Shown here one piece after another: positions 1-64,000 of a DNA stretch of 64,000 nt. The DNA is from Caballeronia glathei. GTDB taxonomy: Bacteria; Pseudomonadota; Gammaproteobacteria; Burkholderiales; Burkholderiaceae. The stretch covers positions 1-64,000 of the forward strand of contig NZ_JFHC01000010.1 of assembly GCF_000698595.1 (NCBI RefSeq). Direction: 5' to 3'. A model generated the notes under the pieces. It made no database searches, was not told the origin of the DNA, and was given only the letters and a program-made list of their open reading frames with translations. Within the stretch, counting starts at the first letter, position 1, and each line of letters begins with the position of its first letter. A program made the position numbers and the translations under genes.

Positions 1-33
1 AAGCGCGCGGCCCGGGCCGCGCGCTTTTTTTTT
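1..33 (+). terminator. Rho-independent terminator of a gene left of the window
   Basis: A perfect 13-bp inverted repeat (1-13 with 14-26) is followed by a run of T to position 33. The T run is on the plus strand, so it should end transcription of a plus-strand gene whose body lies before the window. The minus-strand regulator next to it gets no T run from this hairpin. Confidence 0.85.
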
Positions 34-66
34 AGGGGGCGCGAGCGTGAATCGGCCCACCGTCGG

Positions 67-810
67 CTACCGGTCCGACAGGAAGCGCTCGAAGTGACTG
101 TGACCGGCGGGCGTGACCCGCAGGACGCGGCGCTTCGCCGTGTTTTCGATCCATCCGTGCGACGCGCAGGCATCGAGAAACGCGGCGCCGAGCGCGCCGC
201 CCAGATGCGCGCGCCGCTCGCTCCAGTCGATGCAGGTGCACGCGAAGCGCCGCCGCCGCGCGCGCTGCGCCTTCAGGTCGATGCCCAGCAGGGCGAACGC
301 CTCCGCGCCTTCGGGCGTGGCGTCGAGCGCGGCCGGACCCTCTTCCTGCCGCGGCCCGGCCGAAAGCCAGTTGCGCCCCAGCATGCGATCGAAGATCCGC
401 ACGGCCAGTTCTCCCGCCAGATGGTCGTAGCAGGTGCGGGCATAGCGCATGTCGAGCGGCACCGCGCTCGGCGCGCGCTCCGGCGAGCGCAGCGGGGCGC
501 TCGCATGCGCCAGGTTCGCGAGCGCCTCGATCGCCGCGGCGACGTCGGGCGTCGCGATGCGGTAATAGCGGTGGCGGCCGCTCACCTCCAGCGCGAGCAG
601 GCCGCCCTCGGTCAGCCGCGCCAGATGGCCACTCGCCGCCGACGGCGACAATCCGGCGATCATCGTCAGTTCACCGGCCGGGCGGGCAGTGCCGTCCATC
701 AGCGACCAGAGCATCGCGGCGCGGCCGGGGTCCGCGAGCAGGGCGCCGATGCGCGACAGCCCCGGAAAATGGCGTGCGCGGGCGTCTGACGCGTCGTGAG
801 GTGCCGTCAT
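67..810 (-). CDS. ArsR-family winged-helix transcriptional regulator
   Basis: A 247-residue protein. Residues about 25-90 form a winged helix-turn-helix of the ArsR type: a helical stretch around DPGRAAMLWSLMDG, a recognition helix at LSPSAASGHLARL (54-66), and a wing ending in RHRYYRI (79-85). The C-terminal 150 residues are longer than in small metal-sensing ArsR proteins and resemble the larger ArsR-type repressors of Burkholderia. No clear metal-binding cysteine pair is seen in the recognition helix, so the ligand is unknown. The ATG at 810 is chosen because AGGAAA precedes it by a good distance; the reading frame stays open upstream without a ribosome site. It is divergent from the small lipoprotein gene at 975, so it may control that gene and itself. 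Confidence 0.8.
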   Translation of the reverse strand: MTAPHDASDARARHFPGLSRIGALLADPGRAAMLWSLMDGTARPAGELTMIAGLSPSAASGHLARLTEGGLLALEVSGRHRYYRIATPDVAAAIEALANLAHASAPLRSPERAPSAVPLDMRYARTCYDHLAGELAVRIFDRMLGRNWLSAGPRQEEGPAALDATPEGAEAFALLGIDLKAQRARRRRFACTCIDWSERRAHLGGALGAAFLDACASHGWIENTAKRRVLRVTPAGHSHFERFLSDR

Positions 811-974
811 GGTGTTTCCTCGGAATCGGGTCGTGTCGATACGATCCACTTTAGACGTTCCGCGCATCCGATGTTTCACCATCGGCCGAATAGTCGATGT
901 ACGCGCCGGGCATGCCCGCGCCGCCGCGCTAGAATGGGCGATTCGACATCCGGTTTGTTGCAAGGAAGAAACGC

Positions 975-1130
975 ATGGTCAAGATCATTCTGGCGGCCGC
1001 CCTCGGTCTCCTCGTGCTCGCAGCGGGATGCACGGGCATGGCGGGTTCGTCATCGTCGTCGTCTTCCGGCGGCACGAGCGGAATCACGATGTACGGCACG
1101 ATCGACGAGGGCATCACGGTGCGCAAGTAA
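975..1130 (+). CDS. Small lipoprotein, 51 residues
   Basis: The protein begins MVKIILAAALGLLVLAAGC, a short positively charged start, a hydrophobic core and a lipobox ending in cysteine 19. This predicts export and lipid attachment. The mature part is only about 33 residues: a serine-rich linker followed by a segment ending in TIDEGITVRK. AAGGAAGAA lies just before the ATG. I recall similar small proteins in Burkholderia genomes, but I do not know a function. A TAGAAT-like -10 box lies about 45 bases upstream. Confidence 0.7.
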   Translation: MVKIILAAALGLLVLAAGCTGMAGSSSSSSSGGTSGITMYGTIDEGITVRK

Positions 1131-1262
1131 CGGCACCCGCGCTAAGCGTTGCGGCGGCGCGCGTCGCGTGACGCGGGTCTTTTTGCCGCTTCTATAATTC
1201 TGCTTTCCGCAGCTTTCATCCGCTTTCCAACCGCCGGGCCGCGCCCGGTCCGCGAGCCATCC

Positions 1263-1787
1263 ATGAACACGCCGATCGCCTCTTCCAATACGCCCCCCGC
1301 TACCCAGGAACGCTCCGAAACGACGTTCCGCTTTCTCGCCGAACCGACCTCGGTGAACTTCGGCGGCAAGGTGCACGGCGGCGCGCTCATGAAGTGGATC
1401 GACGAAACCGGCTACGCGTGCGCGGCGATGTGGTCGGGCCGCTATTGCGTGACGGTGAGCGTCGGCAACATCCGCTTCAGGCGGCCGATCCTGGTCGGCA
1501 ATCTGGTCGAGCTGCGCGCGCGTGTGGTCGCGACGGGCCGCACCAGCATGCACCTGCACATCTCGGTTCACGCGGGCGATCCGAAGGGCGGCGATCTCCA
1601 GCAGACGACCGATTGCCTAGTCGTGTTCGTCGCCGTCGACGAAAAGGGGCAGCCGGTGCCGGTGCCGGCGTTCGTGCCCGTCACCGACGAGCAGAAGCGC
1701 CTCGCCAAATACGCGATGGACGTAAAGGACGCGCTCGACGCCATCGTCGAACTGAAGCCGGAAGAAGTTGCGGCCGGCAAGGTCTGA
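1263..1787 (+). CDS. Acyl-CoA thioesterase, hot-dog fold (YciA-like)
   Basis: A 174-residue protein of single hot-dog domain size. The family signature N-x-x-G-x-V-H-G-G-x-L-M-x-W-x-D is visible at residues 32-47, with the conserved aspartate in WIDE. Such enzymes hydrolyse acyl-CoA thioesters to free acid and CoA in the cytoplasm and usually assemble as hexamers. The ATG at 1263 is chosen because the domain starts shortly after it; the frame stays open to about 1149 but that extension has no family likeness. The gene stands alone between a lipoprotein and a methyltransferase, so chain-length preference cannot be inferred from context. Confidence 0.88.
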   Translation: MNTPIASSNTPPATQERSETTFRFLAEPTSVNFGGKVHGGALMKWIDETGYACAAMWSGRYCVTVSVGNIRFRRPILVGNLVELRARVVATGRTSMHLHISVHAGDPKGGDLQQTTDCLVVFVAVDEKGQPVPVPAFVPVTDEQKRLAKYAMDVKDALDAIVELKPEEVAAGKV

Positions 1788-1972
1788 AACGCGCAGGAAC
1801 GTTCAGTTTCCAAACAAAAAACGCATTGTTTCGCTCAATGCCGTCGCAAAAATAAGACGCCTCTCATTCATCGACGAACGCTCGACGGGCATAGTGGCCG
1901 TCGTTCGCGCGGGTTCGGCCACTGGCCGGACGGCGCGGCAGACGCCACTTGAATATCGATGAAGGAGAGAGC

Positions 1973-3517
1973 ATGAGCTGGGCTGCGGGCTACAACAATT
2001 CGGTTGCATACACCACCGGCTTTTACCAGGAACAGAGCCCGACGTGGCTGAAGGCCGCGCTCGTGATGCAGCGCATCGCGCCGCCCGCCGACGGCAAGTT
2101 CACGTACTGCGAGCTCGGCTTCGGCCAGGGGCTGACTTCGCTGATCCTCGCGGCGACGCACCCGGAAGGCGAGTTCTACGCATGCGACTTCAATCCGGTG
2201 CACGTGGTCGCGGCGTCGTCCATTCGCGACGACGCGAAGCTTTCCAACCTCACGCTGCTCGAAAACAGCTTCGGCCAGCTGGCCGACGGCGAAGCCGACC
2301 TGCCGATGTTCGATTTCGTGACGATGCACGGCATCGTCTCGTGGGTGTCCGATGAAACGCGTGCGCAGATCGTGCGCTTTCTCGCGCGCTATCTGAAACC
2401 CGGCGGCGTGGTGCAGATCAGCTACAACGCGATGGCCGCGTGCGCCCAGGTGCAGCCGCTGCAGCGCCTGCTCACCACGCACGCGAAAAATCGCGGCGAG
2501 AACTGGGCGGGTGCCGCCGCGTTCGCGCAGCAACTCGTCGAGCACGGTGCGCAGCATTTCCTGCGCAACCCGGATGCGGCCGCCCGCGTCAATTCGTTCG
2601 CGAGCGCCGATCCGCGCTATCTCGTGCACGAGTACATGCACGAGCAGTGGACGCCGTTCCACTTCACGGACATCGCGAAGGAACTCTCCGACGCCAAGCT
2701 CGTGTTCGCCGGCAGCGCGCGCTATGTGTTCATGTCGCCGGTGGCGTGGCTCACGAACGAGCAGAACGAAGTGATGAACTCGATCACCGATCCGCTTTTC
2801 GCCGAAGAGGTCCGCGATTATTTCTGCAACCGCTCGTTCCGGTCGGACATTTTCGTGCGCGGCAAGGTGGCGTTGAACGACGTGCGCCTGCGCGAGCACG
2901 CGAAGCACGTGCATCTGTGGGCCAATCCGAAGGCCGAATACCAGCCGGCGATCAAGCTCGAACATGCGACGGTGACGCGCAACGAAGCCGCGCACAAGCC
3001 GTTCTTCGACATGCTGCGCCGCTCGGAAATGACGCTCGACCGGCTCTTGGATGCGCCGGAACTGGCAGTGCACGGAATCGACGGGATCATGCAGATCGTG
3101 CGTCTTTCGCTTGCGGTCGGCGAGACGCACATCCGTTACGGCGACGTCCAGCCGCGCGCCGCGTCCGATCGCCTGAACAGCGTGCTGCTGGATCGCGCGG
3201 AACGCGGCGACAAGTGGGACGCGCTCGCGTCGCCGCGGTTTGCCGGCGGCGTGCCGGTGGGACTGCTCGACCAGTTGCTGATCGCGCCGCTCAGGAGCAA
3301 GCGCGATGCGAAGCGCGCGATCACGGGCGAGATCGACGAACTCGTCGCGCACGTGGAGCGATCGCTCGCCAATTCGGGGCTCAACCTGAACATCGGTTCC
3401 GAGCCGACGCCGCGCGAGCAGATCCCCGATGCGCTCAGGAAGATCATCGCCAATTCGGGCGACGCGCTGATCGCGCTGTGCGATACGAACGACTTCTGGC
3501 CGGCGAAGCGTTCCTGA
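1973..3517 (+). CDS. SAM-dependent methyltransferase with methyltransferase regulatory domain
   Basis: A 514-residue protein. The N-terminal third is a class I methyltransferase fold with the SAM-binding motif I ELGFGQGLT near residues 47-55 and an acidic residue ending the second strand (CDFNP). The middle part matches what I recall as the methyltransferase regulatory domain found after this fold in a family of uncharacterised bacterial proteins. The substrate is unknown. The ATG at 1973 is preceded by GAAGGAGAGA, a strong ribosome site; a TTG at 1949 is in frame but lacks one. It is followed by a strong terminator, so it is probably transcribed alone. Confidence 0.8.
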   Translation: MSWAAGYNNSVAYTTGFYQEQSPTWLKAALVMQRIAPPADGKFTYCELGFGQGLTSLILAATHPEGEFYACDFNPVHVVAASSIRDDAKLSNLTLLENSFGQLADGEADLPMFDFVTMHGIVSWVSDETRAQIVRFLARYLKPGGVVQISYNAMAACAQVQPLQRLLTTHAKNRGENWAGAAAFAQQLVEHGAQHFLRNPDAAARVNSFASADPRYLVHEYMHEQWTPFHFTDIAKELSDAKLVFAGSARYVFMSPVAWLTNEQNEVMNSITDPLFAEEVRDYFCNRSFRSDIFVRGKVALNDVRLREHAKHVHLWANPKAEYQPAIKLEHATVTRNEAAHKPFFDMLRRSEMTLDRLLDAPELAVHGIDGIMQIVRLSLAVGETHIRYGDVQPRAASDRLNSVLLDRAERGDKWDALASPRFAGGVPVGLLDQLLIAPLRSKRDAKRAITGEIDELVAHVERSLANSGLNLNIGSEPTPREQIPDALRKIIANSGDALIALCDTNDFWPAKRS

Positions 3518-3526
3518 GTCGACCGG

Positions 3527-3558
3527 AGCGCAGCGGCGCGCACGCCGCTGCGCTTTTT
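3527..3558 (+). terminator. Rho-independent terminator after the methyltransferase gene
   Basis: The arms AGCGCAGCGGC and GCCGCTGCGCT pair over 11 bases around a short loop and are followed by TTTTTGC. It sits ten bases after the methyltransferase stop and just before the end of the convergent fumC. Confidence 0.85.
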
Positions 3559-3562
3559 GCTT

Positions 3563-4969
3563 CTAGCGCTTGCCCACCATCTCCGCGGGCTTCACCCATT
3601 CGTCGAACTGCTGCTCGGTCACGAAGCCGAGCGCAAGCGCCGAAGCCTTCAGCGTCGTGCCTTCCTTGTGCGCCTTCTTCGCGATCTTTGCGGCCTTGTC
3701 GTAGCCGATATGCGGATTGAGCGCCGTCACCAGCATCAGCGATTCGTTCAGCAGGCTATCGATACGCTTCTCGTTCGGCTCGATGCCGACCGCGCAGTTG
3801 TCGTTGAAGCTCTGCGCGCCGTCGGCCAGCAGCCGGATCGACTGCAAGACGTTGTGCGCGATCATCGGACGGAACACGTTCAGCTCGAAGTTGCCGCTCG
3901 CGCCGCCGAAATTCACCGCGACGTCGTTGCCGAAGACCTGGCAGCAGAGCATCGTGACGGCTTCCGACTGGGTCGGATTGACCTTGCCCGGCATGATCGA
4001 GCTGCCCGGCTCGTTTTCCGGAATCGACAGTTCACCGAGGCCGCAGCGCGGGCCGCTTGCCAGCCAGCGGATGTCGTTGGCGATCTTCATCATGCTGGCC
4101 GCGACGGTTTTCAGCGCGCCGTGCGCGGCGACGAGCGCATCGGCGGCGGCCATCACTTCGAACTTGTTCGGCGCGGTTTCGAAGGGCAGGCCGGTGAGCT
4201 TGCCGATCGCGGCCGCCACTTTCACCGCGAATTCCGGATGCGCATTGAGCCCCGTGCCGACCGCCGTACCGCCGAGCGCCAACTGGTACAGGTGCGGCAG
4301 CGCCGCCTCGGCGTGGCGCACGCCCTGGTCGAGCTGCGCGACATAGCCCGAAAATTCCTGTCCGAGCGTGAGCGGCGTCGCGTCCTGCAGGTGCGTGCGG
4401 CCGATCTTCACGATGCCGTCGAACGCCTTCGACTTCTTGTCCAGGGTATCGCGCAGGGTCCGCAGCGACGGCACGAGGTGCTTGACGATTCCGTATGCCG
4501 CGGCGATGTGCATCGCGGTCGGGAACACGTCGTTCGACGACTGCCCGCGGTTCACGTCGTCGTTCGGGTGCACGAGGCGCTCCTCGCCGCGCTTGCCGCC
4601 CATCAGCTCGCTCGCGCGGTTGGCGATCACCTCGTTCAGGTTCATGTTGGTCTGCGTGCCGGAGCCCGTCTGCCAGACGGCGAGCGGGAATTCGTCCGGA
4701 TGCTTGCCGTCGATGATCTCGTCGGCGGCCTGGATGATCGCGCGCGCCTTCGTGGCGTCGAGCACCTTCAGCTCCAGGTTCACCTCGGCGGCCGCGCGCT
4801 TCACGACGGCGAGCGCCGTGATCAGTTCCGGCGACTGCTTCTCGCTGGAAATCTTGAAATTCTGCAGGGAGCGCTGCGTCTGTGCACCCCACAGCTTCGC
4901 GTTCGGCACGGCGATCTCGCCGAACGTGTCCTTTTCCATCCGCACATCGCCCTTCACATCGTCTGTCAT
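3563..4969 (-). CDS. fumC: Class II fumarate hydratase
   Basis: A 468-residue, iron-independent fumarase that interconverts fumarate and malate in the citric acid cycle. Length and motifs match Fum[11 protein letters not shown] at 101-110, the active-site histidine region RTHLQD at 191-196, and the fumarase/aspartase signature [11 protein letters not shown] at 322-332 carrying the catalytic serine. Aspartase and argininosuccinate lyase share the last signature, but the whole N-terminal sequence is fumarase-like. The start has an AAGGAG ribosome site. It lies 15 bases after the phospholipase gene on the same strand, so the two are probably co-transcribed. Confidence 0.96.
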
Positions 4970-4984
4970 GGCTTCAACGCTCCT

Positions 4985-6676
4985 TCAAAGCTGCTCGTCG
5001 ACGGGCAGCAACGTGAAAAGACCCGTCAGCGCGTTCCGGTAGAGGCCCGCTTGCGGATCGAAGTTGTACGTGACAATGCCGCCGTTCTCCTCCGTCGTCC
5101 AGACGAGCGGCGACAGCGGCGAACCGGTCGAGCGCAGTTGCGCGAGCACTTCCTGCGACGCCAGTTCGACCCGGTAGCTCGCCTGCGGCCGGATGCCATG
5201 ATCGAAGAGGCTGGCGGCTTCCCCGGCAACCGGCTTGCTGTAGATTACGAGCGCGAGCTCGGTGTTCAGAAGCGCCGAGCGCGGATCGAGATTCATCGAG
5301 CCGATCACGAGAATACTCCGATCGATGACGTACGCCTTCGCATGGAGGCTCGCACGCGACTCCGAGCCGAACAGCCCGGCGCGCGGCCGTCCCTCTCCTT
5401 CGGCCTGGATCGGCTTGAATTCGTACAGTTCGACCCCGTTTTTCAGGAGCGGCACGCGATACGGCGCGTAGCCCGCCTGCACGGCGACGGCGTCGGTTGC
5501 GGCAAGCGAATTGGTCAGCACCGCGACGCGCACGCCGCGGCCGGTGAGCGCGGCGAGCGCCTTCACGCCGACATCGTGCGGCACGAAATAGGGCGACAGG
5601 ATCTGGAATTCGCTGTGGGCGTCCTTGATGAGTTCGCCCAGCCGCTCCATCGGCGGGCTCTTGTAGTCGTCGCTCGGATGCTCGATCTTCGACGGCGAAT
5701 CCGCCTCGAATTCCGTGCGCGCCCACACGAGCCCCATTTCGCCTTGCGCGATCTGCTGCGCGAGCGGCGTCTTGTTCAGCGGTTTCGCGTTGAGCGGATC
5801 GGCGTTCTTGCGCCAGTGCGCGCGCAGATCGTCGCGGGTCGTGTCGAGGTCGGCGGGATCGAACTTCTGCTTGTTCAGCGCGCGCAGCGGATACGCGAGC
5901 GAGCTGTTCCAGTAGTCGTCGAAGCTGTCCGAAATCCGGTGCGTGACCGGACCGGCGGCGAACACGTCGAGGTCGCGGAACTGCAGCGTCGCGCTCGCGC
6001 TGAAGTATTCGTCGCCGAGATTGCGCCCGCCGACGATCGCGATCTGATTGTCCGCAATCATCGACTTGTTGTGCATCCGGCGCGTGAACTGGCCGATCTT
6101 CGTGAAGAGGTTCTGCGTGCGCTTCGCGAAGCTCTCTTGCGCGCTGCCGAACGGGTTGAAGACGCGGATCTCGATCTTGTCGTGGGAATTGAGCGCCGCC
6201 ATGATGCGGTCGATGTCCTTGAAATTCAGGTCGTCGACCAGCATGCGCACCCGCACGCCGCGATCCGCCGCATAGAGCGCGGCGCCGAGCAGCAGCTTGC
6301 CGGTGTTGTCCTCCTCGGCGATGTAGTACTGCATGTCGAGCGTTTTGGTCGCCGCGCGGGCGAGCGCGATGCGGGCCTGAAGGGCATCGGTGCCGCTCGG
6401 CAGGAGGCGCACCGCCGACTGGTCCGGGTGCGCGGCCTCGAGCGGGGCGAGGGCCGTGTAGAGCGGCGTTTCCGCCGTCGCGGGCAGCGCGTGGGAGACG
6501 GGGCGCTCGAACGAACTCGCGGGCGGGCGGCTCGCGCAGGCGGCGAGCATGAGCGCGGCGGCAACCGTCGCCCCCAGCTTGCGGTAGCGATCGAGACGTC
6601 GGGTGAACCGTGCGAAATCACGCTCTGCCGCGTGTGTTGCCGGTGCTGCTGCTGAAGGTTGCCTGCGTTCCGACAC
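4985..6676 (-). CDS. Phospholipase D family protein, ClsC-like cardiolipin synthase, predicted lipoprotein
   Basis: About 563 residues with two HKD motifs (H-x-K-x4-D): HNKSMIAD near 202 and HAKAYVID near 445, each followed by a GG/GS-N segment as in phosphatidyltransferases. Segments such as YFVP, VAVLTNSLAATD and GVELYEFKP resemble E. coli ClsC (YmdC), which joins phosphatidylglycerol with phosphatidylethanolamine to make cardiolipin. Unlike soluble ClsC it has a hydrophobic signal ending LMLAAC, so it should be a lipid-anchored periplasmic or outer-membrane-facing protein. The GTG at 6676 is preferred because AGAGGA precedes it; an in-frame ATG at 6709 has no ribosome site. fumC follows closely. 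Confidence 0.8.
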   Translation of the reverse strand: MSERRQPSAAAPATHAAERDFARFTRRLDRYRKLGATVAAALMLAACASRPPASSFERPVSHALPATAETPLYTALAPLEAAHPDQSAVRLLPSGTDALQARIALARAATKTLDMQYYIAEEDNTGKLLLGAALYAADRGVRVRMLVDDLNFKDIDRIMAALNSHDKIEIRVFNPFGSAQESFAKRTQNLFTKIGQFTRRMHNKSMIADNQIAIVGGRNLGDEYFSASATLQFRDLDVFAAGPVTHRISDSFDDYWNSSLAYPLRALNKQKFDPADLDTTRDDLRAHWRKNADPLNAKPLNKTPLAQQIAQGEMGLVWARTEFEADSPSKIEHPSDDYKSPPMERLGELIKDAHSEFQILSPYFVPHDVGVKALAALTGRGVRVAVLTNSLAATDAVAVQAGYAPYRVPLLKNGVELYEFKPIQAEGEGRPRAGLFGSESRASLHAKAYVIDRSILVIGSMNLDPRSALLNTELALVIYSKPVAGEAASLFDHGIRPQASYRVELASQEVLAQLRSTGSPLSPLVWTTEENGGIVTYNFDPQAGLYRNALTGLFTLLPVDEQL

Positions 6677-6902
6677 GTCGGGTCCTCTGGTTGGCCTGGC
6701 TCGAAGCATGGCGTGCGTGAAGCTCGAAGGTGCGCAAGGCGCCGCGCAAGTCCCGCGATGTAGCAAGGATCGTGCGCGCAAAGCGCCATCACGGAAATAT
6801 TCTATTGGAATTCGAGGGGAAAAGCGGAAAACGGACGGTGGACGGCGGGATGCAGGCGGATTGCTGATGGGCTGCCGGACGGCAGCGCCAGGCGTACGGA
6901 CG

Positions 6903-6929
6903 AAAAAAAGCCCGCTTCGGAAGCGGGCT
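6903..6929 (-). terminator. Rho-independent terminator for the MATE gene
   Basis: The stem GCCCGCTT/AAGCGGGC with a three-base loop is followed, on the minus strand, by seven T. It lies about 115 bases after the stop of the MATE exporter gene. Confidence 0.8.
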
Positions 6930-6962
6930 CAACCCCTGTCACTGGAGTCTCAAGGAGACGCC

Positions 6963-7031
6963 ATGATCGTAGCAACCGCCGCGCGCCGCTCCAACCAACG
7001 ATGTCTGCTTTGCTTATTGGCGCGCGGGTAG
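6963..7031 (+). CDS. Possible 22-residue peptide with a strong ribosome site
   Basis: The stretch 6677-7044 has no ordinary gene. On the plus strand an ATG at 6963 follows AAGGAG by five bases, and the frame runs 22 codons to TAG (start MIVATAARRSNQRC, then LLCLLARG). Both neighbouring genes are on the opposite strand, so it is not an obvious leader peptide for either. Arginine and cysteine are frequent. It could be a real small peptide, an antisense transcript with an accidental ribosome site, or chance. Confidence 0.3.
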   Translation: MIVATAARRSNQRCLLCLLARG

Positions 7032-7044
7032 GACGCTCATGCCG

Positions 7045-8484
7045 TCACGCGTGATGGTGCGGCGTGTTGCGCGCGCCCGCGGGTGCAGCCTCGTCCGCCT
7101 CGATCCCGCGTTCTACGATGCGCGCGCTCATCCGGTGGAACCGCAATGTCATCAGCGCTGCGACGCTCGCGAGGCCCGCGGCGAGCCCCCACCACAGCCC
7201 CTTGGTGCCCGCCTCGAAGTGGAACGCGAGCACGTAGCCCGTCGGAAAGCCGATGCCCCAGTAGCCGAACGCGGCGGCGAGCATCGGCACGCGCGTGTCC
7301 TTCAGGCCGCGCAGGCACCCGGAGCCGACCGTCTGCATGCCGTCGACGATCTGGAACACGGCCGCCACGCCCAGCAGCGAGGTCGCGAGCGCGATGGTCT
7401 GCGCGTTGGCGGGATCGTCCAGGTGCAGATAGAGGCCGACGATCGCATGCGGCGCCACGATCAGCACGAGCCCGGAGAGCATCATGAACGCGACGCCCAG
7501 CGCGATCGCGACGAACCCTGCGTGTCGCGCGGCGACCGGCACGCCCGCGCCGATCCAGTAGCCGACGCGCACGTTGGCCGCCTGGCCGATCGCGAGCGGC
7601 ACCATGAACGCGACGGAGGCCACGTTGAGCGCGATCTGGTGCGCGGCGAGCGGCGCTTCGCCGAGCAGGCCGACCATCATGCCGGTCGCGAGAAAGAGCG
7701 TCGACTCGACGCCGTAGGTGATCGCCACCGGCCAGCCGATGCCGAAGAGCTCGCCCATCAGCGGCAGACGGGGCCGCGCCGCGACGACGAAATGCCGGTA
7801 ACGCGGGCGCAGGTGCAGAAACGCGACGAGCGCGAACGCGGTGAGCCAGACCGTGATCGTGGTGGCCGCCGCCGAGCCCAGAAAGCCGTACTTCGGCAGG
7901 CCGTAGGCGCCGTGAATGAGCCCGTAGTTCAGGAAGCCGTTGATGAACACCCCGCCGATCGATACCCACAGGAGCCGCCGCGCCGCGCCGATCGCGGGCA
8001 GGAACGCGCGCATCATGCCGATGCCGATCAGGCTGCCGGGCGTGCCCCAGCGCAGCACCGCGCAATATTCGCCGACGTTCTTCGCGAGCGTCGCGGGCTC
8101 GTTGAACGCGAGCAGGATCGGTTCGGCGTAGCTCAGCAGCACGAACGCGGGGACCGAGAGCAGCACCGAGAGCAGGAGCCCCGTCCAGTAGATATGCGGC
8201 ACGCGGTGCTCCGCGTTCGCGCCGCGCGCATGCGACACCGAGACGCTCACCGACGTCAGCACGCCCTGCAGCAGCGTGACGACGACGAAGAACAGGTTCG
8301 CCCCGAGGCCGCCGGCCGCGAGCGCGTCGGGGCCGAGCGAGCCGAGCAGGATCGTGTCGGTGACGCCCATCGCCATCTGCGACAGCTGCGCGATCGCGAG
8401 CGGCGCGGCGAGCCGCGCGGTATCGACGGCATGGCGGGAGAGCGTGGGCGGCGGGCTAGCCGCGCGGGTGAAGCCGGGTTGCAT
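7045..8484 (-). CDS. MATE family multidrug efflux transporter (NorM-like)
   Basis: A 479-residue membrane protein with about twelve hydrophobic segments in two similar halves, the MATE layout. The first helix region LAAPLAIAQLSQMAMGVTDTI matches the NorM start, and the second-half repeat begins near GIGWPVAITYGVESTLFL. NorM-type proteins export cationic drugs in exchange for sodium or protons across the inner membrane. The tail is short and histidine-rich. The ATG at 8484 gives a start typical for the family, though the ribosome site is weak. It is transcribed alone and ends at a terminator at 6903-6929. Confidence 0.9.
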   Translation of the reverse strand: MQPGFTRAASPPPTLSRHAVDTARLAAPLAIAQLSQMAMGVTDTILLGSLGPDALAAGGLGANLFFVVVTLLQGVLTSVSVSVSHARGANAEHRVPHIYWTGLLLSVLLSVPAFVLLSYAEPILLAFNEPATLAKNVGEYCAVLRWGTPGSLIGIGMMRAFLPAIGAARRLLWVSIGGVFINGFLNYGLIHGAYGLPKYGFLGSAAATTITVWLTAFALVAFLHLRPRYRHFVVAARPRLPLMGELFGIGWPVAITYGVESTLFLATGMMVGLLGEAPLAAHQIALNVASVAFMVPLAIGQAANVRVGYWIGAGVPVAARHAGFVAIALGVAFMMLSGLVLIVAPHAIVGLYLHLDDPANAQTIALATSLLGVAAVFQIVDGMQTVGSGCLRGLKDTRVPMLAAAFGYWGIGFPTGYVLAFHFEAGTKGLWWGLAAGLASVAALMTLRFHRMSARIVERGIEADEAAPAGARNTPHHHA

Positions 8485-8705
8485 GTCGGATCAATGGAAA
8501 GACGGCCGCGCACGGTGCGCCGCCGGGCGCGCAAACGGCAGCGGGCGGGGCGAGGAGCCGTCGCCGGTCATGCACCGCCCGCCCGTTCGCGCTCGTGAAA
8601 ACGGAACGAAAGACTGACTAGCTTATTGCTTGAGCGTCGACATGTCGATGGGAGCGCTCGAATGGCCGGAATTGCAGACGGGCGACAGGCGCGCGCACGC
8701 CGTGC

Positions 8706-8927
8706 TCAAACGGCTTTGCGGACCCGGATCGTCGAGCCGTCGAGCGACACCGACTGGCCCGCGCGGATCTTGCACGTCTTGCGCAGTTCGACCTTGCCGT
8801 CGACCTTCACGTCGCCCATCGCGACGCGCGCTTTCGCGGAACCGCCGCTGTCGGCGAGACCCATCAGCTTGAGCAGGTTGTGCAGTTCGATGAACTCGCC
8901 CGTGAGTGTGAATTCGAGTGGCGGCAT
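8706..8927 (-). CDS. S4 domain RNA-binding protein (YbcJ-like)
   Basis: A 73-residue protein consisting of little more than an S4 RNA-binding domain. Features are LHNLLKLMGLADSGGSAK with its helix pair, then VKVDGKVELRKTCKI, the loop typical of S4 proteins. E. coli YbcJ has the same size and layout; its role is thought to involve ribosome or RNA handling but is poorly known. The ATG at 8927 (MPPLEFTL) is chosen because the domain begins there; the frame stays open upstream without likeness to the family. Confidence 0.82.
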   Translation of the reverse strand: MPPLEFTLTGEFIELHNLLKLMGLADSGGSAKARVAMGDVKVDGKVELRKTCKIRAGQSVSLDGSTIRVRKAV

Positions 8928-9216
8928 GGTGGGCGGCGCCCGGAGCGTGAAAGGACGCCAATGATAAACCAGCGCGGGCACGCAGCGTGCTGAAAGCTCG
9001 GCAGGCCCCGCGGCGGGAAATGCGGCCGGGAAAGGCAAATGTAGCCAAGTGAAACGGTCGGTAACAATGACTGTTTTCGACGAACCCGATCGCCGCGGGC
9101 CGGGTCAGTATGAATGACCGTTGCAGTTCCGGTCGTTTGATCAATCGAAAAAGCCGGGCAGGCGCGAGGCGTTCAGCGCGCCTAACCCGGCGGAACATAC
9201 AAGAGAGGAACAGCTC

Positions 9217-9654
9217 ATGACTCACGTTCGAAATCTGCTGCTTGGCACGGCCTTTGCCGCCATCACGACAACCGCTTTCGCGCAGACGCAGCCCGCGCAG
9301 CCGACGGCCCCAGGCGCGGACGTCTCCGCCCAGATGTCGACGCAGATGCAGGCCGCCCCGGGCGTGCCGGGCGTGCAGCCGGAACGGCCGGCGCCGCAGG
9401 AACTCGTCGCGCCGGCGTCGAATGATCCGCTCGTCCAGAAGCGCAACGCGAATGCGCAGGCAAACGCGGAGTATCGCGCGTCGAAGAAGGCGTCGAAGGA
9501 GGAGCTGCGCGCAGCCAACAAGGACGCGAAGACGCAATACAAGGAACAGGTGCGCAACGCGAAGATCAACCGCAAGGCAGACAAGGCCGCCGCCACGGCC
9601 GAGCTGAACGCGGCCGAACCGCGCACGCCGAAGGACACGGGCCTGCAGCACTGA
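9217..9654 (+). CDS. Secreted Lys/Ala-rich protein of unknown function
   Basis: A 145-residue protein with a clear Sec signal peptide, cleavage likely after AFA near residue 22. The mature part starts with a Pro/Gln-rich stretch and continues into a highly charged helix rich in Lys, Ala, Asn and Glu (for example KASKEELRAANKDAK), a probable coiled coil. AGAGGAA precedes the ATG. The next gene encodes a shorter protein of the same design, so they look like a duplicated pair ending at one terminator. Automated annotation sometimes calls such proteins TolA-like because of composition; I see no TolA domain. Confidence 0.75.
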   Translation: MTHVRNLLLGTAFAAITTTAFAQTQPAQPTAPGADVSAQMSTQMQAAPGVPGVQPERPAPQELVAPASNDPLVQKRNANAQANAEYRASKKASKEELRAANKDAKTQYKEQVRNAKINRKADKAAATAELNAAEPRTPKDTGLQH

Positions 9655-9733
9655 GCCTCAGGCACTGAAGCGTAGCGAGACATGACGGCCGCAGCCCGGC
9701 GGCCGTGCCGTATCGAATCAGAGGGAGGTTCCG

Positions 9734-9994
9734 ATGAGCACGAAGACGAAAAAGCTGTGCGCCGCACTCATGGCCGGCGTGTTCGCCACGGCGGCGACGG
9801 CGTCGTTTGCCCAGACCAGCGCCGACACGCCGATGACGCACGCCGACAAGAAGGCGGCCAAGAAGCAGGCCGAAGCCGACAAGGACGCGGCCGTCGCGCA
9901 GGCGAAGGCCGACAAGAAGAAGACGGAAGCGCAATCGGAAGCGAACGAAGCCGCCGCCGATGCGAATCTGAAAAACGCGAAAAAGGCGCAGTAG
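9734..9994 (+). CDS. Small secreted Lys/Ala-rich protein, partner of the preceding gene
   Basis: An 86-residue protein with a signal peptide ending ASFAQ near residue 27. The mature 60 residues are almost entirely Lys, Ala, Asp, Glu and Gln in patterns like DKKAAKKQAEADKDAA, which predicts a long charged helix. GGGAGG lies before the ATG. Its signal peptide end and its composition resemble the gene 80 bases upstream. A terminator follows at 10017. Function unknown. Confidence 0.75.
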   Translation: MSTKTKKLCAALMAGVFATAATASFAQTSADTPMTHADKKAAKKQAEADKDAAVAQAKADKKKTEAQSEANEAAADANLKNAKKAQ

Positions 9995-10016
9995 GCAGGC
10001 GCTGTTGCTTCTCCGG

Positions 10017-10045
10017 AGCCCGGTCTGTCGAAGACCGGGCTTTTT
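10017..10045 (+). terminator. Rho-independent terminator after the secreted-protein pair
   Basis: The arms AGCCCGGTC and GACCGGGCT enclose a short loop and are followed by TTTTTC. Confidence 0.88.
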
Positions 10046-10093
10046 CGTTCCCGGAGAGATGTTTTAGGGCCAAAAGCGTGACGTGACATGCAC

Positions 10094-10122
10094 TTGCGTG
10101 CGCGGGTTGTATGGATATACAG
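10094..10122 (+). promoter_or_regulatory. Promoter with overlapping LexA (SOS) box upstream of the helicase gene
   Basis: TTGTATGGATATACAG at 10107-10122 has the TTGT-N8-ACAG form and differs from the core LexA half sites of enterobacteria (CTGT-N8-ACAG) at one base. It overlaps a plausible -10 box TATACA (10116-10121) with a -35 TTGCGT (10094-10099) 16 bases upstream. LexA binding here would block transcription of the helicase until DNA damage. Transcription would start near 10128, which argues for the GTG at 10173 as the helicase start. Confidence 0.65.
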
Positions 10123-10172
10123 TGTGCGTCACTTCGACCCACGAACGACGCTCCTCGCCCCGGCCCATCCCC

Positions 10173-12308
10173 GTGCTCACGCTCACCGACCCGACTCCCA
10201 CCGCCGATTCCGTCGCGACCCAGGTTGCCGCGTACCTCGCGAAACTCAACGACGCGCAGCGCGAAGCCGTCGAATTCGGCACGCAGGAAGCGGGCGCTGC
10301 CGCCGGGCCCCTGCTCGTGATCGCGGGTGCGGGTTCCGGCAAGACCAATACGCTCGCGCACCGGGTCGCGCATCTGCTGGTGAAGGGCGCCGATCCGCAC
10401 CGCATCCTGCTCCTGACGTTTTCCCGCCGCGCCGCGGTCGAGATGACACGGCGCGTGTCGCGCATCGCCATCAACGCGCTCGGCAGCAGAAGCGCGATCG
10501 CGCAGGGGCTCACGTGGTCCGGCACGTTTCACAGCGTCGGCGCGCGCCTTCTGCGTGATTACGCGGATCTCGTCGGGCTGTCGCCGTCGTTCACCATCAA
10601 CGACCGTGAAGATTCCGCCGATCTCATGAATCTCGTGCGGCATGAACTCGGGCTGTCGGCGAAGGAGAAGCGCTTTCCCGCCAAATCGACGTGTTTCGCG
10701 ATCTATTCGCGCGTGGTGAACACGGGCGCGACACTCGCCACCGTGCTCGATCAGGCGTATCCGTGGTGCCGCGAATGGGAGCCCGACCTGCGCCGGCTCT
10801 TCGCCGCGTACGTGAACGCCAAGCAGTTGCAAAGCGTGCTCGACTACGACGACCTGCTGCTCTACTGGTCGCACCTTGCCGCCGAGCCGTCCGTCGCGGC
10901 CGATCTGTCGAGCCGCTTCGATCACGTGCTCGTCGACGAGTATCAGGACACCAACAAGCTCCAGGCGTCCATCCTTCTCTCGATGAAACCGGACGGGCGC
11001 GGCCTGACCGTCGTCGGCGACGATGCGCAGTCCATCTATTCGTTTCGCGGCGCGACCGTGCGCAACATCCTCGATTTCCCGAATCACTTCGATCCGCCCG
11101 CGAAATGCGTGACGCTCGAGCGCAACTACCGCTCGACGCAGCCGATTCTCGAGGCATCGAATGCGGTGATCGGGCTCGCGTCCGAGCGCTACACGAAGAA
11201 CCTGTGGACGGACAAGGCGTCGGCGCAGAAGCCGCGCATCGTTTCAGTGGCCGACGAGGCCGATCAGGCGCGCTATGTCGTCGAGAAGGTGTTGGAAGCG
11301 CGCGAGGCCGGCATGACGCTCAAGTCGCAGGCCGTGCTGTTTCGCGCCGCGCATCACAGCGCGGCGCTCGAGATCGAGCTCACGCGCCGCAATATCCCGT
11401 TCGTGAAGTTCGGCGGGCTGAAGTTTCTGGATTCGGTGCACGTGAAGGACGTGCTCGCCGTGCTGCGCTGGGCGGAGAATCCGCGTGACCGCGTGGCCGG
11501 GTTTCGGGTCGTGCAGCTGCTGCCGGGCATCGGGCCCGCCATCGCGGGGCGCGTGCTGGACAGGGTGGCGGAGCAGGGCGGCTCGACGGGCGATGCGCCG
11601 CAGGCGCTCGCGGCCTTCGCCGCGCCCGCGCGGGCGAGCGAGGACTGGCCCCGGTTCGTCGCGCTGATGGCGAAGGTCTGCGGGCGCGAGACCGGCTGGC
11701 CCGCCGAATTCGAGATGATCCGGCGCTGGTACGAGCCGCATCTGGAGCGCAATCACGAAGATGCCGCCATCCGCCACGGCGACGTGCTGCAGATGGAGAG
11801 CATCGCGTCCACGTATCCGACGCGCGAGCGCTTTCTCACCGAGCTCACGCTCGATCCGCCCGACGCGACGAGCGACGAGTCCGGCGTGCCGCTGATCGAC
11901 GAGGACTATCTGATTCTTTCCACGATTCATTCGGCGAAGGGCCAGGAGTGGCGCAACGTGTTCGTGCTCAATGGCGTCGACGGGTGCATTCCGTCCGACC
12001 TCGGCACGGGCAGCGACGAGGAGATCGACGAGGAGCGGCGGCTGCTGTATGTCGCGATGACGCGGGCGAAGGAGGACCTGCACATCGTTACGCCGCAGCG
12101 GTTCTACGTGCACAACCAGACGCATCTGGGCGACAGGCACGTGTGGGCGTCGCGCACGCGGTTCATTCCGGCTCAGCTGATGGACGCGTTCGAGGCGTGC
12201 GCCTGGCCGCCGGTGCCGGTGGCCGCGGCCCCCACCGCGGCGGGGCTGGCGGCGGCCGCGCGGGCGAAGATCGATATCGCGGCGCGGCTCAAGGGGATGT
12301 GGGAGTAG
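10173..12308 (+). CDS. UvrD/Rep-family ATP-dependent DNA helicase
   Basis: About 711 residues with the superfamily 1 helicase motifs in order: Walker A AGAGSGKT (51-58), a TFSRRAA segment (Ia), DEYQDTN (Walker B/II), VVGDDAQSIYSFRGA (III), ERNYRST (IV), TIHSAKGQEW (V) and VAMTRAKEDL (VI). Such enzymes unwind DNA 3' to 5' using ATP in repair and in removal of blocks to replication. UvrD and Rep are the nearest relatives, but sequence alone does not say which role applies. The GTG at 10173 lies after the predicted transcription start; a GTG at 10083 lies before it. The LexA box suggests SOS control, as for E. coli uvrD. Confidence 0.85.
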   Translation: MLTLTDPTPTADSVATQVAAYLAKLNDAQREAVEFGTQEAGAAAGPLLVIAGAGSGKTNTLAHRVAHLLVKGADPHRILLLTFSRRAAVEMTRRVSRIAINALGSRSAIAQGLTWSGTFHSVGARLLRDYADLVGLSPSFTINDREDSADLMNLVRHELGLSAKEKRFPAKSTCFAIYSRVVNTGATLATVLDQAYPWCREWEPDLRRLFAAYVNAKQLQSVLDYDDLLLYWSHLAAEPSVAADLSSRFDHVLVDEYQDTNKLQASILLSMKPDGRGLTVVGDDAQSIYSFRGATVRNILDFPNHFDPPAKCVTLERNYRSTQPILEASNAVIGLASERYTKNLWTDKASAQKPRIVSVADEADQARYVVEKVLEAREAGMTLKSQAVLFRAAHHSAALEIELTRRNIPFVKFGGLKFLDSVHVKDVLAVLRWAENPRDRVAGFRVVQLLPGIGPAIAGRVLDRVAEQGGSTGDAPQALAAFAAPARASEDWPRFVALMAKVCGRETGWPAEFEMIRRWYEPHLERNHEDAAIRHGDVLQMESIASTYPTRERFLTELTLDPPDATSDESGVPLIDEDYLILSTIHSAKGQEWRNVFVLNGVDGCIPSDLGTGSDEEIDEERRLLYVAMTRAKEDLHIVTPQRFYVHNQTHLGDRHVWASRTRFIPAQLMDAFEACAWPPVPVAAAPTAAGLAAAARAKIDIAARLKGMWE

Positions 12309-12466
12309 GGCTTGCTCCCCTCCGGTTGCAGACGCGTGCAGGAGCGTGCAGGCGCGGTTGCCCGCGCCCAGTCAGGCTCGACGACGTAATGGCGTGCCGG
12401 AGCCCGACTTGTCCTGAACCCCGGCGGCAATCGCGTCGCCGTCTGCTTGCGGCGCGGCCAAACCCC

Positions 12467-13231
12467 TCACCGCGGCGCGCGCGACGTCTTCGGCGCCTTC
12501 GGCGGCGGCACGAAGATGCTGCGCAGCCATCCGGCGAATCGCGTGAAGCCGTCGTAGGGCTCTTCGACAAAAAGCTCGGGCCTCACCGAGCGCAGGTATT
12601 CCAGCACCTGCTGCGCCTCCTGCTTCTGAATCGAGCCGTGGAAAATGCCGAGCCGCAGCAGGCACCGCAATTCGCCCAGCTTTTCGCGCGCATTCGACCC
12701 CACGCTGTGTTCCACGGCGATCTTCGTCTCGTAGACGCGCTGACGCAGCGAGTCGGCCAGCCGCCAGGCGGGCGTCTGCATCCTCTCCTCGACCTCGGTG
12801 ATATCCATGGCCGCGGACTTGATCTGCGAGGCGAGCACGTCGATCTGGGACATGTCGCCCTTCGCCTCGGTGACGATCGCCGTCGCCCACGCACGCGACG
12901 CCTTGACCAGGTCCTCGGCCGTCCAGTCGGAGCGGATCGCGAAACTGAAGCCGTGTTCGGCCGCCTGACGGATCAGGATTTCGACGACATCCGGAAATTC
13001 CTTGTCGAGCGCGCGCTTTGCCCAGGCGTACTGGCCGTGCTGCAGCATGCGCTGGACGGCCTGCTCGGTGAGCGGCGTGGGGTTGTCCAGGAGTTTCGCG
13101 CGGAGGAAGTCCTCGAAAGACGGCGTGACGAATTGCGGATCGATCTTGAGCGAAAGACGAACGAACGCCTCGAAGTCACGATGCAGCGAAGCAATCGTCT
13201 CGTCGCGAAGCGAAAGGGTGATTTGACGCAT
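12467..13231 (-). CDS. Conserved-looking protein of unknown function, 254 residues
   Basis: I do not recognise this family. It is soluble, with no signal peptide or membrane segment. The start (ITLSLRDETIASLHRDFEAF) is reminiscent of a ribbon-helix-helix or amphipathic segment, but this is a weak likeness. Most of the rest is predicted helical and rich in charged residues, for example around DVLASQIKSAAMDITEVEER. The tail is proline- and basic-rich (PPPKAPKTSRAPR). GGAACC precedes the ATG. It faces the helicase gene tail to tail and is separated from azlCD, so it is probably transcribed alone. Codon use is ordinary for the window, which supports a real gene. Confidence 0.7.
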   Translation of the reverse strand: MRQITLSLRDETIASLHRDFEAFVRLSLKIDPQFVTPSFEDFLRAKLLDNPTPLTEQAVQRMLQHGQYAWAKRALDKEFPDVVEILIRQAAEHGFSFAIRSDWTAEDLVKASRAWATAIVTEAKGDMSQIDVLASQIKSAAMDITEVEERMQTPAWRLADSLRQRVYETKIAVEHSVGSNAREKLGELRCLLRLGIFHGSIQKQEAQQVLEYLRSVRPELFVEEPYDGFTRFAGWLRSIFVPPPKAPKTSRAPR

Positions 13232-13372
13232 GATGGTTCCCGGTTCCGCGCTCAGAGCGAAGCTGATGGCGGGAGTACAGTCGGCGCCGCCCCGCGGGCG
13301 GAGGCCATTCGTCTCTTATAACGGCGCGTTCGCCGGGAACTTGAGGGTTTTCGAGAGGGTTTTCATCCGCCG

Positions 13373-13723
13373 CTAGGCGACGACGACCAGTTGCCAGAAG
13401 AAAAATACCGCCAGCGACACCGCGATCGTCAGGAGCGGCCGGCGCGTCGCGATGCAGACCGCCACCGCGACCACCGCCGCCACGAGCTGCGAATTGCGCC
13501 ACGTCAGCTCGGCGCCGCCGCCGTGGGGCGAGACGGTCATCGGCACGATGATCGCCGTGAGGACCGTCACCGGCACGAAGGAGAGCGCGGTTCGCACGAG
13601 CGGCGGGAACGCCAGCCTCTCGCCCAGCACGAACACGGCGGCGCGAATCGCATAGGTCACGAGCGCCATGCCGAGGATCAGGAACACGTAGTTCGCGGAA
13701 AGCGTCTGGGTCAGTGCGTTCAT
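13373..13723 (-). CDS. azlD: AzlD family branched-chain amino acid exporter, small subunit
   Basis: A 116-residue membrane protein with about four hydrophobic segments and the AzlD signature region LVTYAIRAAVFVLGERL near the start. AzlD works with AzlC as a two-part exporter (LIV-E family) for branched-chain amino acids and analogues. The ATG at 13723 overlaps the azlC stop by four bases (ATGA), a sign of translational coupling. Confidence 0.9.
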   Translation of the reverse strand: MNALTQTLSANYVFLILGMALVTYAIRAAVFVLGERLAFPPLVRTALSFVPVTVLTAIIVPMTVSPHGGGAELTWRNSQLVAAVVAVAVCIATRRPLLTIAVSLAVFFFWQLVVVA

Positions 13724-14451
13724 TGCGGGCGCTCCTGGGTGCGGGGGCGGGTTTCGATCATCGTCAGAATCATGCCGACCGCGACGCCCGCGAGCACCGC
13801 CGCCAGCAGCCCGAGCTTGTATGGCCAGCCCTGCCAGGCGAACGAGAGCACGCCCGCCGCCAGCGACGCGGCCACGAACCGCATGGCGACCAGTTGCGGC
13901 ACGACGATCGCGATGAACGTGGCGACCATCGCGAAGTCGAGCCCGAGCGACTGCAAGCCGGGAAACGCGGCGCCGAAGAGCAGGCCGGCAAGCGTCCAGA
14001 GCTGCCAGTTCAGGTACATCGCGACGCCGGAGCCCAGGAAATAGTACGGCCCGGTCTGACCGGCGGGGCGCTTCTGGTAGTGCGCGTAGACGACGGCGAA
14101 CACCTCGTCGGTCATCAGCGCGCCGAGCGTCCAGCGCCAGCGCGCGGGCAGATGCGCGACGTAGGGCCCGAGCGTCGCGGAATAGAGGATGTGGCGCAGG
14201 TTGACGATGAACGTCGTCGCCCAGATGACGGCGAAGCTCGCGTGGCCGGCGATCAGCCCGACCGCGATGAACTGGGCCGAGCCCGCGAAGACGGCGAGCG
14301 ACATCAGCTGGCCATGCCACAGGTTGAGCGGGCTCGCGGTCACGAGCGTGCCGAAAATGACGCCGAAGGGCGCCGCGCCGACCATCATCGGGATCGTGTC
14401 GCGGGCGCCGGCGGCGAATTCGCTGAGAGTGTTGCCAGACGATGCTTTCAA
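13720..14451 (-). CDS. azlC: AzlC family branched-chain amino acid exporter, large subunit
   Basis: A 243-residue protein with six or more membrane segments. The family motif GAAPFGVIFGTL lies near residue 25, and FAGSAQF and NLRHILYSA further on. It forms the core of the AzlCD exporter in the inner membrane. It starts with TTG at 14451: AGGAGG stands five bases before it, a very strong ribosome site that offsets the weak start codon, and no ATG fits the conserved beginning. The AraC-type regulator ends 96 bases upstream on the same strand. Confidence 0.9.
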   Translation of the reverse strand: MKASSGNTLSEFAAGARDTIPMMVGAAPFGVIFGTLVTASPLNLWHGQLMSLAVFAGSAQFIAVGLIAGHASFAVIWATTFIVNLRHILYSATLGPYVAHLPARWRWTLGALMTDEVFAVVYAHYQKRPAGQTGPYYFLGSGVAMYLNWQLWTLAGLLFGAAFPGLQSLGLDFAMVATFIAIVVPQLVAMRFVAASLAAGVLSFAWQGWPYKLGLLAAVLAGVAVGMILTMIETRPRTQERPQ

Positions 14452-14547
14452 GATTTCCTCCTAGGCTAGCGAGGATAGGGCGCACGGGCCGCGGGCGCTT
14501 GTACGTTCTTGCGGTATCTCGCGTCCGGCCGGAAATCTGGAACGCGC

Positions 14548-15369
14548 CTAGCGCCAGCGTCCCGGCGGCACGCCGTACGCGCGCCTGAAATGCCGCGTGA
14601 AATGGCTCTGGTCGGTGAAGCCGCTCGCGGCCGCGACCTCCGTCACCGATACCCCCGCGCGCAACGCGCCGAGCGCGCGCGCGAGCCGCATCTGGTTGCG
14701 CCACGCGTGCGGCGCGAGCCCGGTGCCGCGCGTGAAGAGCCGCGCGGCGTGAAACGCCGACAACCCGACGCTCGCGGCGAGTTGCGCCAGCGTGACGGGC
14801 GCGGTGAGATCGTCGGTGAGACGCGCTTTCATTGCCTCGACGCGCACCGCATCGCTCGTGAGCTTCGCGACGGCGGGGCGCGCGCCCGCGTGCCGCGCGA
14901 GCAGCGTGGACAGCGCGTCGAGCAGCGCGGTTTCGGCGGCGAGCGGGTCGGCGCCGGCTTCGAGCGCCCGGTGCGCGAGCGCGAGCCGGCGGGCGAGGTC
15001 GCCGTCGCGGATGATGTCGGTCGGGAACCACGGCAGCGGCTCGCTGCGTGCGGAAATCTCGCCGGCAAGCTGCTGCACGAACTCCACCGGCAGATAGAAC
15101 ACGCGATAGCGCCAGCCCGCGTCGACCGCCCGCGCGCCCGTATGCAGCTCGCCGGGGTTGATGACGGGCACCGAGCCGGCCTCGGCCACGTAGTGCGAGC
15201 CCTGGTAGTCGTAGCATTCCGCGCCCGCCTCGATCACGGGCACCGTGTAGGCGTCGTGCCAGTGCGGCGTGAACGAGTGATCGTGATATTCGGCGGTGAG
15301 CATGTCCGCGCCGGGCGCGAGCGGCGAGCGCCAGTAGCGCGCGGAATCGCTGAATCGGTGGGCGGTCAT
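14548..15369 (-). CDS. AraC family transcriptional regulator
   Basis: A 273-residue protein with an N-terminal cupin-type ligand domain (HDHSFTPHWHDAYTVPV near 30-46, the usual metal or ligand pocket pattern) and a C-terminal double helix-turn-helix, with LAASVGLSAFHAARLF as the first and FTDQSHFTRHFRRAYGVPPGRW as the second. It lies just upstream of azlCD on the same strand, and many azlC genes are paired with such regulators, so control of the exporter is likely. The ATG at 15369 has GGAAG upstream; a TTG at 15396 is an alternative. Confidence 0.87.
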   Translation of the reverse strand: MTAHRFSDSARYWRSPLAPGADMLTAEYHDHSFTPHWHDAYTVPVIEAGAECYDYQGSHYVAEAGSVPVINPGELHTGARAVDAGWRYRVFYLPVEFVQQLAGEISARSEPLPWFPTDIIRDGDLARRLALAHRALEAGADPLAAETALLDALSTLLARHAGARPAVAKLTSDAVRVEAMKARLTDDLTAPVTLAQLAASVGLSAFHAARLFTRGTGLAPHAWRNQMRLARALGALRAGVSVTEVAAASGFTDQSHFTRHFRRAYGVPPGRWR

Positions 15370-15459
15370 GGCGGCGGTTCTTCCAGGGTCAGCCAATGAT
15401 CTTACACGCCGCGCGCTTTTCAGCGGCTGCCTGCAAACGCGACGTGACCGGGCGTGCCG

Positions 15460-15930
15460 TCATTTCAGCGGGATCGTCGTGCCTTCGGGCATCGGCACGG
15501 CCGTCACGCTGTTCTTCGCGCTGCCGGTGGCGATCCGGTCGCTGTAGGTCAGATAGACGAGCGTGTTGCGCTTGGCATCGACGACCCGCACCACGTGCAG
15601 CGTCTTGAAAATGAGCGACATGCGGTCGGTGAACACGTCCTGCTTCTGCTTGAGCGGCTCGGCGATCTTGATCGGCCCGACCTGGCGGCACGCGATCGAC
15701 GCTTCCGTCGGATCCTCGGCGATGCCGAGCGTGCCCTTCACGCCGCCCGTGCGCGCCCGCGACACGTAGCACGTGACGCCCGTCACGAGCGGATCGTCGT
15801 AGGCTTCGACGCTCACGCGGTCCGAGCCCGTGAAGCGGAAATTGGTGTTGACGCTCGCGATCTCCTCGGCGCGCGCGAGCGGCGCCCAGAGCACACCGAG
15901 CACGGAGGCGGCGAAAAGAGCGCGTTTCAT
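15460..15930 (-). CDS. creA: CreA family periplasmic protein
   Basis: A 156-residue protein with a signal peptide ending LARAEE (cleavage near 22). The mature protein matches the CreA family, with FTGSDRVSVEAYDDP followed by GVTCYVSRARTGG and the cysteine of ASIACRQVGPI; the two cysteines may form a disulfide. CreA sits beside creBCD in enterobacteria but its biochemical role is unknown, and no creBCD is present here. The ATG at 15930 starts the signal peptide. A TACAAT box at 15963-15968 on the minus strand may be its -10 element. Confidence 0.85.
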   Translation of the reverse strand: MKRALFAASVLGVLWAPLARAEEIASVNTNFRFTGSDRVSVEAYDDPLVTGVTCYVSRARTGGVKGTLGIAEDPTEASIACRQVGPIKIAEPLKQKQDVFTDRMSLIFKTLHVVRVVDAKRNTLVYLTYSDRIATGSAKNSVTAVPMPEGTTIPLK

Positions 15931-15942
15931 CGGAATCCTTCG

Positions 15943-15980
15943 GAAAAAGAAAAAGGCGCCGTATTGTAACGACGCCTTTG
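15943..15980 (-). terminator. Rho-independent terminator after the 24-residue membrane protein gene
   Basis: On the minus strand, AAAGGCG pairs with CGCCTTT around a 14-base loop (with two further inner pairs) and leads into TTTTTCTTTTT. It lies between the microprotein gene and creA, so it separates the two and supports a distinct upstream transcript. Confidence 0.65.
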
Positions 15981-16016
15981 ACGATACCGCGCTTTTTGCC
16001 GCTTCTCGCGGCTGTT

Positions 16017-16091
16017 TCAATGAAAAATCAGATACAGGATAACCAGGACGACCACCGGTACGCCAAGGAGCCAGCCGAGCAGATAAGGCAT
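16017..16091 (-). CDS. 24-residue single-pass membrane microprotein
   Basis: The frame MPYLLGWLLGVPVVVLVILYLIFH is 24 codons. It begins with a short polar start and is otherwise one hydrophobic helix with a Gly-Val-Pro kink, long enough to cross the inner membrane. GGAGGAAA lies about seven bases before the ATG, among the strongest ribosome sites in this window, and a terminator follows the stop. I do not recognise a named family; tiny hydrophobic proteins of this kind are often stress-induced or bind larger membrane proteins. Residues are written in two parts elsewhere to keep the motif short: start MPYLLGWLLG, end LYLIFH. Confidence 0.6.
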   Translation of the reverse strand: MPYLLGWLLGVPVVVLVILYLIFH

Positions 16092-16255
16092 TTTTGTTTC
16101 CTCCATTCATATTCTGGTTTCCGACGATTCCAGTATCGAGGCAGAGGAGTCTTGCAGATAGACGAGGCCGTCCGAATCGGGTGTAGGCGGCGTCCTATGT
16201 CGAGCTTGCTGAATGCTTGCAGCACGCCGCGCGATGCGTCAGACCCTTTCATTCG

Positions 16256-16996
16256 TCAGACGCGATCGGCTTTTTTCAGCGGCGCGCCGCGGTAAAGCGT
16301 CTGCACGTAGTCGAGATGCGCGCCGGAGGCCTCTCGTGCGCGCGCCGGATCGCGCGCGGTGATCGCGTCGAAGATCGCCTGATGCTGCGCGAGCAGGTTC
16401 GCTTCGACTTCGTCGTCGTAATCGACCAGACGGTGCGACGTGAGCATCGACTCGCGCACCAGTTCGTGCAGCCCGTGCATCACGTGCGCGAGGGCGACGT
16501 TGTGCGTGGCGTCGGCGATCGCCAGATGAAACGCCGCGTCCTTTTCCGCGATGCGCGTGCGCTTGGGTTCGGCGGCGGCCGCCTGCAGCGCGTCGAAGGC
16601 GGCGGCGATGCGTTCGAGATCGGCATCGGTGGCGCGCTCGGCGGCGTAGGCGGTCGAAAGCGTCTCGAGCCCGTGGCGCAGTTCGAGCACATCGGCGCTC
16701 GCGCCCGGATGGTGTTCCAGCAGCGTGGCGAGCGGAACGGAGACGAGCGGCGCGGTCACATCCGACACGACGAACCCGCCGCGCGCGACCGCCCGGATGA
16801 AGCCGTCGGACTCGAGCCGGATCAGCGCCTCGCGAAGCGACGGGCGCGACACGTTCAACTGCTCGGCCAGCTCGCGTTCCGCGGGCAACCGCTGGCCGGG
16901 CAGAAGCGTGCCGCTGGAAATGAGCGACCTGATCTGTCCGGAGACGACGTCGGACAGACGCACGCGCGAGTACGAATGGACGGGCTGAAAGGTCAT
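16256..16996 (-). CDS. FadR-subfamily GntR regulator, likely the lutABC (lactate) repressor
   Basis: A 246-residue protein. The N-terminal GntR winged helix includes GQRLPAERELAEQLNVSRPSLREAL (about 34-58). The C-terminal all-helical FCD effector domain shows the metal-binding pattern with histidines in HLAIADATHN and GLHELV and a late QHQAIFDAI. It is divergent from lutABC, and this pairing is known for LldR/LutR lactate-responsive repressors. A perfect TTGGTC-A-GACCAA palindrome lies between the two starts. Lactate as the ligand is inferred from context. Confidence 0.85.
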   Translation of the reverse strand: MTFQPVHSYSRVRLSDVVSGQIRSLISSGTLLPGQRLPAERELAEQLNVSRPSLREALIRLESDGFIRAVARGGFVVSDVTAPLVSVPLATLLEHHPGASADVLELRHGLETLSTAYAAERATDADLERIAAAFDALQAAAAEPKRTRIAEKDAAFHLAIADATHNVALAHVMHGLHELVRESMLTSHRLVDYDDEVEANLLAQHQAIFDAITARDPARAREASGAHLDYVQTLYRGAPLKKADRV

Positions 16997-17078
16997 CGGT
17001 CAGTCATTTCGTGGCGATATAGAAGGGAATCCGGCGGATTGCCCTAGTTTGACACGAAAAGAGACAAACCTTAAAGTC

Positions 17079-17100
17079 TTGGTCAGACCAAGCTGACCAA
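17079..17100. promoter_or_regulatory. Palindromic operator between the GntR gene and lutA
   Basis: TTGGTCAGACCAA at 17079-17091 is a perfect 13-base inverted repeat of the TNGTNNNACNA type bound by FadR-family regulators. A further half site GACCAA follows at 17095-17100. Its position in the 140-base divergent region fits repression of lutABC and self-control. Confidence 0.7.
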
Positions 17101-17136
17101 ATCCCCGGCGCGGCGTAGAAAGCGAGTTCCCACTCC

Positions 17137-17880
17137 ATGAAAGTTGCCCTATTCGTTCCGTGTTTCATCGATGCCTTCTATCCCGAAGTCGGCATCGCCA
17201 CGCTCGAACTGCTCGAACGGCTGGGCGTCGAGGTCGATTATCCCGAGGAGCAGACGTGCTGCGGCCAGCCGATGGCCAACAGCGGCGCGCAGAAGGAAGC
17301 GGCCGGCGCCGAGCGCGTGTTCGTGCGCAACTTCGCCGACTACGACTGCGTGGTGGGCCCGTCGGCGAGTTGCATCAACCATGTGCGCGATCATCTGAGC
17401 GCAATCGACCAGAGCGCCGACGTGCGCAAGGTGCGGGCGAACGCGTTCGACCTGACCGAATTCCTGCACGACGTGCTGAAGGTCCGCGACTTCCCGTGGG
17501 CCGAGTTTCCGCATCGCGTGGGGCTGCACAACAGTTGCAGCGCGCTGCGGCATCTGCGCGAGGCGTCGGCCTCCGAGATCGCCGGGACGCCGTTTTCCAA
17601 GCCGCGCGCGTTGCTCGAGCGCGTGAAGGGCATCGAATTCGTCACGCCCGAGCGCCCCGACGAATGCTGCGGCTTCGGCGGCACCTTTTCCGTGACCGAG
17701 GAAGCGGTGTCGGTGAGGATGGGGCAGGACAAGGTGCGCGATCACGTCGGCGCGGGTGCGCAGTACATCGTCTCCGGGGACATGTCGTGCCTCATGCACC
17801 AGCAGGGCTGCGCCGAGCGCATGAAGCTCGACGCGCGCTTCATCCACATCGCGCAGGTCCTCAACGGAGCACGCGGATGA
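17137..17880 (+). CDS. lutA: L-lactate dehydrogenase complex subunit LutA (LldE)
   Basis: A 247-residue protein with two CCG (cysteine-rich) domains: TCCGQP near residues 41-46 and ECCGFGG near 177-183, each with an upstream cysteine motif. These bind iron-sulfur clusters, as in glycolate oxidase and heterodisulfide reductase subunits. With LutB and LutC it forms the iron-sulfur L-lactate oxidising complex that feeds electrons to the respiratory chain. It is the first gene of a tight operon: lutB starts within its stop codon. Confidence 0.93.
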   Translation: MKVALFVPCFIDAFYPEVGIATLELLERLGVEVDYPEEQTCCGQPMANSGAQKEAAGAERVFVRNFADYDCVVGPSASCINHVRDHLSAIDQSADVRKVRANAFDLTEFLHDVLKVRDFPWAEFPHRVGLHNSCSALRHLREASASEIAGTPFSKPRALLERVKGIEFVTPERPDECCGFGGTFSVTEEAVSVRMGQDKVRDHVGAGAQYIVSGDMSCLMHQQGCAERMKLDARFIHIAQVLNGARG

Positions 17881-19268
17881 CCAAGACCGTCCGGATCGAT
17901 CACGCGAAGGCGGCAGGCGCGTTCCTGCAGAAGACGGACCACGTCGCGTTTCACGACAGGCGCCTGTGGGACCTGCGGACCAAGCGGGATGCGCAGGCGC
18001 ACGGCATCGCGGAGTGGGAGACGCTGCGCGATCTCGCGTCGGGGATCAAGGAGCACACGCTTTCGCATCTCGCCGACTATGTCGAGCAGTTCGTGACGCA
18101 GGCCGAGAAGAACGGCGTGGTCGTGCATTTCGCGGAGAACGCCGAGGAGCACAACGCGATCGTCCACGAGCTGATGAGCGGGCGCGGCATGACGACGCTC
18201 GTGAAGAGCAAGTCGATGCTTACCGACGAATGCAAGATGCGCGAGTATCTGGAGCCGCGCGGCATCACGGTCATGGAAACCGATCTCGGCGAGCGCATCC
18301 AGCAGCTCGACCACCAGGACCCGAGCCACATGGTCGTGCCCGCCGTGCACAAGCTGCGCGCGGACGTGGCCGAGCTCTTCGGCCGCACGATCGGCACCGA
18401 TCCCGCCAACAGCGACATCCACTATCTCGCCGAAAGCCAGCGCATGCACACGCGGCCGTACTTCGTGCGCGAGAACACGGCGGGCATGACCGGCTGCAAC
18501 TTCGCGGTGGCGGAGACGGGGACGGTCGTCGTCTGCACGAACGAGGGCAACGCCGACCTCTCGGCGAACGTGCCGCCGCTGCACATCGCGTCGATCGGCA
18601 TCGAGAAGCTGATTCCGGGGATTGCCGACCTCGGCGTGTTCGTGCGGATGCTCTCCCGGAGCGCGCTCGGCTCGCCGATCACGCAGTACACGTCGCATTT
18701 TCGCGCGCCGCGGCCGGGCACGGAGATGCATTACATCCTCGTCGATCACGGCCGCTCCGAGCGGCTCGCGATGGACGACTTCTGGTACTCGCTCAAGTGC
18801 ATCCGCTGCGGCGCGTGCATGAATACGTGCCCCGTGTACCGGAGAAGCGGCGGGCTGTCGTATGGCGGCACCTATTCCGGGCCGATCGGCGCGATCATCA
18901 ACCCGACCTTCGATCTCAAGCGCTACAGCAGCCTGCCGTTCGCCTCGACGATGAACGGCAGCTGCACGAGCGTCTGCCCCGTGCGCGTGAACATCCACGA
19001 GCAGATCTACAAGTGGCGCGAGGTGATTGCGGAGCGCCACGAAGTGCCCTTCGTCAAGAAGGAAGTGCTGAAAATGGCGGGGCGGCTGCTCGCGAGCCCG
19101 ACGCTCTATCGCGCGACCGTGGCGTCGCTCGGCGGCGCGCTCAAGCGCTTGCCTAACTTCGTGCTCTACAACCCGCTCAACATCTGGGGCCGTCAGCGCG
19201 ATCTGCCCGACGCGCCCGCAGAAACCTTCCACGAGTGGTACAGGAAAAACCGGAAGCGACCCAAATGA
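17877..19268 (+). CDS. lutB: Iron-sulfur lactate oxidation protein LutB (LldF)
   Basis: A 463-residue protein. The N-terminal two thirds is a LUD domain, and the end carries two ferredoxin-like cluster motifs, CIRCGACMNTCPVY and, about 60 residues on, CTSVCPV. This is the standard LutB layout, the electron-transfer core of the lactate complex. The ATG overlaps the lutA stop as ATGA. The long upstream extension of the same frame runs antisense to sense within lutA and is not coding. Confidence 0.93.
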   Translation: MTKTVRIDHAKAAGAFLQKTDHVAFHDRRLWDLRTKRDAQAHGIAEWETLRDLASGIKEHTLSHLADYVEQFVTQAEKNGVVVHFAENAEEHNAIVHELMSGRGMTTLVKSKSMLTDECKMREYLEPRGITVMETDLGERIQQLDHQDPSHMVVPAVHKLRADVAELFGRTIGTDPANSDIHYLAESQRMHTRPYFVRENTAGMTGCNFAVAETGTVVVCTNEGNADLSANVPPLHIASIGIEKLIPGIADLGVFVRMLSRSALGSPITQYTSHFRAPRPGTEMHYILVDHGRSERLAMDDFWYSLKCIRCGACMNTCPVYRRSGGLSYGGTYSGPIGAIINPTFDLKRYSSLPFASTMNGSCTSVCPVRVNIHEQIYKWREVIAERHEVPFVKKEVLKMAGRLLASPTLYRATVASLGGALKRLPNFVLYNPLNIWGRQRDLPDAPAETFHEWYRKNRKRPK

Positions 19269-19858
19269 CGACTCGCGACGCCTTTCTGGCGAAGATCCGC
19301 GCGGCGCAGCCCGCGCCGCGGCCACGCCCCGAAGTCCCGCTGTTTCCGGTGCCCGAGGGCGACAGGCGTGAGCGCTTCACCGCCGCGCTGGCACTGATGG
19401 GCGGCACCTGCGTCGACGCGAATTCCCTCGACGACGTGCGCGCGCTGATCTGCGGGCGCTTCGGGCCGGATGCCGTGGTGGCGTCGGCGGTGGCGGGCAT
19501 CGACGGCAACCGGCCGATCGCGCCGGACACGCCGCCCGTGTCGATGCACGACGTCGACGTCGGCGTGGTGCGCGCGCGATTCGGCGTCGCTGAAACGGGC
19601 TCGGTCTGGTTTAGCGAAGCCGAATATGTCGTCAATTCGATCGGCTATCTGGTGCAGCATCTGGTGGTGCTGCTCGATCCGGCGCAACTCGTCGACGGCC
19701 TGCAGGAGGTCTATCGGAGGCCCGATTTCCAGGCGGCCCGCTATGCAGTGCTCGTGACCGGGCCGTCCGCCACCGCTGATATCGAAGGTGTGCTGATTCG
19801 CGGTGCGCAGGGCGTGCGTTCGCTGACCGTGGTCTGGATGCCGCGGGGCGATCAGTAA
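19265..19858 (+). CDS. lutC: LUD domain protein LutC (LldG)
   Basis: A 197-residue LUD-domain protein, the third subunit of the lactate utilisation complex. The family segment GVAETGSVWF is visible near residue 110 and the C-terminal TGPSATADIEGVL matches LUD proteins. The ATG overlaps the lutB stop by four bases. Its last bases overlap the end of the convergent lpxO-like gene by seven. Confidence 0.92.
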   Translation: MTTRDAFLAKIRAAQPAPRPRPEVPLFPVPEGDRRERFTAALALMGGTCVDANSLDDVRALICGRFGPDAVVASAVAGIDGNRPIAPDTPPVSMHDVDVGVVRARFGVAETGSVWFSEAEYVVNSIGYLVQHLVVLLDPAQLVDGLQEVYRRPDFQAARYAVLVTGPSATADIEGVLIRGAQGVRSLTVVWMPRGDQ

Positions 19859-20754
19859 CGCCAGAAAAGCGCGACGGCAATCGACCCGAATAGCACCCAC
19901 TTCACGATGTAATAAGCGGTCCGGTTCCACGCCTTCAGCCGTTTGCCGACGAGCCGTATTGAATAGAGATACCTGAATGCGCGATTCAGTCCGCCGGTGC
20001 GGTCGCCGATTTCATTCGGCGACGCCGCCGCGCGCATCAGAAATCTGCCGATTATCCGGTTGATTGCCTGAGACGACCGGTATTTCATCGGTCTTTCGAT
20101 ATCGCAAAAGAGAATAATGCGATCCTGATCCGTCTTGTTCGCGGCCCAATGAAGATAGGTTTCGTCGAATATCACTTCTTCGCCGTCGCGTCATGAATAA
20201 TGTTCGCCATCCACGATAATCGCGAAGTCGTCGTGATTTGGCGTGACGAGTCCGAGGTGATAGCGCAAAGAGGCCGAATACGGATCGCGATGCAAACCGA
20301 GTGTTCCGCCCGGCGGCGGCATTGCGAACATGGCGGCTTTTACCGTGGGGATTTTTTCCAGAATGGCGAGCGTGTCGGGACATAGCGTTGCCGCAGACGG
20401 ATGCGGATTGTCGTACCACTTCAAATGGAAGCGCCGCCAGCCATTGCGGAAAAACGAATTGAATCCGATATCATTATATCGGCCGGCTGCCCGGATTTTA
20501 CTGGCTTCGCGAAGTTCAACGGATTCCCGTCTGATAATTTCCCATTGCTCCTTGATGGGCGCGAGTTCGGGAAATAAGGACGGGTGAAGAAAGGGCGTGG
20601 ACGGCACACGAGACAACAGATAGACAAAGCCGTTCAGCGGCGACATAAATGTCGAATGATCGGAAAGCTGTCTGAAAAACCCGTGACGAACGTCGCCACG
20701 CCAATGCGTGTGAACAGCGCAGCCCACGAATAGCATCAAGACGACCCAACGCAT
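19852..20754 (-). pseudogene. lpxO: lpxO-like aspartyl/asparaginyl beta-hydroxylase broken by an in-frame TGA
   Basis: Read through, the frame gives a full-length (about 300-residue) lipid A 2-hydroxylase-like protein: an N-terminal membrane helix (MRWVVLMLFVGC), then the double-stranded beta-helix Fe(II)/2-oxoglutarate domain with HRD and SLRYHLGL, and a distal histidine in ETYLHWAANKT. A TGA at 20191-20193 stands between DGEHYS and RDGEEV, where I recall a tryptophan (TGG) in the family. It removes the last 112 codons, including the distal iron ligand, so the truncated product should be inactive. A sampled line is about 50% GC, against about 65% around it, suggesting foreign origin or decay. 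A sequencing error is possible. Confidence 0.85.
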
Positions 20755-20884
20755 TATTCGCCCGTTGGTAGCGACGTCTGATGTTCGGAAAATTATACGA
20801 ACGGATGCGCGAAGTCTGCTTGAACCAAGGGACAGGGTTTCAGTAACGGGAATCGCTGTGCTGAATAAAATGCTGACGCTGAAA

Positions 20885-20920
20885 AGCAAAAAGCCCAATC
20901 TCGCGATTGGGCTTTTTGCT
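20885..20920 (-). terminator. Terminator of the tRNA-Asn gene
   Basis: A perfect 16-bp stem (20885-20900 with 20905-20920) around a four-base loop has A and T runs inside its arms, so it can work in both directions. It starts ten bases after the mature tRNA 3' end on the minus strand. Confidence 0.9.
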
Positions 20921-20930
20921 TCGAAACTTT

Positions 20931-21006
20931 TGGCTCCCCGACCTGGGCTCGAACCAGGGACCTACGGATTAACAGTCCGGCGCTCTACCGACTGAGCTAT
21001 CGGGGA
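20931..21006 (-). tRNA. tRNA-Asn (GTT)
   Basis: A 76-base cloverleaf on the minus strand. The acceptor arms TCCCCGA and TCGGGGA pair perfectly, the anticodon stem CCGGA/TCCGT (last pair wobble) holds the loop CTGTTAA with anticodon GTT, and the T arm has CCTGG-TTCGAGC-CCAGG. The CCA end is encoded. Confidence 0.97.
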
Positions 21007-21028
21007 ACATCTGCAGCAGAGAAATGAA

Positions 21029-21057
21029 ATTATATGGGGCGTTACTTACTCTGTCAA
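21029..21057 (-). promoter_or_regulatory. Perfect consensus sigma-70 promoter of tRNA-Asn
   Basis: On the minus strand TTGACA (21052-21057) and TATAAT (21029-21034) are separated by exactly 17 bases. Both boxes are perfect matches to consensus, as expected for a strongly expressed stable RNA. The tRNA begins 22 bases after the -10 box. Confidence 0.93.
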
Positions 21058-21139
21058 CACCCGGCGTTCATCTCAAAACAACTTTTTTCAACGCGCGTAA
21101 GGGATGCAAACACGGGATGCAAACACGCTCAATGGCCGA

Positions 21140-21463
21140 TCAACGCTCGAGCAGATTGAGCTTGTCCTTCACGTCCTTGAATTCGTCCGCCTCGGGCAAG
21201 GGCGCCTTCGTCTTCGTGATACTCGGCCAGTTGCGCGCCAGTTCGGCGTTCAGTTCGGTGAAGTGCTGCTGGTCGCCCGGAACGTCTTCTTCGGCGTAGA
21301 TCGCATTTACCGGGCACTCGGCCACGCACACGGCGCAGTCGATGCACTCGTCCGGATCGATCGCGAGAAAGTTGGGACCTTCACGGAAGCAATCCACCGG
21401 GCACACGTCGACGCAATCGGTATAGCGGCACTTGATGCAGCTTTCGGTCACAACGTGAGTCAT
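21140..21463 (-). CDS. fdxA: Seven-iron ferredoxin FdxA
   Basis: A 107-residue ferredoxin. The N-terminal pattern [17 protein letters not shown] and the second set [12 protein letters not shown] give one 3Fe-4S and one 4Fe-4S cluster, as in Azotobacter FdI and FdxA. The long C-terminal tail after residue 60 is typical. It carries electrons in the cytoplasm; partners are not evident from the neighbours. The bases 21464-21765 between it and pncB hold no further gene that I can support. Confidence 0.95.
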
Positions 21464-21765
21464 TCAGGCTCCTGCATGCGGAATTCGTGGGGGCGCTCGG
21501 GCTCGCGCTCGGCTTGCCGGTGCGGCTACGTGGGCCGGACACATTTCGCGCGCCAAAGACCGATATTGTAGCGTACCGGTAAATTTCAGCGCGAGCCCCG
21601 CGCACGGGGCTTTAGATCGTTTCGTGATTTGTTTATTTGGTTGCGGGTTGCCGCGGAGTGCCCCGTGACGGTGCCTGCATTCGGGTAACATGAGGCAGAA
21701 GGGGCCATATGGCGCGGGTCCCGTCGGATGCCCCGGCTCTTTTCATCGATGTCCCGGTTGGAACC

Positions 21766-22956
21766 ATGATCATCAATTCGCTGCTCGATACCGATCTCTA
21801 CAAGTTCACGATGATGCAGGTGGTCCTGCATCACTTTCCCGCCGCGCATGTCGAATACCGCTTCAGGTGCCGCACGCCGCAGGTCGATCTCGTGCCGTAC
21901 ATCGACGAGATCCGTGACGAGGTCCGCCAGCTCTGCAATCTGCGCTTCACGGAAGAGGAGCTCGACTATCTGCGGCGCATGCGCTTCATCAAGAGCGACT
22001 TCATCGATTTCCTCGCGCTCTTTCACCTGAGCGAAAAGTCCATCACGATCGCGCCGTCGCCGAAGAACAACGGCGAGATCGATATCGAGATCGTCGGGCC
22101 GTGGCTGCATACGATCCTTTTCGAGATCCCCGTGCTCGCGATCGTCAACGAGGTGTATTTCCGCAACACGCAGCAGAACCCGGATTACGAGATCGGCCGC
22201 GAGCGGCTGCGCGAGAAGATCCAGCTGCTCGCCGTGCCGCCCGAGTTCTCCGACTGCAAGATCGCCGACTACGGCACGCGCCGGCGCTTTTCGAAGCAGT
22301 GGCACGAGGAGGTCGCGCTCACGCTGAAGGAAGGCCTGGGCGAGCAGTTCGCCGGCACGAGCAACGTGCTCTACGCGATGAAGCACGGCCTGCGTCCGCT
22401 CGGCACGATGGCGCACGAGTACCTGCAGGCGTGCCAGGCGCTCGGGCCGCGCCTGCGCGATTCGCAGACCTTCGGCTTCGAAATGTGGGCGAAGGAGTAT
22501 CGCGGCGACCTCGGTATCGCGCTGTCCGACGTCTACGGCATGAAGGCGTTCCTGCGCGACTTCGACATGTATTTCTGCAAGCTCTTCGACGGCGCGCGTC
22601 ACGATTCCGGCGATCCGTTCGACTGGGGCGAGCGCCTCATCAAGCACTACGAGCAGAACCGGTGCGACCCGCGCACCAAGGTGCTCGTGTTCTCGGATGC
22701 GCTGGATATCCCGAAGGTCCTGCAACTGTATGAACGCTTTCGCGGACGCTGCCAACTCGCGTTCGGCGTCGGCACGAACCTCACCAACGACCTCGGCTAC
22801 CAGCCGCTGCAAATCGTCATCAAGATGGTCCGGTGCAACGGCCAGCCGGTCGCCAAGCTCTCCGACTCGCCCGGCAAGAACATGTGCGACGACAGGGCGT
22901 ATCTCGCGTATCTGCGGCAGGTGTTCGGCATAGAGCAGCCGGCAGACGAGCTCTGA
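21766..22956 (+). CDS. pncB: Nicotinate phosphoribosyltransferase
   Basis: A 396-residue enzyme that joins nicotinate and phosphoribosyl pyrophosphate to nicotinate mononucleotide in NAD salvage. The start [14 protein letters not shown] and later [14 protein letters not shown]-like, [10 protein letters not shown] and [10 protein letters not shown] segments are family hallmarks; the histidine in ARHDSGD is next to the site phosphorylated in this family. The ATG at 21766 is chosen because the conserved sequence begins at once; a start at 21709 would add 19 unlike residues. Confidence 0.95.
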
Positions 22957-23084
22957 CCGGCAAAAGCGGCGTTCAGGGCGCCGTTCTCCGGGAGCGCTTC
23001 GCTGGCCGACCGGCCGAGGGCCGCGTGCAGGGACCGCTCGCTATAATCGTGTCGATATCGACGAAGGCCAACGAGGACATGAAC

Positions 23085-23756
23085 ATGGATACATCGGCTG
23101 CCCGCCGGAACATTCTGGCGCGGATTCGCAGCGCGCAGGGCCGGCCCGCGGCGCCGGGCGGCGCCGAACGCGCGGCAGTCGACGACTATCTCGCGCGCCA
23201 TCCCGCGGGCCCGCGGCCCGAACTGCCGTCGGGCATGGCCGAACTGGTCGCGCGCTTCAGCCTCGAAGCCGAGCGCCTTTCCACGACGCTCGCCGAAGTC
23301 GAGTCTCTGACCGACGCCCCCGGCGAAACCGCGCGCTATCTCCAGTCGCTCGATCTCGGCACCGATGCCGTCGCCTGGCCGGCGCTTGCCGGCCTTCCGT
23401 GGGCAGAGGCGGGCATCGGCGTGGCGTTTCGCAAGCCCTTCGACGCCGATCTCGTCGGCATCACCGGATGTTTTTGCGCGACAGCCGAAACCGGTTCCCT
23501 CGTCTTGCTGTCGGGACCGGACACGCCTGCCTCCGGCGCGCTGCTGCCGCAGACGCACATCGCGATCGTGCCGGCGTCGCGCATCGTCGCGGCGCACGAG
23601 GACGCTTTCGCGCTGATGCGCGCCGAGCGGGGCGAACTGCCGCGCGCGGTCAACTTCGTGTCGGGGCCGTCGCGTACCGGCGACATCGAACAGACCATCG
23701 TGCTCGGCGCACATGGGCCGTACCGGGTGCATGTGATCATCGTGCGCGGGGCGTGA
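23085..23756 (+). CDS. LUD domain protein, solitary LutC paralogue
   Basis: A 223-residue LUD-domain protein with the segments CATAETGSLVL and FVSGPSRTGDIEQTI that define the LutC family, in a gene cluster with no lutA or lutB. Its N-terminus ARRNILARIRSAQ resembles LutC starts. The second of two nearby ATGs (23085) is preferred because GAGG lies eight bases before it; the first is at 23079. A TATAAT stands at 23042-23047. It ends five bases before the antiporter gene, so the two are co-transcribed. Role unknown; a part in organic acid use is a guess. Confidence 0.8.
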   Translation: MDTSAARRNILARIRSAQGRPAAPGGAERAAVDDYLARHPAGPRPELPSGMAELVARFSLEAERLSTTLAEVESLTDAPGETARYLQSLDLGTDAVAWPALAGLPWAEAGIGVAFRKPFDADLVGITGCFCATAETGSLVLLSGPDTPASGALLPQTHIAIVPASRIVAAHEDAFALMRAERGELPRAVNFVSGPSRTGDIEQTIVLGAHGPYRVHVIIVRGA

Positions 23757-23760
23757 CGTG

Positions 23761-25167
23761 ATGCGCCGTCTTGCTATCGGCGGCATGCTTGCCGCGCTGC
23801 CGTTCGCCGCGTCGGCGGCGACGCTCGACGGCGCCACGCTCTCGGCCTGGTGGAGCGTTCCGTTCGTCGGCATTCTGCTGTCGATCGCCGTGTTTCCGCT
23901 CGTCGCACCGGCGTTCTGGCACCACCATTTCGGCAAGGTCTCGGCGGCGTGGGCCATCGTGTTTCTCGTGCCGTTCGCCATCCGCTTCGGCGCGGGCACG
24001 GCCTTCGGCGCGTTCGTGCACGCGATGCTCGAAGAGTACATCCCGTTCATCATCCTGCTTACGGCGCTCTACGTGGTGGCGGGCGGCATCTGCGTGCGCG
24101 GCAATCTGCACGGCTCGCCGGCGCTCAACACCGGGCTGCTCGCGCTCGGCACCGTGCTCGCGAGCATCATGGGCACGACGGGCGCCGCGATGCTGCTGAT
24201 CCGGCCGCTTCTGCGCGCCAACGACAACCGCAAGCACGTCGTGCATGTGGTCGTGTTCTTCATCTTCCTCGTGGCGAACGCGGGCGGGTCGCTGTCGCCG
24301 CTCGGCGATCCGCCGCTTTTCCTCGGCTTCCTGAACGGCGTCAGCTTCTTCTGGACGACGGTCCATCTCGCACTGCCGATGCTTTTCATCTGCGGCGTGC
24401 TGCTCGTCCTGTTCTACGCGCTCGACAGCTACTATTTCCGCACGAAGGACGAGTCGCGCAGCCGCTTTCTCGACCCGACGCCCGATTCGCCTCCGCTCGG
24501 CATCGACGGCAAGATCAACTTCGTCCTGCTCGGGGCGGTGATCGTGCTCGTGCTGATGAGCGGCATCTGGAAGCCGGGCGTGGAGTTCGACGTGTTCGGC
24601 ACGCATGTCGCGCTGCAGAACGCCGTGCGCGACGTGCTGCTCGCGCTCGTCACGCTCGCCTCGCTCGCCCTCACGCCGAAAAGCGCGCGCGCGGGCAACG
24701 CGTTCAACTGGGCGCCGATGGAGGAAGTCGCGAAGCTTTTCGCCGCGATCTTCATCACCATCGTCCCGGTCATCACGATCCTGCGCGCGGGCCAGGCGGG
24801 CGCGTTCGCGGGCGTCGTGCATCTCGTCACCGACACGAGCGGCAAGCCGGTCGACATCGCCTATTTCTGGGCGACGGGGCTGCTGTCGTCGTTTCTCGAC
24901 AACGCGCCGACCTATCTCGTGTTTTTCAACCTCGCGGGCGGCGACGCGCAGGCGCTGATGACGACGGGCGCATCGACGCTCGCCGCGATCTCCGCGGGCG
25001 CCGTGTTCATGGGCGCGAACACCTATATCGGCAATGCGCCGAACTTCATGGTGAAGGCGATCGCCGAATCGCGCGGCATCCGCATGCCGAGCTTTTTCGG
25101 GTATCTCGCCTGGTCGAGCGTCGTTCTCCTGCCGATCTTCGTGATCACCGGCTGGCTATTTTTCTAG
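23761..25167 (+). CDS. NhaD/CitMHS-like ion transporter (predicted sodium:proton antiporter)
   Basis: A 468-residue membrane protein with a leading hydrophobic segment and about eleven more. Two inverted signature regions of the ion transporter superfamily are visible: NAGGSLSPLGDPPLFLGF in the first half and LDNAPTYLVFFNLAGG with GANTYIGNAPNFMVKA in the second. These match NhaD-type Na+/H+ antiporters and related carboxylate carriers; which ion or acid is moved is not settled by sequence. A GTG at 23758 directly precedes the ATG. It is followed nine bases later by a dehydrogenase gene. Confidence 0.85.
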   Translation: MRRLAIGGMLAALPFAASAATLDGATLSAWWSVPFVGILLSIAVFPLVAPAFWHHHFGKVSAAWAIVFLVPFAIRFGAGTAFGAFVHAMLEEYIPFIILLTALYVVAGGICVRGNLHGSPALNTGLLALGTVLASIMGTTGAAMLLIRPLLRANDNRKHVVHVVVFFIFLVANAGGSLSPLGDPPLFLGFLNGVSFFWTTVHLALPMLFICGVLLVLFYALDSYYFRTKDESRSRFLDPTPDSPPLGIDGKINFVLLGAVIVLVLMSGIWKPGVEFDVFGTHVALQNAVRDVLLALVTLASLALTPKSARAGNAFNWAPMEEVAKLFAAIFITIVPVITILRAGQAGAFAGVVHLVTDTSGKPVDIAYFWATGLLSSFLDNAPTYLVFFNLAGGDAQALMTTGASTLAAISAGAVFMGANTYIGNAPNFMVKAIAESRGIRMPSFFGYLAWSSVVLLPIFVITGWLFF

Positions 25168-25176
25168 GAGCATTCG

Positions 25177-26157
25177 ATGAAGAAGGTTTTTGTCTCGCGC
25201 CCGGTCTTCCCGGACGTGATCGAGCGGCTGAAACAGTATTTCGAAGTCGACGCACACGACGGTGAAGCCCTTCCCGCCGACGAGATCGCGCGGCGTCTCG
25301 CCGACAAGGACGGCGCCTTCATCGCGGGCGACCCGGTCGGCGCGAAGGCGATCGAAGGGGCGCCGAAGCTGAAGGTGGTGGCCAACATGGCGGTCGGCTA
25401 CAACAACTTCGACATGCAGGCGTTCAACGCGCACAACGTGCTCGCCACCAACACGCCCGACGTGCTGAACGAAACCACGGCGGACTTCGGCTGGGCGCTG
25501 ATGATGGCGACCGCGCGCCGGATCACGGAGTCGGAGCATTTCCTGCGCGCCGGGAAGTGGAAGGAGTGGTCGTACAACGCGTTCACCGGCTCGGATATCC
25601 ACGGCTCGACGCTCGGCGTGATCGGCATGGGGCGCATCGGCCAGGCGCTCGCGCGCCGCGCGCGCGGCTTCAACATGCGGGTGGTCTATCACAACCGCTC
25701 GCGCGTGGCGCCCGGGATCGAGGCGGAGCTGAACGCCGAATACGCGTCGAAGGAGGATCTGCTCAGGCGCGCCGATCACGTCGTGCTCGTGCTGCCGTAC
25801 AGCCGCGACAGCCACCACACTATCGGCGCGGCCGAACTCGCGCTGATGAAGCCGAGCGCCACGCTGACCAATATCGCGCGCGGCGGGATCGTCGACGATG
25901 CGGCGCTCATCGACGCCTTGCGCCGCGGGCAGATCGCGGCCGCGGGCCTCGACGTGTTCGAAGGCGAGCCGAATTTCAACCGCGACTTCCTGACGCTCAC
26001 GAACGTCGTGCTCACGCCGCACATCGCAAGCGCCAGCGAGGCCACGCGCCGCGCGATGGCGAATCTCGCCGCCGACAACCTGATCGCGGGCCTCGGCGAA
26101 GGTCCGCGCGCGGGCAACCCGCCGAATCCGGTCAATCCCGACGTCCTGCGTAAATGA
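25177..26157 (+). CDS. D-2-hydroxyacid dehydrogenase (glyoxylate/hydroxypyruvate reductase, GhrB-like)
   Basis: A 326-residue NAD(P)-dependent dehydrogenase. The Rossmann motif GVIGMGRIGQALA lies near residue 150, and the catalytic triad is in NIARGG (Arg), FEGEP (Glu) and TPHIAS (His). Best likeness is to the glyoxylate/hydroxypyruvate/2-ketogluconate reductase group, which reduces 2-oxo acids to D-hydroxy acids. AGGAG precedes the start. It is co-transcribed with the upstream transporter and with rmuC, which overlaps its stop. Confidence 0.9.
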   Translation: MKKVFVSRPVFPDVIERLKQYFEVDAHDGEALPADEIARRLADKDGAFIAGDPVGAKAIEGAPKLKVVANMAVGYNNFDMQAFNAHNVLATNTPDVLNETTADFGWALMMATARRITESEHFLRAGKWKEWSYNAFTGSDIHGSTLGVIGMGRIGQALARRARGFNMRVVYHNRSRVAPGIEAELNAEYASKEDLLRRADHVVLVLPYSRDSHHTIGAAELALMKPSATLTNIARGGIVDDAALIDALRRGQIAAAGLDVFEGEPNFNRDFLTLTNVVLTPHIASASEATRRAMANLAADNLIAGLGEGPRAGNPPNPVNPDVLRK

Positions 26158-27626
26158 CGATGCTGTTGCCCGCCGCGGTCGCGCTGCTCGCGATCGCGCT
26201 CGTGGTTGCACTCGTCGCGCTCTTCGTACTCTTGCGGCGCGACGCGGGCGGCGCGATCGAAGAGGAGTTCGCCGCGCTGACCGACCGCATCAACGACATG
26301 GGCGAGGCGCATGCGCGTGCGCAGGAGCGGCTCGAACGCGGACTGCGCAGCGATATCACGGAGACGGCGCGGGCCTCGCGCGCCGAAGCGAGCAGCGGCT
26401 TCGCGCAGTTCCAGCAGACGCTCGCGGCGCAGCTCGCGAGCATGGCGACGGTGCAGAACGCGCAACTGGAATCGTTCTCGCAGCAGCTCGCCAAGCTCAC
26501 CGAAAGCAACGCGCTGCAAAGCCAGCACGCGCGCGACGAGCAAGGCAACGCCCTCAAGCGCTTCGGCGACACGCTCACGCAGCAGCTCGCGCAACTGGCC
26601 GAATCGAACGACCGGCGCCTCGTCGAAGTGCGCGCGACGCTCGAAGCGCGGCTCAAGGACATCGAGGCGAACAACGCGGCGAAGCTCGAGGAGATGCGCC
26701 GGACCGTCGACGAAAAGCTGCACGCGACGCTCGAACAGCGCCTTGGCGAATCGTTCAAGCTGGTGTCGGATCGGCTCGAACAGGTGCATCGCGGCCTGGG
26801 CGAGATGCAGACGCTCGCGGCGGGTGTCGGCGACCTGAAGAAGGTGCTGACCAACGTCAAGACGCGCGGCACCTGGGGCGAGGTGCAGCTGGAGTCACTG
26901 CTCGAACAGCTGCTCACACCCGACCAGTACGCGAAGAATGTCGCGACGATCCCGAAAAGCAACGAGCGCGTCGAGTTCGCGATCAGGCTGCCGGGGCGCC
27001 ACGATGCGCCGGGAACCGTCGGCAGCATCGCGACGCCGGTGTGGCTGCCGATCGACGCGAAGTTTCCGCGCGAGGATTACGAACGCCTGATCGACGCGCA
27101 GGAGCGCGCGGACGCGGTCGCGGTGGAAGAGGCGTCGCGGGCGCTGGAAGGGCGCGTGCGCGCGGAGGCGAAGGCGATCGCGGAGAAGTACGTCGCGCCG
27201 CCGCACACCACTGATTTCGCGCTGCTCTTCCTGCCGACCGAAGGTCTCTACGCGGAGATCCTGCGCCGGCCGGGCCTGACCGATCTGCTGCAGCGCGAGT
27301 ATCGCGTGAGCGTGGCGGGCCCGACCACGCTCACCGCCTTGCTCAACAGCCTGCAGATGGGCTTCAGGACGCTTGCGATCGAACAGCGGTCGAGCGAGGT
27401 GTGGCAGGTGCTCGGCGCGGTGAAAACGGAGTTCCGGAAATTCGGCGACGTGCTCGCCAACACGAAGAAGCAGCTCGAAACCGTGACGCGCTCGATCGAA
27501 GCGGCCGAAACGCGCACGCGTCAGATGAGCAAGAAGCTGCGCGACGTGGAAGCGTTGCCCGGCGAGCAGGCGGCGGGTCTGCTCGGCGGGGCGGCCGGGC
27601 CGGCGGACGATCCCGACGAGCCGTAA
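26154..27626 (+). CDS. rmuC: DNA recombination protein RmuC
   Basis: A 490-residue protein with one N-terminal membrane helix (LLPAAVALLAIALVVALVALF), a long coiled coil up to about residue 220, and the RmuC nuclease-like domain that includes GTWGEVQLESLLEQ and LPIDAKFPREDYERL. RmuC limits DNA inversions and is predicted to act as a nuclease near the membrane. The ATG overlaps the preceding stop. The tail is Gly/Asp-rich. Confidence 0.94.
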   Translation: MTMLLPAAVALLAIALVVALVALFVLLRRDAGGAIEEEFAALTDRINDMGEAHARAQERLERGLRSDITETARASRAEASSGFAQFQQTLAAQLASMATVQNAQLESFSQQLAKLTESNALQSQHARDEQGNALKRFGDTLTQQLAQLAESNDRRLVEVRATLEARLKDIEANNAAKLEEMRRTVDEKLHATLEQRLGESFKLVSDRLEQVHRGLGEMQTLAAGVGDLKKVLTNVKTRGTWGEVQLESLLEQLLTPDQYAKNVATIPKSNERVEFAIRLPGRHDAPGTVGSIATPVWLPIDAKFPREDYERLIDAQERADAVAVEEASRALEGRVRAEAKAIAEKYVAPPHTTDFALLFLPTEGLYAEILRRPGLTDLLQREYRVSVAGPTTLTALLNSLQMGFRTLAIEQRSSEVWQVLGAVKTEFRKFGDVLANTKKQLETVTRSIEAAETRTRQMSKKLRDVEALPGEQAAGLLGGAAGPADDPDEP

Positions 27627-27669
27627 CCCGATCGCAGCCGCACGCCGACCCAAAAACCGACCCTGACGG

Positions 27670-28152
27670 CTATTGCGGCCGGGCGAGCGTCTCGAGCGAG
27701 TCGCCCGTGATGCGCACGATGCGCCAGTCGGGCAGCACGGTCGCGCCCATTTTTTCGTAGAAATCGATGGCCGGCTGGTTCCAGTCGAGCACCGACCACT
27801 CGAAGCGGCCGCATTTGCGCTCGACGGCGAGCGCCGCGAGCGTGCGCAGCATCCTGGTGCCGAGGCCGGTGCCGCGCAGGCTCGGGCGCACGTACAGGTC
27901 TTCCAGATAAAGGCCGCGCTTGCCGAGAAACGTCGAGAAGTTGTGAAAGAAGAGCGCATAGCCGACGATCTGCCCGCTTTCCTCTGCGACGAGCGCCTCG
28001 GCGGCGGGGCGATGGCCGAACAGCGCGTCGCGCACGCCTTCCTCAGTCGCGATGAACAGATGCGTGAGCTTCTCGAACTCGGCGAGCTCCATCATCAGCG
28101 CGTAGATCGCGCTGACGTCGGCGGGGGCGGCGGCGCGGATCAGCGTGCTCAT
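27670..28152 (-). CDS. GNAT family N-acetyltransferase
   Basis: A 160-residue protein with the GNAT fold. The acetyl-CoA motif is LRGTGLGTRMLRTL (consensus R/Q-x-x-G-x-G/A), preceded by the strand LEDLYVRPS and followed by the closing segment FYEKMGA. It resembles diamine or small-molecule acetyltransferases (SpeG/thialysine type, EDLYV), but the substrate is not assured. The ATG at 28152 shares one base with the stop of the upstream membrane protein gene (TGATG), implying coupling. Confidence 0.88.
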   Translation of the reverse strand: MSTLIRAAAPADVSAIYALMMELAEFEKLTHLFIATEEGVRDALFGHRPAAEALVAEESGQIVGYALFFHNFSTFLGKRGLYLEDLYVRPSLRGTGLGTRMLRTLAALAVERKCGRFEWSVLDWNQPAIDFYEKMGATVLPDWRIVRITGDSLETLARPQ

Positions 28153-28427
28153 CACGCTTCCTCCGGCGCGTCGGAAAGTACGATCTCGATGCCGCCGAAG
28201 CGCGACGCGACCCAGTTGTACGCGTGGCACGCGATCCACAGCAGGATGAACCCGAGAATCGCGTTGAGCAGGAGCGCGCTCGTCACCGTGCTCAGTTCCA
28301 CCGAGCCGAAGCGGAAAAACGCGACCAGCACGCCGAGCAGCACGATCGGCACGCTGAAGGTCAGGTACACGAGAATCAGCGCTTTCGCCGTCTGCCCGGG
28401 TGCAATGGAGGAAATCTGCTTTTTCAT
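28152..28427 (-). CDS. Small membrane protein of unknown function, 91 residues
   Basis: Two membrane helices are clear, at about 17-40 (LILVYLTFSVPIVLLGVLVAF) and 50-70 (LLLNAILGFILLWIACHAY), with a positively charged start MKKQISSIAPGQTAK and an acidic tail. I do not recognise a characterised family. It is coupled to the acetyltransferase gene downstream. The 96 bases before it, up to moeA, hold nothing I can support. Confidence 0.7.
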   Translation of the reverse strand: MKKQISSIAPGQTAKALILVYLTFSVPIVLLGVLVAFFRFGSVELSTVTSALLLNAILGFILLWIACHAYNWVASRFGGIEIVLSDAPEEA

Positions 28428-28523
28428 TGAAGGTAAGTCCCCGTGTGTCGATGTATCGGATCGTTTCGTTGCGCGCCTTCGCGTCCGGCTGCGCGTCGCG
28501 CTGTGCGGCTCGTGCCGCGTGGT

Positions 28524-29846
28524 TCAGATCAGCCCGTCGAAGGGCACGATGTCTACGGTGTCGCCCGCGTCGATATCGCCGGTCTCGTGGGTGAGCACGA
28601 TGAAGCAGTTCGCCTCGCTCATGGAACTCAGCACGCCTGAGCCCTGCGGGCCGGTCGTGACGACGCTCCAGCGGCCGTTCGCGTCGAGGCTCGCGATGCC
28701 GCGCTGAAATTCGGTGCGGCCCGCGCGCTTCCTGATGGGCTGCGTGCTCACGGCCCCGATGACCGGCAGCGCGTGCCGCGCGGCGCCCGACATCGCGAGC
28801 AGCGCTTCGCGCACGATGAAGTAGAAGGTTGCCATGACCGCGACAGGATTGCCGGGAAGGCCAAAGAAGAGCGCCGATTCGCCGTCGCCCGGGCGCGGAC
28901 CCGACCAGAGCCGGCCGAAGGCGAGCGGCCGGCCAGGACGCATCGCGATCTTCCAGAACGCGACGTCGCCAAGCGAATTCATCAGCTCGCGCGTGAAATC
29001 CGCATCGCCCACCGACACGCCGCCCGAGCTGATCACCACGTCGGCCTGCTCGGTCGCCGCGCGCAGCGCCTTTTCGAGCGAGGCGCGGTCGTCGCGCACG
29101 ATACCCAGATCGACCGGCTCGACGTTGAGGCGACGCAGCATCGCATAGAGCGTGTAGCGGTTGCTGTCGTACACGCTGCCGGGCGTCAGCGTTTCGCCGA
29201 CGGAGCGCAGTTCGTCGCCCGTCGAAAAGAACGCGACGCGCAGACGCCGGCGCACCGCGACCTGCGCGATGCCGAGCGATGCGAGCAGGCCCAGGTCGGA
29301 TGCGCGCACGATCCGCCCCGCGCGCAACGCCGGCTCGCCGCACGCCAGGTCTTCGCCCGCCAGCCGGCGGTTCGCGCCGGGCTCGAGCGTGCGCGCGTCG
29401 AAGCGGATGGCGTCGCCCTCGCGCGTGACGAGTTCCTGCGGCACGACGGTGTCGCAGCCGGGCGGAATCAGCGCGCCCGTCATGATGCGCACGCATTGCG
29501 TGGCGAGCGGCGTGCCCGGGAACGGCTGCCCCGCGAGCGCCGTGCCCGCGACGCTCAAGGTCAGCTCGCTCGCGCCGTCGCGCGTACCGATCGATGCGCT
29601 CGCGAACGCGTAGCCGTCCATCGCGGAATTGTCGTGAAGCGGCACGTCGATCGGCGAGACGACGTCTTCGGCCAGCACGCGGTCGAGCGCATCGAAGAGG
29701 CTCACGCGTTCGAGGCAAGCGTCGTCCGAATCGTTCCGGCCGCGCGGCACGGCCCACTGGCGCACGATCTCCTGCGCCGCGCTCACGGGCAGCGCGTTCG
29801 GATCGTAGTGGGCGACGCAACTGGAAAATTGCTTGGGCGTGGTCAT
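28524..29846 (-). CDS. moeA: Molybdopterin molybdenumtransferase
   Basis: A 440-residue protein that inserts molybdate into adenylated molybdopterin, the last step of molybdenum cofactor assembly. Family markers in order are PLHDNSAMDGYAF near residue 75, RIMTGA with PPGCDTVV, the nucleotide-binding stretch FFSTGDEL, SSGGVSVGD and GLPGNPVA. It is on the same strand as mobA and moaA and follows them after a 129-base gap, so the three form a cofactor cluster, possibly one transcript. Confidence 0.95.
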   Translation of the reverse strand: MTTPKQFSSCVAHYDPNALPVSAAQEIVRQWAVPRGRNDSDDACLERVSLFDALDRVLAEDVVSPIDVPLHDNSAMDGYAFASASIGTRDGASELTLSVAGTALAGQPFPGTPLATQCVRIMTGALIPPGCDTVVPQELVTREGDAIRFDARTLEPGANRRLAGEDLACGEPALRAGRIVRASDLGLLASLGIAQVAVRRRLRVAFFSTGDELRSVGETLTPGSVYDSNRYTLYAMLRRLNVEPVDLGIVRDDRASLEKALRAATEQADVVISSGGVSVGDADFTRELMNSLGDVAFWKIAMRPGRPLAFGRLWSGPRPGDGESALFFGLPGNPVAVMATFYFIVREALLAMSGAARHALPVIGAVSTQPIRKRAGRTEFQRGIASLDANGRWSVVTTGPQGSGVLSSMSEANCFIVLTHETGDIDAGDTVDIVPFDGLI

Positions 29847-29975
29847 GAATCAGGACGGGTCGCGACTGAGCTCGGACGGATGAATCAGATGTCTCGCGAC
29901 GCCGGATGCGCCGAGTGCGGACGGGTGAAAAGGAGAAGGCGCGCGATGTGGCTCCATGTCGCTCGGTAGCAGCGG

Positions 29976-30623
29976 CTAACGGCTGACGGGGCGCTCCAGT
30001 TCGGCTAGCTGCTGCAAATCGTTGACATTGTAAAACGCGTGCTCATCGGCGAACGGCACTTCCACCGCCTTGTGGCGCGCGTACCACGCGCGCACCTTGC
30101 GCTCGCCTGCGCGCAGACTGGCTTCCAGGTCATCAGCGAGCGAGGCGCGCAAGAGCGCGAACACGGGATGCAGCTCGCGCTCGCCGGCGGCGTCGACAAC
30201 CGCGACAGTCGCGATGTCCGCATGCGCCGCCTGAAGGGCGTGCGCGAGTTTTTGCGCAAGATGCTCGTCGACGTACGGCGCATCGCACGGAACGGTCAGC
30301 ACGAACTCGGTTTGCGCCGCTCGCAACGCCGACGCGATGCCGGCGAGCGGGCCGGGAAAATCGGGGAACGTATCGGAAATCACCTTGGCGCCGAACGGCT
30401 TGCCGATCTGCGCATAGATTTCGATGGTGCGGTTCGCGCTGATGAGCGTCGCGCCGACCTGTGGCGCGAGCCGCCTGAGCGCGTGCAGCGCGAGCGGTTC
30501 GCCGTTGAGCGGCTGCATGCCCTTGTCGATGCCGCCCATGCGGGAGCCGCGTCCGCCCGCGAGCACGACACCGGTAATGTCTTGACGCGCGATGGCCGGT
30601 GCGGTGGCGAGTACGAGCACCAC
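29976..30623 (-). CDS. mobA: Molybdenum cofactor guanylyltransferase
   Basis: A 215-residue protein that attaches GMP to molybdopterin to make the bis-MGD cofactor. The nucleotide-binding start GVVLAGGRGSRMGG and the later VPCDAPYV are typical, with DLEASLRAGERK near the end. The GTG at 30623 lies one base after the moaA stop, so translation is probably coupled; the frame extends further up but into moaA. Ribosome site is weak. Confidence 0.92.
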   Translation of the reverse strand: MVLVLATAPAIARQDITGVVLAGGRGSRMGGIDKGMQPLNGEPLALHALRRLAPQVGATLISANRTIEIYAQIGKPFGAKVISDTFPDFPGPLAGIASALRAAQTEFVLTVPCDAPYVDEHLAQKLAHALQAAHADIATVAVVDAAGERELHPVFALLRASLADDLEASLRAGERKVRAWYARHKAVEVPFADEHAFYNVNDLQQLAELERPVSR

Positions 30624-30624
30624 G

Positions 30625-31734
30625 TCAGCCGCCGATGTAGGACATTTCGACGCGGCGCGCGTCGGGATCGGACGGAGCGAGCGCGCCGCTGCCGCGCAGT
30701 TGCGAGTAGCGGTCGCCGCGTTTTTCCCAGATGCGCGCGATGGCGGTGGCGAGCGTTTCGTCACTTGCGCCGTTGCGGATCAGGCCGCGCAGGTCGTGCC
30801 CCGAAGTCGCGAAAAGACACAGGTACAGCTTGCCTTCCGTTGAAAGCCGCGCGCGCGTGCAGGTGCCGCAGAACGCGCGCGTGACGCTCGAAATCACGCC
30901 GATCTCGCCGCCGCCGTCGCGATAGCCCCAGCGCTGGGCGGTTTCGGCCGCGCTGTGCGCCTCGAGCGGCACGAGCGGAAATTCCCCGGAAATGCGCGCG
31001 ACCACCTCGGCCGACGGCAGCACCTCGCTCATGTTCCAGCCGTTCGACGCGCCGACGTCCATGTACTCGATGAACCGCAGCACGGTGCCCGTGCCCTTGA
31101 AATGGCGGGCCATCGGGAGAATTTCGGCGTCGTTCGTGCCGCGCTTGACGACCATGTTGACCTTCAGCGGTGCGAGCCCGGCGGCCTGCGCGGCATCGAT
31201 GCCTTCGAGCACGTCGGCGACCGCGAAATCGGCGTCGTTCATGCGGCGAAAGAGCGTGTCGTCGAGCGCATCGAGGCTCACCGTCACGCGCGACAAACCC
31301 GCGTCTTTCAGCGAGCGGGCCTTGCGCGCGAGGATGGAGCCGTTGGTCGTGAGCGTGATGTCGAGCGGACGGCCCTCGGGCGTGCGCAACAGCGCGAGCC
31401 GCTCGATCAGGAATTCGATGTTCTTGCGCAGCAGCGGCTCGCCGCCCGTGAGCCGGATTTTCTCGACGCCATGTTCGACGAAGATCCGCGCGAGCCGCTC
31501 GATTTCCTCGAACGACAGCAGCGCGCTGTGCGGCAGGAAGTGATAGTCCTTGTCGAAGACTTCGCGCGGCATGCAGTAAACGCAACGGAAGTTGCAGCGA
31601 TCCGTCACGGAAATGCGCAGGTCGCGCAGGGGGCGCGCCAGCGTGTCGGTAAGCAGCCCGGACGGCACCGCGGCGACGCCGGAGAAATCCGGGATCGCGC
31701 TGACATCGGCAACAGGGATGATGCGTCGGGACAT
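30625..31734 (-). CDS. moaA: GTP 3',8-cyclase MoaA
   Basis: A 369-residue radical SAM enzyme catalysing the first step of molybdenum cofactor synthesis from GTP. The radical SAM cluster motif is CNFRCVYC and the C-terminal second cluster is CGTCTRAR with a third cysteine 14 residues on. The end GG (MSYIGG) is the conserved C-terminus. The ATG at 31734 (MSRRIIP) is chosen; a GTG at 31755 is possible. Confidence 0.95.
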
Positions 31735-31848
31735 GGCGGCTCTGCGGGTTCGCACTACGCTTTGTAAGGCAACTGATTCATTTTAACGGATGACGGGGCG
31801 CAAGACAGCGAGACCCTTCGACGCCATGGGCCGCGCGCTTCGGCGAGG

Positions 31849-31889
31849 AAAAAAAACGCCACGCGACTTTCGTCGGTGGCGCTCTTTTT
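31849..31889. terminator. Bidirectional terminator after rne
   Basis: CGCCAC pairs with GTGGCG and CGAC with GTCG around a TTTC loop, with one bulged base. A runs and T runs on both sides give a T tail in either direction. It lies about 75 bases after the rne stop on the minus strand. Confidence 0.8.
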
Positions 31890-31961
31890 ATCGGATCGCC
31901 GGCACCGGGAATCCGGCGTCGGCGATCCATGCCGCTCGATGCGAAGCGGCGACTGCGGCGC

Positions 31962-34900
31962 TCAGTGAGCGTTCTTGCCCGTTTCGACCTGCTGCATCGG
32001 CGCGGAGTCGAGCGGCGGCAGCGGCTTGCGTTCGCGCGGGACACGCTTCGGCGTTTCCGCCTGCGCCGCGGCGGTGCTTGCTGCGCGCAGCTTGTCGGCG
32101 TCGGTGTTGACCCAGACGAGGCCGGCCGTTTCCAGCATCGGCTTGAGCGCCTCTTCCTTCAGAACGGTCGACTGGACGGGGGCCGGGGCCGCCGTCGCCA
32201 CGGTTTCGAACGTCTTCACCGGCTCCGGTTCGGCCGCAGCGGCCGTCTGCGTCACGACCGGTTCCGGCGCGGCCACGGTCTCGACCACTGCCGCGACCGC
32301 CTGCGACTCCGGCACCGCGGCGACGGGCGCCGCCTTCAGCGGCTCGGCGGGAACGGCGGAAACGGCTTCGGCCGGCTTCGCTGCTTCGACGGGTTGCGCT
32401 GCCTTCACAGCCTCGACGGGTTCCGCAACCGGCGCTTCGGCAACGGGAGCCACCGGCGCTTCGGCAACCGGCGCAACCGGCGCTTCTGCAACCGGCGCAA
32501 CCGGTACATCGACCGCTTCGGGTGCCTTGGCAACTTCCGGCGCCTGTGCGAACGGATCGGCCGGCTTCGTTTCAGCGACCTTCGGCGTCGGGCCGAACGG
32601 ATTTTCGACCGGCTGAGGCGCCTGCGGCTTGGCGAACAGATCCGGCGTCGGTGCAGCGGCTTCCTGAGCGCGTGCCTGTGCGGCTTCCTGCGGCGCTGCT
32701 TCGGCTCGTGCTTCCTCCACGGTCTGCGCGGCTTCTTCGCGAAGTTCCGTCACGCTGATGGCTGCCACCGCAACCGGTGCGACCACGTCCTGCGCCGGCT
32801 CGACATGCCGCGTTTCGCGGCGCTCGCTGGCTTCCTCCGACGCCTCGGCGGCAGATTCGGCAGCAAAGACGCCGGCTTGCGCGGACATGCTGTCCGTTGC
32901 GCCTTCGGCTTCGGCGAGGTCGGCGGCGTGATTCACGGTGACGCCTTCCTCGTCGCGCTCGCGACGGCCACCGCGACGGCCGCGGCGACGGCGACGGCGT
33001 TCTTCGCCTTCACGCGCGACGGCCGCCTGATCGCCCTGCAGCGCATCGATGCCTTCCTGCTGCGCTTCTGCCTTGACCTGAGCGGCTTCGGCAATCTCCG
33101 ACGCGACCGTTTCGCCTTGCGTCAGCGCCTCGACGGCGGCTTCCGGCTGGGGCTTGCGGCGCTCGCCTCGTTCCGGGCGCTCACCGCGCTCGACGCGTTC
33201 CGGCCGATCGCGACGCTCCTGGCGCTCTCCCGCTTCCGGACGCTCGCCACGTTCCACGCGCTCGACGCCGCGTTCCCGGCTCTCACGCGGCTCGCGTGCT
33301 TCACGCGGTTCGCGGGTTTCGCGTGCCTCGCGCGGCTCGCGGGATTCACGCGGCTCGCGAGCCTCGCGGCCCGCGCGTGCCTCGCGGCCCTCACGCGGTT
33401 CGCGCGGTTCACGCTCTTCGCGGCGCCCGCCCTGACGGCCGCCCGCACCGTTGGTCCCGCTGGCGCCGTTGGCGCCCGCCGGGGCGCCGTCCCGCACCGC
33501 GGCGCCGCCGCGGCGATTGCGGTTGCGATCGCCGCCTGCGCGCTCGCCACGCTCCGTGCGGTCGCGGCTCTCGCGCTGCGGCCGTGCCGGCGCGGGCGTC
33601 TCGACGACGGGTGCCGGCGCCGGCTTGGCGACCGGCTGCATGCCGAACAGATTCTTCAGCCAGCCGATGAAGCCGCCGCTCGCCGGCGTCACGGCGACAG
33701 GCGCCGCCGCGGGAACTTCGGCCTGAACCGGCTTCACCGGCGCGCTCGGCGCCGGCTTCTCGGGCGTGATGCCCTTGACCGCCGCTTCCTGCTTCGGCTT
33801 CACTTCCTCGGTGCGCTTGCTGTAGCCCGTCTCCGATTCCAGCTCGCTCGCCGCTTCCACGGCCATCTTCCACGAGGCGCGCGGTTCGTCGAGGCGTGCG
33901 TCGTCGTGACGCAGGCGCTCGAGCTTGTAGTGCGGCGTCTCGAGGTGCTTGTTCGGAATCAGCACGACATTGACCTTGAAGCGCGACTCGATCTTGTTGA
34001 TTTCAGAGCGCTTTTCGTTCAGCAGGAAGGCGGTCACCTCGACCGGCACCTGGCAGTGGATCGCCGCGGTGTTCTCCTTCATCGCTTCTTCCTGAATGAT
34101 CCGCAGCACTTGCAGCGCGGACGATTCGGTGTCGCGGATGTGGCCCGTACCGTTGCAGCGCGGGCACGTCACGTGGCTGCCTTCGGAGAGCGCCGGGCGC
34201 AGCCGCTGGCGCGACAGCTCCATCAGCCCGAAGCGCGAGATCTTGCCCATCTGCACGCGCGCACGGTCATGCTTGAGCGCATCCTTCAGGCGCTGCTCGA
34301 CTTCGCGCTGGCTTTTCGCCGACTCCATGTCGATGAAGTCGATCACGATCAGCCCGCCCAGGTCGCGCAGGCGCAACTGGCGCGCGACTTCGTCGGCGGC
34401 TTCGAGGTTCGTGCGGGTCGCCGTTTCCTCGATGTCCGCGCCCTTGGTCGAACGGGCCGAGTTCACGTCGATGGCGACGAGCGCCTCCGTGTGGTCGATC
34501 ACGATCGCGCCGCCCGAGGGCAGCGGCACCGTGCGCGAGTACGCGGTTTCGATCTGGTGCTCGATCTGGAAGCGCGAGAAAAGCGGCACGTCGTCGTGAT
34601 AGCGCTTCACCTTCGAGAGGTTGTCGGGCATCACGATGTCCATGAAGGCGCGCGCCTGGTCATGGATTTCGGTCGTGTCGATGAGGATTTCGCCGATATC
34701 CGGCTGGAAGTAGTCGCGAATCGCGCGGATGACGAGGCTCGATTCGAGGTAGATCAGCATCGGCGTGCCGGCGACGCCGCTCTGCGACGCCGCTTCGATC
34801 GCGCGCCACAGCTGCATCAGGTAGTTCAGGTCCCACTGCAGCTCTTCGGCGGAGCGGCCGATGCCCGCCGTGCGCGCGATGATGCTCATGCCGTCGGGCA

Positions 34901-35375
34901 GTTCGAGCTGCGCCATCGTTTCGCGCAGTTCCTGCCGCTCGTCGCCTTCGATCCGGCGCGACACGCCGCCGCCGCGCGGGTTGTTCGGCATCAGGACGAG
35001 GTAGCGTCCGGCGAGCGAGATGAAGGTGGTGAGCGCCGCGCCCTTGTTGCCGCGCTCTTCCTTTTCGACCTGGACGATGAGTTCCTGGCCTTCGCGCAGC
35101 GCGTCCTGGATGCGGGCGGAGCGCATGTCGACGCCGTCGCGGAAATACTGGCGGGCGACTTCCTTGAACGGCAGGAACCCGTGGCGGTCCTCGCCGTAGT
35201 TGACGAAGCAGGCTTCGAGCGAGGGCTCGATGCGGGTGACGACTCCCTTGTAGATATTGCCTTTGCGCTGTTCGCGCCCGGCGGTTTCGATGTCGATGTC
35301 GATGAGTTTTTGCCCATCGACGATGGCGACGCGCAATTCTTCCTGCTGCGTCGCATTAAACAGCATGCGTTTCAT
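31962..35375 (-). CDS. rne: Ribonuclease E
   Basis: A 1137-residue endoribonuclease that starts most mRNA decay and processes rRNA and tRNA. The N-terminal catalytic half has the S1 domain ([20 protein letters not shown]), the DNase I-like fold with the magnesium-binding aspartates in AIDVNSAR and VIDFIDM, and the zinc link CPRCNGTGH. The C-terminal half is disordered: an Arg/Glu-rich stretch (repeated REPRE, about 33150-33450), a second basic patch [14 protein letters not shown], and an Ala/Pro/Val-rich region with a 24-base tandem repeat. It is divergent from rluC, as in E. coli. GC-rich repeats make this region prone to length change. Confidence 0.97.
32428..32507. repeat. 24-bp tandem repeat inside rne
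   Basis: Three consecutive 24-base units begin at 32428, 32452 and 32476, each starting ACCGGCGCTTC, with a partial fourth. They encode repeats of the eight-residue unit PVAPVAEA in the disordered tail of RNase E. The exact in-frame periodicity suggests slippage-driven expansion. Confidence 0.8.
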
Positions 35376-36261
35376 TGAACGGCTCCAGAGCGGCTCTGCC
35401 GTCCCTCGTCTGGCGAGTTCGCGCGACCGTCGGTCGGGCGAAAGCGGGAGGGTGGGCGCGCCACGCTTATTGTGTTGTCACAAAGCACGCGGGAGCGGGA
35501 GTTCTGGCGGGGAGAATTGCCTGAAGTGAGACTTGAAGCCGACTGCGCGGCATGACGCGAAAACGCGCCGCGGCGGCCAAGCCCTGGGCACATGCGAAAA
35601 CGGCACGACACGCCGTGAAACAACGCGGCTCGCGGCTCAGGCGGCACGGCCTTGTGGCCCGGCGTCCATGACGACGCGATGAGCCGGCAGCGCTGCGAGA
35701 GAGAGCCGTTACCTCCTGATGCGGCTTCGAGAGGCGGTCCGCGCAAACCGGCGCGAATAATCAGTGACCGACGACGTCGAAGCTGCGGCCAGGCCGCGTT
35801 GACAGGTCGTGGGCGTCGAAGCTGCCGGCAACCTGCCTTGGGTGTCTCGCCTCATTGCAACGTTCATCACGCTTCGCACATTCCAGCGCCGCAGCGATGC
35901 CCGTTCGCATTTGTTCGCAATCGGCGAGCTTCGATTTCCCTTTCCGCCCGATACCGCTTGATACCCGAGCCGGATCCGGAAGACGCCCGGTTTTTTGAAC
36001 CGGATGCCATCGCATCTCACCGATAAAATTCTTTTTTACCAAAAATCCGTTACCGATCAGCGATCGACCCGGCCGAACGCGCCTGTGGGCACCGTCCTTG
36101 CCGTGTGATATCGCCGTGCGTGCAACTTGCTGCTCGATTTTCCGGGTGAGCAACCGACCCGGGCGCAAGTAAAATGATGGTTTATCGCTTGCACCTGTAC
36201 AGTCTGATGAATCACGGCCAGATTTTTGGCTTTTTCAGACTGCTCGCAAATTATATTCAGA
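35376..36261. other. Long divergent region between rne and rluC
   Basis: These 886 bases hold no gene I can support. On the minus side they must contain the rne promoter and a long 5' leader; in E. coli the rne leader is bound by RNase E for feedback control, and a similar role is plausible here. Visible structures are a 12-base direct repeat CGTCGAAGCTGC (35775-35786 and 35814-35825), a GCGGCC-A-GGCCGC palindrome between its copies, and a CCGGTT/AACCGG inverted repeat near 35987-36003. AT-rich stretches near 36020-36050 and 36165-36260 probably contain promoters for the two directions. Confidence 0.5.
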
Positions 36262-37266
36262 ATGAATGAGTTAGGCAAAACATCCCATAAAAAGGTCGCA
36301 AGCGAGCAGGTCTCGATGATCGAGGTCGACGAGAGCGCGGCGGGGCAGCGCATCGATAATTTCCTGCTGCGCGTCTGCAAGGGCGTGCCGAAGAGTCATA
36401 TTTACCGCATCCTGCGAAGCGGTGAAGTGCGCGTCAACAAGGGCCGCATCGACGCCGCGTATCGGCTCGCGCTGGGCGACCTCGTGCGCGTGCCGCCGAT
36501 CCGCACCGCGCAGGCCGACGAGGCGCCCGTGTCGTCGAACGCGCCGGCCGCCGAATTCCCGATCCTGTTCGAGGACGAACACCTGATCGTCATAGACAAA
36601 CCGTCCGGCGTCGCGGTGCATGGCGGAAGCGGCGTCGCGTTCGGCGTCATCGAGCAGTTGCGCAACGCGCGGCCGCACGCGAAGTTTCTCGAACTGGTGC
36701 ATCGGCTCGACCGCGAGACGTCCGGCGTGCTGATGCTCGCGAAGAAGCGCTCGGCGCTCGTGCATCTGCACGAGCAGATTCGTGAAAATCGCGTCGACAA
36801 GCGCTATTTCGCCGTCGGCCACGGCGAATGGGCGAGCGACTGGGGCAGCCGGCGCATCGTGAAGGCGCCGCTGCACAAGTACGTGGCGGGCGACGGCGAG
36901 CGCCGCGTGCGCATCCAGGAGGACGGGCTGCCGTCGCACACGGTGTTCAACCTGATCGAGAGCTGGCCGGACTATGCCTGGGTCGAGGCAGAACTGAAAA
37001 CCGGGCGCACGCACCAGATCCGGGTCCACATGGCGAGCCTTGGCCTGCCGATCGCGGGGGACGCCAAATACGGCGACTTCGCGCTCAACAAGGACCTGGC
37101 CCGCCCGAACGCGAAACCCTCGCTCAAACGCATGTTCCTGCACGCGTATCGACTCAAGATCACCCACCCGGCGACGGGCGAGGCGCTCCAGCTGGACGCG
37201 CCGCTGCCGCCGGAATGCCGGCGCTTCATCGACCAACTCAAGCAGCTTTCCGGAGACACACAATAA
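36262..37266 (+). CDS. rluC: Ribosomal large subunit pseudouridine synthase C
   Basis: A 334-residue protein with an N-terminal S4 RNA-binding domain (RIDNFLLRVCKGVPKSHIYRILRSGEVRVN) and the RluA-type catalytic domain with the HRLDRETSG motif holding the catalytic aspartate, and GRTHQIRVH near the end. It converts specific uridines of 23S rRNA to pseudouridine. The ATG at 36262 is chosen; upstream codons continue without a ribosome site. The HAD phosphatase gene starts at the base after its stop. Confidence 0.93.
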   Translation: MNELGKTSHKKVASEQVSMIEVDESAAGQRIDNFLLRVCKGVPKSHIYRILRSGEVRVNKGRIDAAYRLALGDLVRVPPIRTAQADEAPVSSNAPAAEFPILFEDEHLIVIDKPSGVAVHGGSGVAFGVIEQLRNARPHAKFLELVHRLDRETSGVLMLAKKRSALVHLHEQIRENRVDKRYFAVGHGEWASDWGSRRIVKAPLHKYVAGDGERRVRIQEDGLPSHTVFNLIESWPDYAWVEAELKTGRTHQIRVHMASLGLPIAGDAKYGDFALNKDLARPNAKPSLKRMFLHAYRLKITHPATGEALQLDAPLPPECRRFIDQLKQLSGDTQ

Positions 37267-37926
37267 ATGGCGCGGCAGCAATTCGACCTGATCGTCTTCG
37301 ACTGGGACGGCACCCTGATGGATTCCACCGCGCACATCACGCGCAGCATCCAGGCGGCCTGCCGCGACCTGGGTCTGCCGGTGCCCGCCGACGAATCGGC
37401 GAGCTACGTGATCGGCCTCGGCCTGCGCGACGCGCTGCAGATCGCGGCGCCGACGCTCGATCCCGCCGATTACCCGCGTCTCGCCGAGCGGTACCGGTTT
37501 CACTATCTGGTCAAGGACGCACACACGGAGCTCTTCGGGGGCGTGCGCGATCTGCTGGAGGAACTGCGCGACGAAGGCTATCTGCTCGGCGTCGCGACGG
37601 GCAAGAGCCGCGTCGGGCTGAACCGCGCGCTCGACCAGTCGCGCCTCACGAGCCTCTTCGACGGCACGCGCTGCGCCGACGAGACGTTCTCGAAGCCGCA
37701 TCCGGCGATGCTGCACGAACTCACGCGCGAACTCGGCCAGGACCTCGGCCGCACGGTGATGATCGGCGACACGACGCACGATCTGCAAATGGCGATCAAC
37801 GCGGGCGCGGCGGGCATCGGCGTGGGCTATGGCGCGCATCCGGCGAACTCGCTCGCCGCGCTGGAACCGAAGTTCTGTGCCGACAGCGTCGCGTCGCTCG
37901 CGCACTGGCTGCGGGAGAACGCATGA
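37267..37926 (+). CDS. HAD-IA family hydrolase, phosphoglycolate phosphatase-like
   Basis: A 219-residue HAD phosphatase. The nucleophile motif is FDWDGTLMDS near residue 11, motif II is ATGKS, and motif IV is MIGDTTHDLQMA. The alpha-helical cap sits between motifs I and II as in the Gph/PGMB group. It dephosphorylates a small metabolite; phosphoglycolate is a guess. It follows rluC with no gap and overlaps the Rieske gene (ATGA), so all three are coupled. Confidence 0.9.
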   Translation: MARQQFDLIVFDWDGTLMDSTAHITRSIQAACRDLGLPVPADESASYVIGLGLRDALQIAAPTLDPADYPRLAERYRFHYLVKDAHTELFGGVRDLLEELRDEGYLLGVATGKSRVGLNRALDQSRLTSLFDGTRCADETFSKPHPAMLHELTRELGQDLGRTVMIGDTTHDLQMAINAGAAGIGVGYGAHPANSLAALEPKFCADSVASLAHWLRENA

Positions 37927-38321
37927 GCGCAGAATCGAACGAGGCGGCGAACGAAGCGGTGCGCGTCTGCGCGGCGGACGAGCTCGTCGACGGCGGCCTG
38001 GGGATTCGCCGCGACGCGCTCGAGCGGGGCGGCGCGTCGGTCGTGTTTTTCGTGCGCTATGACGGCAAGCCGTACGGCTACCTCAACCGCTGCGCTCACG
38101 TGGCGATGGAGCTCGACTGGCTGGAGGGCCAGTTCTTCGAGAGCTCGGGCCTATACTTGATGTGCGCGACCCATGGCGCGATCTACGAACCCGACACCGG
38201 CAAATGCGTCGGCGGACCATGCCGCGGCGCGCGTTTGCGGCCGGTGAAGGTCGAGGAGCGCGACACGCCCGAGGGCCGCGCCGTCTTCTGGCTCCCCGAC
38301 GTAGACCTGCGCCCCGCCTGA
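37923..38321 (+). CDS. Rieske [2Fe-2S] domain protein
   Basis: A 132-residue soluble protein with one Rieske cluster motif: C-A-H then, after about 25 residues, C-A-T-H-G, giving two cysteines and two histidines. The first half is C-x-H as in Rieske ferredoxins. There is no oxygenase domain, so it is likely a small electron carrier. It is coupled to the HAD hydrolase gene. Partner unknown. Confidence 0.88.
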   Translation: MSAESNEAANEAVRVCAADELVDGGLGIRRDALERGGASVVFFVRYDGKPYGYLNRCAHVAMELDWLEGQFFESSGLYLMCATHGAIYEPDTGKCVGGPCRGARLRPVKVEERDTPEGRAVFWLPDVDLRPA

Positions 38322-38367
38322 GCACTCCCTATCCACCGTTTCGACCCAAGCAGAAAGCAGACTACGC

Positions 38368-39360
38368 ATGTCCGATCCATTTCCGCCCGATCCCTCCGAT
38401 TCCAGACGCTCCCCGCCGCAGGCCGGCGAAAACTGGGAGCGCGCGGCGCTCGAGCGCATCGCGCTCGCGGCCATCAACGAACAGCGCGCCGCGCGGCGCT
38501 GGAAAATCTTCTTCCGCTTCGTCTTCCTGGGCGTGCTGCTTCTGCTCGTGTGGGGCGTGTTCGATTTCTCCGGCGAGAAGGTCTCGAAAGCCGCGCGCCA
38601 CACGGCGCTGATCGAACTCGAAGGCGAAATCGCCGCGAACAGCGACGCGAGCGCCGACAACGTCAATTCGGCGCTGCAAAGCGCGTTCGAGGACGACGGC
38701 ACGGCCGGCGTGATTCTTCGTATCAATAGCCCGGGCGGCTCGCCGGTGCAGGCGGGCATCATCAACCGCGAGATGCGCCGGCTGAAGGCCAAATATCCTT
38801 CGAAGCCGCTCTACGTGGTCGTCGACGACATGTGCGCGTCGGGCGGCTACTACGTCGCGGCGGCGGCCGACAAGATCTATGTCGACAAGGCGAGCATCGT
38901 CGGCTCGATCGGCGTGCTGATGGACGGCTTCGGCTTCACCGGGCTCATGGAAAAGCTGGGCGTGCAGCGCCGCATGCACACGTCGGGCGCGAACAAGGGC
39001 GCGTTCGATCCGTTTTCGCCCGAAACGCCGGAGATGACCGCGCACGCGCAGGACATGCTCGACCAGATCCATGCGCAGTTCATCGGCGCGGTCAAGGAAG
39101 GGCGCGGCAAGCGTCTGAAGGACGATCCCGAGCTTTTCTCCGGCATGTTCTGGACGGGCGAGAAGAGCGTGCAGCTGGGTCTCGCCGACGGTTTCGGCGA
39201 CGCCGACTACGTGGCGCGTGAAGTGATCAAGCAGCCGGAGATCGTGGATTACACGCAAAAGGAGAGCATCGGCGAGCGCGTGGTGCGCAGATTCGGCGCG
39301 GCAGTGGGCGATGCCGCCGTGCATGCGCTGACGTTCGGCGGAAAAATGCAGTTGCGGTGA
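38368..39360 (+). CDS. S49 family signal peptide peptidase (SppA-like)
   Basis: A 330-residue protein with one membrane helix at about 48-65 (FFRFVFLGVLLLLVWGVF) and a single S49 catalytic domain. The nucleophile serine is in MCASGGYY near residue 157, and the general-base lysine is probably the one in SGANKGAFDPF. It cuts remnant signal peptides in the membrane. It has one catalytic unit, like SohB and Bacillus SppA, not the double unit of E. coli SppA. It ends at a strong terminator. Confidence 0.9.
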   Translation: MSDPFPPDPSDSRRSPPQAGENWERAALERIALAAINEQRAARRWKIFFRFVFLGVLLLLVWGVFDFSGEKVSKAARHTALIELEGEIAANSDASADNVNSALQSAFEDDGTAGVILRINSPGGSPVQAGIINREMRRLKAKYPSKPLYVVVDDMCASGGYYVAAAADKIYVDKASIVGSIGVLMDGFGFTGLMEKLGVQRRMHTSGANKGAFDPFSPETPEMTAHAQDMLDQIHAQFIGAVKEGRGKRLKDDPELFSGMFWTGEKSVQLGLADGFGDADYVAREVIKQPEIVDYTQKESIGERVVRRFGAAVGDAAVHALTFGGKMQLR

Positions 39361-39396
39361 ATTTTCGCGCCTGGTGGATAATCCCGAGGTAGCTGG

Positions 39397-39431
39397 AAAA
39401 ACGCCACGAAACCCGCTTTCGTGGCGTTTTG
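39397..39431. terminator. Bidirectional terminator between the S49 peptidase and the methylase gene
   Basis: A perfect 14-bp stem (39398-39411 with 39417-39430) with a CCCGC loop has A and T ends that serve both converging genes. Confidence 0.9.
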
Positions 39432-39444
39432 CTTTTTGAGGCGT

Positions 39445-40164
39445 TCAGGCCCCGAGGAGCAGGAATATCGCCGGGCGCTTGTGCAGATCGGGCGCCGGCT
39501 TCTTTTTCCAGTCGGCGACGGTGCGCGTGACGATCGTCTCCGCCGGCAGCGTCAGGTCGACGGCGACGCAAACGAGCGTCGACGGCGCGCAGGTCGCGAT
39601 GAGCGTGTCGAGAAGCGCGCGATTGCGGTACGGCGTCTCGATGAAAATCTGCGTCTGACTGGCCTTGCGCGAGAGCTGTTCGAGTTCGCGCAGCCGCTTC
39701 GCGCGCTCGGCCGCGTCGACGGGCAGATAGCCGTTGAACGCGAAGCTCTGTCCGTTCATGCCCGATGCCATCAGCGCGAGCAGGATCGAACTGGGGCCGA
39801 CGAACGGCACGACCTTCACGCCCCGCTCGTGCGCGCGCCGCACGAGGAGCGCGCCCGGATCGGCCACGGCGGGGCAGCCCGCTTCCGAGACGAGCCCGGC
39901 ATCCGTGCCGCCGAGAATCGGCGCGAGCAGTTTCTCGACCTCGCCGGGCGGCGTGTTGACGTTCAGTTCGCGCACCTCGATTTCCTGAATCGGGCGCTCG
40001 GTGCCGACCTTTTTCAGGAACGCTCGGGTCGTCTTGGCGTTTTCGCCGATGTAGTAGGTGAGCGCCGCGGCCTGCGCGCGCACCGGTTCGGGCAGGACCT
40101 GCGCGAGGGCGTCGGCGTCGCCCTCGCCGAGCGTGTTCGGAATCAGGTAGAGGACACCGCTCAT
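39445..40164 (-). CDS. Tetrapyrrole methylase family protein (RsmI-like SAM methyltransferase)
   Basis: A 239-residue protein of the tetrapyrrole methylase fold, with the segments LYLIPNTLGEG at the start, VSEAGCPAVADPG near 98 and VPFVGPSSILLALMASG following. RsmI, which methylates the ribose of C1402 in 16S rRNA, has the same pattern (VSDAGTPLISDPG), but this protein is shorter and diverges around it, so it may be a paralogue with another substrate. The ATG overlaps the maf stop (ATGA). Confidence 0.8.
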   Translation of the reverse strand: MSGVLYLIPNTLGEGDADALAQVLPEPVRAQAAALTYYIGENAKTTRAFLKKVGTERPIQEIEVRELNVNTPPGEVEKLLAPILGGTDAGLVSEAGCPAVADPGALLVRRAHERGVKVVPFVGPSSILLALMASGMNGQSFAFNGYLPVDAAERAKRLRELEQLSRKASQTQIFIETPYRNRALLDTLIATCAPSTLVCVAVDLTLPAETIVTRTVADWKKKPAPDLHKRPAIFLLLGA

Positions 40165-40769
40165 GCCGCCCCCAGCAACGGAAAGCCCGCCGCGCGCAGC
40201 ATCCGCGACAGTTCGATGAGCGGCAGGCCGACGAGCGCGGTCGGGTCGCGCGAGTCGATTGCGTCGAGGAGCGCAATGCCCAGCCCCTCCGACTTGGCGC
40301 TTCCGGCCACGTCGTACGGTGTTTCGGCGCGCAGATACGCTTCGATTTCGGCGTCGGACAGGTCGCGAAACTGCACGTGCGTCACGATATCCGCCGACTG
40401 GACGTGCCCCGTGCGGCTGTCGAAGAGGCACAGCGCGCTGTGAAACGCGACGCTGCGGCCGCGCATCGCCCGCAGTTGCGCGACGGCCTTCTCATGCGTG
40501 CCGGGCTTGCCGATCTGCCGGCCGTCGAAGGTCGCCACCTGGTCGGAGCCGATCACGAGCGCGCCCCTCGCTTGGCCCGCGGCCGCGCGCGCCTTCGCAA
40601 CCGACAGCCGGATCGCCGTGGTCTCGGGGGCTTCGTTCTCGAGCGGCGTTTCGTCGATATCGGGCACGATCACGTCAAAGGGCACGCGAAGGCGCTCGAG
40701 CAGTTCACGGCGATAGCGCGAACTGGACGCGAGAACGAGGCGCGGCGGCGGGTTTGGAGCGTCGGACAT
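40161..40769 (-). CDS. Maf-like nucleotide pyrophosphatase, YceF type
   Basis: A 202-residue Maf-family enzyme. The start LVLASSSRYRRELLERL, the DETPLENE segment and the catalytic GSDQVATFDG are visible; the SDQV form with the DG pair resembles E. coli YceF, which splits 7-methyl-GTP. Maf enzymes remove modified nucleotides to keep them out of RNA and DNA. The ATG at 40769 (MSDAPNP) is chosen because the frame upstream is unlike the family. Confidence 0.9.
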   Translation of the reverse strand: MSDAPNPPPRLVLASSSRYRRELLERLRVPFDVIVPDIDETPLENEAPETTAIRLSVAKARAAAGQARGALVIGSDQVATFDGRQIGKPGTHEKAVAQLRAMRGRSVAFHSALCLFDSRTGHVQSADIVTHVQFRDLSDAEIEAYLRAETPYDVAGSAKSEGLGIALLDAIDSRDPTALVGLPLIELSRMLRAAGFPLLGAA

Positions 40770-40840
40770 GAATGGAATCGACTGATGAGCGGTGGAAAAG
40801 TGGACGGGAACGGTCGCGCTGCGAGCCATCCCTTAAGTGT

Positions 40841-40869
40841 TTGACTCGAAAAGACAAAGCCGATATGAT
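40841..40869 (+). promoter_or_regulatory. Near-consensus sigma-70 promoter of the yceD-rpmF-plsX-fab array
   Basis: TTGACT (40841-40846) and TATGAT (40864-40869) are separated by 17 bases, each one base off consensus. Transcription should begin near 40876, giving a leader of about 240 bases before yceD. Confidence 0.85.
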
Positions 40870-40894
40870 TTTGGGCTTTTCATCGTTATGCCGC

Positions 40895-41088
40895 GGTGTG
40901 GTTTGCAGATGAATTCGCAGGTCTTTCGCGTAGGCCTGAATGAAGGCGGCGCGGCAAAACGGATGTAAAAAAGGGTTGGATGGCCGGCGGGGTGACGAAA
41001 GATCCGGGCAAACCACACCAGCCGGAACGAGGAGCGCGGTGCATACTGGCACATCCCGGAGTAACCCCCGGCCTAACCGACACCGCGC
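40895..41088 (+). ncRNA. Structured RNA leader upstream of yceD-rpmF (candidate regulatory leader)
   Basis: Three stems can be drawn from the sequence. Outer stem: GGTGTGGTTTGC (40895-40906) pairs perfectly over 12 bases with GCAAACCACACC (41008-41019). Inside it, GGTCTTTCG (40920-40928) pairs with CGAAAGATCC (40996-41005) with one bulged base. After it, GCGCGGTG (41034-41041) pairs perfectly with CACCGCGC (41081-41088). All lie between the promoter and the yceD ribosome site. I know of no named family with this layout. It may be a ribosomal-protein leader sensing L32, or a free RNA. Confidence 0.6.
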
Positions 41089-41117
41089 GACATGACGCGG
41101 CACATGCAGGAGCGCAC

Positions 41118-41771
41118 ATGACCCAAAATCCTGGCAAACCTGCGAGCCCCGCCGATCTGCGCGCGCTCGACATCTTCGAATTCGCGCAGAGCGGGCGGCA
41201 AGCCGCTGGCGGCGTGCGGGTCTCGCAACTGCCGCGCATGTTAAACGAAGTCCCGTCGGATGCGCCAGATCGCGATACCGTGTTCACCTGGCAAGCCGAA
41301 GGGTCGACCCAGCCCGAATTGCAGGACAACGGCATCGAGGCGCCGCAGCCTTATCTGCGGCTCGCGGTGCATGGTTCGGTCTGGATCGAGTGTCAGCGGT
41401 GTCTTTCGCCGTATTCGCAGCATCTGGATGTCGATGCGACCTATCGCATCGTGGCGACGGAAGAAGAAGCAGACGAATATCCGCTCGACGACGATGAAGT
41501 CGAGGTGATCGTGGGCTCGCGTCAGTTCGATCTCGTCGACTTGATCGAAGAGGAGTTGTTGTTGTCCTTGCCGCTCGTGCCCAAGCACGACGTGTGTCCC
41601 GAAGTGCACGAGAGCCTGGTGTCGGGCGTCGAAGGCGCGGAGGGCGAGCCCGACGAGGGTCTGCAAAACGGTGGCGAAGGCGCATCGGCGGGTGACGAGC
41701 CCGCGAGGCCGAACCCGTTTGCCGCGCTCGAAAAGCTCAAGCAGGGCGGTCCCGGCGACAAGAAGCATTAA
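41118..41771 (+). CDS. yceD: YceD family protein (DUF177), large-subunit rRNA accumulation
   Basis: A 217-residue protein. The family's cysteine pattern C-x-R-C (ECQRCLSPY, near 95) and the acidic stretch ending LIEEELLLSLPLVPKH, with a late cysteine in DVCPE, are present. YceD homologues help 23S rRNA or L32 assembly; rpmF follows it in most proteobacteria. GCAGGAG precedes the ATG at 41118. The C-terminal tail is acidic then basic. Confidence 0.9.
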   Translation: MTQNPGKPASPADLRALDIFEFAQSGRQAAGGVRVSQLPRMLNEVPSDAPDRDTVFTWQAEGSTQPELQDNGIEAPQPYLRLAVHGSVWIECQRCLSPYSQHLDVDATYRIVATEEEADEYPLDDDEVEVIVGSRQFDLVDLIEEELLLSLPLVPKHDVCPEVHESLVSGVEGAEGEPDEGLQNGGEGASAGDEPARPNPFAALEKLKQGGPGDKKH

Positions 41772-41875
41772 GACAGGTAGCGCGATGCGCCTCGCGCGTC
41801 CCGACTGGCCTTTCGGCCATGGGGCGCGAGCGTGTCGAGCTGTGTTAGAATCCGCAAAATTTTTCTGGAGTTATC

Positions 41876-42055
41876 ATGGCAGTTCAGCAAAACAAGAAGT
41901 CGCCGTCGAAGCGCGGCATGCACCGTTCGCACGACTCTCTCAACGCCGCGCCGCTGGCCGTTGAGCCGAGCACGGGTGAGGTGCATCTGCGTCACCATGT
42001 GAGCCCGAACGGCTACTACCGTGGCAAGAAAGTCGTCAAGACGAAGAACGACTGA
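41876..42055 (+). CDS. rpmF: 50S ribosomal protein L32
   Basis: A 59-residue basic protein starting [20 protein letters not shown], the L32 signature, with the tail GYYRGKKVV. It binds 23S rRNA in the large subunit. CTGGAG precedes the ATG by a short spacer. It lies between yceD and plsX in the standard order. Confidence 0.98.
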
Positions 42056-42136
42056 GCGTACGACGCTTCGCTGCGTCTCGCGTCACCGTTTTGATTTGCG
42101 GTCGCTCGCGCTTGACATTTTCCCGGTACGACAAGA

Positions 42137-42162
42137 AGGCGGCATTTCACTGCCGCTTTTTT
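42137..42162 (+). terminator. Terminator between rpmF and plsX
   Basis: GCGGCA and TGCCGC enclose a six-base loop and are followed by six T. The stem is short, so termination is probably partial and lowers plsX relative to L32. Confidence 0.7.
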
Positions 42163-42185
42163 GTGCCTGAAATTCGTCGCACTCC

Positions 42186-43337
42186 ATGACTGTAAAGATC
42201 ACCATCGACTGCATGGGAGGCGACCACGGCCCGGCCGTGACGGTTCCCGCTGCCGTCAGTTTCGTGCGTTCCCACCCGGACGCGCATCTGATGCTCGTCG
42301 GCATCGAACCCGCGATTCGCGCTCAGCTGAAGAAGTACAAGGCCGCCGACGAGCCGCGCCTCACCGTCGTGCCCGCCACCGAAGTCGTCGCGATGGACGA
42401 TCCGGTCGAAGTCGCGCTGCGCAAGAAAAAAGATTCCTCGATGCGCGTCGCGCTGAACCTCGTCAAGGAAGGCGAGGCCCAGACCTGCATTTCCGCCGGT
42501 AACACCGGCGCGCTGATGGCCGTTTCCCGCTACGTTCTCAAGACGCTCGCCGGCATCGAACGGCCGGCGATCGCCTTCGCCATGCCGAGCCAGCGCGGCT
42601 ACACCACGGTGCTCGACCTCGGCGCGAACGTCGACTGCGAGCCGCAGCATCTGCTGCAGTTCGCCGAGATGGGCCATGCGCTCGTGTCGGCGATCGAGGG
42701 CCGCGAGCGTCCGACCATCGGCCTGCTCAACATCGGCGAAGAGGTCATCAAGGGCAACGAGACCATCAAGCGCGCGGGCGAGCTGCTGCGCGCGAGCACG
42801 CTCAACTTCTACGGCAACGTGGAAGGCAACGACATCTATAAAGGAACGACCGATGTCGTCGTCTGCGACGGTTTCGTGGGCAATGTCGCGCTGAAGACCT
42901 CCGAAGGTCTCGCGAAAATGCTGACCGACATGATCAAGGAAGAGTTCGGCCGCTCGTTCGCCACGAAGCTGATGGCGCTCGTCGCGATGCCCGTGCTCAA
43001 ACGTTTCAAGCGGCGCGTCGACCCGGCCCAGTACAACGGCGCCGCGCTGCTCGGACTGCGCGGCCTCGTCATCAAGAGCCACGGTTCCGCGGAAGCGTTC
43101 GGGTTTGAGTGGGCCATCAAACGCGGGTATGATGCCGTCAAAAATGGCGTGCTGGAACGCCTCGTGCGCGCGATGGAGGAGAACGCCGCGCCCATGCAAC
43201 AGGCCGCGCTCGACGCCGGTCAGGCGAACAGCAGCGCCGTGGAGAAAAGCGCGGCGGGACCGGCGCAAGACGGTACCGCCGCAAGTCAGCCGAATTCGCC
43301 GGGCGAGCCCGGCGCAGCGCTACCCTCGAAGGCATAA
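42186..43337 (+). CDS. plsX: Phosphate acyltransferase PlsX
   Basis: A 383-residue enzyme that makes acyl-phosphate from acyl-ACP, the first step of phospholipid synthesis via PlsX-PlsY. Family segments are [12 protein letters not shown] at the start, SAGNTGALM near 100 and [13 protein letters not shown]. The C-terminal 40 residues (after about 340) are an Ala/Ser/Gln-rich extension, not part of the fold. The stop shares one base with the fabH start (TAATG). Confidence 0.96.
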
Positions 43338-44326
43338 TGGCTCAATCCAACCTTTACTCCCGCGTGCTCGGCACGGGCAGCTACCTGCCGCCGGACCGCG
43401 TCACGAATCAGGATCTGGCAGACCGTCTCGCGAAGCAGGGCGTCGAGACGAGCGACGAATGGATCGTGGCGCGCACGGGCATTCATGCGCGGCATTTCGC
43501 TTCTCCCGATCAGACCACGAGCGATCTCGCGCTCATCGCGTCGCAGAATGCGATCGAAGCGGCGGGCATCGATCCGCAGTCGATCGATCTGATCATTGTC
43601 GCCACGTCCACGCCCGACTTCGTGTTTCCGAGCACCGCCTGCCTCCTGCAGAACAAGCTCGGCATCAAGAACAACGGCGCCGCCTTCGATGTCCAGGCCG
43701 TCTGCTCGGGCTTCGCGTACGGCGTCGCGACCGCCGACGCGTTCATCCGCAGCGGCGCGAACCGCACGGCGCTCGTGATCGGCGCGGAAACCTTCTCGCG
43801 CATTCTCGACTTCAACGACCGCACCACCTGCGTGCTGTTCGGCGACGGCGCGGGCGCCGTCATCCTGCAGGCGTCCGAAGAACCGGGCGTGCTCGCGAGC
43901 GCGCTCCACGCCGACGGCAGCTATTCGGACATCCTGTGCACGCCGGGCAACGTGAACCGCGGCGCGATCGCCGGCAGCGCGTTCCTGCACATGGACGGCC
44001 AGGCGGTCTTCAAGCTCGCCGTCAACGTGCTGGAAAAGGTCGCCGTCGAAGCGCTCGACAAGGCGAAGCTCACCCCCGAAGACATCGACTGGCTCATTCC
44101 CCATCAGGCCAACATCCGCATCATGCAGAGCACCTGCCGCAAGCTGCGTCTGCCGCAGGAGCGCATGGTCGTGACGGTCGGCGAACACGGCAACACGTCG
44201 GCGGCGTCGATTCCGCTCGCGTTCGACGTCGCCGTGCGCGACGGCCGCATCCAGCGCGGCCAGAACGTTCTGATCGAAGGCGTCGGCGGCGGCTTCACGT
44301 GGGGCGCATCGGTCATTCGCTACTGA
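43337..44326 (+). CDS. fabH: Beta-ketoacyl-ACP synthase III
   Basis: A 329-residue enzyme that condenses acetyl-CoA with malonyl-ACP to start fatty acid synthesis. The catalytic Cys123 is in AVCSGF, the histidine in IPHQANIRI and the asparagine in HGNTSAAS. Coupled to plsX. The 172 bases to fabD are GC-rich and hold only the ribosome site (GAGGAC). Confidence 0.96.
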
Positions 44327-44498
44327 GCGTCCGGCGCGCGGCCGCGTCCCCGACGCCGCCGCGCATCGTGGCCAGCATGCGCCGGCCGGAAATGGCGCGC
44401 GCCGGGCGAGAGCCGGCCGTTCGAGCCGGACGTGAAGGCCGGGCGCCCAGGAGGCGCCGCGCCGCTCACGCCAGCCAACCAAATCTATCGAGGACGAT

Positions 44499-45431
44499 AT
44501 GAAATTCGCGTTCGTTTTTCCCGGACAGGGTTCGCAGTCGATTGGCATGCTCAACGCGTTCGCCGATCACGCCGTGGTGCGCGAGACCGTCCAGCAGGCC
44601 TCCGACGCGCTCGGCCAGGATCTGGCCCGGCTGACTGCCGAGGGCCCGGCGGAAGAACTCAACCTCACGACCAACACGCAGCCCGTGATGCTGACGGCGG
44701 CCTACGCGATCTATCGCGTGTGGGAGCAGGAAACCGGTCTGAAGCCGGCGATCGTCGCGGGGCACAGCCTCGGCGAGTACACGGCGCTGGTGGCGGCCGG
44801 CGCGCTCGCGTTCTCCGACGCCGTTCCGCTCGTGCGCTTTCGCGCGCAGGCGATGCAAAGCGCGGTGCCGGTCGGCGAGGGCGGCATGGCGGCGATCCTC
44901 GGCCTCGACGACGACGCCGTGCGCGCGGTCTGCGAGGAAGCGTCGGCGGCGGGTGTCGTGGAGGCGGTCAATTTCAATGCGCCGTCCCAGGTCGTGATCG
45001 CGGGGGCGAAGGCCGGCGTCGAGAAGGCGTGCGAGATCGCGAAGGCGAAGGGCGCGAAACGCGCGCTGCCGCTGCCGGTGTCGGCGCCGTTTCACTCGTC
45101 GCTGCTCAAGCCGGCCTCGGACAAGCTGCGCGACTATCTGGCGAGCGTCGACGTGAAGGTGCCGCAGATTCCCCTGATCAATAACGTCGACGTGGCGATC
45201 GTCTCCGAGCCCGCCGCGATCAAGGACGCGCTCGTGCGCCAGGCCGCGGGCCCGGTGCGCTGGGTCGAGTGCGTGCAGGCGATGGCGCGCGAGGGCGTGA
45301 CGCACGTCGTGGAATGCGGCCCGGGCAAGGTGCTCGCCGGCCTGACGAAGCGCATCGACGGCTCGCTCGCGGGCGCCTCGATCTTCGATCCGGCATCGCT
45401 CGAGGAAACCCGCAAGCTGATCGCCGGTTAA
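44499..45431 (+). CDS. fabD: Malonyl-CoA:ACP transacylase
   Basis: A 310-residue transacylase moving malonyl from CoA to acyl carrier protein. The nucleophile Ser90 sits in GHSLGEY, the arginine in VRFRAQAMQ and the histidine in SAPFHSSLL. GQGSQ near the start is also typical. GAGGAC precedes the ATG. Confidence 0.97.
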   Translation: MKFAFVFPGQGSQSIGMLNAFADHAVVRETVQQASDALGQDLARLTAEGPAEELNLTTNTQPVMLTAAYAIYRVWEQETGLKPAIVAGHSLGEYTALVAAGALAFSDAVPLVRFRAQAMQSAVPVGEGGMAAILGLDDDAVRAVCEEASAAGVVEAVNFNAPSQVVIAGAKAGVEKACEIAKAKGAKRALPLPVSAPFHSSLLKPASDKLRDYLASVDVKVPQIPLINNVDVAIVSEPAAIKDALVRQAAGPVRWVECVQAMAREGVTHVVECGPGKVLAGLTKRIDGSLAGASIFDPASLEETRKLIAG

Positions 45432-45456
45432 ACCGAAGAAGAACAGGGACAACGAC

Positions 45457-46197
45457 ATGAACTTGGACAAGCAGGTAGCAATCGTCACGGGCGCGTCGCG
45501 CGGCATCGGCCGGGCCATCGCGCTGGAACTCGCGCGCCAGGGGGCGACCGTCATCGGCACGGCGACGAGCGAAAGCGGCGCGGCAAGCATCACCGAAGCG
45601 TTCGAGCAGGCGGGCGTGAAGGGTCGCGGCGCGGTGCTGAACGTGAACGACGCGGCCGCGGCCGACGCCTTCATCGACGCCACCGTCAAGGAATTCGGCG
45701 GCCTGAGCGTGCTGGTGAACAACGCGGGCATCACGAAGGACCAGCTCGCGATGCGCATGAAGGACGACGAATTCGACGCGGTCATCGACACCAACCTGCG
45801 CGCCGTCTTCCGCCTCTCGCGCGCCGTGCTGCGCCCGATGATGAAGGCGCGCGGCGGACGGATCATCAACATCACGTCGGTGGTCGGCTCGTCGGGCAAT
45901 CCGGGGCAGGCGAACTACGCGGCCGCCAAGGCCGGCGTCGCGGGCATGACGCGCGCGCTCGCCCGCGAGATCGGCAGCCGCGGGATCACCGTGAACTGCA
46001 TCGCGCCGGGCTTCATCGATACCGACATGACGCGCGTGCTGCCCGAAGAGCAGCGTACGGCGCTTACCGCACAGATACCACTCGGCCGACTGGGCAGCCC
46101 GGAAGATATCGCGCATGCTGTGGCTTTCCTTGCATCGCCGTTCGCGGGCTACATCACCGGGACGACGCTGCACGTGAACGGCGGCATGTACATGTAA
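45457..46197 (+). CDS. fabG: 3-oxoacyl-ACP reductase
   Basis: A 246-residue short-chain dehydrogenase, NADPH-dependent. The dinucleotide motif TGASRGIG lies near 10, NNAGIT near 88, and the catalytic Ser-Tyr-Lys triad in ITSVVG and NYAAAKAG. It reduces 3-oxoacyl-ACP in the elongation cycle. The end MYM is FabG-like. It is 25 bases after fabD. Confidence 0.97.
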   Translation: MNLDKQVAIVTGASRGIGRAIALELARQGATVIGTATSESGAASITEAFEQAGVKGRGAVLNVNDAAAADAFIDATVKEFGGLSVLVNNAGITKDQLAMRMKDDEFDAVIDTNLRAVFRLSRAVLRPMMKARGGRIINITSVVGSSGNPGQANYAAAKAGVAGMTRALAREIGSRGITVNCIAPGFIDTDMTRVLPEEQRTALTAQIPLGRLGSPEDIAHAVAFLASPFAGYITGTTLHVNGGMYM

Positions 46198-46461
46198 TAG
46201 GCATTTCGTTTAATATCCGCGCCGCGGGCGGAACGCAAAATGCTTGGGTTCGGGCCACGCACGTGCGGATGTGCTGAAAAAGGCGCTGGAAAGGCGCCGA
46301 CTTGCGCCGTATGAGGCAAAGTCGATGTAAGGCGCGTGACGTGCGTCAGTGCGGGCGTCACGGGTGCAGGACAGGAAACTGAAGCGCCGCTTTTTGCGGG
46401 TGCAAACCTGATAAAATGCGCGCACTCGTATTTTTGAACTTATTTTCCCTCGGAGGGCTGC

Positions 46462-46701
46462 ATGGACAATATCGAACAGCGCGTGAAGAAGATCGTCGCC
46501 GAACAACTGGGCGTCGCCGAAGCCGAAATCAAGAACGAGGCTTCGTTCGTGAACGATCTGGGCGCTGACTCGCTCGACACCGTCGAACTGGTGATGGCAC
46601 TGGAAGACGAATTCGGCATGGAAATTCCGGATGAAGAAGCCGAGAAGATCACGACTGTGCAGCAGGCCATCGACTACGCCCGCGCAAACGTCAAGGCGTA
46701 A
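46462..46701 (+). CDS. acpP: Acyl carrier protein
   Basis: A 79-residue acidic protein carrying growing acyl chains. Ser37 in GADSLDTVE is the phosphopantetheine attachment site. CGGAGGG precedes the ATG. The 264 bases from fabG to acpP hold a TAAAAT-like -10 element (46412-46417) and a hairpin at 46282-46298, so acpP probably also has its own promoter. Confidence 0.98.
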
Positions 46702-46766
46702 GGCCCGGCGTCAGCAGCGCATGGCACTCGAGCTTGACGCTCTGTCGCGACCGAGACCGATTTAAC

Positions 46767-46818
46767 AGCCACAGGGCTAGCAGGGCAGTTTCCTGTGGCC
46801 TCTGTGGCTTTTGCTTTT
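46767..46818 (+). terminator. Terminator-like hairpin between acpP and fabF
   Basis: AGCCACAG (46767-46774) pairs with CTGTGGCT (46802-46809); an alternative inner arm CCTGTGGC competes. TTTTGCTTTTTG follows. It would reduce read-through from the highly expressed acpP into fabF. Confidence 0.75.
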
Positions 46819-46843
46819 TGTCATTTATGGATAAGGGGTTACC

Positions 46844-48082
46844 GTGAGCCGTCGTCGTGTTGTTGTTACAGGCCTTGGGCTGATTTCGCCTGTCGGCAAT
46901 ACCGTTGCCGACGGTTGGGCCAATCTGGTGGCGGGCAAGTCCGGCATCGCCGATATCACGAAGTTCGACGCAACGAACTTCTCGACCCGCTTCGCGGGCG
47001 AGGTGAAGGGCTTCAATGTCGAGGACTACATGCCCGGCAAGGAAGCGCGCCATATGGATACCTTCATCCATTACGGAATCGCGGCGGGCGTGCAGGCCAT
47101 GCAGGACAGCGGCCTTGAAATCACCGACGAAAACTCGGAGCGCGTGGGCGTGGTCGTGGGCTCGGGCATCGGCGGGCTGCCGATGATCGAAGTCACGCAA
47201 ACGGAGTTGCTCAATCGCGGCCCGCGCCGGATCTCGCCGTTCTTCGTGCCGGCGTCGATCATCAACATGATCTCCGGCCATCTGTCGATCCGTTTTGGCC
47301 TCAAGGGCCCGAATCTCGCGCTCGTCACGGCATGCACGACGGGGCTGCACTGCATCGGTGAAGCGTCGCGCCTGATCGAATACGGCGATGCCGACGTGAT
47401 GATCGCGGGCGGCGCGGAATCGACGGTGTCGCCGCTCGGCATCGGCGGCTTCGCGGCGGCGCGCGCGCTCTCGCAGCGCAACGACGACCCCGCGACGGCA
47501 AGCCGTCCGTGGGACACGGATCGCGACGGCTTCGTGCTCGGCGAAGGCGCGGGCGTGATGGTGCTCGAGGAGTACGAGCACGCGAAGGCGCGCGGCGCGA
47601 AGATCTACGCGGAAGTGACGGGCTACGGCATGAGCGGCGACGCGTACCACATGACCGCGCCGCCCGAAGACGGCGACGGCGGCCGCCGCAGCATGATCAA
47701 CGCGATGAAGAACGCGAAGGTCAATCCGGACGAAGTGCAGTATGTGAACGCGCACGGCACGTCCACGCCGCTTGGCGACATCGCGGAGACCACGGGCATC
47801 AAGCGCGCGCTGGGCGATCACGCGAAGAAGGTCGTGGTGAACTCGACCAAGTCGATGACGGGGCACCTGCTCGGTGGCGCGGGCGGCCTGGAATCGGTGT
47901 TCACGGTGCTCGCGATCTACCATCAGGTGTCGCCGCCGACCATCAACATCTTCAACCAGGACCCGCAATGCGACCTGGACTACTGCGCGAACACCGCACG
48001 CGAGATGAAGATCGACGTGGCGCTGAAGAACTCGTTCGGCTTCGGCGGCACGAACGGCACGCTCGTCTTCAAGCGTCACTGA
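46844..48082 (+). CDS. fabF: Beta-ketoacyl-ACP synthase II
   Basis: A 412-residue condensing enzyme for elongation. Catalytic Cys164 is in TACTTGLH, the two histidines in [11 protein letters not shown] and GHLLGGAGG. The GTG at 46844 begins the conserved [11 protein letters not shown]. Elongates palmitoleate to vaccenate in other bacteria. Confidence 0.97.
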
Positions 48083-48116
48083 GCGCCGGCGCGTTCGGCA
48101 TCGACGGGGAAAGGCG

Positions 48117-48581
48117 TTGCCGGGCGCGCATGTCGATTTCGACGAAACCCCTGGCGGTTCACCCCGGCGGCACGTGCTGCGCGCCTCGCGGCTGGTGCGC
48201 GGCGCGATGGTCGGCTTCATCGCCGTCGCGGTGGTGTCGGTGTTTCAGTGCGTGGCGGCCCGCGCGGGCCAGTTTCACGCCTGTGTCGCCGCGTTCACGT
48301 GTCTTGCCGCGCTCGGCCTGTTTGCGCGGGCGTGGGAACGGCGCCAGCCGGTCGCATTCCGGCTTGGACCGGACGGGCTGACCACCTGGGACAGGGCGGG
48401 GGTCGCGCAATATCGGCGGATCACCGGGTGCGCGCAGTGGAGCGACCGGCTCCTTGCCCTGACCCTGCTTTCGAGCGGCGCGCGCTCGGTCTCCTTCCTC
48501 GTCGCCGCCGACGCCGTCGGGCGCGACACCTTCCGCGAACTCGCGGTGCGGGCCCGCCGGGGCGCGCGGGCGTACCTGTAA
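48117..48581 (+). CDS. YgfX-like membrane protein
   Basis: About 154 residues with two membrane helices (31-48, GFIAVAVVSVFQCVAA; 55-70, CVAAFTCLAALGLFA) then a soluble tail with FRLGPDGLTTW and a late LVAADAVGRDTFRELAVRAR. This layout and the closing pattern resemble the YgfX/CptA family, and the position before rpoE in Burkholderia is like that of other small membrane genes. YgfX partners with a FAD assembly factor in E. coli; no such gene is here. It starts with TTG at 48117 after GGGGAAAGG; an ATG at 48207 would cut helix one. Confidence 0.5.
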   Translation: MPGAHVDFDETPGGSPRRHVLRASRLVRGAMVGFIAVAVVSVFQCVAARAGQFHACVAAFTCLAALGLFARAWERRQPVAFRLGPDGLTTWDRAGVAQYRRITGCAQWSDRLLALTLLSSGARSVSFLVAADAVGRDTFRELAVRARRGARAYL

Positions 48582-48677
48582 CGACTGTAACGGCTCATGA
48601 GCGCCTGCGGTGGTGCGTCGCCGGTAACGCTACAATAGCCCTCCGCGAAGCACCCCAAAAGTTAACGGATTTCCCAG

Positions 48678-49277
48678 GTGAGCGAAAAAGAAATCGACCA
48701 AGTGCTGGTCGAACGCGTGCAGAAGGGCGATAAGGCAGCGTTCGAGCTACTGGTCGCCAAATACCACCGCAAGATCATTCGACTGATCTCGCGCCTCGTG
48801 CGGGACCCCGCCGAGGTCGAGGATGTCGCACAGGACGCCTTCATCAAGGCCTACCGCGCGTTGCCGCAGTTTCGCGGCGAATCGGCGTTTTACACCTGGC
48901 TGTACCGTATCGCCGTGAACACGGCGAAGAATTACCTTGCGACGCAGGGCCGCCGCGCTCCAACTTCTACCGAAGCTGACGCCGAAGAAGCGGAAACTTT
49001 CTCCGACGCGGACCAACTAAGGGATATCAACACGCCTGAGTCGATGTTGATGAGCAAGCAGATCGCACAGACGGTCAATGCTGCGATGGCGGTTTTACCG
49101 GAAGAGCTGCGCACCGCCATAACTCTTCGTGAAATTGAAGGATTGAGCTACGAGGAAATTGCTGAAATGATGGGTTGCCCGATCGGCACCGTCAGATCAA
49201 GAATTTTCCGTGCTCGCGAAGCCATTGCGGCAAAATTGCGTCCGTTGTTGGACACTCCCGAAGGCAAGCGCTGGTAG
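48678..49277 (+). CDS. rpoE: RNA polymerase sigma-E factor
   Basis: A 199-residue extracytoplasmic-function sigma factor of the RpoE type. Region 2 has ALPQFRGESAFYTWLYRIAVNTAKNYL and region 4 has REIEGLSYEEIAEMMGCPIGTVRSRIFRAREAI. It drives envelope-stress genes. The GTG at 48678 is preceded by CCCAG. A TACAAT -10 box lies at about 48631. rseA, rseB and mucD follow in the standard order. Confidence 0.96.
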   Translation: MSEKEIDQVLVERVQKGDKAAFELLVAKYHRKIIRLISRLVRDPAEVEDVAQDAFIKAYRALPQFRGESAFYTWLYRIAVNTAKNYLATQGRRAPTSTEADAEEAETFSDADQLRDINTPESMLMSKQIAQTVNAAMAVLPEELRTAITLREIEGLSYEEIAEMMGCPIGTVRSRIFRAREAIAAKLRPLLDTPEGKRW

Positions 49278-49360
49278 GCAGCGAGGTTGCGCGGGACAGG
49301 GGCGCAATATCTGGGTTAGGTGGTGTCACTACGGGGTGTGGTCAAAAGATGGGGAGCATC

Positions 49361-49990
49361 ATGGGGTCGGTCTCGATGCAATCGCAAGCGGGCTCGCATG
49401 GCGAGCGTATGTCGGCGTTCGTTGACGGGGAATCGCTCGACGAGCTTGGGAACATCAGTCAGTTTCTGGCGGAATTGAAGAATCAGGACCGCGCCGCGTG
49501 GTCCGATTACCACCTGATCGGCGACGCGCTGCGCTCCGACGATCTGGCGGTCAGTCCCGCCGCGAGCAGCGCCTTCATGGCGGCCTTCTCGCAGCGTTTC
49601 GAAGCGGAAGCACACGTGCTCGCGCCCGCTGCGCTGCCGGCGCTCGCCGCGAAGGCGCGTTCCGGCATGCTGCGCCGGCGCGTGGTCCCGGCGTTCGCGG
49701 TTGCCGCGGCCGCTGCCACGCTCACGTGGATCGTCGTGCCGCAGTTGCAGGGCGTCGACAGCCGGTCTGGCACGCAGGTCGCGAGCATCGCTCCGGCCGA
49801 CTCGGTGCAGCGCGTGGCGATGGCGTCGATTCCGGCGGCGACCGCGCGTCCCGTGGCGGTCGAGGCCAACATCATCCGCGACGCGAGTCTCGATCAATAT
49901 CTCGAAGCACATCAACAGTTCTCGCAGCAGCCCGTCGTGCCCGGCTCGATGCCCCTGATTCGCGCCGCCGCCACTTCGCAAGGCCAATAA
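49361..49990 (+). CDS. rseA: Anti-sigma-E factor RseA (MucA-like)
   Basis: A 209-residue membrane protein. The N-terminal part MSAFVDGESLDELG...WSDYHLIGDALRSDDLA matches the RseA sigma-binding domain, followed by one membrane helix (VVPAFAVAAAAATLTWIVV near 110) and a periplasmic tail. It holds sigma-E at the membrane until cleaved. Start uncertain among ATGs at 49349, 49361 and 49376; GGGGAG favours 49361. Confidence 0.9.
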   Translation: MGSVSMQSQAGSHGERMSAFVDGESLDELGNISQFLAELKNQDRAAWSDYHLIGDALRSDDLAVSPAASSAFMAAFSQRFEAEAHVLAPAALPALAAKARSGMLRRRVVPAFAVAAAAATLTWIVVPQLQGVDSRSGTQVASIAPADSVQRVAMASIPAATARPVAVEANIIRDASLDQYLEAHQQFSQQPVVPGSMPLIRAAATSQGQ

Positions 49991-49994
49991 TCTG

Positions 49995-51038
49995 ATGCAA
50001 CGTGTGCGGTTGAATAAAACGACGTACTGGGGGCGGCTGCCGGCATTGATGTTCTGTGCGGCCGCGTTGATATCCGCCGCATCAGGTGTTTTTGCCCAGG
50101 GCGACGACCCGGTCGCCACGCGGCGGGCCGCCGCCGAGATGCTCAACCGCATACACGAGGCGGCTCAGCAGCAGAATTACGAGGGCACGTTCGTCTACCA
50201 GCGCGGCGCAACGGTCCAGTCGTCGCGCATCACGCATGCGGCCACGCGCGGCGACGGGGAGTACGAGTCGCTCGAAAGCCTCGACGGCAAGCCGCGCAAG
50301 ATGCTCCGCCACGACGACGACATGTACACGTTCGTGCCCGAACGGCATCTCTGCGTCGTCGAAAAGCGGCAAAACAAGGATTCGTTTCCGGCGCTGCTCG
50401 CCACGAGCGGCGAGCAGGTGCTGTCGGTGTACGAGCCCAAGCTGCTCGGCAGCGACCGCGTCGCGGGCCTCGACGCCCAGGTGCTGGAACTCGATCCGAA
50501 AGATTCCTATCGATTCGCCTACAAGCTCTGGGCCGATTCGAAAACCGGTCTCCTGCTGCGCGCCCAGACGCTCGATCCGGACGGCCAGGTGCTCGAACAG
50601 CTTTCGTTCTCGCAGGTGCGCATCGGCGGCGGCGTGGACAAGGCGCCAATCGCGAACGGCATCCGCAACACGGCGGGCTGGACGATCGTGCGTCCGCCGG
50701 TCCAGCCGGTGGACATGGAGGCGCAGGGCTGGCAGCTCACGCCGAATATCCCCGGCTTCAGGAAAATACGCGAGTTGCGGCGTCCGATGGCGTCGCGTGA
50801 AGAGGGTCAGCCGCCGATCCCCGTCGATCAGGCTGTTTTCTCGGACGGACTCGCCGCCATCTCGGTTTTCGTCGAGCCGGTGGAAAAAAACAGCCGCAAG
50901 GAAGGGGCGGGCAGCAACGGCGCAACGCACGTGCTCGTGAAGCGGCGCGGGGATTTCTGGATTACTTTGCTTGGGGAAGTGCCGCAGGCCACCTTGCAGC
51001 AATTTGCTTCTACCATAGAATACAAGCCTTCCAAGTAA
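49995..51038 (+). CDS. rseB: Periplasmic sigma-E regulator RseB (MucB-like)
   Basis: A 347-residue exported protein with a signal peptide ending GVFAQG near 36. The MucB/RseB domains are seen in NYEGTFVYQRGATVQSSRI and later GWTIVRPPVQP. It binds RseA and shields it from proteolysis, and may sense lipoproteins or outer membrane stress. It starts four bases after rseA. Confidence 0.93.
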   Translation: MQRVRLNKTTYWGRLPALMFCAAALISAASGVFAQGDDPVATRRAAAEMLNRIHEAAQQQNYEGTFVYQRGATVQSSRITHAATRGDGEYESLESLDGKPRKMLRHDDDMYTFVPERHLCVVEKRQNKDSFPALLATSGEQVLSVYEPKLLGSDRVAGLDAQVLELDPKDSYRFAYKLWADSKTGLLLRAQTLDPDGQVLEQLSFSQVRIGGGVDKAPIANGIRNTAGWTIVRPPVQPVDMEAQGWQLTPNIPGFRKIRELRRPMASREEGQPPIPVDQAVFSDGLAAISVFVEPVEKNSRKEGAGSNGATHVLVKRRGDFWITLLGEVPQATLQQFASTIEYKPSK

Positions 51039-51055
51039 TCCCTCGGCCCTCATAT

Positions 51056-52597
51056 ATGAGCAATTCCTCGCTGCGCAGGTTCTTCGCGGCCGCGGCGCTC
51101 GCCGTGTGCCTGCCGTTTCTCTCGAACACGGCAGCGGCGGTGACGCCGACAGTGAACTTGCCTGACTTCACGACGCTCGTCGACAAGGTCGGACCGTCGG
51201 TCGTCAATATCCGGACAACTTCGCGCGTCGGCACGAGCAGCGACCTGCGCGGACTCCCGCCGGGCCTCGACGACGGCGACATGTCCGAGTTCTTCCGTCG
51301 TTTCTTCGGCATTCCGATGCCCAACCAGCCGGGCGTGCCCCGCGGCGGTGGCGGCGGCGGTGGTGGTGGTGGTGGCGACGGCGGCAAGGGCGGCGGCGGG
51401 CGCGGCGCGCCTCCCGACGACAGCCAGGACAACTCCGAGCAAAGCAGCGGCGTCGGCTCAGGCTTCATCCTGTCGACGGACGGCTACGTGATGACGAACG
51501 CGCACGTCGTCGACGACGCCGACACCATTTACGTCACCCTCACCGACAAGCGCGAGTTCAAGGCGCGTCTCGTCGGCGTCGACGAGCGCACGGACGTCGC
51601 GGTCGTGAAAATCAACGCATCGAACCTGCCGGCCATCACGATTGGCGACTCGAACAAGGTGCGCGTCGGCGAATGGGTGCTCGCGATCGGCTCGCCGTTC
51701 GGCCTCGACAATACGGTCACGGCCGGCATCGTGAGCGCGAAGGGGCGCGATACGGGCGACTACCTGCCGTTCATCCAGACCGACGTCGCGGTGAACCCGG
51801 GCAATTCCGGCGGGCCGCTCATCAACATGGCGGGCGAGGTGATCGGCATCAATTCGCAGATCTACAGCCGCACCGGCGGGTTCATGGGCATCTCGTTCGC
51901 GATTCCGATCGACGAGGCGATGCGCGTCGCGGACCAGTTGAAGACGGTCGGCAAGGTCGTGCGGGGCCGGATCGCGGTGGCGATCGGGGAGGTGACGAAG
52001 GACGTAGCCGATTCGCTCGGCCTGCCGAAGGCGCAGGGCGCGCTCGTCTCCAGCGTGGAAGCGGGCGGGCCAGCCGACAAGGCGGGCGTTCAGCCGGGCG
52101 ACATCATCCTGAAATTCAACGGACACAACGTCGAAACCGCGACGGACCTGCCGCGCATGGTCGGCGACAGCAAACCGGGCTCGAAGGCGACCGTGACCGT
52201 GTGGCGCAAGGGTCAGACGCGCGATCTGCCGATCACCATTGCCGAAATGCAGCCGGACAAGGTGGCGCGGGCCGAGCAGCGCAAGACGCCGGCGCCGAAG
52301 GAGCGCGCGAGCAATTCGCTCGGCATGGCCGTGAGCGACATCCCCGCCGACCAGAAGAAGGCGCTCAAGCTGACGGGCGGCGTGCTCGTCGACGCGGTGG
52401 AAGGGCCGGCGGCGCGCGCGGGGTTCCAGAAGGGCGACATCATTCTGCGCATCGGCGACACGGACATTACAAGCGCGAAGCAGTTTGAAGCCGTCGCGCA
52501 AAACGCCGATCCGAGCAAGATGGTCGCCGTGCTGGTGCGGCGCGGCGACAACACGCAGTTCGTGCCGTTGCGCCCGCGCGCGCCGGTGCAGAAGTAA
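51056..52597 (+). CDS. mucD: DegP/MucD-type periplasmic serine protease
   Basis: A 513-residue HtrA protease with signal peptide (cleavage near 28). The catalytic triad is His150 (TNAHVV), Asp180 (RTDVAV) and Ser251 (GNSGGP), followed by two PDZ domains (about 300-385 and 420-505). It degrades misfolded periplasmic proteins. A run of 11 glycines (51343-51375 region) followed by another glycine-rich stretch lies in the LA loop, which is known to be variable. In the sigma-E operon. Confidence 0.95.
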   Translation: MSNSSLRRFFAAAALAVCLPFLSNTAAAVTPTVNLPDFTTLVDKVGPSVVNIRTTSRVGTSSDLRGLPPGLDDGDMSEFFRRFFGIPMPNQPGVPRGGGGGGGGGGGDGGKGGGGRGAPPDDSQDNSEQSSGVGSGFILSTDGYVMTNAHVVDDADTIYVTLTDKREFKARLVGVDERTDVAVVKINASNLPAITIGDSNKVRVGEWVLAIGSPFGLDNTVTAGIVSAKGRDTGDYLPFIQTDVAVNPGNSGGPLINMAGEVIGINSQIYSRTGGFMGISFAIPIDEAMRVADQLKTVGKVVRGRIAVAIGEVTKDVADSLGLPKAQGALVSSVEAGGPADKAGVQPGDIILKFNGHNVETATDLPRMVGDSKPGSKATVTVWRKGQTRDLPITIAEMQPDKVARAEQRKTPAPKERASNSLGMAVSDIPADQKKALKLTGGVLVDAVEGPAARAGFQKGDIILRIGDTDITSAKQFEAVAQNADPSKMVAVLVRRGDNTQFVPLRPRAPVQK

Positions 52598-52606
52598 GCG
52601 CGCCTG

Positions 52607-52870
52607 ATGGCTTCTGCGCCGCTCAAGCTCTACGGGCGCGCGTGGTGCCATCTCTGCGACGACCTGCGCGCCGGACTCGAGCCGATCGCGGCCGAGTTCG
52701 GCGTGGGCATCGAATGGATCGACATCGACAGCGACGCCGATCCGGCGCTCGTTGCGCGCTACGACGAACGCGTGCCGGTGCTGGTGCTGGATGGGGTCGA
52801 GTTGTGCCACTACCATCTCGACGCCCCACGCGTGCGCGCGGCGCTGAACGCGCGTGCCACGTCATCCTGA
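52607..52870 (+). CDS. Glutaredoxin-like thiol protein (DUF836)
   Basis: An 87-residue thioredoxin-fold protein with the active site WCHLCDD (CxxC near 14-17) and the cis-proline segment ERVPVLVLDG. This matches the DUF836 glutaredoxin-like group. It probably reduces disulfides in the cytoplasm. It starts nine bases after mucD. Confidence 0.9.
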   Translation: MASAPLKLYGRAWCHLCDDLRAGLEPIAAEFGVGIEWIDIDSDADPALVARYDERVPVLVLDGVELCHYHLDAPRVRAALNARATSS

Positions 52871-52979
52871 AATGGGCGTGCCGCGACGCTTCGCCTGGGC
52901 GCCCGGACGCGCCGCATCCCTCAAAAAACGCCGGCCGAACCCCGTTTCGGCTAAAATGCTGAAGTTTTCCCCTATTTTC

Positions 52980-53016
52980 AAGGCGTGCTCCGCGATGAGT
53001 CAGGGCGCGCCTTTTT
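52980..53016 (+). terminator. Terminator-like hairpin upstream of lepA
   Basis: AAGGCGTGC (52980-52988) pairs with GCGCGCCTT (53005-53013) with one G-T pair, and TTTTTC follows. It lies 18 bases before lepA, so it may attenuate read-through from the sigma-E operon. Confidence 0.65.
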
Positions 53017-53033
53017 CGCTTGATCGGCACTGA

Positions 53034-54824
53034 ATGAATCATATTCGTAACTTTTCGATCATTGCGCACATCGACCACGGCAAATCGACGCTGGCCGATC
53101 GCATCATCCAGTTGTGCGGCGGCTTGTCCGACCGTGAAATGGAAGCGCAGGTTCTCGATTCGATGGACCTCGAGCGCGAGCGTGGCATCACGATCAAGGC
53201 GCAGACAGCTGCGCTCACCTACAAGGCCCGCGACGGCCAGGTCTACAACCTCAATCTCATCGATACCCCGGGCCACGTCGACTTTTCGTACGAGGTGAGC
53301 CGCTCGCTCTCGGCGTGCGAAGGCGCGCTCCTCGTCGTCGATGCGAGCCAGGGCGTCGAGGCGCAGACCGTCGCCAACTGCTACACCGCGATCGAACTCG
53401 GCGTCGAGGTCGTGCCGGTGCTCAACAAGATCGACCTGCCGGCCGCCAATCCGGAAAAGGCAATCGAGGAAATCGAGGACGTCATCGGCATCGACGCCAC
53501 CGACGCCACGCATTGCAGCGCGAAAACCGGCCAGGGCGTCGAGGACGTGCTCGAAGCGCTGATCGCGAAGGTGCCGCCGCCCAAGGGCGACCCGGAAGCG
53601 CCGCTGCAGGCGCTCATCATCGACTCGTGGTTCGACAACTACGTGGGCGTCGTGATGCTCGTGCGCATCAAGAACGGCACGCTGCGCCCGAAGGACAAGA
53701 TCAAGATGATGGCGACCGGCGCGCAGTACCCGGTCGAGCACCTCGGCGTGTTCGCGCCGAAGGCGACGAACCTCGCGTCGCTGTCGGCGGGGCAGGTGGG
53801 CTTCATCATCGCGGGCATCAAGGAATTGCAGGCGGCGAAGGTCGGCGACACGGTCACGGTGGCGACCCGCCCCGCATCCGAGCCGCTGCCGGGCTTCAAG
53901 GAAGTGAAGCCGCAGGTGTTCGCGGGGCTCTATCCGGTCGAGGCGAACCAGTACGACGCGCTGCGCGAATCGCTCGAAAAGCTCAAGCTGAACGACGCGT
54001 CGCTGCAATACGAGCCGGAAGTCTCGCAGGCGCTCGGCTTCGGCTTTCGCTGCGGCTTTCTCGGCCTCTTGCACATGGAAATCGTGCAGGAGCGGCTCGA
54101 GCGCGAATTCGACATGGATCTCATCACGACCGCGCCCACGGTCGTCTACGAGGTCGTGCAGCGCGACGGCACGGTAATCCAGGTCGAAAACCCGGCGAAG
54201 ATGCCGGAGCCGCCGAAGATCGAGGAAGTGCGCGAGCCGATCGTCACCGTGAACCTGTACATGCCGCAGGAGTACGTGGGCTCGGTCATCACGCTCTGCA
54301 CGAACAAGCGCGGCCAGCAGACCAACATGCAGTATCACGGGCGCCAGGTGCAGCTCACCTACGAAATTCCGATGGCGGAAATCGTGCTCGACTTCTTCGA
54401 CCGCCTGAAGTCCACGTCGCGCGGCTATGCGTCGATGGACTACGAGTTCAAGGAGTACCGCGCCGCCGACGTCGTCAAGGTCGACATGCTGATCAACGGC
54501 GACAAGGTGGATGCGCTGTCGGTGATCGTGCACCGGTCGCAAAGCCAGCATCGCGGGCGCGAAGTGGCGTCGAAGATGCGCGAGCTGATTCCGCGCCAGA
54601 TGTACGACGTGGCGATCCAGGCGACCATCGGCGCGAACATCATCGCGCGCGAGAACATCAAGGCGCTGCGCAAGAACGTGCTCGCCAAGTGCTATGGCGG
54701 CGACATCTCGCGCAAGAAGAAGCTCCTCGAAAAGCAGAAGGCAGGCAAGAAGCGGATGAAGCAGGTCGGTTCAGTCGAGATTCCGCAAGAGGCTTTCCTC
54801 GCGATCCTGCGCGTCGACGACTAG
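53034..54824 (+). CDS. lepA: Elongation factor 4
   Basis: A 596-residue GTPase of the ribosome. G1 is [10 protein letters not shown]3 DTPGHVD, G4 NKIDLP; the LepA-specific C-terminal domain ends near [11 protein letters not shown]. It promotes back-translocation or helps ribosome assembly. Followed 57 bases later by lepB, the standard order. Confidence 0.98.
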
Positions 54825-54881
54825 GCGCTGCGTGATTGACGCCAGCGCCAGGCAAAGAACGATAACAACCGGAACCGATTG

Positions 54882-55775
54882 ATGAATTTTGCGTTGATTC
54901 TTTTGATTCTCGTCCTCGTGACGGGTGTGGCATGGGTGCTCGACAAGCTGGTGTTCATGCCCGGGCGGCGCCGCGCCGCGGACGCCGCGGTCGCGGAATT
55001 CGACCGGCAGCAGACGCGCGTCGGCGAGCGTTTCGCCGACGAGAACGCGCCACAGACACGCGCGCGCCTGCGCGACGAGAAGCTGCGCCAGCCGTGGTGG
55101 CTCGAGTACACGGCAAGCTTCTTTCCGGTGATTCTCGCGGTGTTCGTCGTGCGCTCGTTCGTCGTGGAGCCGTTCAAGATTCCGTCCGGCTCGATGGTGC
55201 CGACCCTGCTCGTGGGCGACTTCATCCTCGTCAACAAATACGAATACGGCCTGCGCCTGCCGATCGTCAACACCAAGGTGACAGACGGCAAGCCGCTCTC
55301 GCGCGGCGACGTGGTGGTGTTCCGCTACCCGAAGGACGAGTCGGTCGACTACATCAAGCGCGTGATCGGCCTGCCGGGCGACACCGTCGCTTACGAGGAC
55401 AAGAAGCTCACGATCAACGGCAAGCCGGTGCCCGAAACGCCGCTGCCGGATTACTTCGACGACGAGCGCATCGGCTACGCGAAGCAGTTCGTCGAAGACC
55501 TCGACGGCCGCAAGAACGCGATCCTGAACAACCCGCAGGTGCCGCCGTTCGTCGTCGGCGCGGACGACTTTCCGTATCGCGACAACTGCAACTACAACGC
55601 GCAGGGCGTGACGTGCAAGGTGCCCCCGGGGCACTACTTCATGATGGGCGACAACCGCGACAACAGCGCCGACAGCCGCTACTGGGGCTTCGTCCCCGAT
55701 CAGAACATCGTCGGCCGCGCGTTCTTCATCTGGATGAACTTCAGCAACCTGAAGCGCATCGGTTCGTTCCATTAA
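54882..55775 (+). CDS. lepB: Signal peptidase I
   Basis: A 297-residue membrane protease. Two membrane segments (about 2-22 and 75-92) precede the catalytic Ser104 in PSGSMVPT and Lys159 in YIKRVIGLPGD. Box E is MMGDNRDNSADSRYWG. It removes signal peptides from exported proteins. TTG at 54879 precedes the ATG. Confidence 0.96.
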   Translation: MNFALILLILVLVTGVAWVLDKLVFMPGRRRAADAAVAEFDRQQTRVGERFADENAPQTRARLRDEKLRQPWWLEYTASFFPVILAVFVVRSFVVEPFKIPSGSMVPTLLVGDFILVNKYEYGLRLPIVNTKVTDGKPLSRGDVVVFRYPKDESVDYIKRVIGLPGDTVAYEDKKLTINGKPVPETPLPDYFDDERIGYAKQFVEDLDGRKNAILNNPQVPPFVVGADDFPYRDNCNYNAQGVTCKVPPGHYFMMGDNRDNSADSRYWGFVPDQNIVGRAFFIWMNFSNLKRIGSFH

Positions 55776-55802
55776 CGGGCGCGATGCTCGCCACGACCGC
55801 GC

Positions 55803-55831
55803 GAATGCGCCGTGTCACGCACGGCGCATTC
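55803..55831 (+). promoter_or_regulatory. 12-bp perfect hairpin upstream of rnc (candidate RNase III site)
   Basis: GAATGCGCCGTG (55803-55814) and CACGGCGCATTC (55820-55831) pair perfectly around a five-base loop. No T run follows, so it is not a classic terminator. It lies 118 bases before the rnc ATG. In E. coli the rnc leader hairpin is cut by RNase III for self-control. Confidence 0.55.
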
Positions 55832-55949
55832 CTTCGATCACATTGCTCCGAAACAGCGTAAAGAAGCGCGGCTAACACCGCTTCGGCACGCGTTTTCCCC
55901 GCTTTCCGGCCCGGTTCGCCCGGTCCGGCGCCCGCGTTATACTCTGTCC

Positions 55950-57113
55950 ATGCCCTCATCTCCGTTGGAAAGCCGGCTGCGGTACGAATTTCGCAATGCG
56001 GAATTGCTGCGCCAGGCGATGACCCACCGCAGTCATAGTGCCACGCACAACGAACGGCTCGAATTTCTTGGCGATTCCGTTCTTAATTGCGTGGTGGCTG
56101 CGCTTTTGTTCCAACGATTCGGAAAACTCGACGAAGGCGATCTTTCCCGCGTCCGCGCCAACCTCGTCAAACAGCAGTCGCTGTATGAGATCGCTCAGGC
56201 CCTCAATGTGTCGGAGGCGCTCCGGCTGGGCGAGGGCGAGCTGCGCAGCGGGGGCTTTCGCCGGCCGTCGATTCTCGCCGATACGCTCGAAGCCATCTTC
56301 GGCGCGATCTTCCTGGACGGCGGGTTCGAATCCGCTCATACGGTCATCAAGCGTCTCTACACGCCGATTCTCGATCACATCGATCCGCGCACGATCGGCA
56401 AGGACGCGAAAACGCTGCTTCAGGAATATCTGCAGGGCCACAAGATCGCGCTGCCGACCTATACCGTCGTCGCAACGCACGGGGCCGCGCACAATCAGCA
56501 ATTCGAAGTCGAATGCACGGTGCCCAAGCTCGACGTGAAGGTGTCCGGCTCCGGTGCGAGCCGCCGCGCCGCCGAGCAGGCAGCCGCGAAGAAGGCGCTC
56601 GACGAAGTGATGGCCGCCGCGCCCGCGCTCGCCGTGAAGCCCAAGCGCAAGGGCGCGCGCTCGGCCAAGCATGTCGAGCCGGAAGTCGTGCCGGGCGTGA
56701 CCGGCGTACAGACGGCGCTCGATCTGCGCTCGCCCGATCGCAAGGAGCGCGACCGCCTGCGGGCGTCGGATGCGCCGCCCGGCGAGCGGCCGGCTGCTAC
56801 GCCGCTCGCGGTTATTCGTGCCGCGCACGTGGAGCCGTCGGCGGGAGCGTATGCCGCGTCCGAGAAGCCCGAGCGGCATGTGATCCACCGCAGCGACCGG
56901 CCGGAAAAGGTGGAAAAGGTCGAAAAAGCAGAGAAGGCGGAGAAGGCAGAACGCGCGGAGCGGGTGGAGAAGGCCGGCGACCCCGACGCTCCGTCCGCCG
57001 ACAGGGCGCCCGACGCCGACGCACCCCAGTCCGCCGACGCGCTGAAGCACGACGACAAGAACGACGTCAGCCACGAAGTCCAGGTCGCGCGTGCCGCCGA
57101 TGCAGGCCGCTGA
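55950..57113 (+). CDS. rnc: Ribonuclease III with long C-terminal extension
   Basis: A 387-residue protein; E. coli RNase III has 226. The catalytic domain has [13 protein letters not shown] (33-46, Glu38 and Asp42) and DTLEAIFGA (111-119, with Asp111 and Glu114). The double-stranded RNA-binding domain is about 155-222. The remaining 165 residues are low-complexity: Arg/Pro-rich then Lys/Glu repeats and acidic, with no domain. It processes rRNA and mRNA duplexes. The ATG at 55950 begins the conserved start. era lies downstream. Confidence 0.96.
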
Positions 57114-57171
57114 CGCCATCCCGAGCCCCGGCGCGCAAGCGCGCCTCATGAATCCGTTGCCGCCCACACTT

Positions 57172-58071
57172 ATGAACGCTTCCACTCCCACTGGTTTTCG
57201 CTGCGGCATGGTCGCGATCGTCGGCAGGCCCAATGTCGGCAAATCGACGCTGATGAACGCGCTCGTCGGCCAGAAAGTCAGCATCACGTCGCGCAAGGCG
57301 CAGACCACGCGCCACCGCATCACCGGCATCCACACGCTCGACGACGCGCAATACATTTTCGTCGATACGCCCGGGTTTCAAACCAAGCACAGCGGCGCGT
57401 TGAACCGGTCGCTGAACCGCGCCGTGACCTCGACGCTCACGTCCGTCGACGCCATCCTCTTCGTGATCGAAGCCGGCCGCTTCGGCCCGGACGACCAGAA
57501 GGTGCTCGACCTGATCCCCGGCGGCACACCCACGCTCCTCATCGCGAACAAGCTCGATCACGTGAGCGACAAGGACACGCTCTTTCCCTTCATGCAGAAG
57601 GTGAGCGCGCTTGCCGACTTCAAGGAAATCGTGCCGATGTCGGCGAAGAATCCCGACGACATCAAGCGCCTGATGAACACCGTGAAGCCCTATTTGCCGG
57701 AAGGCGAGCCGATCTACGGCGAGGACGACCTGACCGATCGCAGCGAGCGCTTTCTGGCCGCCGAGATCCTGCGCGAGAAGGTGTTCCGCTGGACCGGTGA
57801 CGAATTGCCGTACACGAGCACGGTGCTCATCGAGAAGTTCGAGACCGAAGGGCGCCTGCGCCGCATTTTCGCGACGATCCTGGTTGATCGCGATACGCAC
57901 AAGGCGATGATCATCGGGCAGAAGGGCGCGAAGCTGAAGCAGATCAGCACCGAGGCGCGCCTCGACATGGAGAAGCTCTTCGACGGCCCGATCTATCTCG
58001 AAACCTTTGTCAAGGTGAAGAGCGGCTGGGCCGACAACGAGGCGGGACTGCGTGCCTATGGCTACGAATGA
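57172..58071 (+). CDS. era: GTPase Era
   Basis: A 299-residue GTPase with a KH RNA-binding domain. G1 is GRPNVGKST (18-26), G3 DTPGF, G4 NKLD, and the KH domain has [16 protein letters not shown]. It binds 16S rRNA in small-subunit assembly. The ATG at 57172 gives a length typical of relatives; upstream ATGs at 57100 and 57148 lack ribosome sites. recO overlaps its end. Confidence 0.96.
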
Positions 58072-58975
58072 GGAAACGAACGAAGGCACGAACGAAGGCA
58101 TGCACGACGCCTGGATGACCGGCGCGTCCGACGCCGGCGCGGGCGAGCGGCTCGACGACGACTTCGAAGCCGCGCCGAAGCCGGCCGCGAAAAAGCGCCG
58201 CGCATCGGGCACCGGCGAGGCGCCGCCCGCCGCGAAACGGCCGCGCGCCGCGCCCCGGTCCGATTTCCGCATCGCGGAGCAGCCCGCGTTCGTGCTGCAC
58301 AGCTATCCGTATCGCGAGACGAGTCTCGTCATCGACGTGTTCTCGCGCGACTACGGGCGCGTCGCGCTCGTCGCGAAGGGCGCGAAACGCCCGCACTCCG
58401 CGCTGCGCGGCGTGCTGCAGACGTTCCAGCCGCTCGGGCTTTCGTGGACCGGCAAGGGCGAGGTGCGCACCCTGACGACGGCCGAATGGGTTGGCGGCAT
58501 GCTGCCGCTCGCGGGCGACGCGCTCCTTTGCGGCTTCTACGTGAACGAATTGCTGGTCAAGTTCTGCGCACGCGAAGACGCGCATCCCGCGCTTTTCAAT
58601 CACTATGTCCTGACGCTCTCGCGTCTCGCCCACGACGAGCCTCCCGTGCAGGTGCTGCGTTCGTTCGAGCGCGTGCTGCTGCGCGAGACCGGCTACGCGA
58701 TGGCGCTGAACCGCACTGTCACGCGCCAGCCGGTCGTGGCTGACCGGCGATACGTGTTCGATCCCGAGCGCGGCGTGCGCGTAGCGTCGGAGGAACTGCC
58801 GTCGCAATGGCCGGTGATCGCCGGCCAGACGCTCCTCGACATGGAAGAGGACGATTACAGCCGCCCGCAGACGGCGGCGCAAAGCAAGACGCTGATGCGC
58901 TTCCTGCTCAACGTCTATCTGGGCGGTACGCCGCTCGCCACCCGTCAGATCCTGATCGACCTGCAAAATCTATGA
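58058..58975 (+). CDS. recO: DNA repair protein RecO with N-terminal extension
   Basis: About 305 residues. The OB-fold begins near residue 72 ([20 protein letters not shown]) and the helical and C-terminal parts follow. It helps load RecA with RecF and RecR. The first 70 residues are unusual: TNEGTNEG repeat and a Lys/Arg/Ala/Pro-rich stretch. It overlaps era by 14 bases. An ATG at 58100 is an alternative start. Confidence 0.92.
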
Positions 58976-59739
58976 GCTTCTTTCTCTCGTCAACGTCGAA
59001 CGTGATCGATCTCGGCGTGAACATCGATCACGTCGCCACGCTGCGCAACGTGCGCGGCGCCCGCTATCCGGACCCGGTGCGCGCCGCCCTCATGGCCGAA
59101 GAGGCGGGCGCGGACGCGATCACGCTGCATTTGCGCGAGGACCGCCGCCATATCGTCGACGCCGATGTGCGCGCGCTGCGGCCCATCCTGAAAACACGCA
59201 TGAACCTGGAGTGCGCGATCACGCAGGAAATGCTCGACATCGCGTGCGAGGTCAAGCCGCACGACGTCTGCCTCGTGCCGGAAAAGCGCCAGGAGCTGAC
59301 GACCGAGGGCGGGCTGGATGTCGCCGGCCAGTTCGAGGCCGTCAAGGCCGCCTGCGCGCAGTTGCGCGACGCGGGCGCACGCGTCTCGCTCTTCATCGAC
59401 GCCGACGAAACCCAGATCCGCGCCGCGCACGAGGCCGGCGCGCCGGTCATCGAACTGCATACGGGCAGCTACGCCGAAGCCGACGGCGAAGCCGCTCAGA
59501 AGCGTGAATTCGAGCGCATCGCGCAAAGCGTCGATATCGGCAACGCGCTCGGGCTCAAGGTGAACGCGGGGCACGGCCTGCATTACACGAACGTGCAGCC
59601 GATGGCGGCGCTCGAAGGCATCGTCGAGCTGAACATCGGCCACGCGATCGTCGCGCATGCCATCTTCGCCGGCTGGGAGAACGCGGTGCGCGAGATGAAG
59701 GCGATCATGGTCGCGTCGCGTCTCGCGGCGGTGCGCTGA
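58972..59739 (+). CDS. pdxJ: Pyridoxine 5'-phosphate synthase
   Basis: A 255-residue TIM-barrel enzyme that forms pyridoxine 5'-phosphate from 3-amino-2-oxopropyl phosphate and deoxyxylulose 5-phosphate. Segments [25 protein letters not shown] and [11 protein letters not shown] are characteristic. The ATG overlaps the recO stop. Confidence 0.96.
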
Positions 59740-59752
59740 GAAGGCGCGCACG

Positions 59753-60157
59753 ATGGCGATCTACGGAATCGGCACGGACCTCGTCCAGGTGAGCCGCGTC
59801 GCGGCGGTCATGGAACGCACGAAAGGGCGCTTCGCCGAAAAGGTGCTGGGCGCCGACGAGCTGCGCATCTATCACGCGCGGCGCGCGCGCTCGGAAGTGC
59901 GCGGCCTCGCGTTCCTCGCCACGCGTTTTTCCGCGAAGGAAGCGTTTTCCAAGGCGATCGGCCTCGGCATGCACTGGCCGATGACCTGGCGCGCGCTCCA
60001 GACGCTCAACGAACCGAGCGGCAAGCCCATGGTCGTGGCGTCCGGCGAGCTGGCCGAATGGCTCGCGGCGCGCGGCATCACGGCCAGAGTCACCATCACC
60101 GACGAGCGCGACTACGCGGTGTCGTTCGTCATCGCGGAAATCGCGGACCCTTCCTGA
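59753..60157 (+). CDS. acpS: Holo-ACP synthase
   Basis: A 134-residue phosphopantetheinyl transferase that activates acyl carrier protein. The metal-binding [12 protein letters not shown] at the start and [12 protein letters not shown] are the family motifs. Located 13 bases after pdxJ, the classic pair. Confidence 0.96.
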
Positions 60158-60176
60158 CATCTCTTCCCTGGACCCA

Positions 60177-61205
60177 ATGAAACGCACTCCCGGACCCGTC
60201 ATGCTCGACGTGGTCGGCACGACGCTGACCGCCGCCGATATCCGCCGCATCGAGCACACGATGACAGGCGGCATCATCCTGTTCGCCCGCCACTTCACGG
60301 ATCGCGCGCAGCTCGTGGCGCTCACCGACGCGATTCGCGAGGTGCGCGAGGACATCCTGATCGCCGTCGATCACGAAGGCGGCCGCGTGCAGCGCTTTCG
60401 CACCGACGGTTTCACCGTACTGCCCGCGCCGGGCAGGCTCGGCGCGCTGTGGGACCGCGACGTGCTGCTCGCGACCAAGACCGCGACCGCGTTCGGCTAC
60501 GTGCTCGCCGCCGAACTGCGTGCGTGCGGTATCGACATGAGCTTCACGCCCGTGCTGGACCTGGATTACGGCCAGTCGAAGGTGATCGGCGACCGCGCGC
60601 TGCACGGCGATCCGCGCGTCGTCACGCTGCTTGCCAAGAGCATGAACCACGGCCTCGCGCTCGCGGGCATGGCCAATTGCGGCAAGCATTTTCCGGGGCA
60701 CGGCTTCGCCGCCGCGGATTCGCACGTCGCCCTGCCGACCGACGACCGTCCGCTCGATGACATCCTCGCCGCCGATGCGAAGCCGTACGACTGGCTGGGG
60801 ATGTCGCTCGCGTCGGTGATTCCGGCACACGTGATCTACACGCAAGTCGACGACAAACCCGCCGGGTTCTCGCGCACGTGGCTGCAGGACGTGCTGCGCG
60901 GGCGGCTCGGATTCAACGGCGCGATCTTCAGCGACGACCTCTCGATGGAAGCGGCGCGCGCCGGCGGCACGCTGACCGAGGCGGCCACCGCGGCGCTGAC
61001 GGCCGGCTGCGACATGGTGCTCATCTGCAACCAGCCGGAGGAAGCGGAAAAGGTGCTCGATCAATTGCGCGTCACGCCGTCGAAGGCGTCGCTCAATCGC
61101 CTGAAGAAAATGCGGCCGCGCGGCAAGGCGCCGCACTGGGACAAGCTGCAGGAGCAGGTGGACTATCAGCAGGCGAAGGCGCTGATCGCGAGCGCGCTTG
61201 GCTGA
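60177..61205 (+). CDS. nagZ: Beta-N-acetylhexosaminidase NagZ
   Basis: A 342-residue glycoside hydrolase family 3 enzyme that removes GlcNAc from anhydro-muropeptides in cell-wall recycling. The catalytic loop is KHFPGHGFAAADSH, and the nucleophile aspartate is in IFSDDLSMEA. It is cytoplasmic, and may influence beta-lactamase induction. Terminator follows. Confidence 0.95.
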   Translation: MKRTPGPVMLDVVGTTLTAADIRRIEHTMTGGIILFARHFTDRAQLVALTDAIREVREDILIAVDHEGGRVQRFRTDGFTVLPAPGRLGALWDRDVLLATKTATAFGYVLAAELRACGIDMSFTPVLDLDYGQSKVIGDRALHGDPRVVTLLAKSMNHGLALAGMANCGKHFPGHGFAAADSHVALPTDDRPLDDILAADAKPYDWLGMSLASVIPAHVIYTQVDDKPAGFSRTWLQDVLRGRLGFNGAIFSDDLSMEAARAGGTLTEAATAALTAGCDMVLICNQPEEAEKVLDQLRVTPSKASLNRLKKMRPRGKAPHWDKLQEQVDYQQAKALIASALG

Positions 61206-61243
61206 GCGGATCTGAGCGGGTTGGAGCGGCAACGAAAAAAATG

Positions 61244-61277
61244 AAAAACGCCACGGCATCGCTGCCGTGGCGTTTTT
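61244..61277. terminator. Bidirectional terminator after nagZ
   Basis: A perfect 15-bp stem (61244-61258 with 61263-61277) with loop TCGC, A and T ends. It serves nagZ and the convergent response regulator gene. Confidence 0.92.
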
Positions 61278-61305
61278 CGTTGCGCGAAGCGCTGCGCCTG
61301 CGATC

Positions 61306-62691
61306 CTACGATTCGAGTTTCATGCGCTGCAGCTTGTTATAGAGCGTCTTCGGGCTGATGCCGAGAAGCGTCGCTGCCCGGTGCCGCGTGCCGCCCACCG
61401 CTTCCAGCGTCGCGCGGATCAGCATGTCCTCGACATCCGCGAGCGCCGTCCCGACCGTCACCTGCACGCTCGTGCCGTTCAGTCCGCGACCGCCGGGGCC
61501 GCCTTGCTCGTCGACGTGCAGCGTCTCGATCACGTCGCCCGACGCGTGATACGCCCGCCGCACGCGCTCGCGCAATTCGCGCACGTTGCCTGGCCACTCG
61601 TTCGCGAGGCACTCGCGGATGAACGCCGGGCTGATGCGCTTCGGTGACCCGCTCGTCACCCCGGCGATATGGTTCTCGCGATTCAGCTCGTCGACGAAAT
61701 ATTCGGCGAACAGCGCGATGTCCTCGCCGCGCTCGCGCAGCGGCGGCAGCGCGATCGACGACGCGTTCAGCCGCAGGAAGAGGTCTTCGCGCAGGGCGCC
61801 GTCGGTGACGGCTTCCTTCACCGGCGTGCGCGTCGCGGCGATGAGGCGAAAATCGGTCATGATCCGGTTGCTGCCGCCGACGCGCATGAACGTCTGCGAA
61901 TCGAGCGCGCGCAGCAGCGCGTCCTGCTGTTCGCTCGGCAGGGCGTCGATCTGGTCGAGAAAGAGCGTGCCGCCGCCCGCCTGCTCGAGCAGACCCGGCT
62001 CGCGGTTCTCCGCGCCGGCGAAAGCGCCGCGCTCGTGGCCGAACAGCACGCTTTCCATCGAGCGCTGGCCCGGCTCGCGCGCCGCCATGCAATCGAAGTA
62101 GATGAACGGACCCTTGCGGCGGCGGCTCAGGTCGTGCAGCGTGCGCGCCGCCACCTTCTTGCCGGTGCCCGGCTCGCCGCAGATCAGCACGGCGGCTTCG
62201 GTCGGCGCGGTGTGTTCGATCAGGTCGTACACATGCTGGATCGCGCCGCTCCTGCCGAGCATCGCGCCGAAATGCCCGAGGTCGCGCAACGTCGAGCGCA
62301 GCGCCTGCACTTCTTCCGTCAGTTCGTAGGGCCGCGGTATGCGCGCGAGCAGGCTGCGCAGACGCGGAATGTTGACTGGTTTCAGCAAATAGTCCCAGAT
62401 CCCGTGGCGCAGGCCTTCGATCGCGCTTTCGACCGTCGCGTTGCCCGTCATCACGATCACCGGAAGCGCGCCGTCCGGCGGCTGCGCCGGCAGGCTCGGC
62501 AGCAGGTCGAGGCCGCTGCCGTCCGGCAGGTTCAGGTCGACCAGCACGACGTCGGGGATGAAGCGGGTGAGGGCCGCGCGGGCTTCGGCAAGGGTGGTCG
62601 CGGTATCGACGGAGAAACCATCCGCCGACAGGATCGCGGACAGGCCGGAGAGGCTATTGGGATCGTCTTCGACAATCAGGGCGTGTGGCAT
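61306..62691 (-). CDS. NtrC-type response regulator with altered sigma-54 motifs
   Basis: About 461 residues: receiver (phospho-acceptor Asp52 in VLVDLNLPDG, Lys in LLKPVN), AAA+ domain, and a Fis-type helix-turn-helix (AATLLGISPKTLYNKLQRM). In the AAA+ domain Walker A GEPGTGK is intact (172-178), but the sigma-54 contact loop reads GAFAGA (222-227) instead of GAFTGA, and Walker B reads FLDQID (Asp246-Gln247) where DE is usual. Both changes are known to disable sigma-54 activation in other proteins. There is no histidine kinase nearby. The ATG at 62691 is used; a GTG at 62700 is possible. Confidence 0.88.
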   Translation of the reverse strand: MPHALIVEDDPNSLSGLSAILSADGFSVDTATTLAEARAALTRFIPDVVLVDLNLPDGSGLDLLPSLPAQPPDGALPVIVMTGNATVESAIEGLRHGIWDYLLKPVNIPRLRSLLARIPRPYELTEEVQALRSTLRDLGHFGAMLGRSGAIQHVYDLIEHTAPTEAAVLICGEPGTGKKVAARTLHDLSRRRKGPFIYFDCMAAREPGQRSMESVLFGHERGAFAGAENREPGLLEQAGGGTLFLDQIDALPSEQQDALLRALDSQTFMRVGGSNRIMTDFRLIAATRTPVKEAVTDGALREDLFLRLNASSIALPPLRERGEDIALFAEYFVDELNRENHIAGVTSGSPKRISPAFIRECLANEWPGNVRELRERVRRAYHASGDVIETLHVDEQGGPGGRGLNGTSVQVTVGTALADVEDMLIRATLEAVGGTRHRAATLLGISPKTLYNKLQRMKLES

Positions 62692-62862
62692 GGCGGACAC
62701 AACGTATCAAGGTGGTCTGTAATTCGCTCGAAACCGGGTCCGCTGAACTTGGCGGGCGAGCCGGTGGGTCGGGCGCGTCGTTGCCGGCCGCATCGTCCGC
62801 ACCCGGTCTGGTTCGTGCGAGCGGCGCGCTTCGGTCTCCTGCGTCCTGCGCTTCGTCCTTCG

Positions 62863-63210
62863 CTACTGTGGTTTCACGTGCAAATCGTTGTTCACGGATT
62901 GCACCCCCGACACGCCGCGCGTCACGGCGACAGCCTTCTGAATCTGTACTTCCGAGTTCACGAAGCCGGACAACTGCACGGCCCCGCGATAGGTCTCGAC
63001 GCTCACCGCCAGCGACTTCAGGCCCGGATCGGCGAGCAACGCGGTCTTCACGCGTGCGGTGGTCGCGGTATCGGTCGTGTACTCGCCCGCCGATTCGCTC
63101 GTGGCCGTCGACGAGCATCCGGCGATGAACGCGAATGCGGGCGCGGCGAGCAGGGCGGCGATCAGGAACCGGATCGCGACGGCGTGATGGTTAGGGTGGG
63201 TGTTTGGCAC
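62863..63210 (-). CDS. BON-domain lipoprotein
   Basis: A protein of about 115 residues with a signal ending FIAGC (lipobox) and one BON domain: TARVKTALLADPGLKSLAVSVETYRGAVQLSGFVNS then AVAVTRGVSGVQSVNNDL. BON proteins associate with membranes and help envelope integrity. The GTG at 63210 is used; a TTG at 63234 is possible. Ribosome site weak in both. Confidence 0.82.
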   Translation of the reverse strand: MPNTHPNHHAVAIRFLIAALLAAPAFAFIAGCSSTATSESAGEYTTDTATTARVKTALLADPGLKSLAVSVETYRGAVQLSGFVNSEVQIQKAVAVTRGVSGVQSVNNDLHVKPQ

Positions 63211-63406
63211 GGTTCGACGTCGAGTGAAGATCAAGTCTTTCGAGCAGAATTCGTGCCAGACTTCTTATTGCCCTCGAAGCGTCTTCAACGTGTCGTGAAC
63301 GCGCCTCATCAGGTCGCAGGGCAGCGCTCTCGCCACGTGAATTGTGTCGTTTTCGAGATGCGAACCGGTAAAGTTTGCCTGAACCGCCCAAAAACTTCAC
63401 GCAAAA

Positions 63407-63435
63407 GAAAAAGCGCCCGTACGGGCGCTTTTTCG
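63407..63435. terminator. Terminator after efp
   Basis: A perfect 20-base palindrome AAGCGCCCGT/ACGGGCGCTT (63411-63430) flanked by A and T runs, working in both directions. It lies about 100 bases after the efp stop. Confidence 0.9.
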
Positions 63436-63532
63436 TTGCCGCCGCGGTGGCGGCAGCGGGATGGATTGCCAACCGCGAGCACGGCGTGCAGCCTGCGACT
63501 GACACCTGCCGCCAGCACGCGTCTCGCTTCGC

Positions 63533-64000
63533 TTACGCGCGGCTGCGGTACTCGTTGGTACGCGTGTCGATTTCGATCTTGTCGCCGATGTTGCAGAAGA
63601 GCGGCACCTGCAGTTCGAGGCCGGTGTTGATCTTCGCGTTCTTCAGCACCTTGCCCGACGACGTGTCGCCCTTCACCGCCGGTTCCGTGTAGATGATTTC
63701 GCGGACCAGCGTGGTCGGCAGTTCGACCGAAATTGCCTTTTCGTTGTAGAACACGACTTCGCACGGCATGCCGTCTTCGAGGTAATGGAGCGCGTCGCCC
63801 ATCATGTCGGCTTCGACTTCGTACTGGTTGTAGTCGGCGTCCATGAACACGTACATCGGATCGGCGAAGTACGAATAGGTCACTTCCTTGCGGTCGAGCA
63901 GGACGACATCGAACTTGTCGTCGGCCTTGTAGACCGCTTCCATGTTCGCCGCCGACAGCAGGTTGCGGAACTTCATCTTCACGACTGCCGAGTTGCGGCC
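63533..64000 (-). CDS. efp: Elongation factor P (5' part outside the window)
   Basis: The last 155 residues of EF-P; the start lies beyond 64000. The middle domain [11 protein letters not shown] and the C-terminal segment [23 protein letters not shown] (given in parts: [13 protein letters not shown], then TNEYRSRA) match. EF-P relieves ribosome stalling at polyproline. Roughly 30 N-terminal residues, with the modification site, are not visible. The frame continues open to the window edge. Confidence 0.96.

What the first reader, a model, noticed from the sequence alone, without database searches (positions are those of the whole stretch)
40895..41088. Structured RNA leader of the yceD-rpmF-fab array
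Seen in sequence: a 12-base perfect long-range pairing (40895-40906 with 41008-41019), a nested 9-base stem with one bulge (40920-40928 with 40996-41005), and a separate perfect 8-base stem (41034-41041 with 41081-41088). All lie between a near-consensus promoter (40841-40869) and the yceD ribosome site. I know of no named RNA family with this architecture upstream of L32. Inference: a leader by which L32, YceD or a metabolite controls ribosome and lipid genes together.
Basis: partly seen in the sequence, partly recalled or inferred. Interest (0 to 1): 0.75.

Follow-up and report, generated by a model that had tools for sequence, protein, structure and literature searches.

The report
Fast-evolving leader with a 5'-end stem

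Summary
All three stems exist at the stated coordinates, but only the 12-bp one exceeds chance (7 of 5000 shuffles). They are not a conserved leader RNA. Of 44 Caballeronia-type leaders, only the window can form the 12-bp helix. The 9-bp stem was not found in the four nearest relatives, the 8-bp stem gets no support in 51 leaders, and Rfam has no match. The 3' arm of the 12-bp helix is the core of a Caballeronia block (CGGGCAARCCACRCC) at a near-fixed distance from GTGCATACTG, while the flanks vary widely. That looks like DNA (operator plus -10) rather than RNA structure. What the family does seem to keep is another stem: nucleotides +4 to +18 of the predicted transcript pair with downstream leader more than shuffles allow (mean z -1.43, 96 leaders; about 0 from +13 on). 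The partner differs between clades; in Burkholderia s.s. both sides change together in some species. With one vote per independent cluster the signal is modest (p about 0.0009), and Paraburkholderia shows no covariation. The likeliest role is 5'-end protection of the mRNA. A conserved terminator between rpmF and plsX speaks against joint control of L32 and lipid genes. No evidence was found for sensing of L32, YceD or a metabolite.

The parts
40841..40869 (+). sigma-70-type promoter (-35 TTGACT 40841-40846, -10 TATGAT 40864-40869); predicted start of transcription about 40875 (plus or minus 2)
   Evidence: exactly TTGACT/TATGAT in 67 of 81 leaders (window plus 80 named loci), variants in the other 14; start site predicted, not mapped
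40877..40891 (+). 5' arm (+4 to +18, counting the G at 40874 as +1) of the family-type 5'-proximal stem; here UUUUCAUCGUUAUGC (commonest form in relatives UUUUCAUCGGUAUGC)
40879..40913 (+). local 5' hairpin 40879-40884/40908-40913 (UUCAUC/GAUGAA), same kind as UUCAUCGG/CCGAUGAA of several Caballeronia
   Evidence: pair probability 0.51 when the RNA runs to 41160, 0.001 or less in the two shorter RNAs; relatives' versions
40884..40961 (+). rival helix 40884-40895/40950-40961 (11 of 12 pairs), best partner of the window's 5' arm; cannot be nested with the 12-bp helix
   Evidence: (p 0.03 for arm +8..+26)
   Evidence: 1 of 44 leaders
41001..41021 (+). Caballeronia block AATYCGGGCAARCCACRCCWG (operator-like; inference), containing the 3' arm of the 12-bp helix
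   Evidence: 44 of 51 leaders score at least 14 of 19; spacing to GTGC 38-39 nt in 41 of 44, 49-50 in 3 of 44
   Evidence: not supported in relatives
41039..41048 (+). conserved motif GTGCATACTG (possible -10 CATACT of an internal promoter; inference)
   Evidence: 48 of the 51 leaders selected by this motif carry it letter for letter, while the 5' arm varies; every named locus titled Caballeronia is among them
41106..41117 (+). ribosome-binding region GCAGGAGCGCAC
   Evidence: sequence; same or nearly the same letters in the relatives' leaders shown (output was cut)
41118..41771 (+). yceD (DUF177), 217 aa
   Evidence: start; matches in 289 of 299 genomes of the family
41876..42055 (+). rpmF (ribosomal protein L32), 59 aa
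   Evidence: located in 80 of 80 named relatives
42138..42162 (+). intrinsic terminator between rpmF and plsX (GGCGGCA-loop-TGCCGC-T6)

Best explanation
The region is the fast-evolving 5' leader of the yceD-rpmF messenger. It has a promoter kept across the family, a 5' end kept in a stem, a middle free to change, and, in Caballeronia, a DNA-like block near its 3' end. The kept element is the ability of nucleotides about +4 to +18 to pair with some downstream leader segment; the partner is local or distal and differs between clades. Most likely the stem shields the 5' end from RppH and RNase E and so lengthens the life of the messenger. Shown by computation: the stems and their non-conservation, the position-specific excess of 5'-arm pairing, and some paired changes in Burkholderia s.s. 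Inferred: the start site, protection from decay, and the substitute role of the 12-bp helix.
For: Arm +4..+18 against the downstream leader: 95 cluster representatives, Fisher p 3e-19, 32% below p 0.05; controls: reversed arm Fisher 0.64 (7% below 0.05), promoter segment 0.17 (4%), interior segment 0.12 (8%, n 89). Sliding the arm: mean z -0.61 at +1..+15, -1.43 (se 0.13) at +4..+18, -1.18 at +7..+21, -0.53 at +10..+24, and between -0.23 and +0.35 from +13 on, in 96 leaders; at +4..+18 Caballeronia -1.79, Burkholderia -2.10, Paraburkholderia -0.78, others -1.23. One vote per independent cluster: 27 clusters, median Fisher p 8.5e-4 over draws (5-95%: 2.3e-4 to 3.6e-3); the same arms against upstream DNA 0.28 and against yceD coding DNA 0.19. 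Swapping arms between species: native pairs better by 1.30 kcal over 54 distinct arms, p 0.0002; Caballeronia p 0.036, Burkholderia 0.025, others 0.0008; interior controls 0.11 to 0.91. Paired changes at the same place in Burkholderia: CGGCAGGC/GCCTGCCG, CGACAGGC/GCCTGTCG (L115, L121), CGATGGGT/ACCCGTCG (L198). The 12-bp helix is possible only in the window (1 of 44). A review (PMC3997798, passages) states that RppH and RNase E rely on single-stranded 5' ends and that 5' structure stabilises mRNA.
Against: The pairing was first noticed by eye. A first test with arm +8..+26 gave a weaker excess (9% of 118 leaders below p 0.05; median 0.27). Under Stouffer's method the promoter control is also slightly low (0.044). 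The window itself is not significant with arm +4..+18 (p 0.84), only with +8..+26 (p 0.03). Paraburkholderia: no effect in the swap test (p 0.44 and 0.69), and its long-range helix shows no covariation (re-dealt arms do as well in 790 of 2000). With the shorter arm +4..+15 the swap test is not significant in any group (p 0.12 to 0.69). Burkholderia paired counts do not clearly beat re-dealing (183 of 2000, partner chosen by complementarity), and L193 changed only one side. Many leaders share ancestry. No start site or half-life is known.
Confidence: 0.5

Rival explanations
1. Conserved cis-acting RNA that binds L32, YceD or a metabolite and controls the operon.
For: Leader of about 243 nt from the predicted start; in B. 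cenocepacia 75% of 5' UTRs are 17-126 nt (PMC4603805, passages). The 12-bp helix exceeds shuffles (7 of 5000).
Against: Named stems are not conserved; no consensus fold in 51 aligned Caballeronia 3' blocks (-2.3 kcal/mol); no Rfam match; middle of the leader hypervariable in sequence and length; no terminator-like site in the leader.
Confidence: 0.05
2. In Caballeronia the 3' part of the leader is a second, regulated promoter: an activator site (AATYCGGGCAARCCACRCC, about -53 to -35) upstream of a -10 (CATACT). The 3' arm of the 12-bp helix is the site's core, and the 5' arm is an inverted second copy beside the main promoter. This can coexist with the 5' stem.
For: Spacing from block to GTGCATACTG is 38-39 nt in 41 of 44 and 49-50 in 3 of 44 (+11, apparently two separate insertions), while the distance from the start to the block is 73-276 and from GTGC to ATG 43-149. 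The 16-17 nt between are not conserved. GTGCATACT is kept while the 5' arm takes many forms, so it is not held by pairing with it.
Against: CATACT is a poor -10, the hexamer 17 nt upstream (CAGCCG) is no -35, and the promoter scan did not call the site. No regulon: one hit with fewer than 2 mismatches in the genome, 272 hits at up to 3 mismatches against 271 for the reversed pattern; CGGTGCATACTG is not enriched either (17 against 22). GTGCATACT is in none of the other 96 leaders (grouping).
Confidence: 0.35
3. The whole leader is neutral spacer; the 12-bp repeat is a mutational product (template switch or inverted duplication) and the 5'-arm signal reflects sequence composition and shared ancestry.
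For: Hypervariable middle with short tandem duplications (by eye); 14 of 515 window segments hold a perfect repeat of 12 bp or more; cluster-level p only about 0.0009.
Against: The signal is confined to arms starting at +1 to +10, seen in all four groups, and absent or much weaker with three control arms and two control targets; native arms beat swapped arms.
Confidence: 0.25

Closest known systems
5'-terminal stabilising stem-loops of E. coli mRNAs (ompA, papA type)
   Same: Pairing close to the 5' end of a messenger; expected to hinder RppH and RNase E (PMC3997798, passages; Emory 1992, Bouvet and Belasco 1992, Bricker and Belasco 1999 seen there as reference entries only; the link to ompA is recalled).
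   Different: Partner not fixed: local in Burkholderia and many Caballeronia, distal in Paraburkholderia and the humi clade. By the helices, 2 to about 15 nt would stay unpaired at the 5' end. No stability data.
Ribosomal protein leaders (r-leaders)
   Same: Leader in front of an operon with a ribosomal protein gene.
   Different: No conserved fold found. In the survey PMC7247131 (word search in the main text) L32 and DUF177 do not occur and rpmF appears once, in the row of an L31 leader of Corynebacteriaceae.
Activator-dependent bacterial promoters
   Same: Short block at fixed spacing, with variants one helical turn longer, upstream of a -10-like motif.
   Different: No known operator recognised (from memory, not searched); no enrichment of the block elsewhere in the genome.

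Membership tests
Ribosomal protein leader (r-leader) | conserved secondary structure with covariation in front of the gene | tested here: not met
   named stems; no consensus fold in the Caballeronia 3' block:
Ribosomal protein leader (r-leader) | match to a described family | tested here: not met
   Rfam 15: window and 20 related loci
Ribosomal protein leader (r-leader) | binding of L32 to the leader | not testable with these tools
   needs binding assay or probing
Riboswitch or attenuator | conserved aptamer sequence and structure | tested here: not met
   middle of leader hypervariable; Rfam none
Riboswitch or attenuator | terminator or other switchable expression platform in the leader | tested here: inconclusive
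   no terminator-like site in 40870-41117; translational switching not tested
[quoted passage not shown]
   for the family as a group and relative to a predicted start site; the window alone is ambiguous (p 0.84, 0.03)
5'-terminal stabilising stem | pairs kept by compensatory change | tested here: inconclusive
   double changes in Burkholderia and swap test for; Paraburkholderia and the re-deal control against
5'-terminal stabilising stem | longer mRNA half-life because of the stem | not testable with these tools
   needs half-life measurements
Internal activator-dependent promoter (Caballeronia) | fixed spacing between site and -10 | tested here: met
Internal activator-dependent promoter (Caballeronia) | further sites of the same regulator in the genome | tested here: not met
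   (own genome only)
Internal activator-dependent promoter (Caballeronia) | transcription start downstream of the -10 | not testable with these tools
   needs 5'-end mapping

The most novel reading that the evidence does not exclude
A family-wide 5' clamp with a roaming partner: across Burkholderiaceae the yceD-rpmF messenger keeps its first about 20 nucleotides paired, but the partner strand is re-invented in each lineage (loops of 3 to 237 nt). Selection would then act on pairing itself and not on a homologous structure, a form of RNA conservation that ordinary covariation searches miss. In the window two such clamps overlap and could form a pseudoknot (40884-40894/40951-40961 with 40895-40906/41008-41019).
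Probability: 0.35. Interest if true: 0.55.

Novelty: new member of a known kind. Interest (0 to 1): 0.33.

Why it matters
If true, it shows that a leader can hold a functional RNA feature without any homologous helix, so 'no covariation' does not always mean 'no structure'. It would also give a simple account of how an operon for L32 and the rRNA-linked protein YceD sets its mRNA level, and it corrects a plausible but unsupported claim of an L32 or metabolite sensor.

Tried and rejected
Long-range pairing of the 5' arm with GTGCATACTG: good in the sordidicola and humi clades, rejected as the reason for the motif's conservation because GTGCATACT stays the same while the arm changes. Long-range helix AUCGGUAUGC/GCAAACCGAU of Paraburkholderia: a 3' element was found in 31 of the 40 leaders that the filter let in (3 of the 9 misses are of Burkholderia type), but without covariation; variants such as those of L060 and L093 break a pair. 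Third stem CGGTG/CACCG: no support. A consensus RNA fold of the Caballeronia block: none (its z-score of -6 rests on a -2.3 kcal/mol consensus and I do not use it). A regulon of the block, of GTGCATACTG, or of the 5' element: no enrichment for the first two; the 5' element gave 45 hits against 13 for the reversed pattern at up to 3 mismatches, but only one with fewer than 2, and this was not followed up. In one search a narrow pattern left out many leaders and mis-registered two; one search repeats the test on the 44 leaders whose block scores at least 14 of 19. In one search the coordinates of two helices, and those of the GTGCATACTG pairing, were off by one; those lines are not used. The first duplex test is reported above. 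Papers: the listings (9 of 9 papers shown; 20 of 195; 11 of 11; 10 of 10; 10 of 787) showed no title on this leader; the rest of the long lists was not seen, and only the held open-access library was searched.

Dropped rows: L143 (no start codon assigned), L189 and L025 (no leader extracted), leaders shorter than 88 nt and shorter than 120 nt, 3 of 30 clusters without enough leader sequence, identical leaders (150 to 147). Group names Caballeronia, Burkholderia, Paraburkholderia and others in the scripts are assigned by leader motifs (GTGCATACT; CGCTTTTC start; CGCAGGAGCGCACATG or like end), not by taxonomy.

Full report
What was checked. The window lies in a Caballeronia-like genome: the named relatives with the highest YceD identity are C. 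terrestris, C. humi and C. telluris (91-92%, which may leave out records very near the window). The maf open frame (40161-40829, minus strand; start perhaps at 40769) diverges from yceD (41118-41771), rpmF (41876-42055), plsX and the fab genes (gene names recalled from the protein sequences, not from a call). Only the 12-bp one exceeds dinucleotide shuffles (7 of 5000); the full leader is not unusually stable (z -0.02). Its predicted probability depends on how much RNA is present: 0.997, 0.44 and 0.013 for ends at 41020, 41117 and 41160.

Relatives. After removing identical ones, 147 leaders remained. The promoter is exactly TTGACT/TATGAT in 67 of 81 leaders (window plus 80 named) and a variant in the other 14. 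The transcript start GGCTTTTCATCGG is kept in most of those shown. Behind it the leader changes fast in length and sequence, often by short tandem duplications (by eye).

The 12-bp helix. Its 3' arm, GCAAACCACACC, is the core of a block found in 44 of 51 Caballeronia-type leaders. Its 5' arm is found only in the window: in 44 leaders tested, 1 (the window) has p below 0.05, no other reaches a pairing score of 10 of 12 (G-U counted half), and the median p is 0.85. The nested 9-bp stem was not found in C. humi, terrestris, telluris or arationis: its 5' arm matches at most 7 of 9 there, though a 9-of-10 match to the 3' arm occurs elsewhere in the telluris leader. The 8-bp stem has no more support than its reversed control in 51 leaders.

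The Caballeronia block. The distance from the block to GTGCATACTG is 38 or 39 nt in 41 of 44 leaders and 49 or 50 in 3 of 44, although the 16-17 nt between are not conserved. The distances on either side range from 73 to 276 nt (start to block) and 43 to 149 nt (motif to ATG). The +11 cases appear to come from two separate insertions (L053 with L079; L056). A fixed spacing that changes by about one helical turn is typical of protein sites on DNA, so I read it as a possible operator plus -10 of an internal promoter. Against this, the -10 is poor, no -35 is present, the promoter scan did not call it, and neither part is enriched elsewhere in the genome.

The 5' stem. Reading the leaders side by side, I saw that the start of the transcript is complementary to something downstream in many clades: UUCAUCGG/CCGAUGAA in several Caballeronia, UCGGUAUGCG/CGCAUACCGA in the sordidicola clade, AUCGGUAUGC/GCAAACCGAU in Paraburkholderia, AUCGGUGUGC/GCAUGCCGAU in Trinickia (L073), UCGGCAGGC/GCCUGCCGG in Burkholderia s.s.. 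Because this was seen by eye, I tested it in several ways. A first test with arm +8..+26 was weak (9% of 118 leaders below 0.05, against 5% and 3% for two controls). With arm +4..+18, 95 cluster representatives give Fisher p 3e-19; the three control arms give 0.64, 0.17 and 0.12, though one of them (promoter segment) has 0.044 by Stouffer's method. Sliding the arm shows a peak at +4..+18 and +7..+21 in all four groups; pooled, nothing is left from +13 on (96 leaders), although the nine Burkholderia leaders still have -0.72 at +13..+27. The same arms do not pair unusually with upstream DNA or yceD coding DNA. One vote per independent cluster leaves p about 0.0009 (27 clusters). Native arms beat arms swapped in from other species (54 distinct arms, p 0.0002), but not in Paraburkholderia (p 0.44), nor in any group with the shorter arm +4..+15 (p 0.12 to 0.69). 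In Burkholderia the two sides change together at the same place in L115, L121 and L198, while L193 changed one side only; the re-deal control is reached in 183 of 2000. I therefore hold the 5' stem as likely but not proven.

The window's own 5' end. Its arm has UCAUCGUUAUGC where the commonest form in relatives is UCAUCGGUAUGC, and the +4..+18 test gives p 0.84. With arm +8..+26 the best partner is around 40950-40961 (p 0.03). The 12-bp helix begins where this arm ends, so it may be the lineage's substitute. The two helices cannot be nested; they could only coexist as a pseudoknot.

Function. The review PMC3997798 (passages only) says that RppH and RNase E rely on single-stranded 5' ends and that 5' structure stabilises mRNA; this is the mechanism I think most likely. 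In B. cenocepacia 75% of 5' UTRs are 17-126 nt (PMC4603805, passages only), so these leaders are on the long side. The listing of PMC5049393 (start of abstract) links DUF177 to 23S rRNA accumulation, which makes a yceD-rpmF unit sensible. A terminator between rpmF and plsX is present in 73 of 80 named relatives by a strict pattern; six of the seven misses show it to the eye with a small change, and L105 does not. So the leader chiefly serves yceD and rpmF, and joint control with the fab genes is doubtful; read-through was not measured.

Verdict. Observation confirmed; interpretation partly supported at best. The 12-bp stem is a species-specific feature, no sensor is indicated, and the more interesting point is a 5' stem whose partner seems to move.

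Noticed in passing
L023 and L025 (first 40 codons of yceD); also L024: In two unnamed same-genus genomes (L023, L025) yceD leaves its frame at the same place near codon 28, where the DNA is 4 nt shorter than in L020; in L024 it breaks near codon 40. In one search two of these genomes (G017, G015) and G318 match only from residue 25 on, in an open frame.
   Followed up: partly
window 42138-42162: Conserved intrinsic terminator between rpmF and plsX (strict pattern in 73 of 80 named loci).
   Followed up: partly
leader of L025/L030 (one genome), GTCAGTGCATACTGAGCACTGAC: One leader turns the GTGCATACTG region into an 8-bp perfect hairpin; not searched for in the others.
   Followed up: no
L044 and other Paraburkholderia leaders, last 45 nt: Many Paraburkholderia leaders share CGGCGAAATCCTTGCCG, a small hairpin directly before the ribosome site, with variants that keep CGGC/GCCG (by eye).
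   Followed up: no
G000, 45 places: GGCTTTTCATCGKTATG with up to 3 mismatches occurs 45 times against 13 for the reversed pattern; only this locus has fewer than 2 mismatches. May be coding bias; not examined.
   Followed up: no
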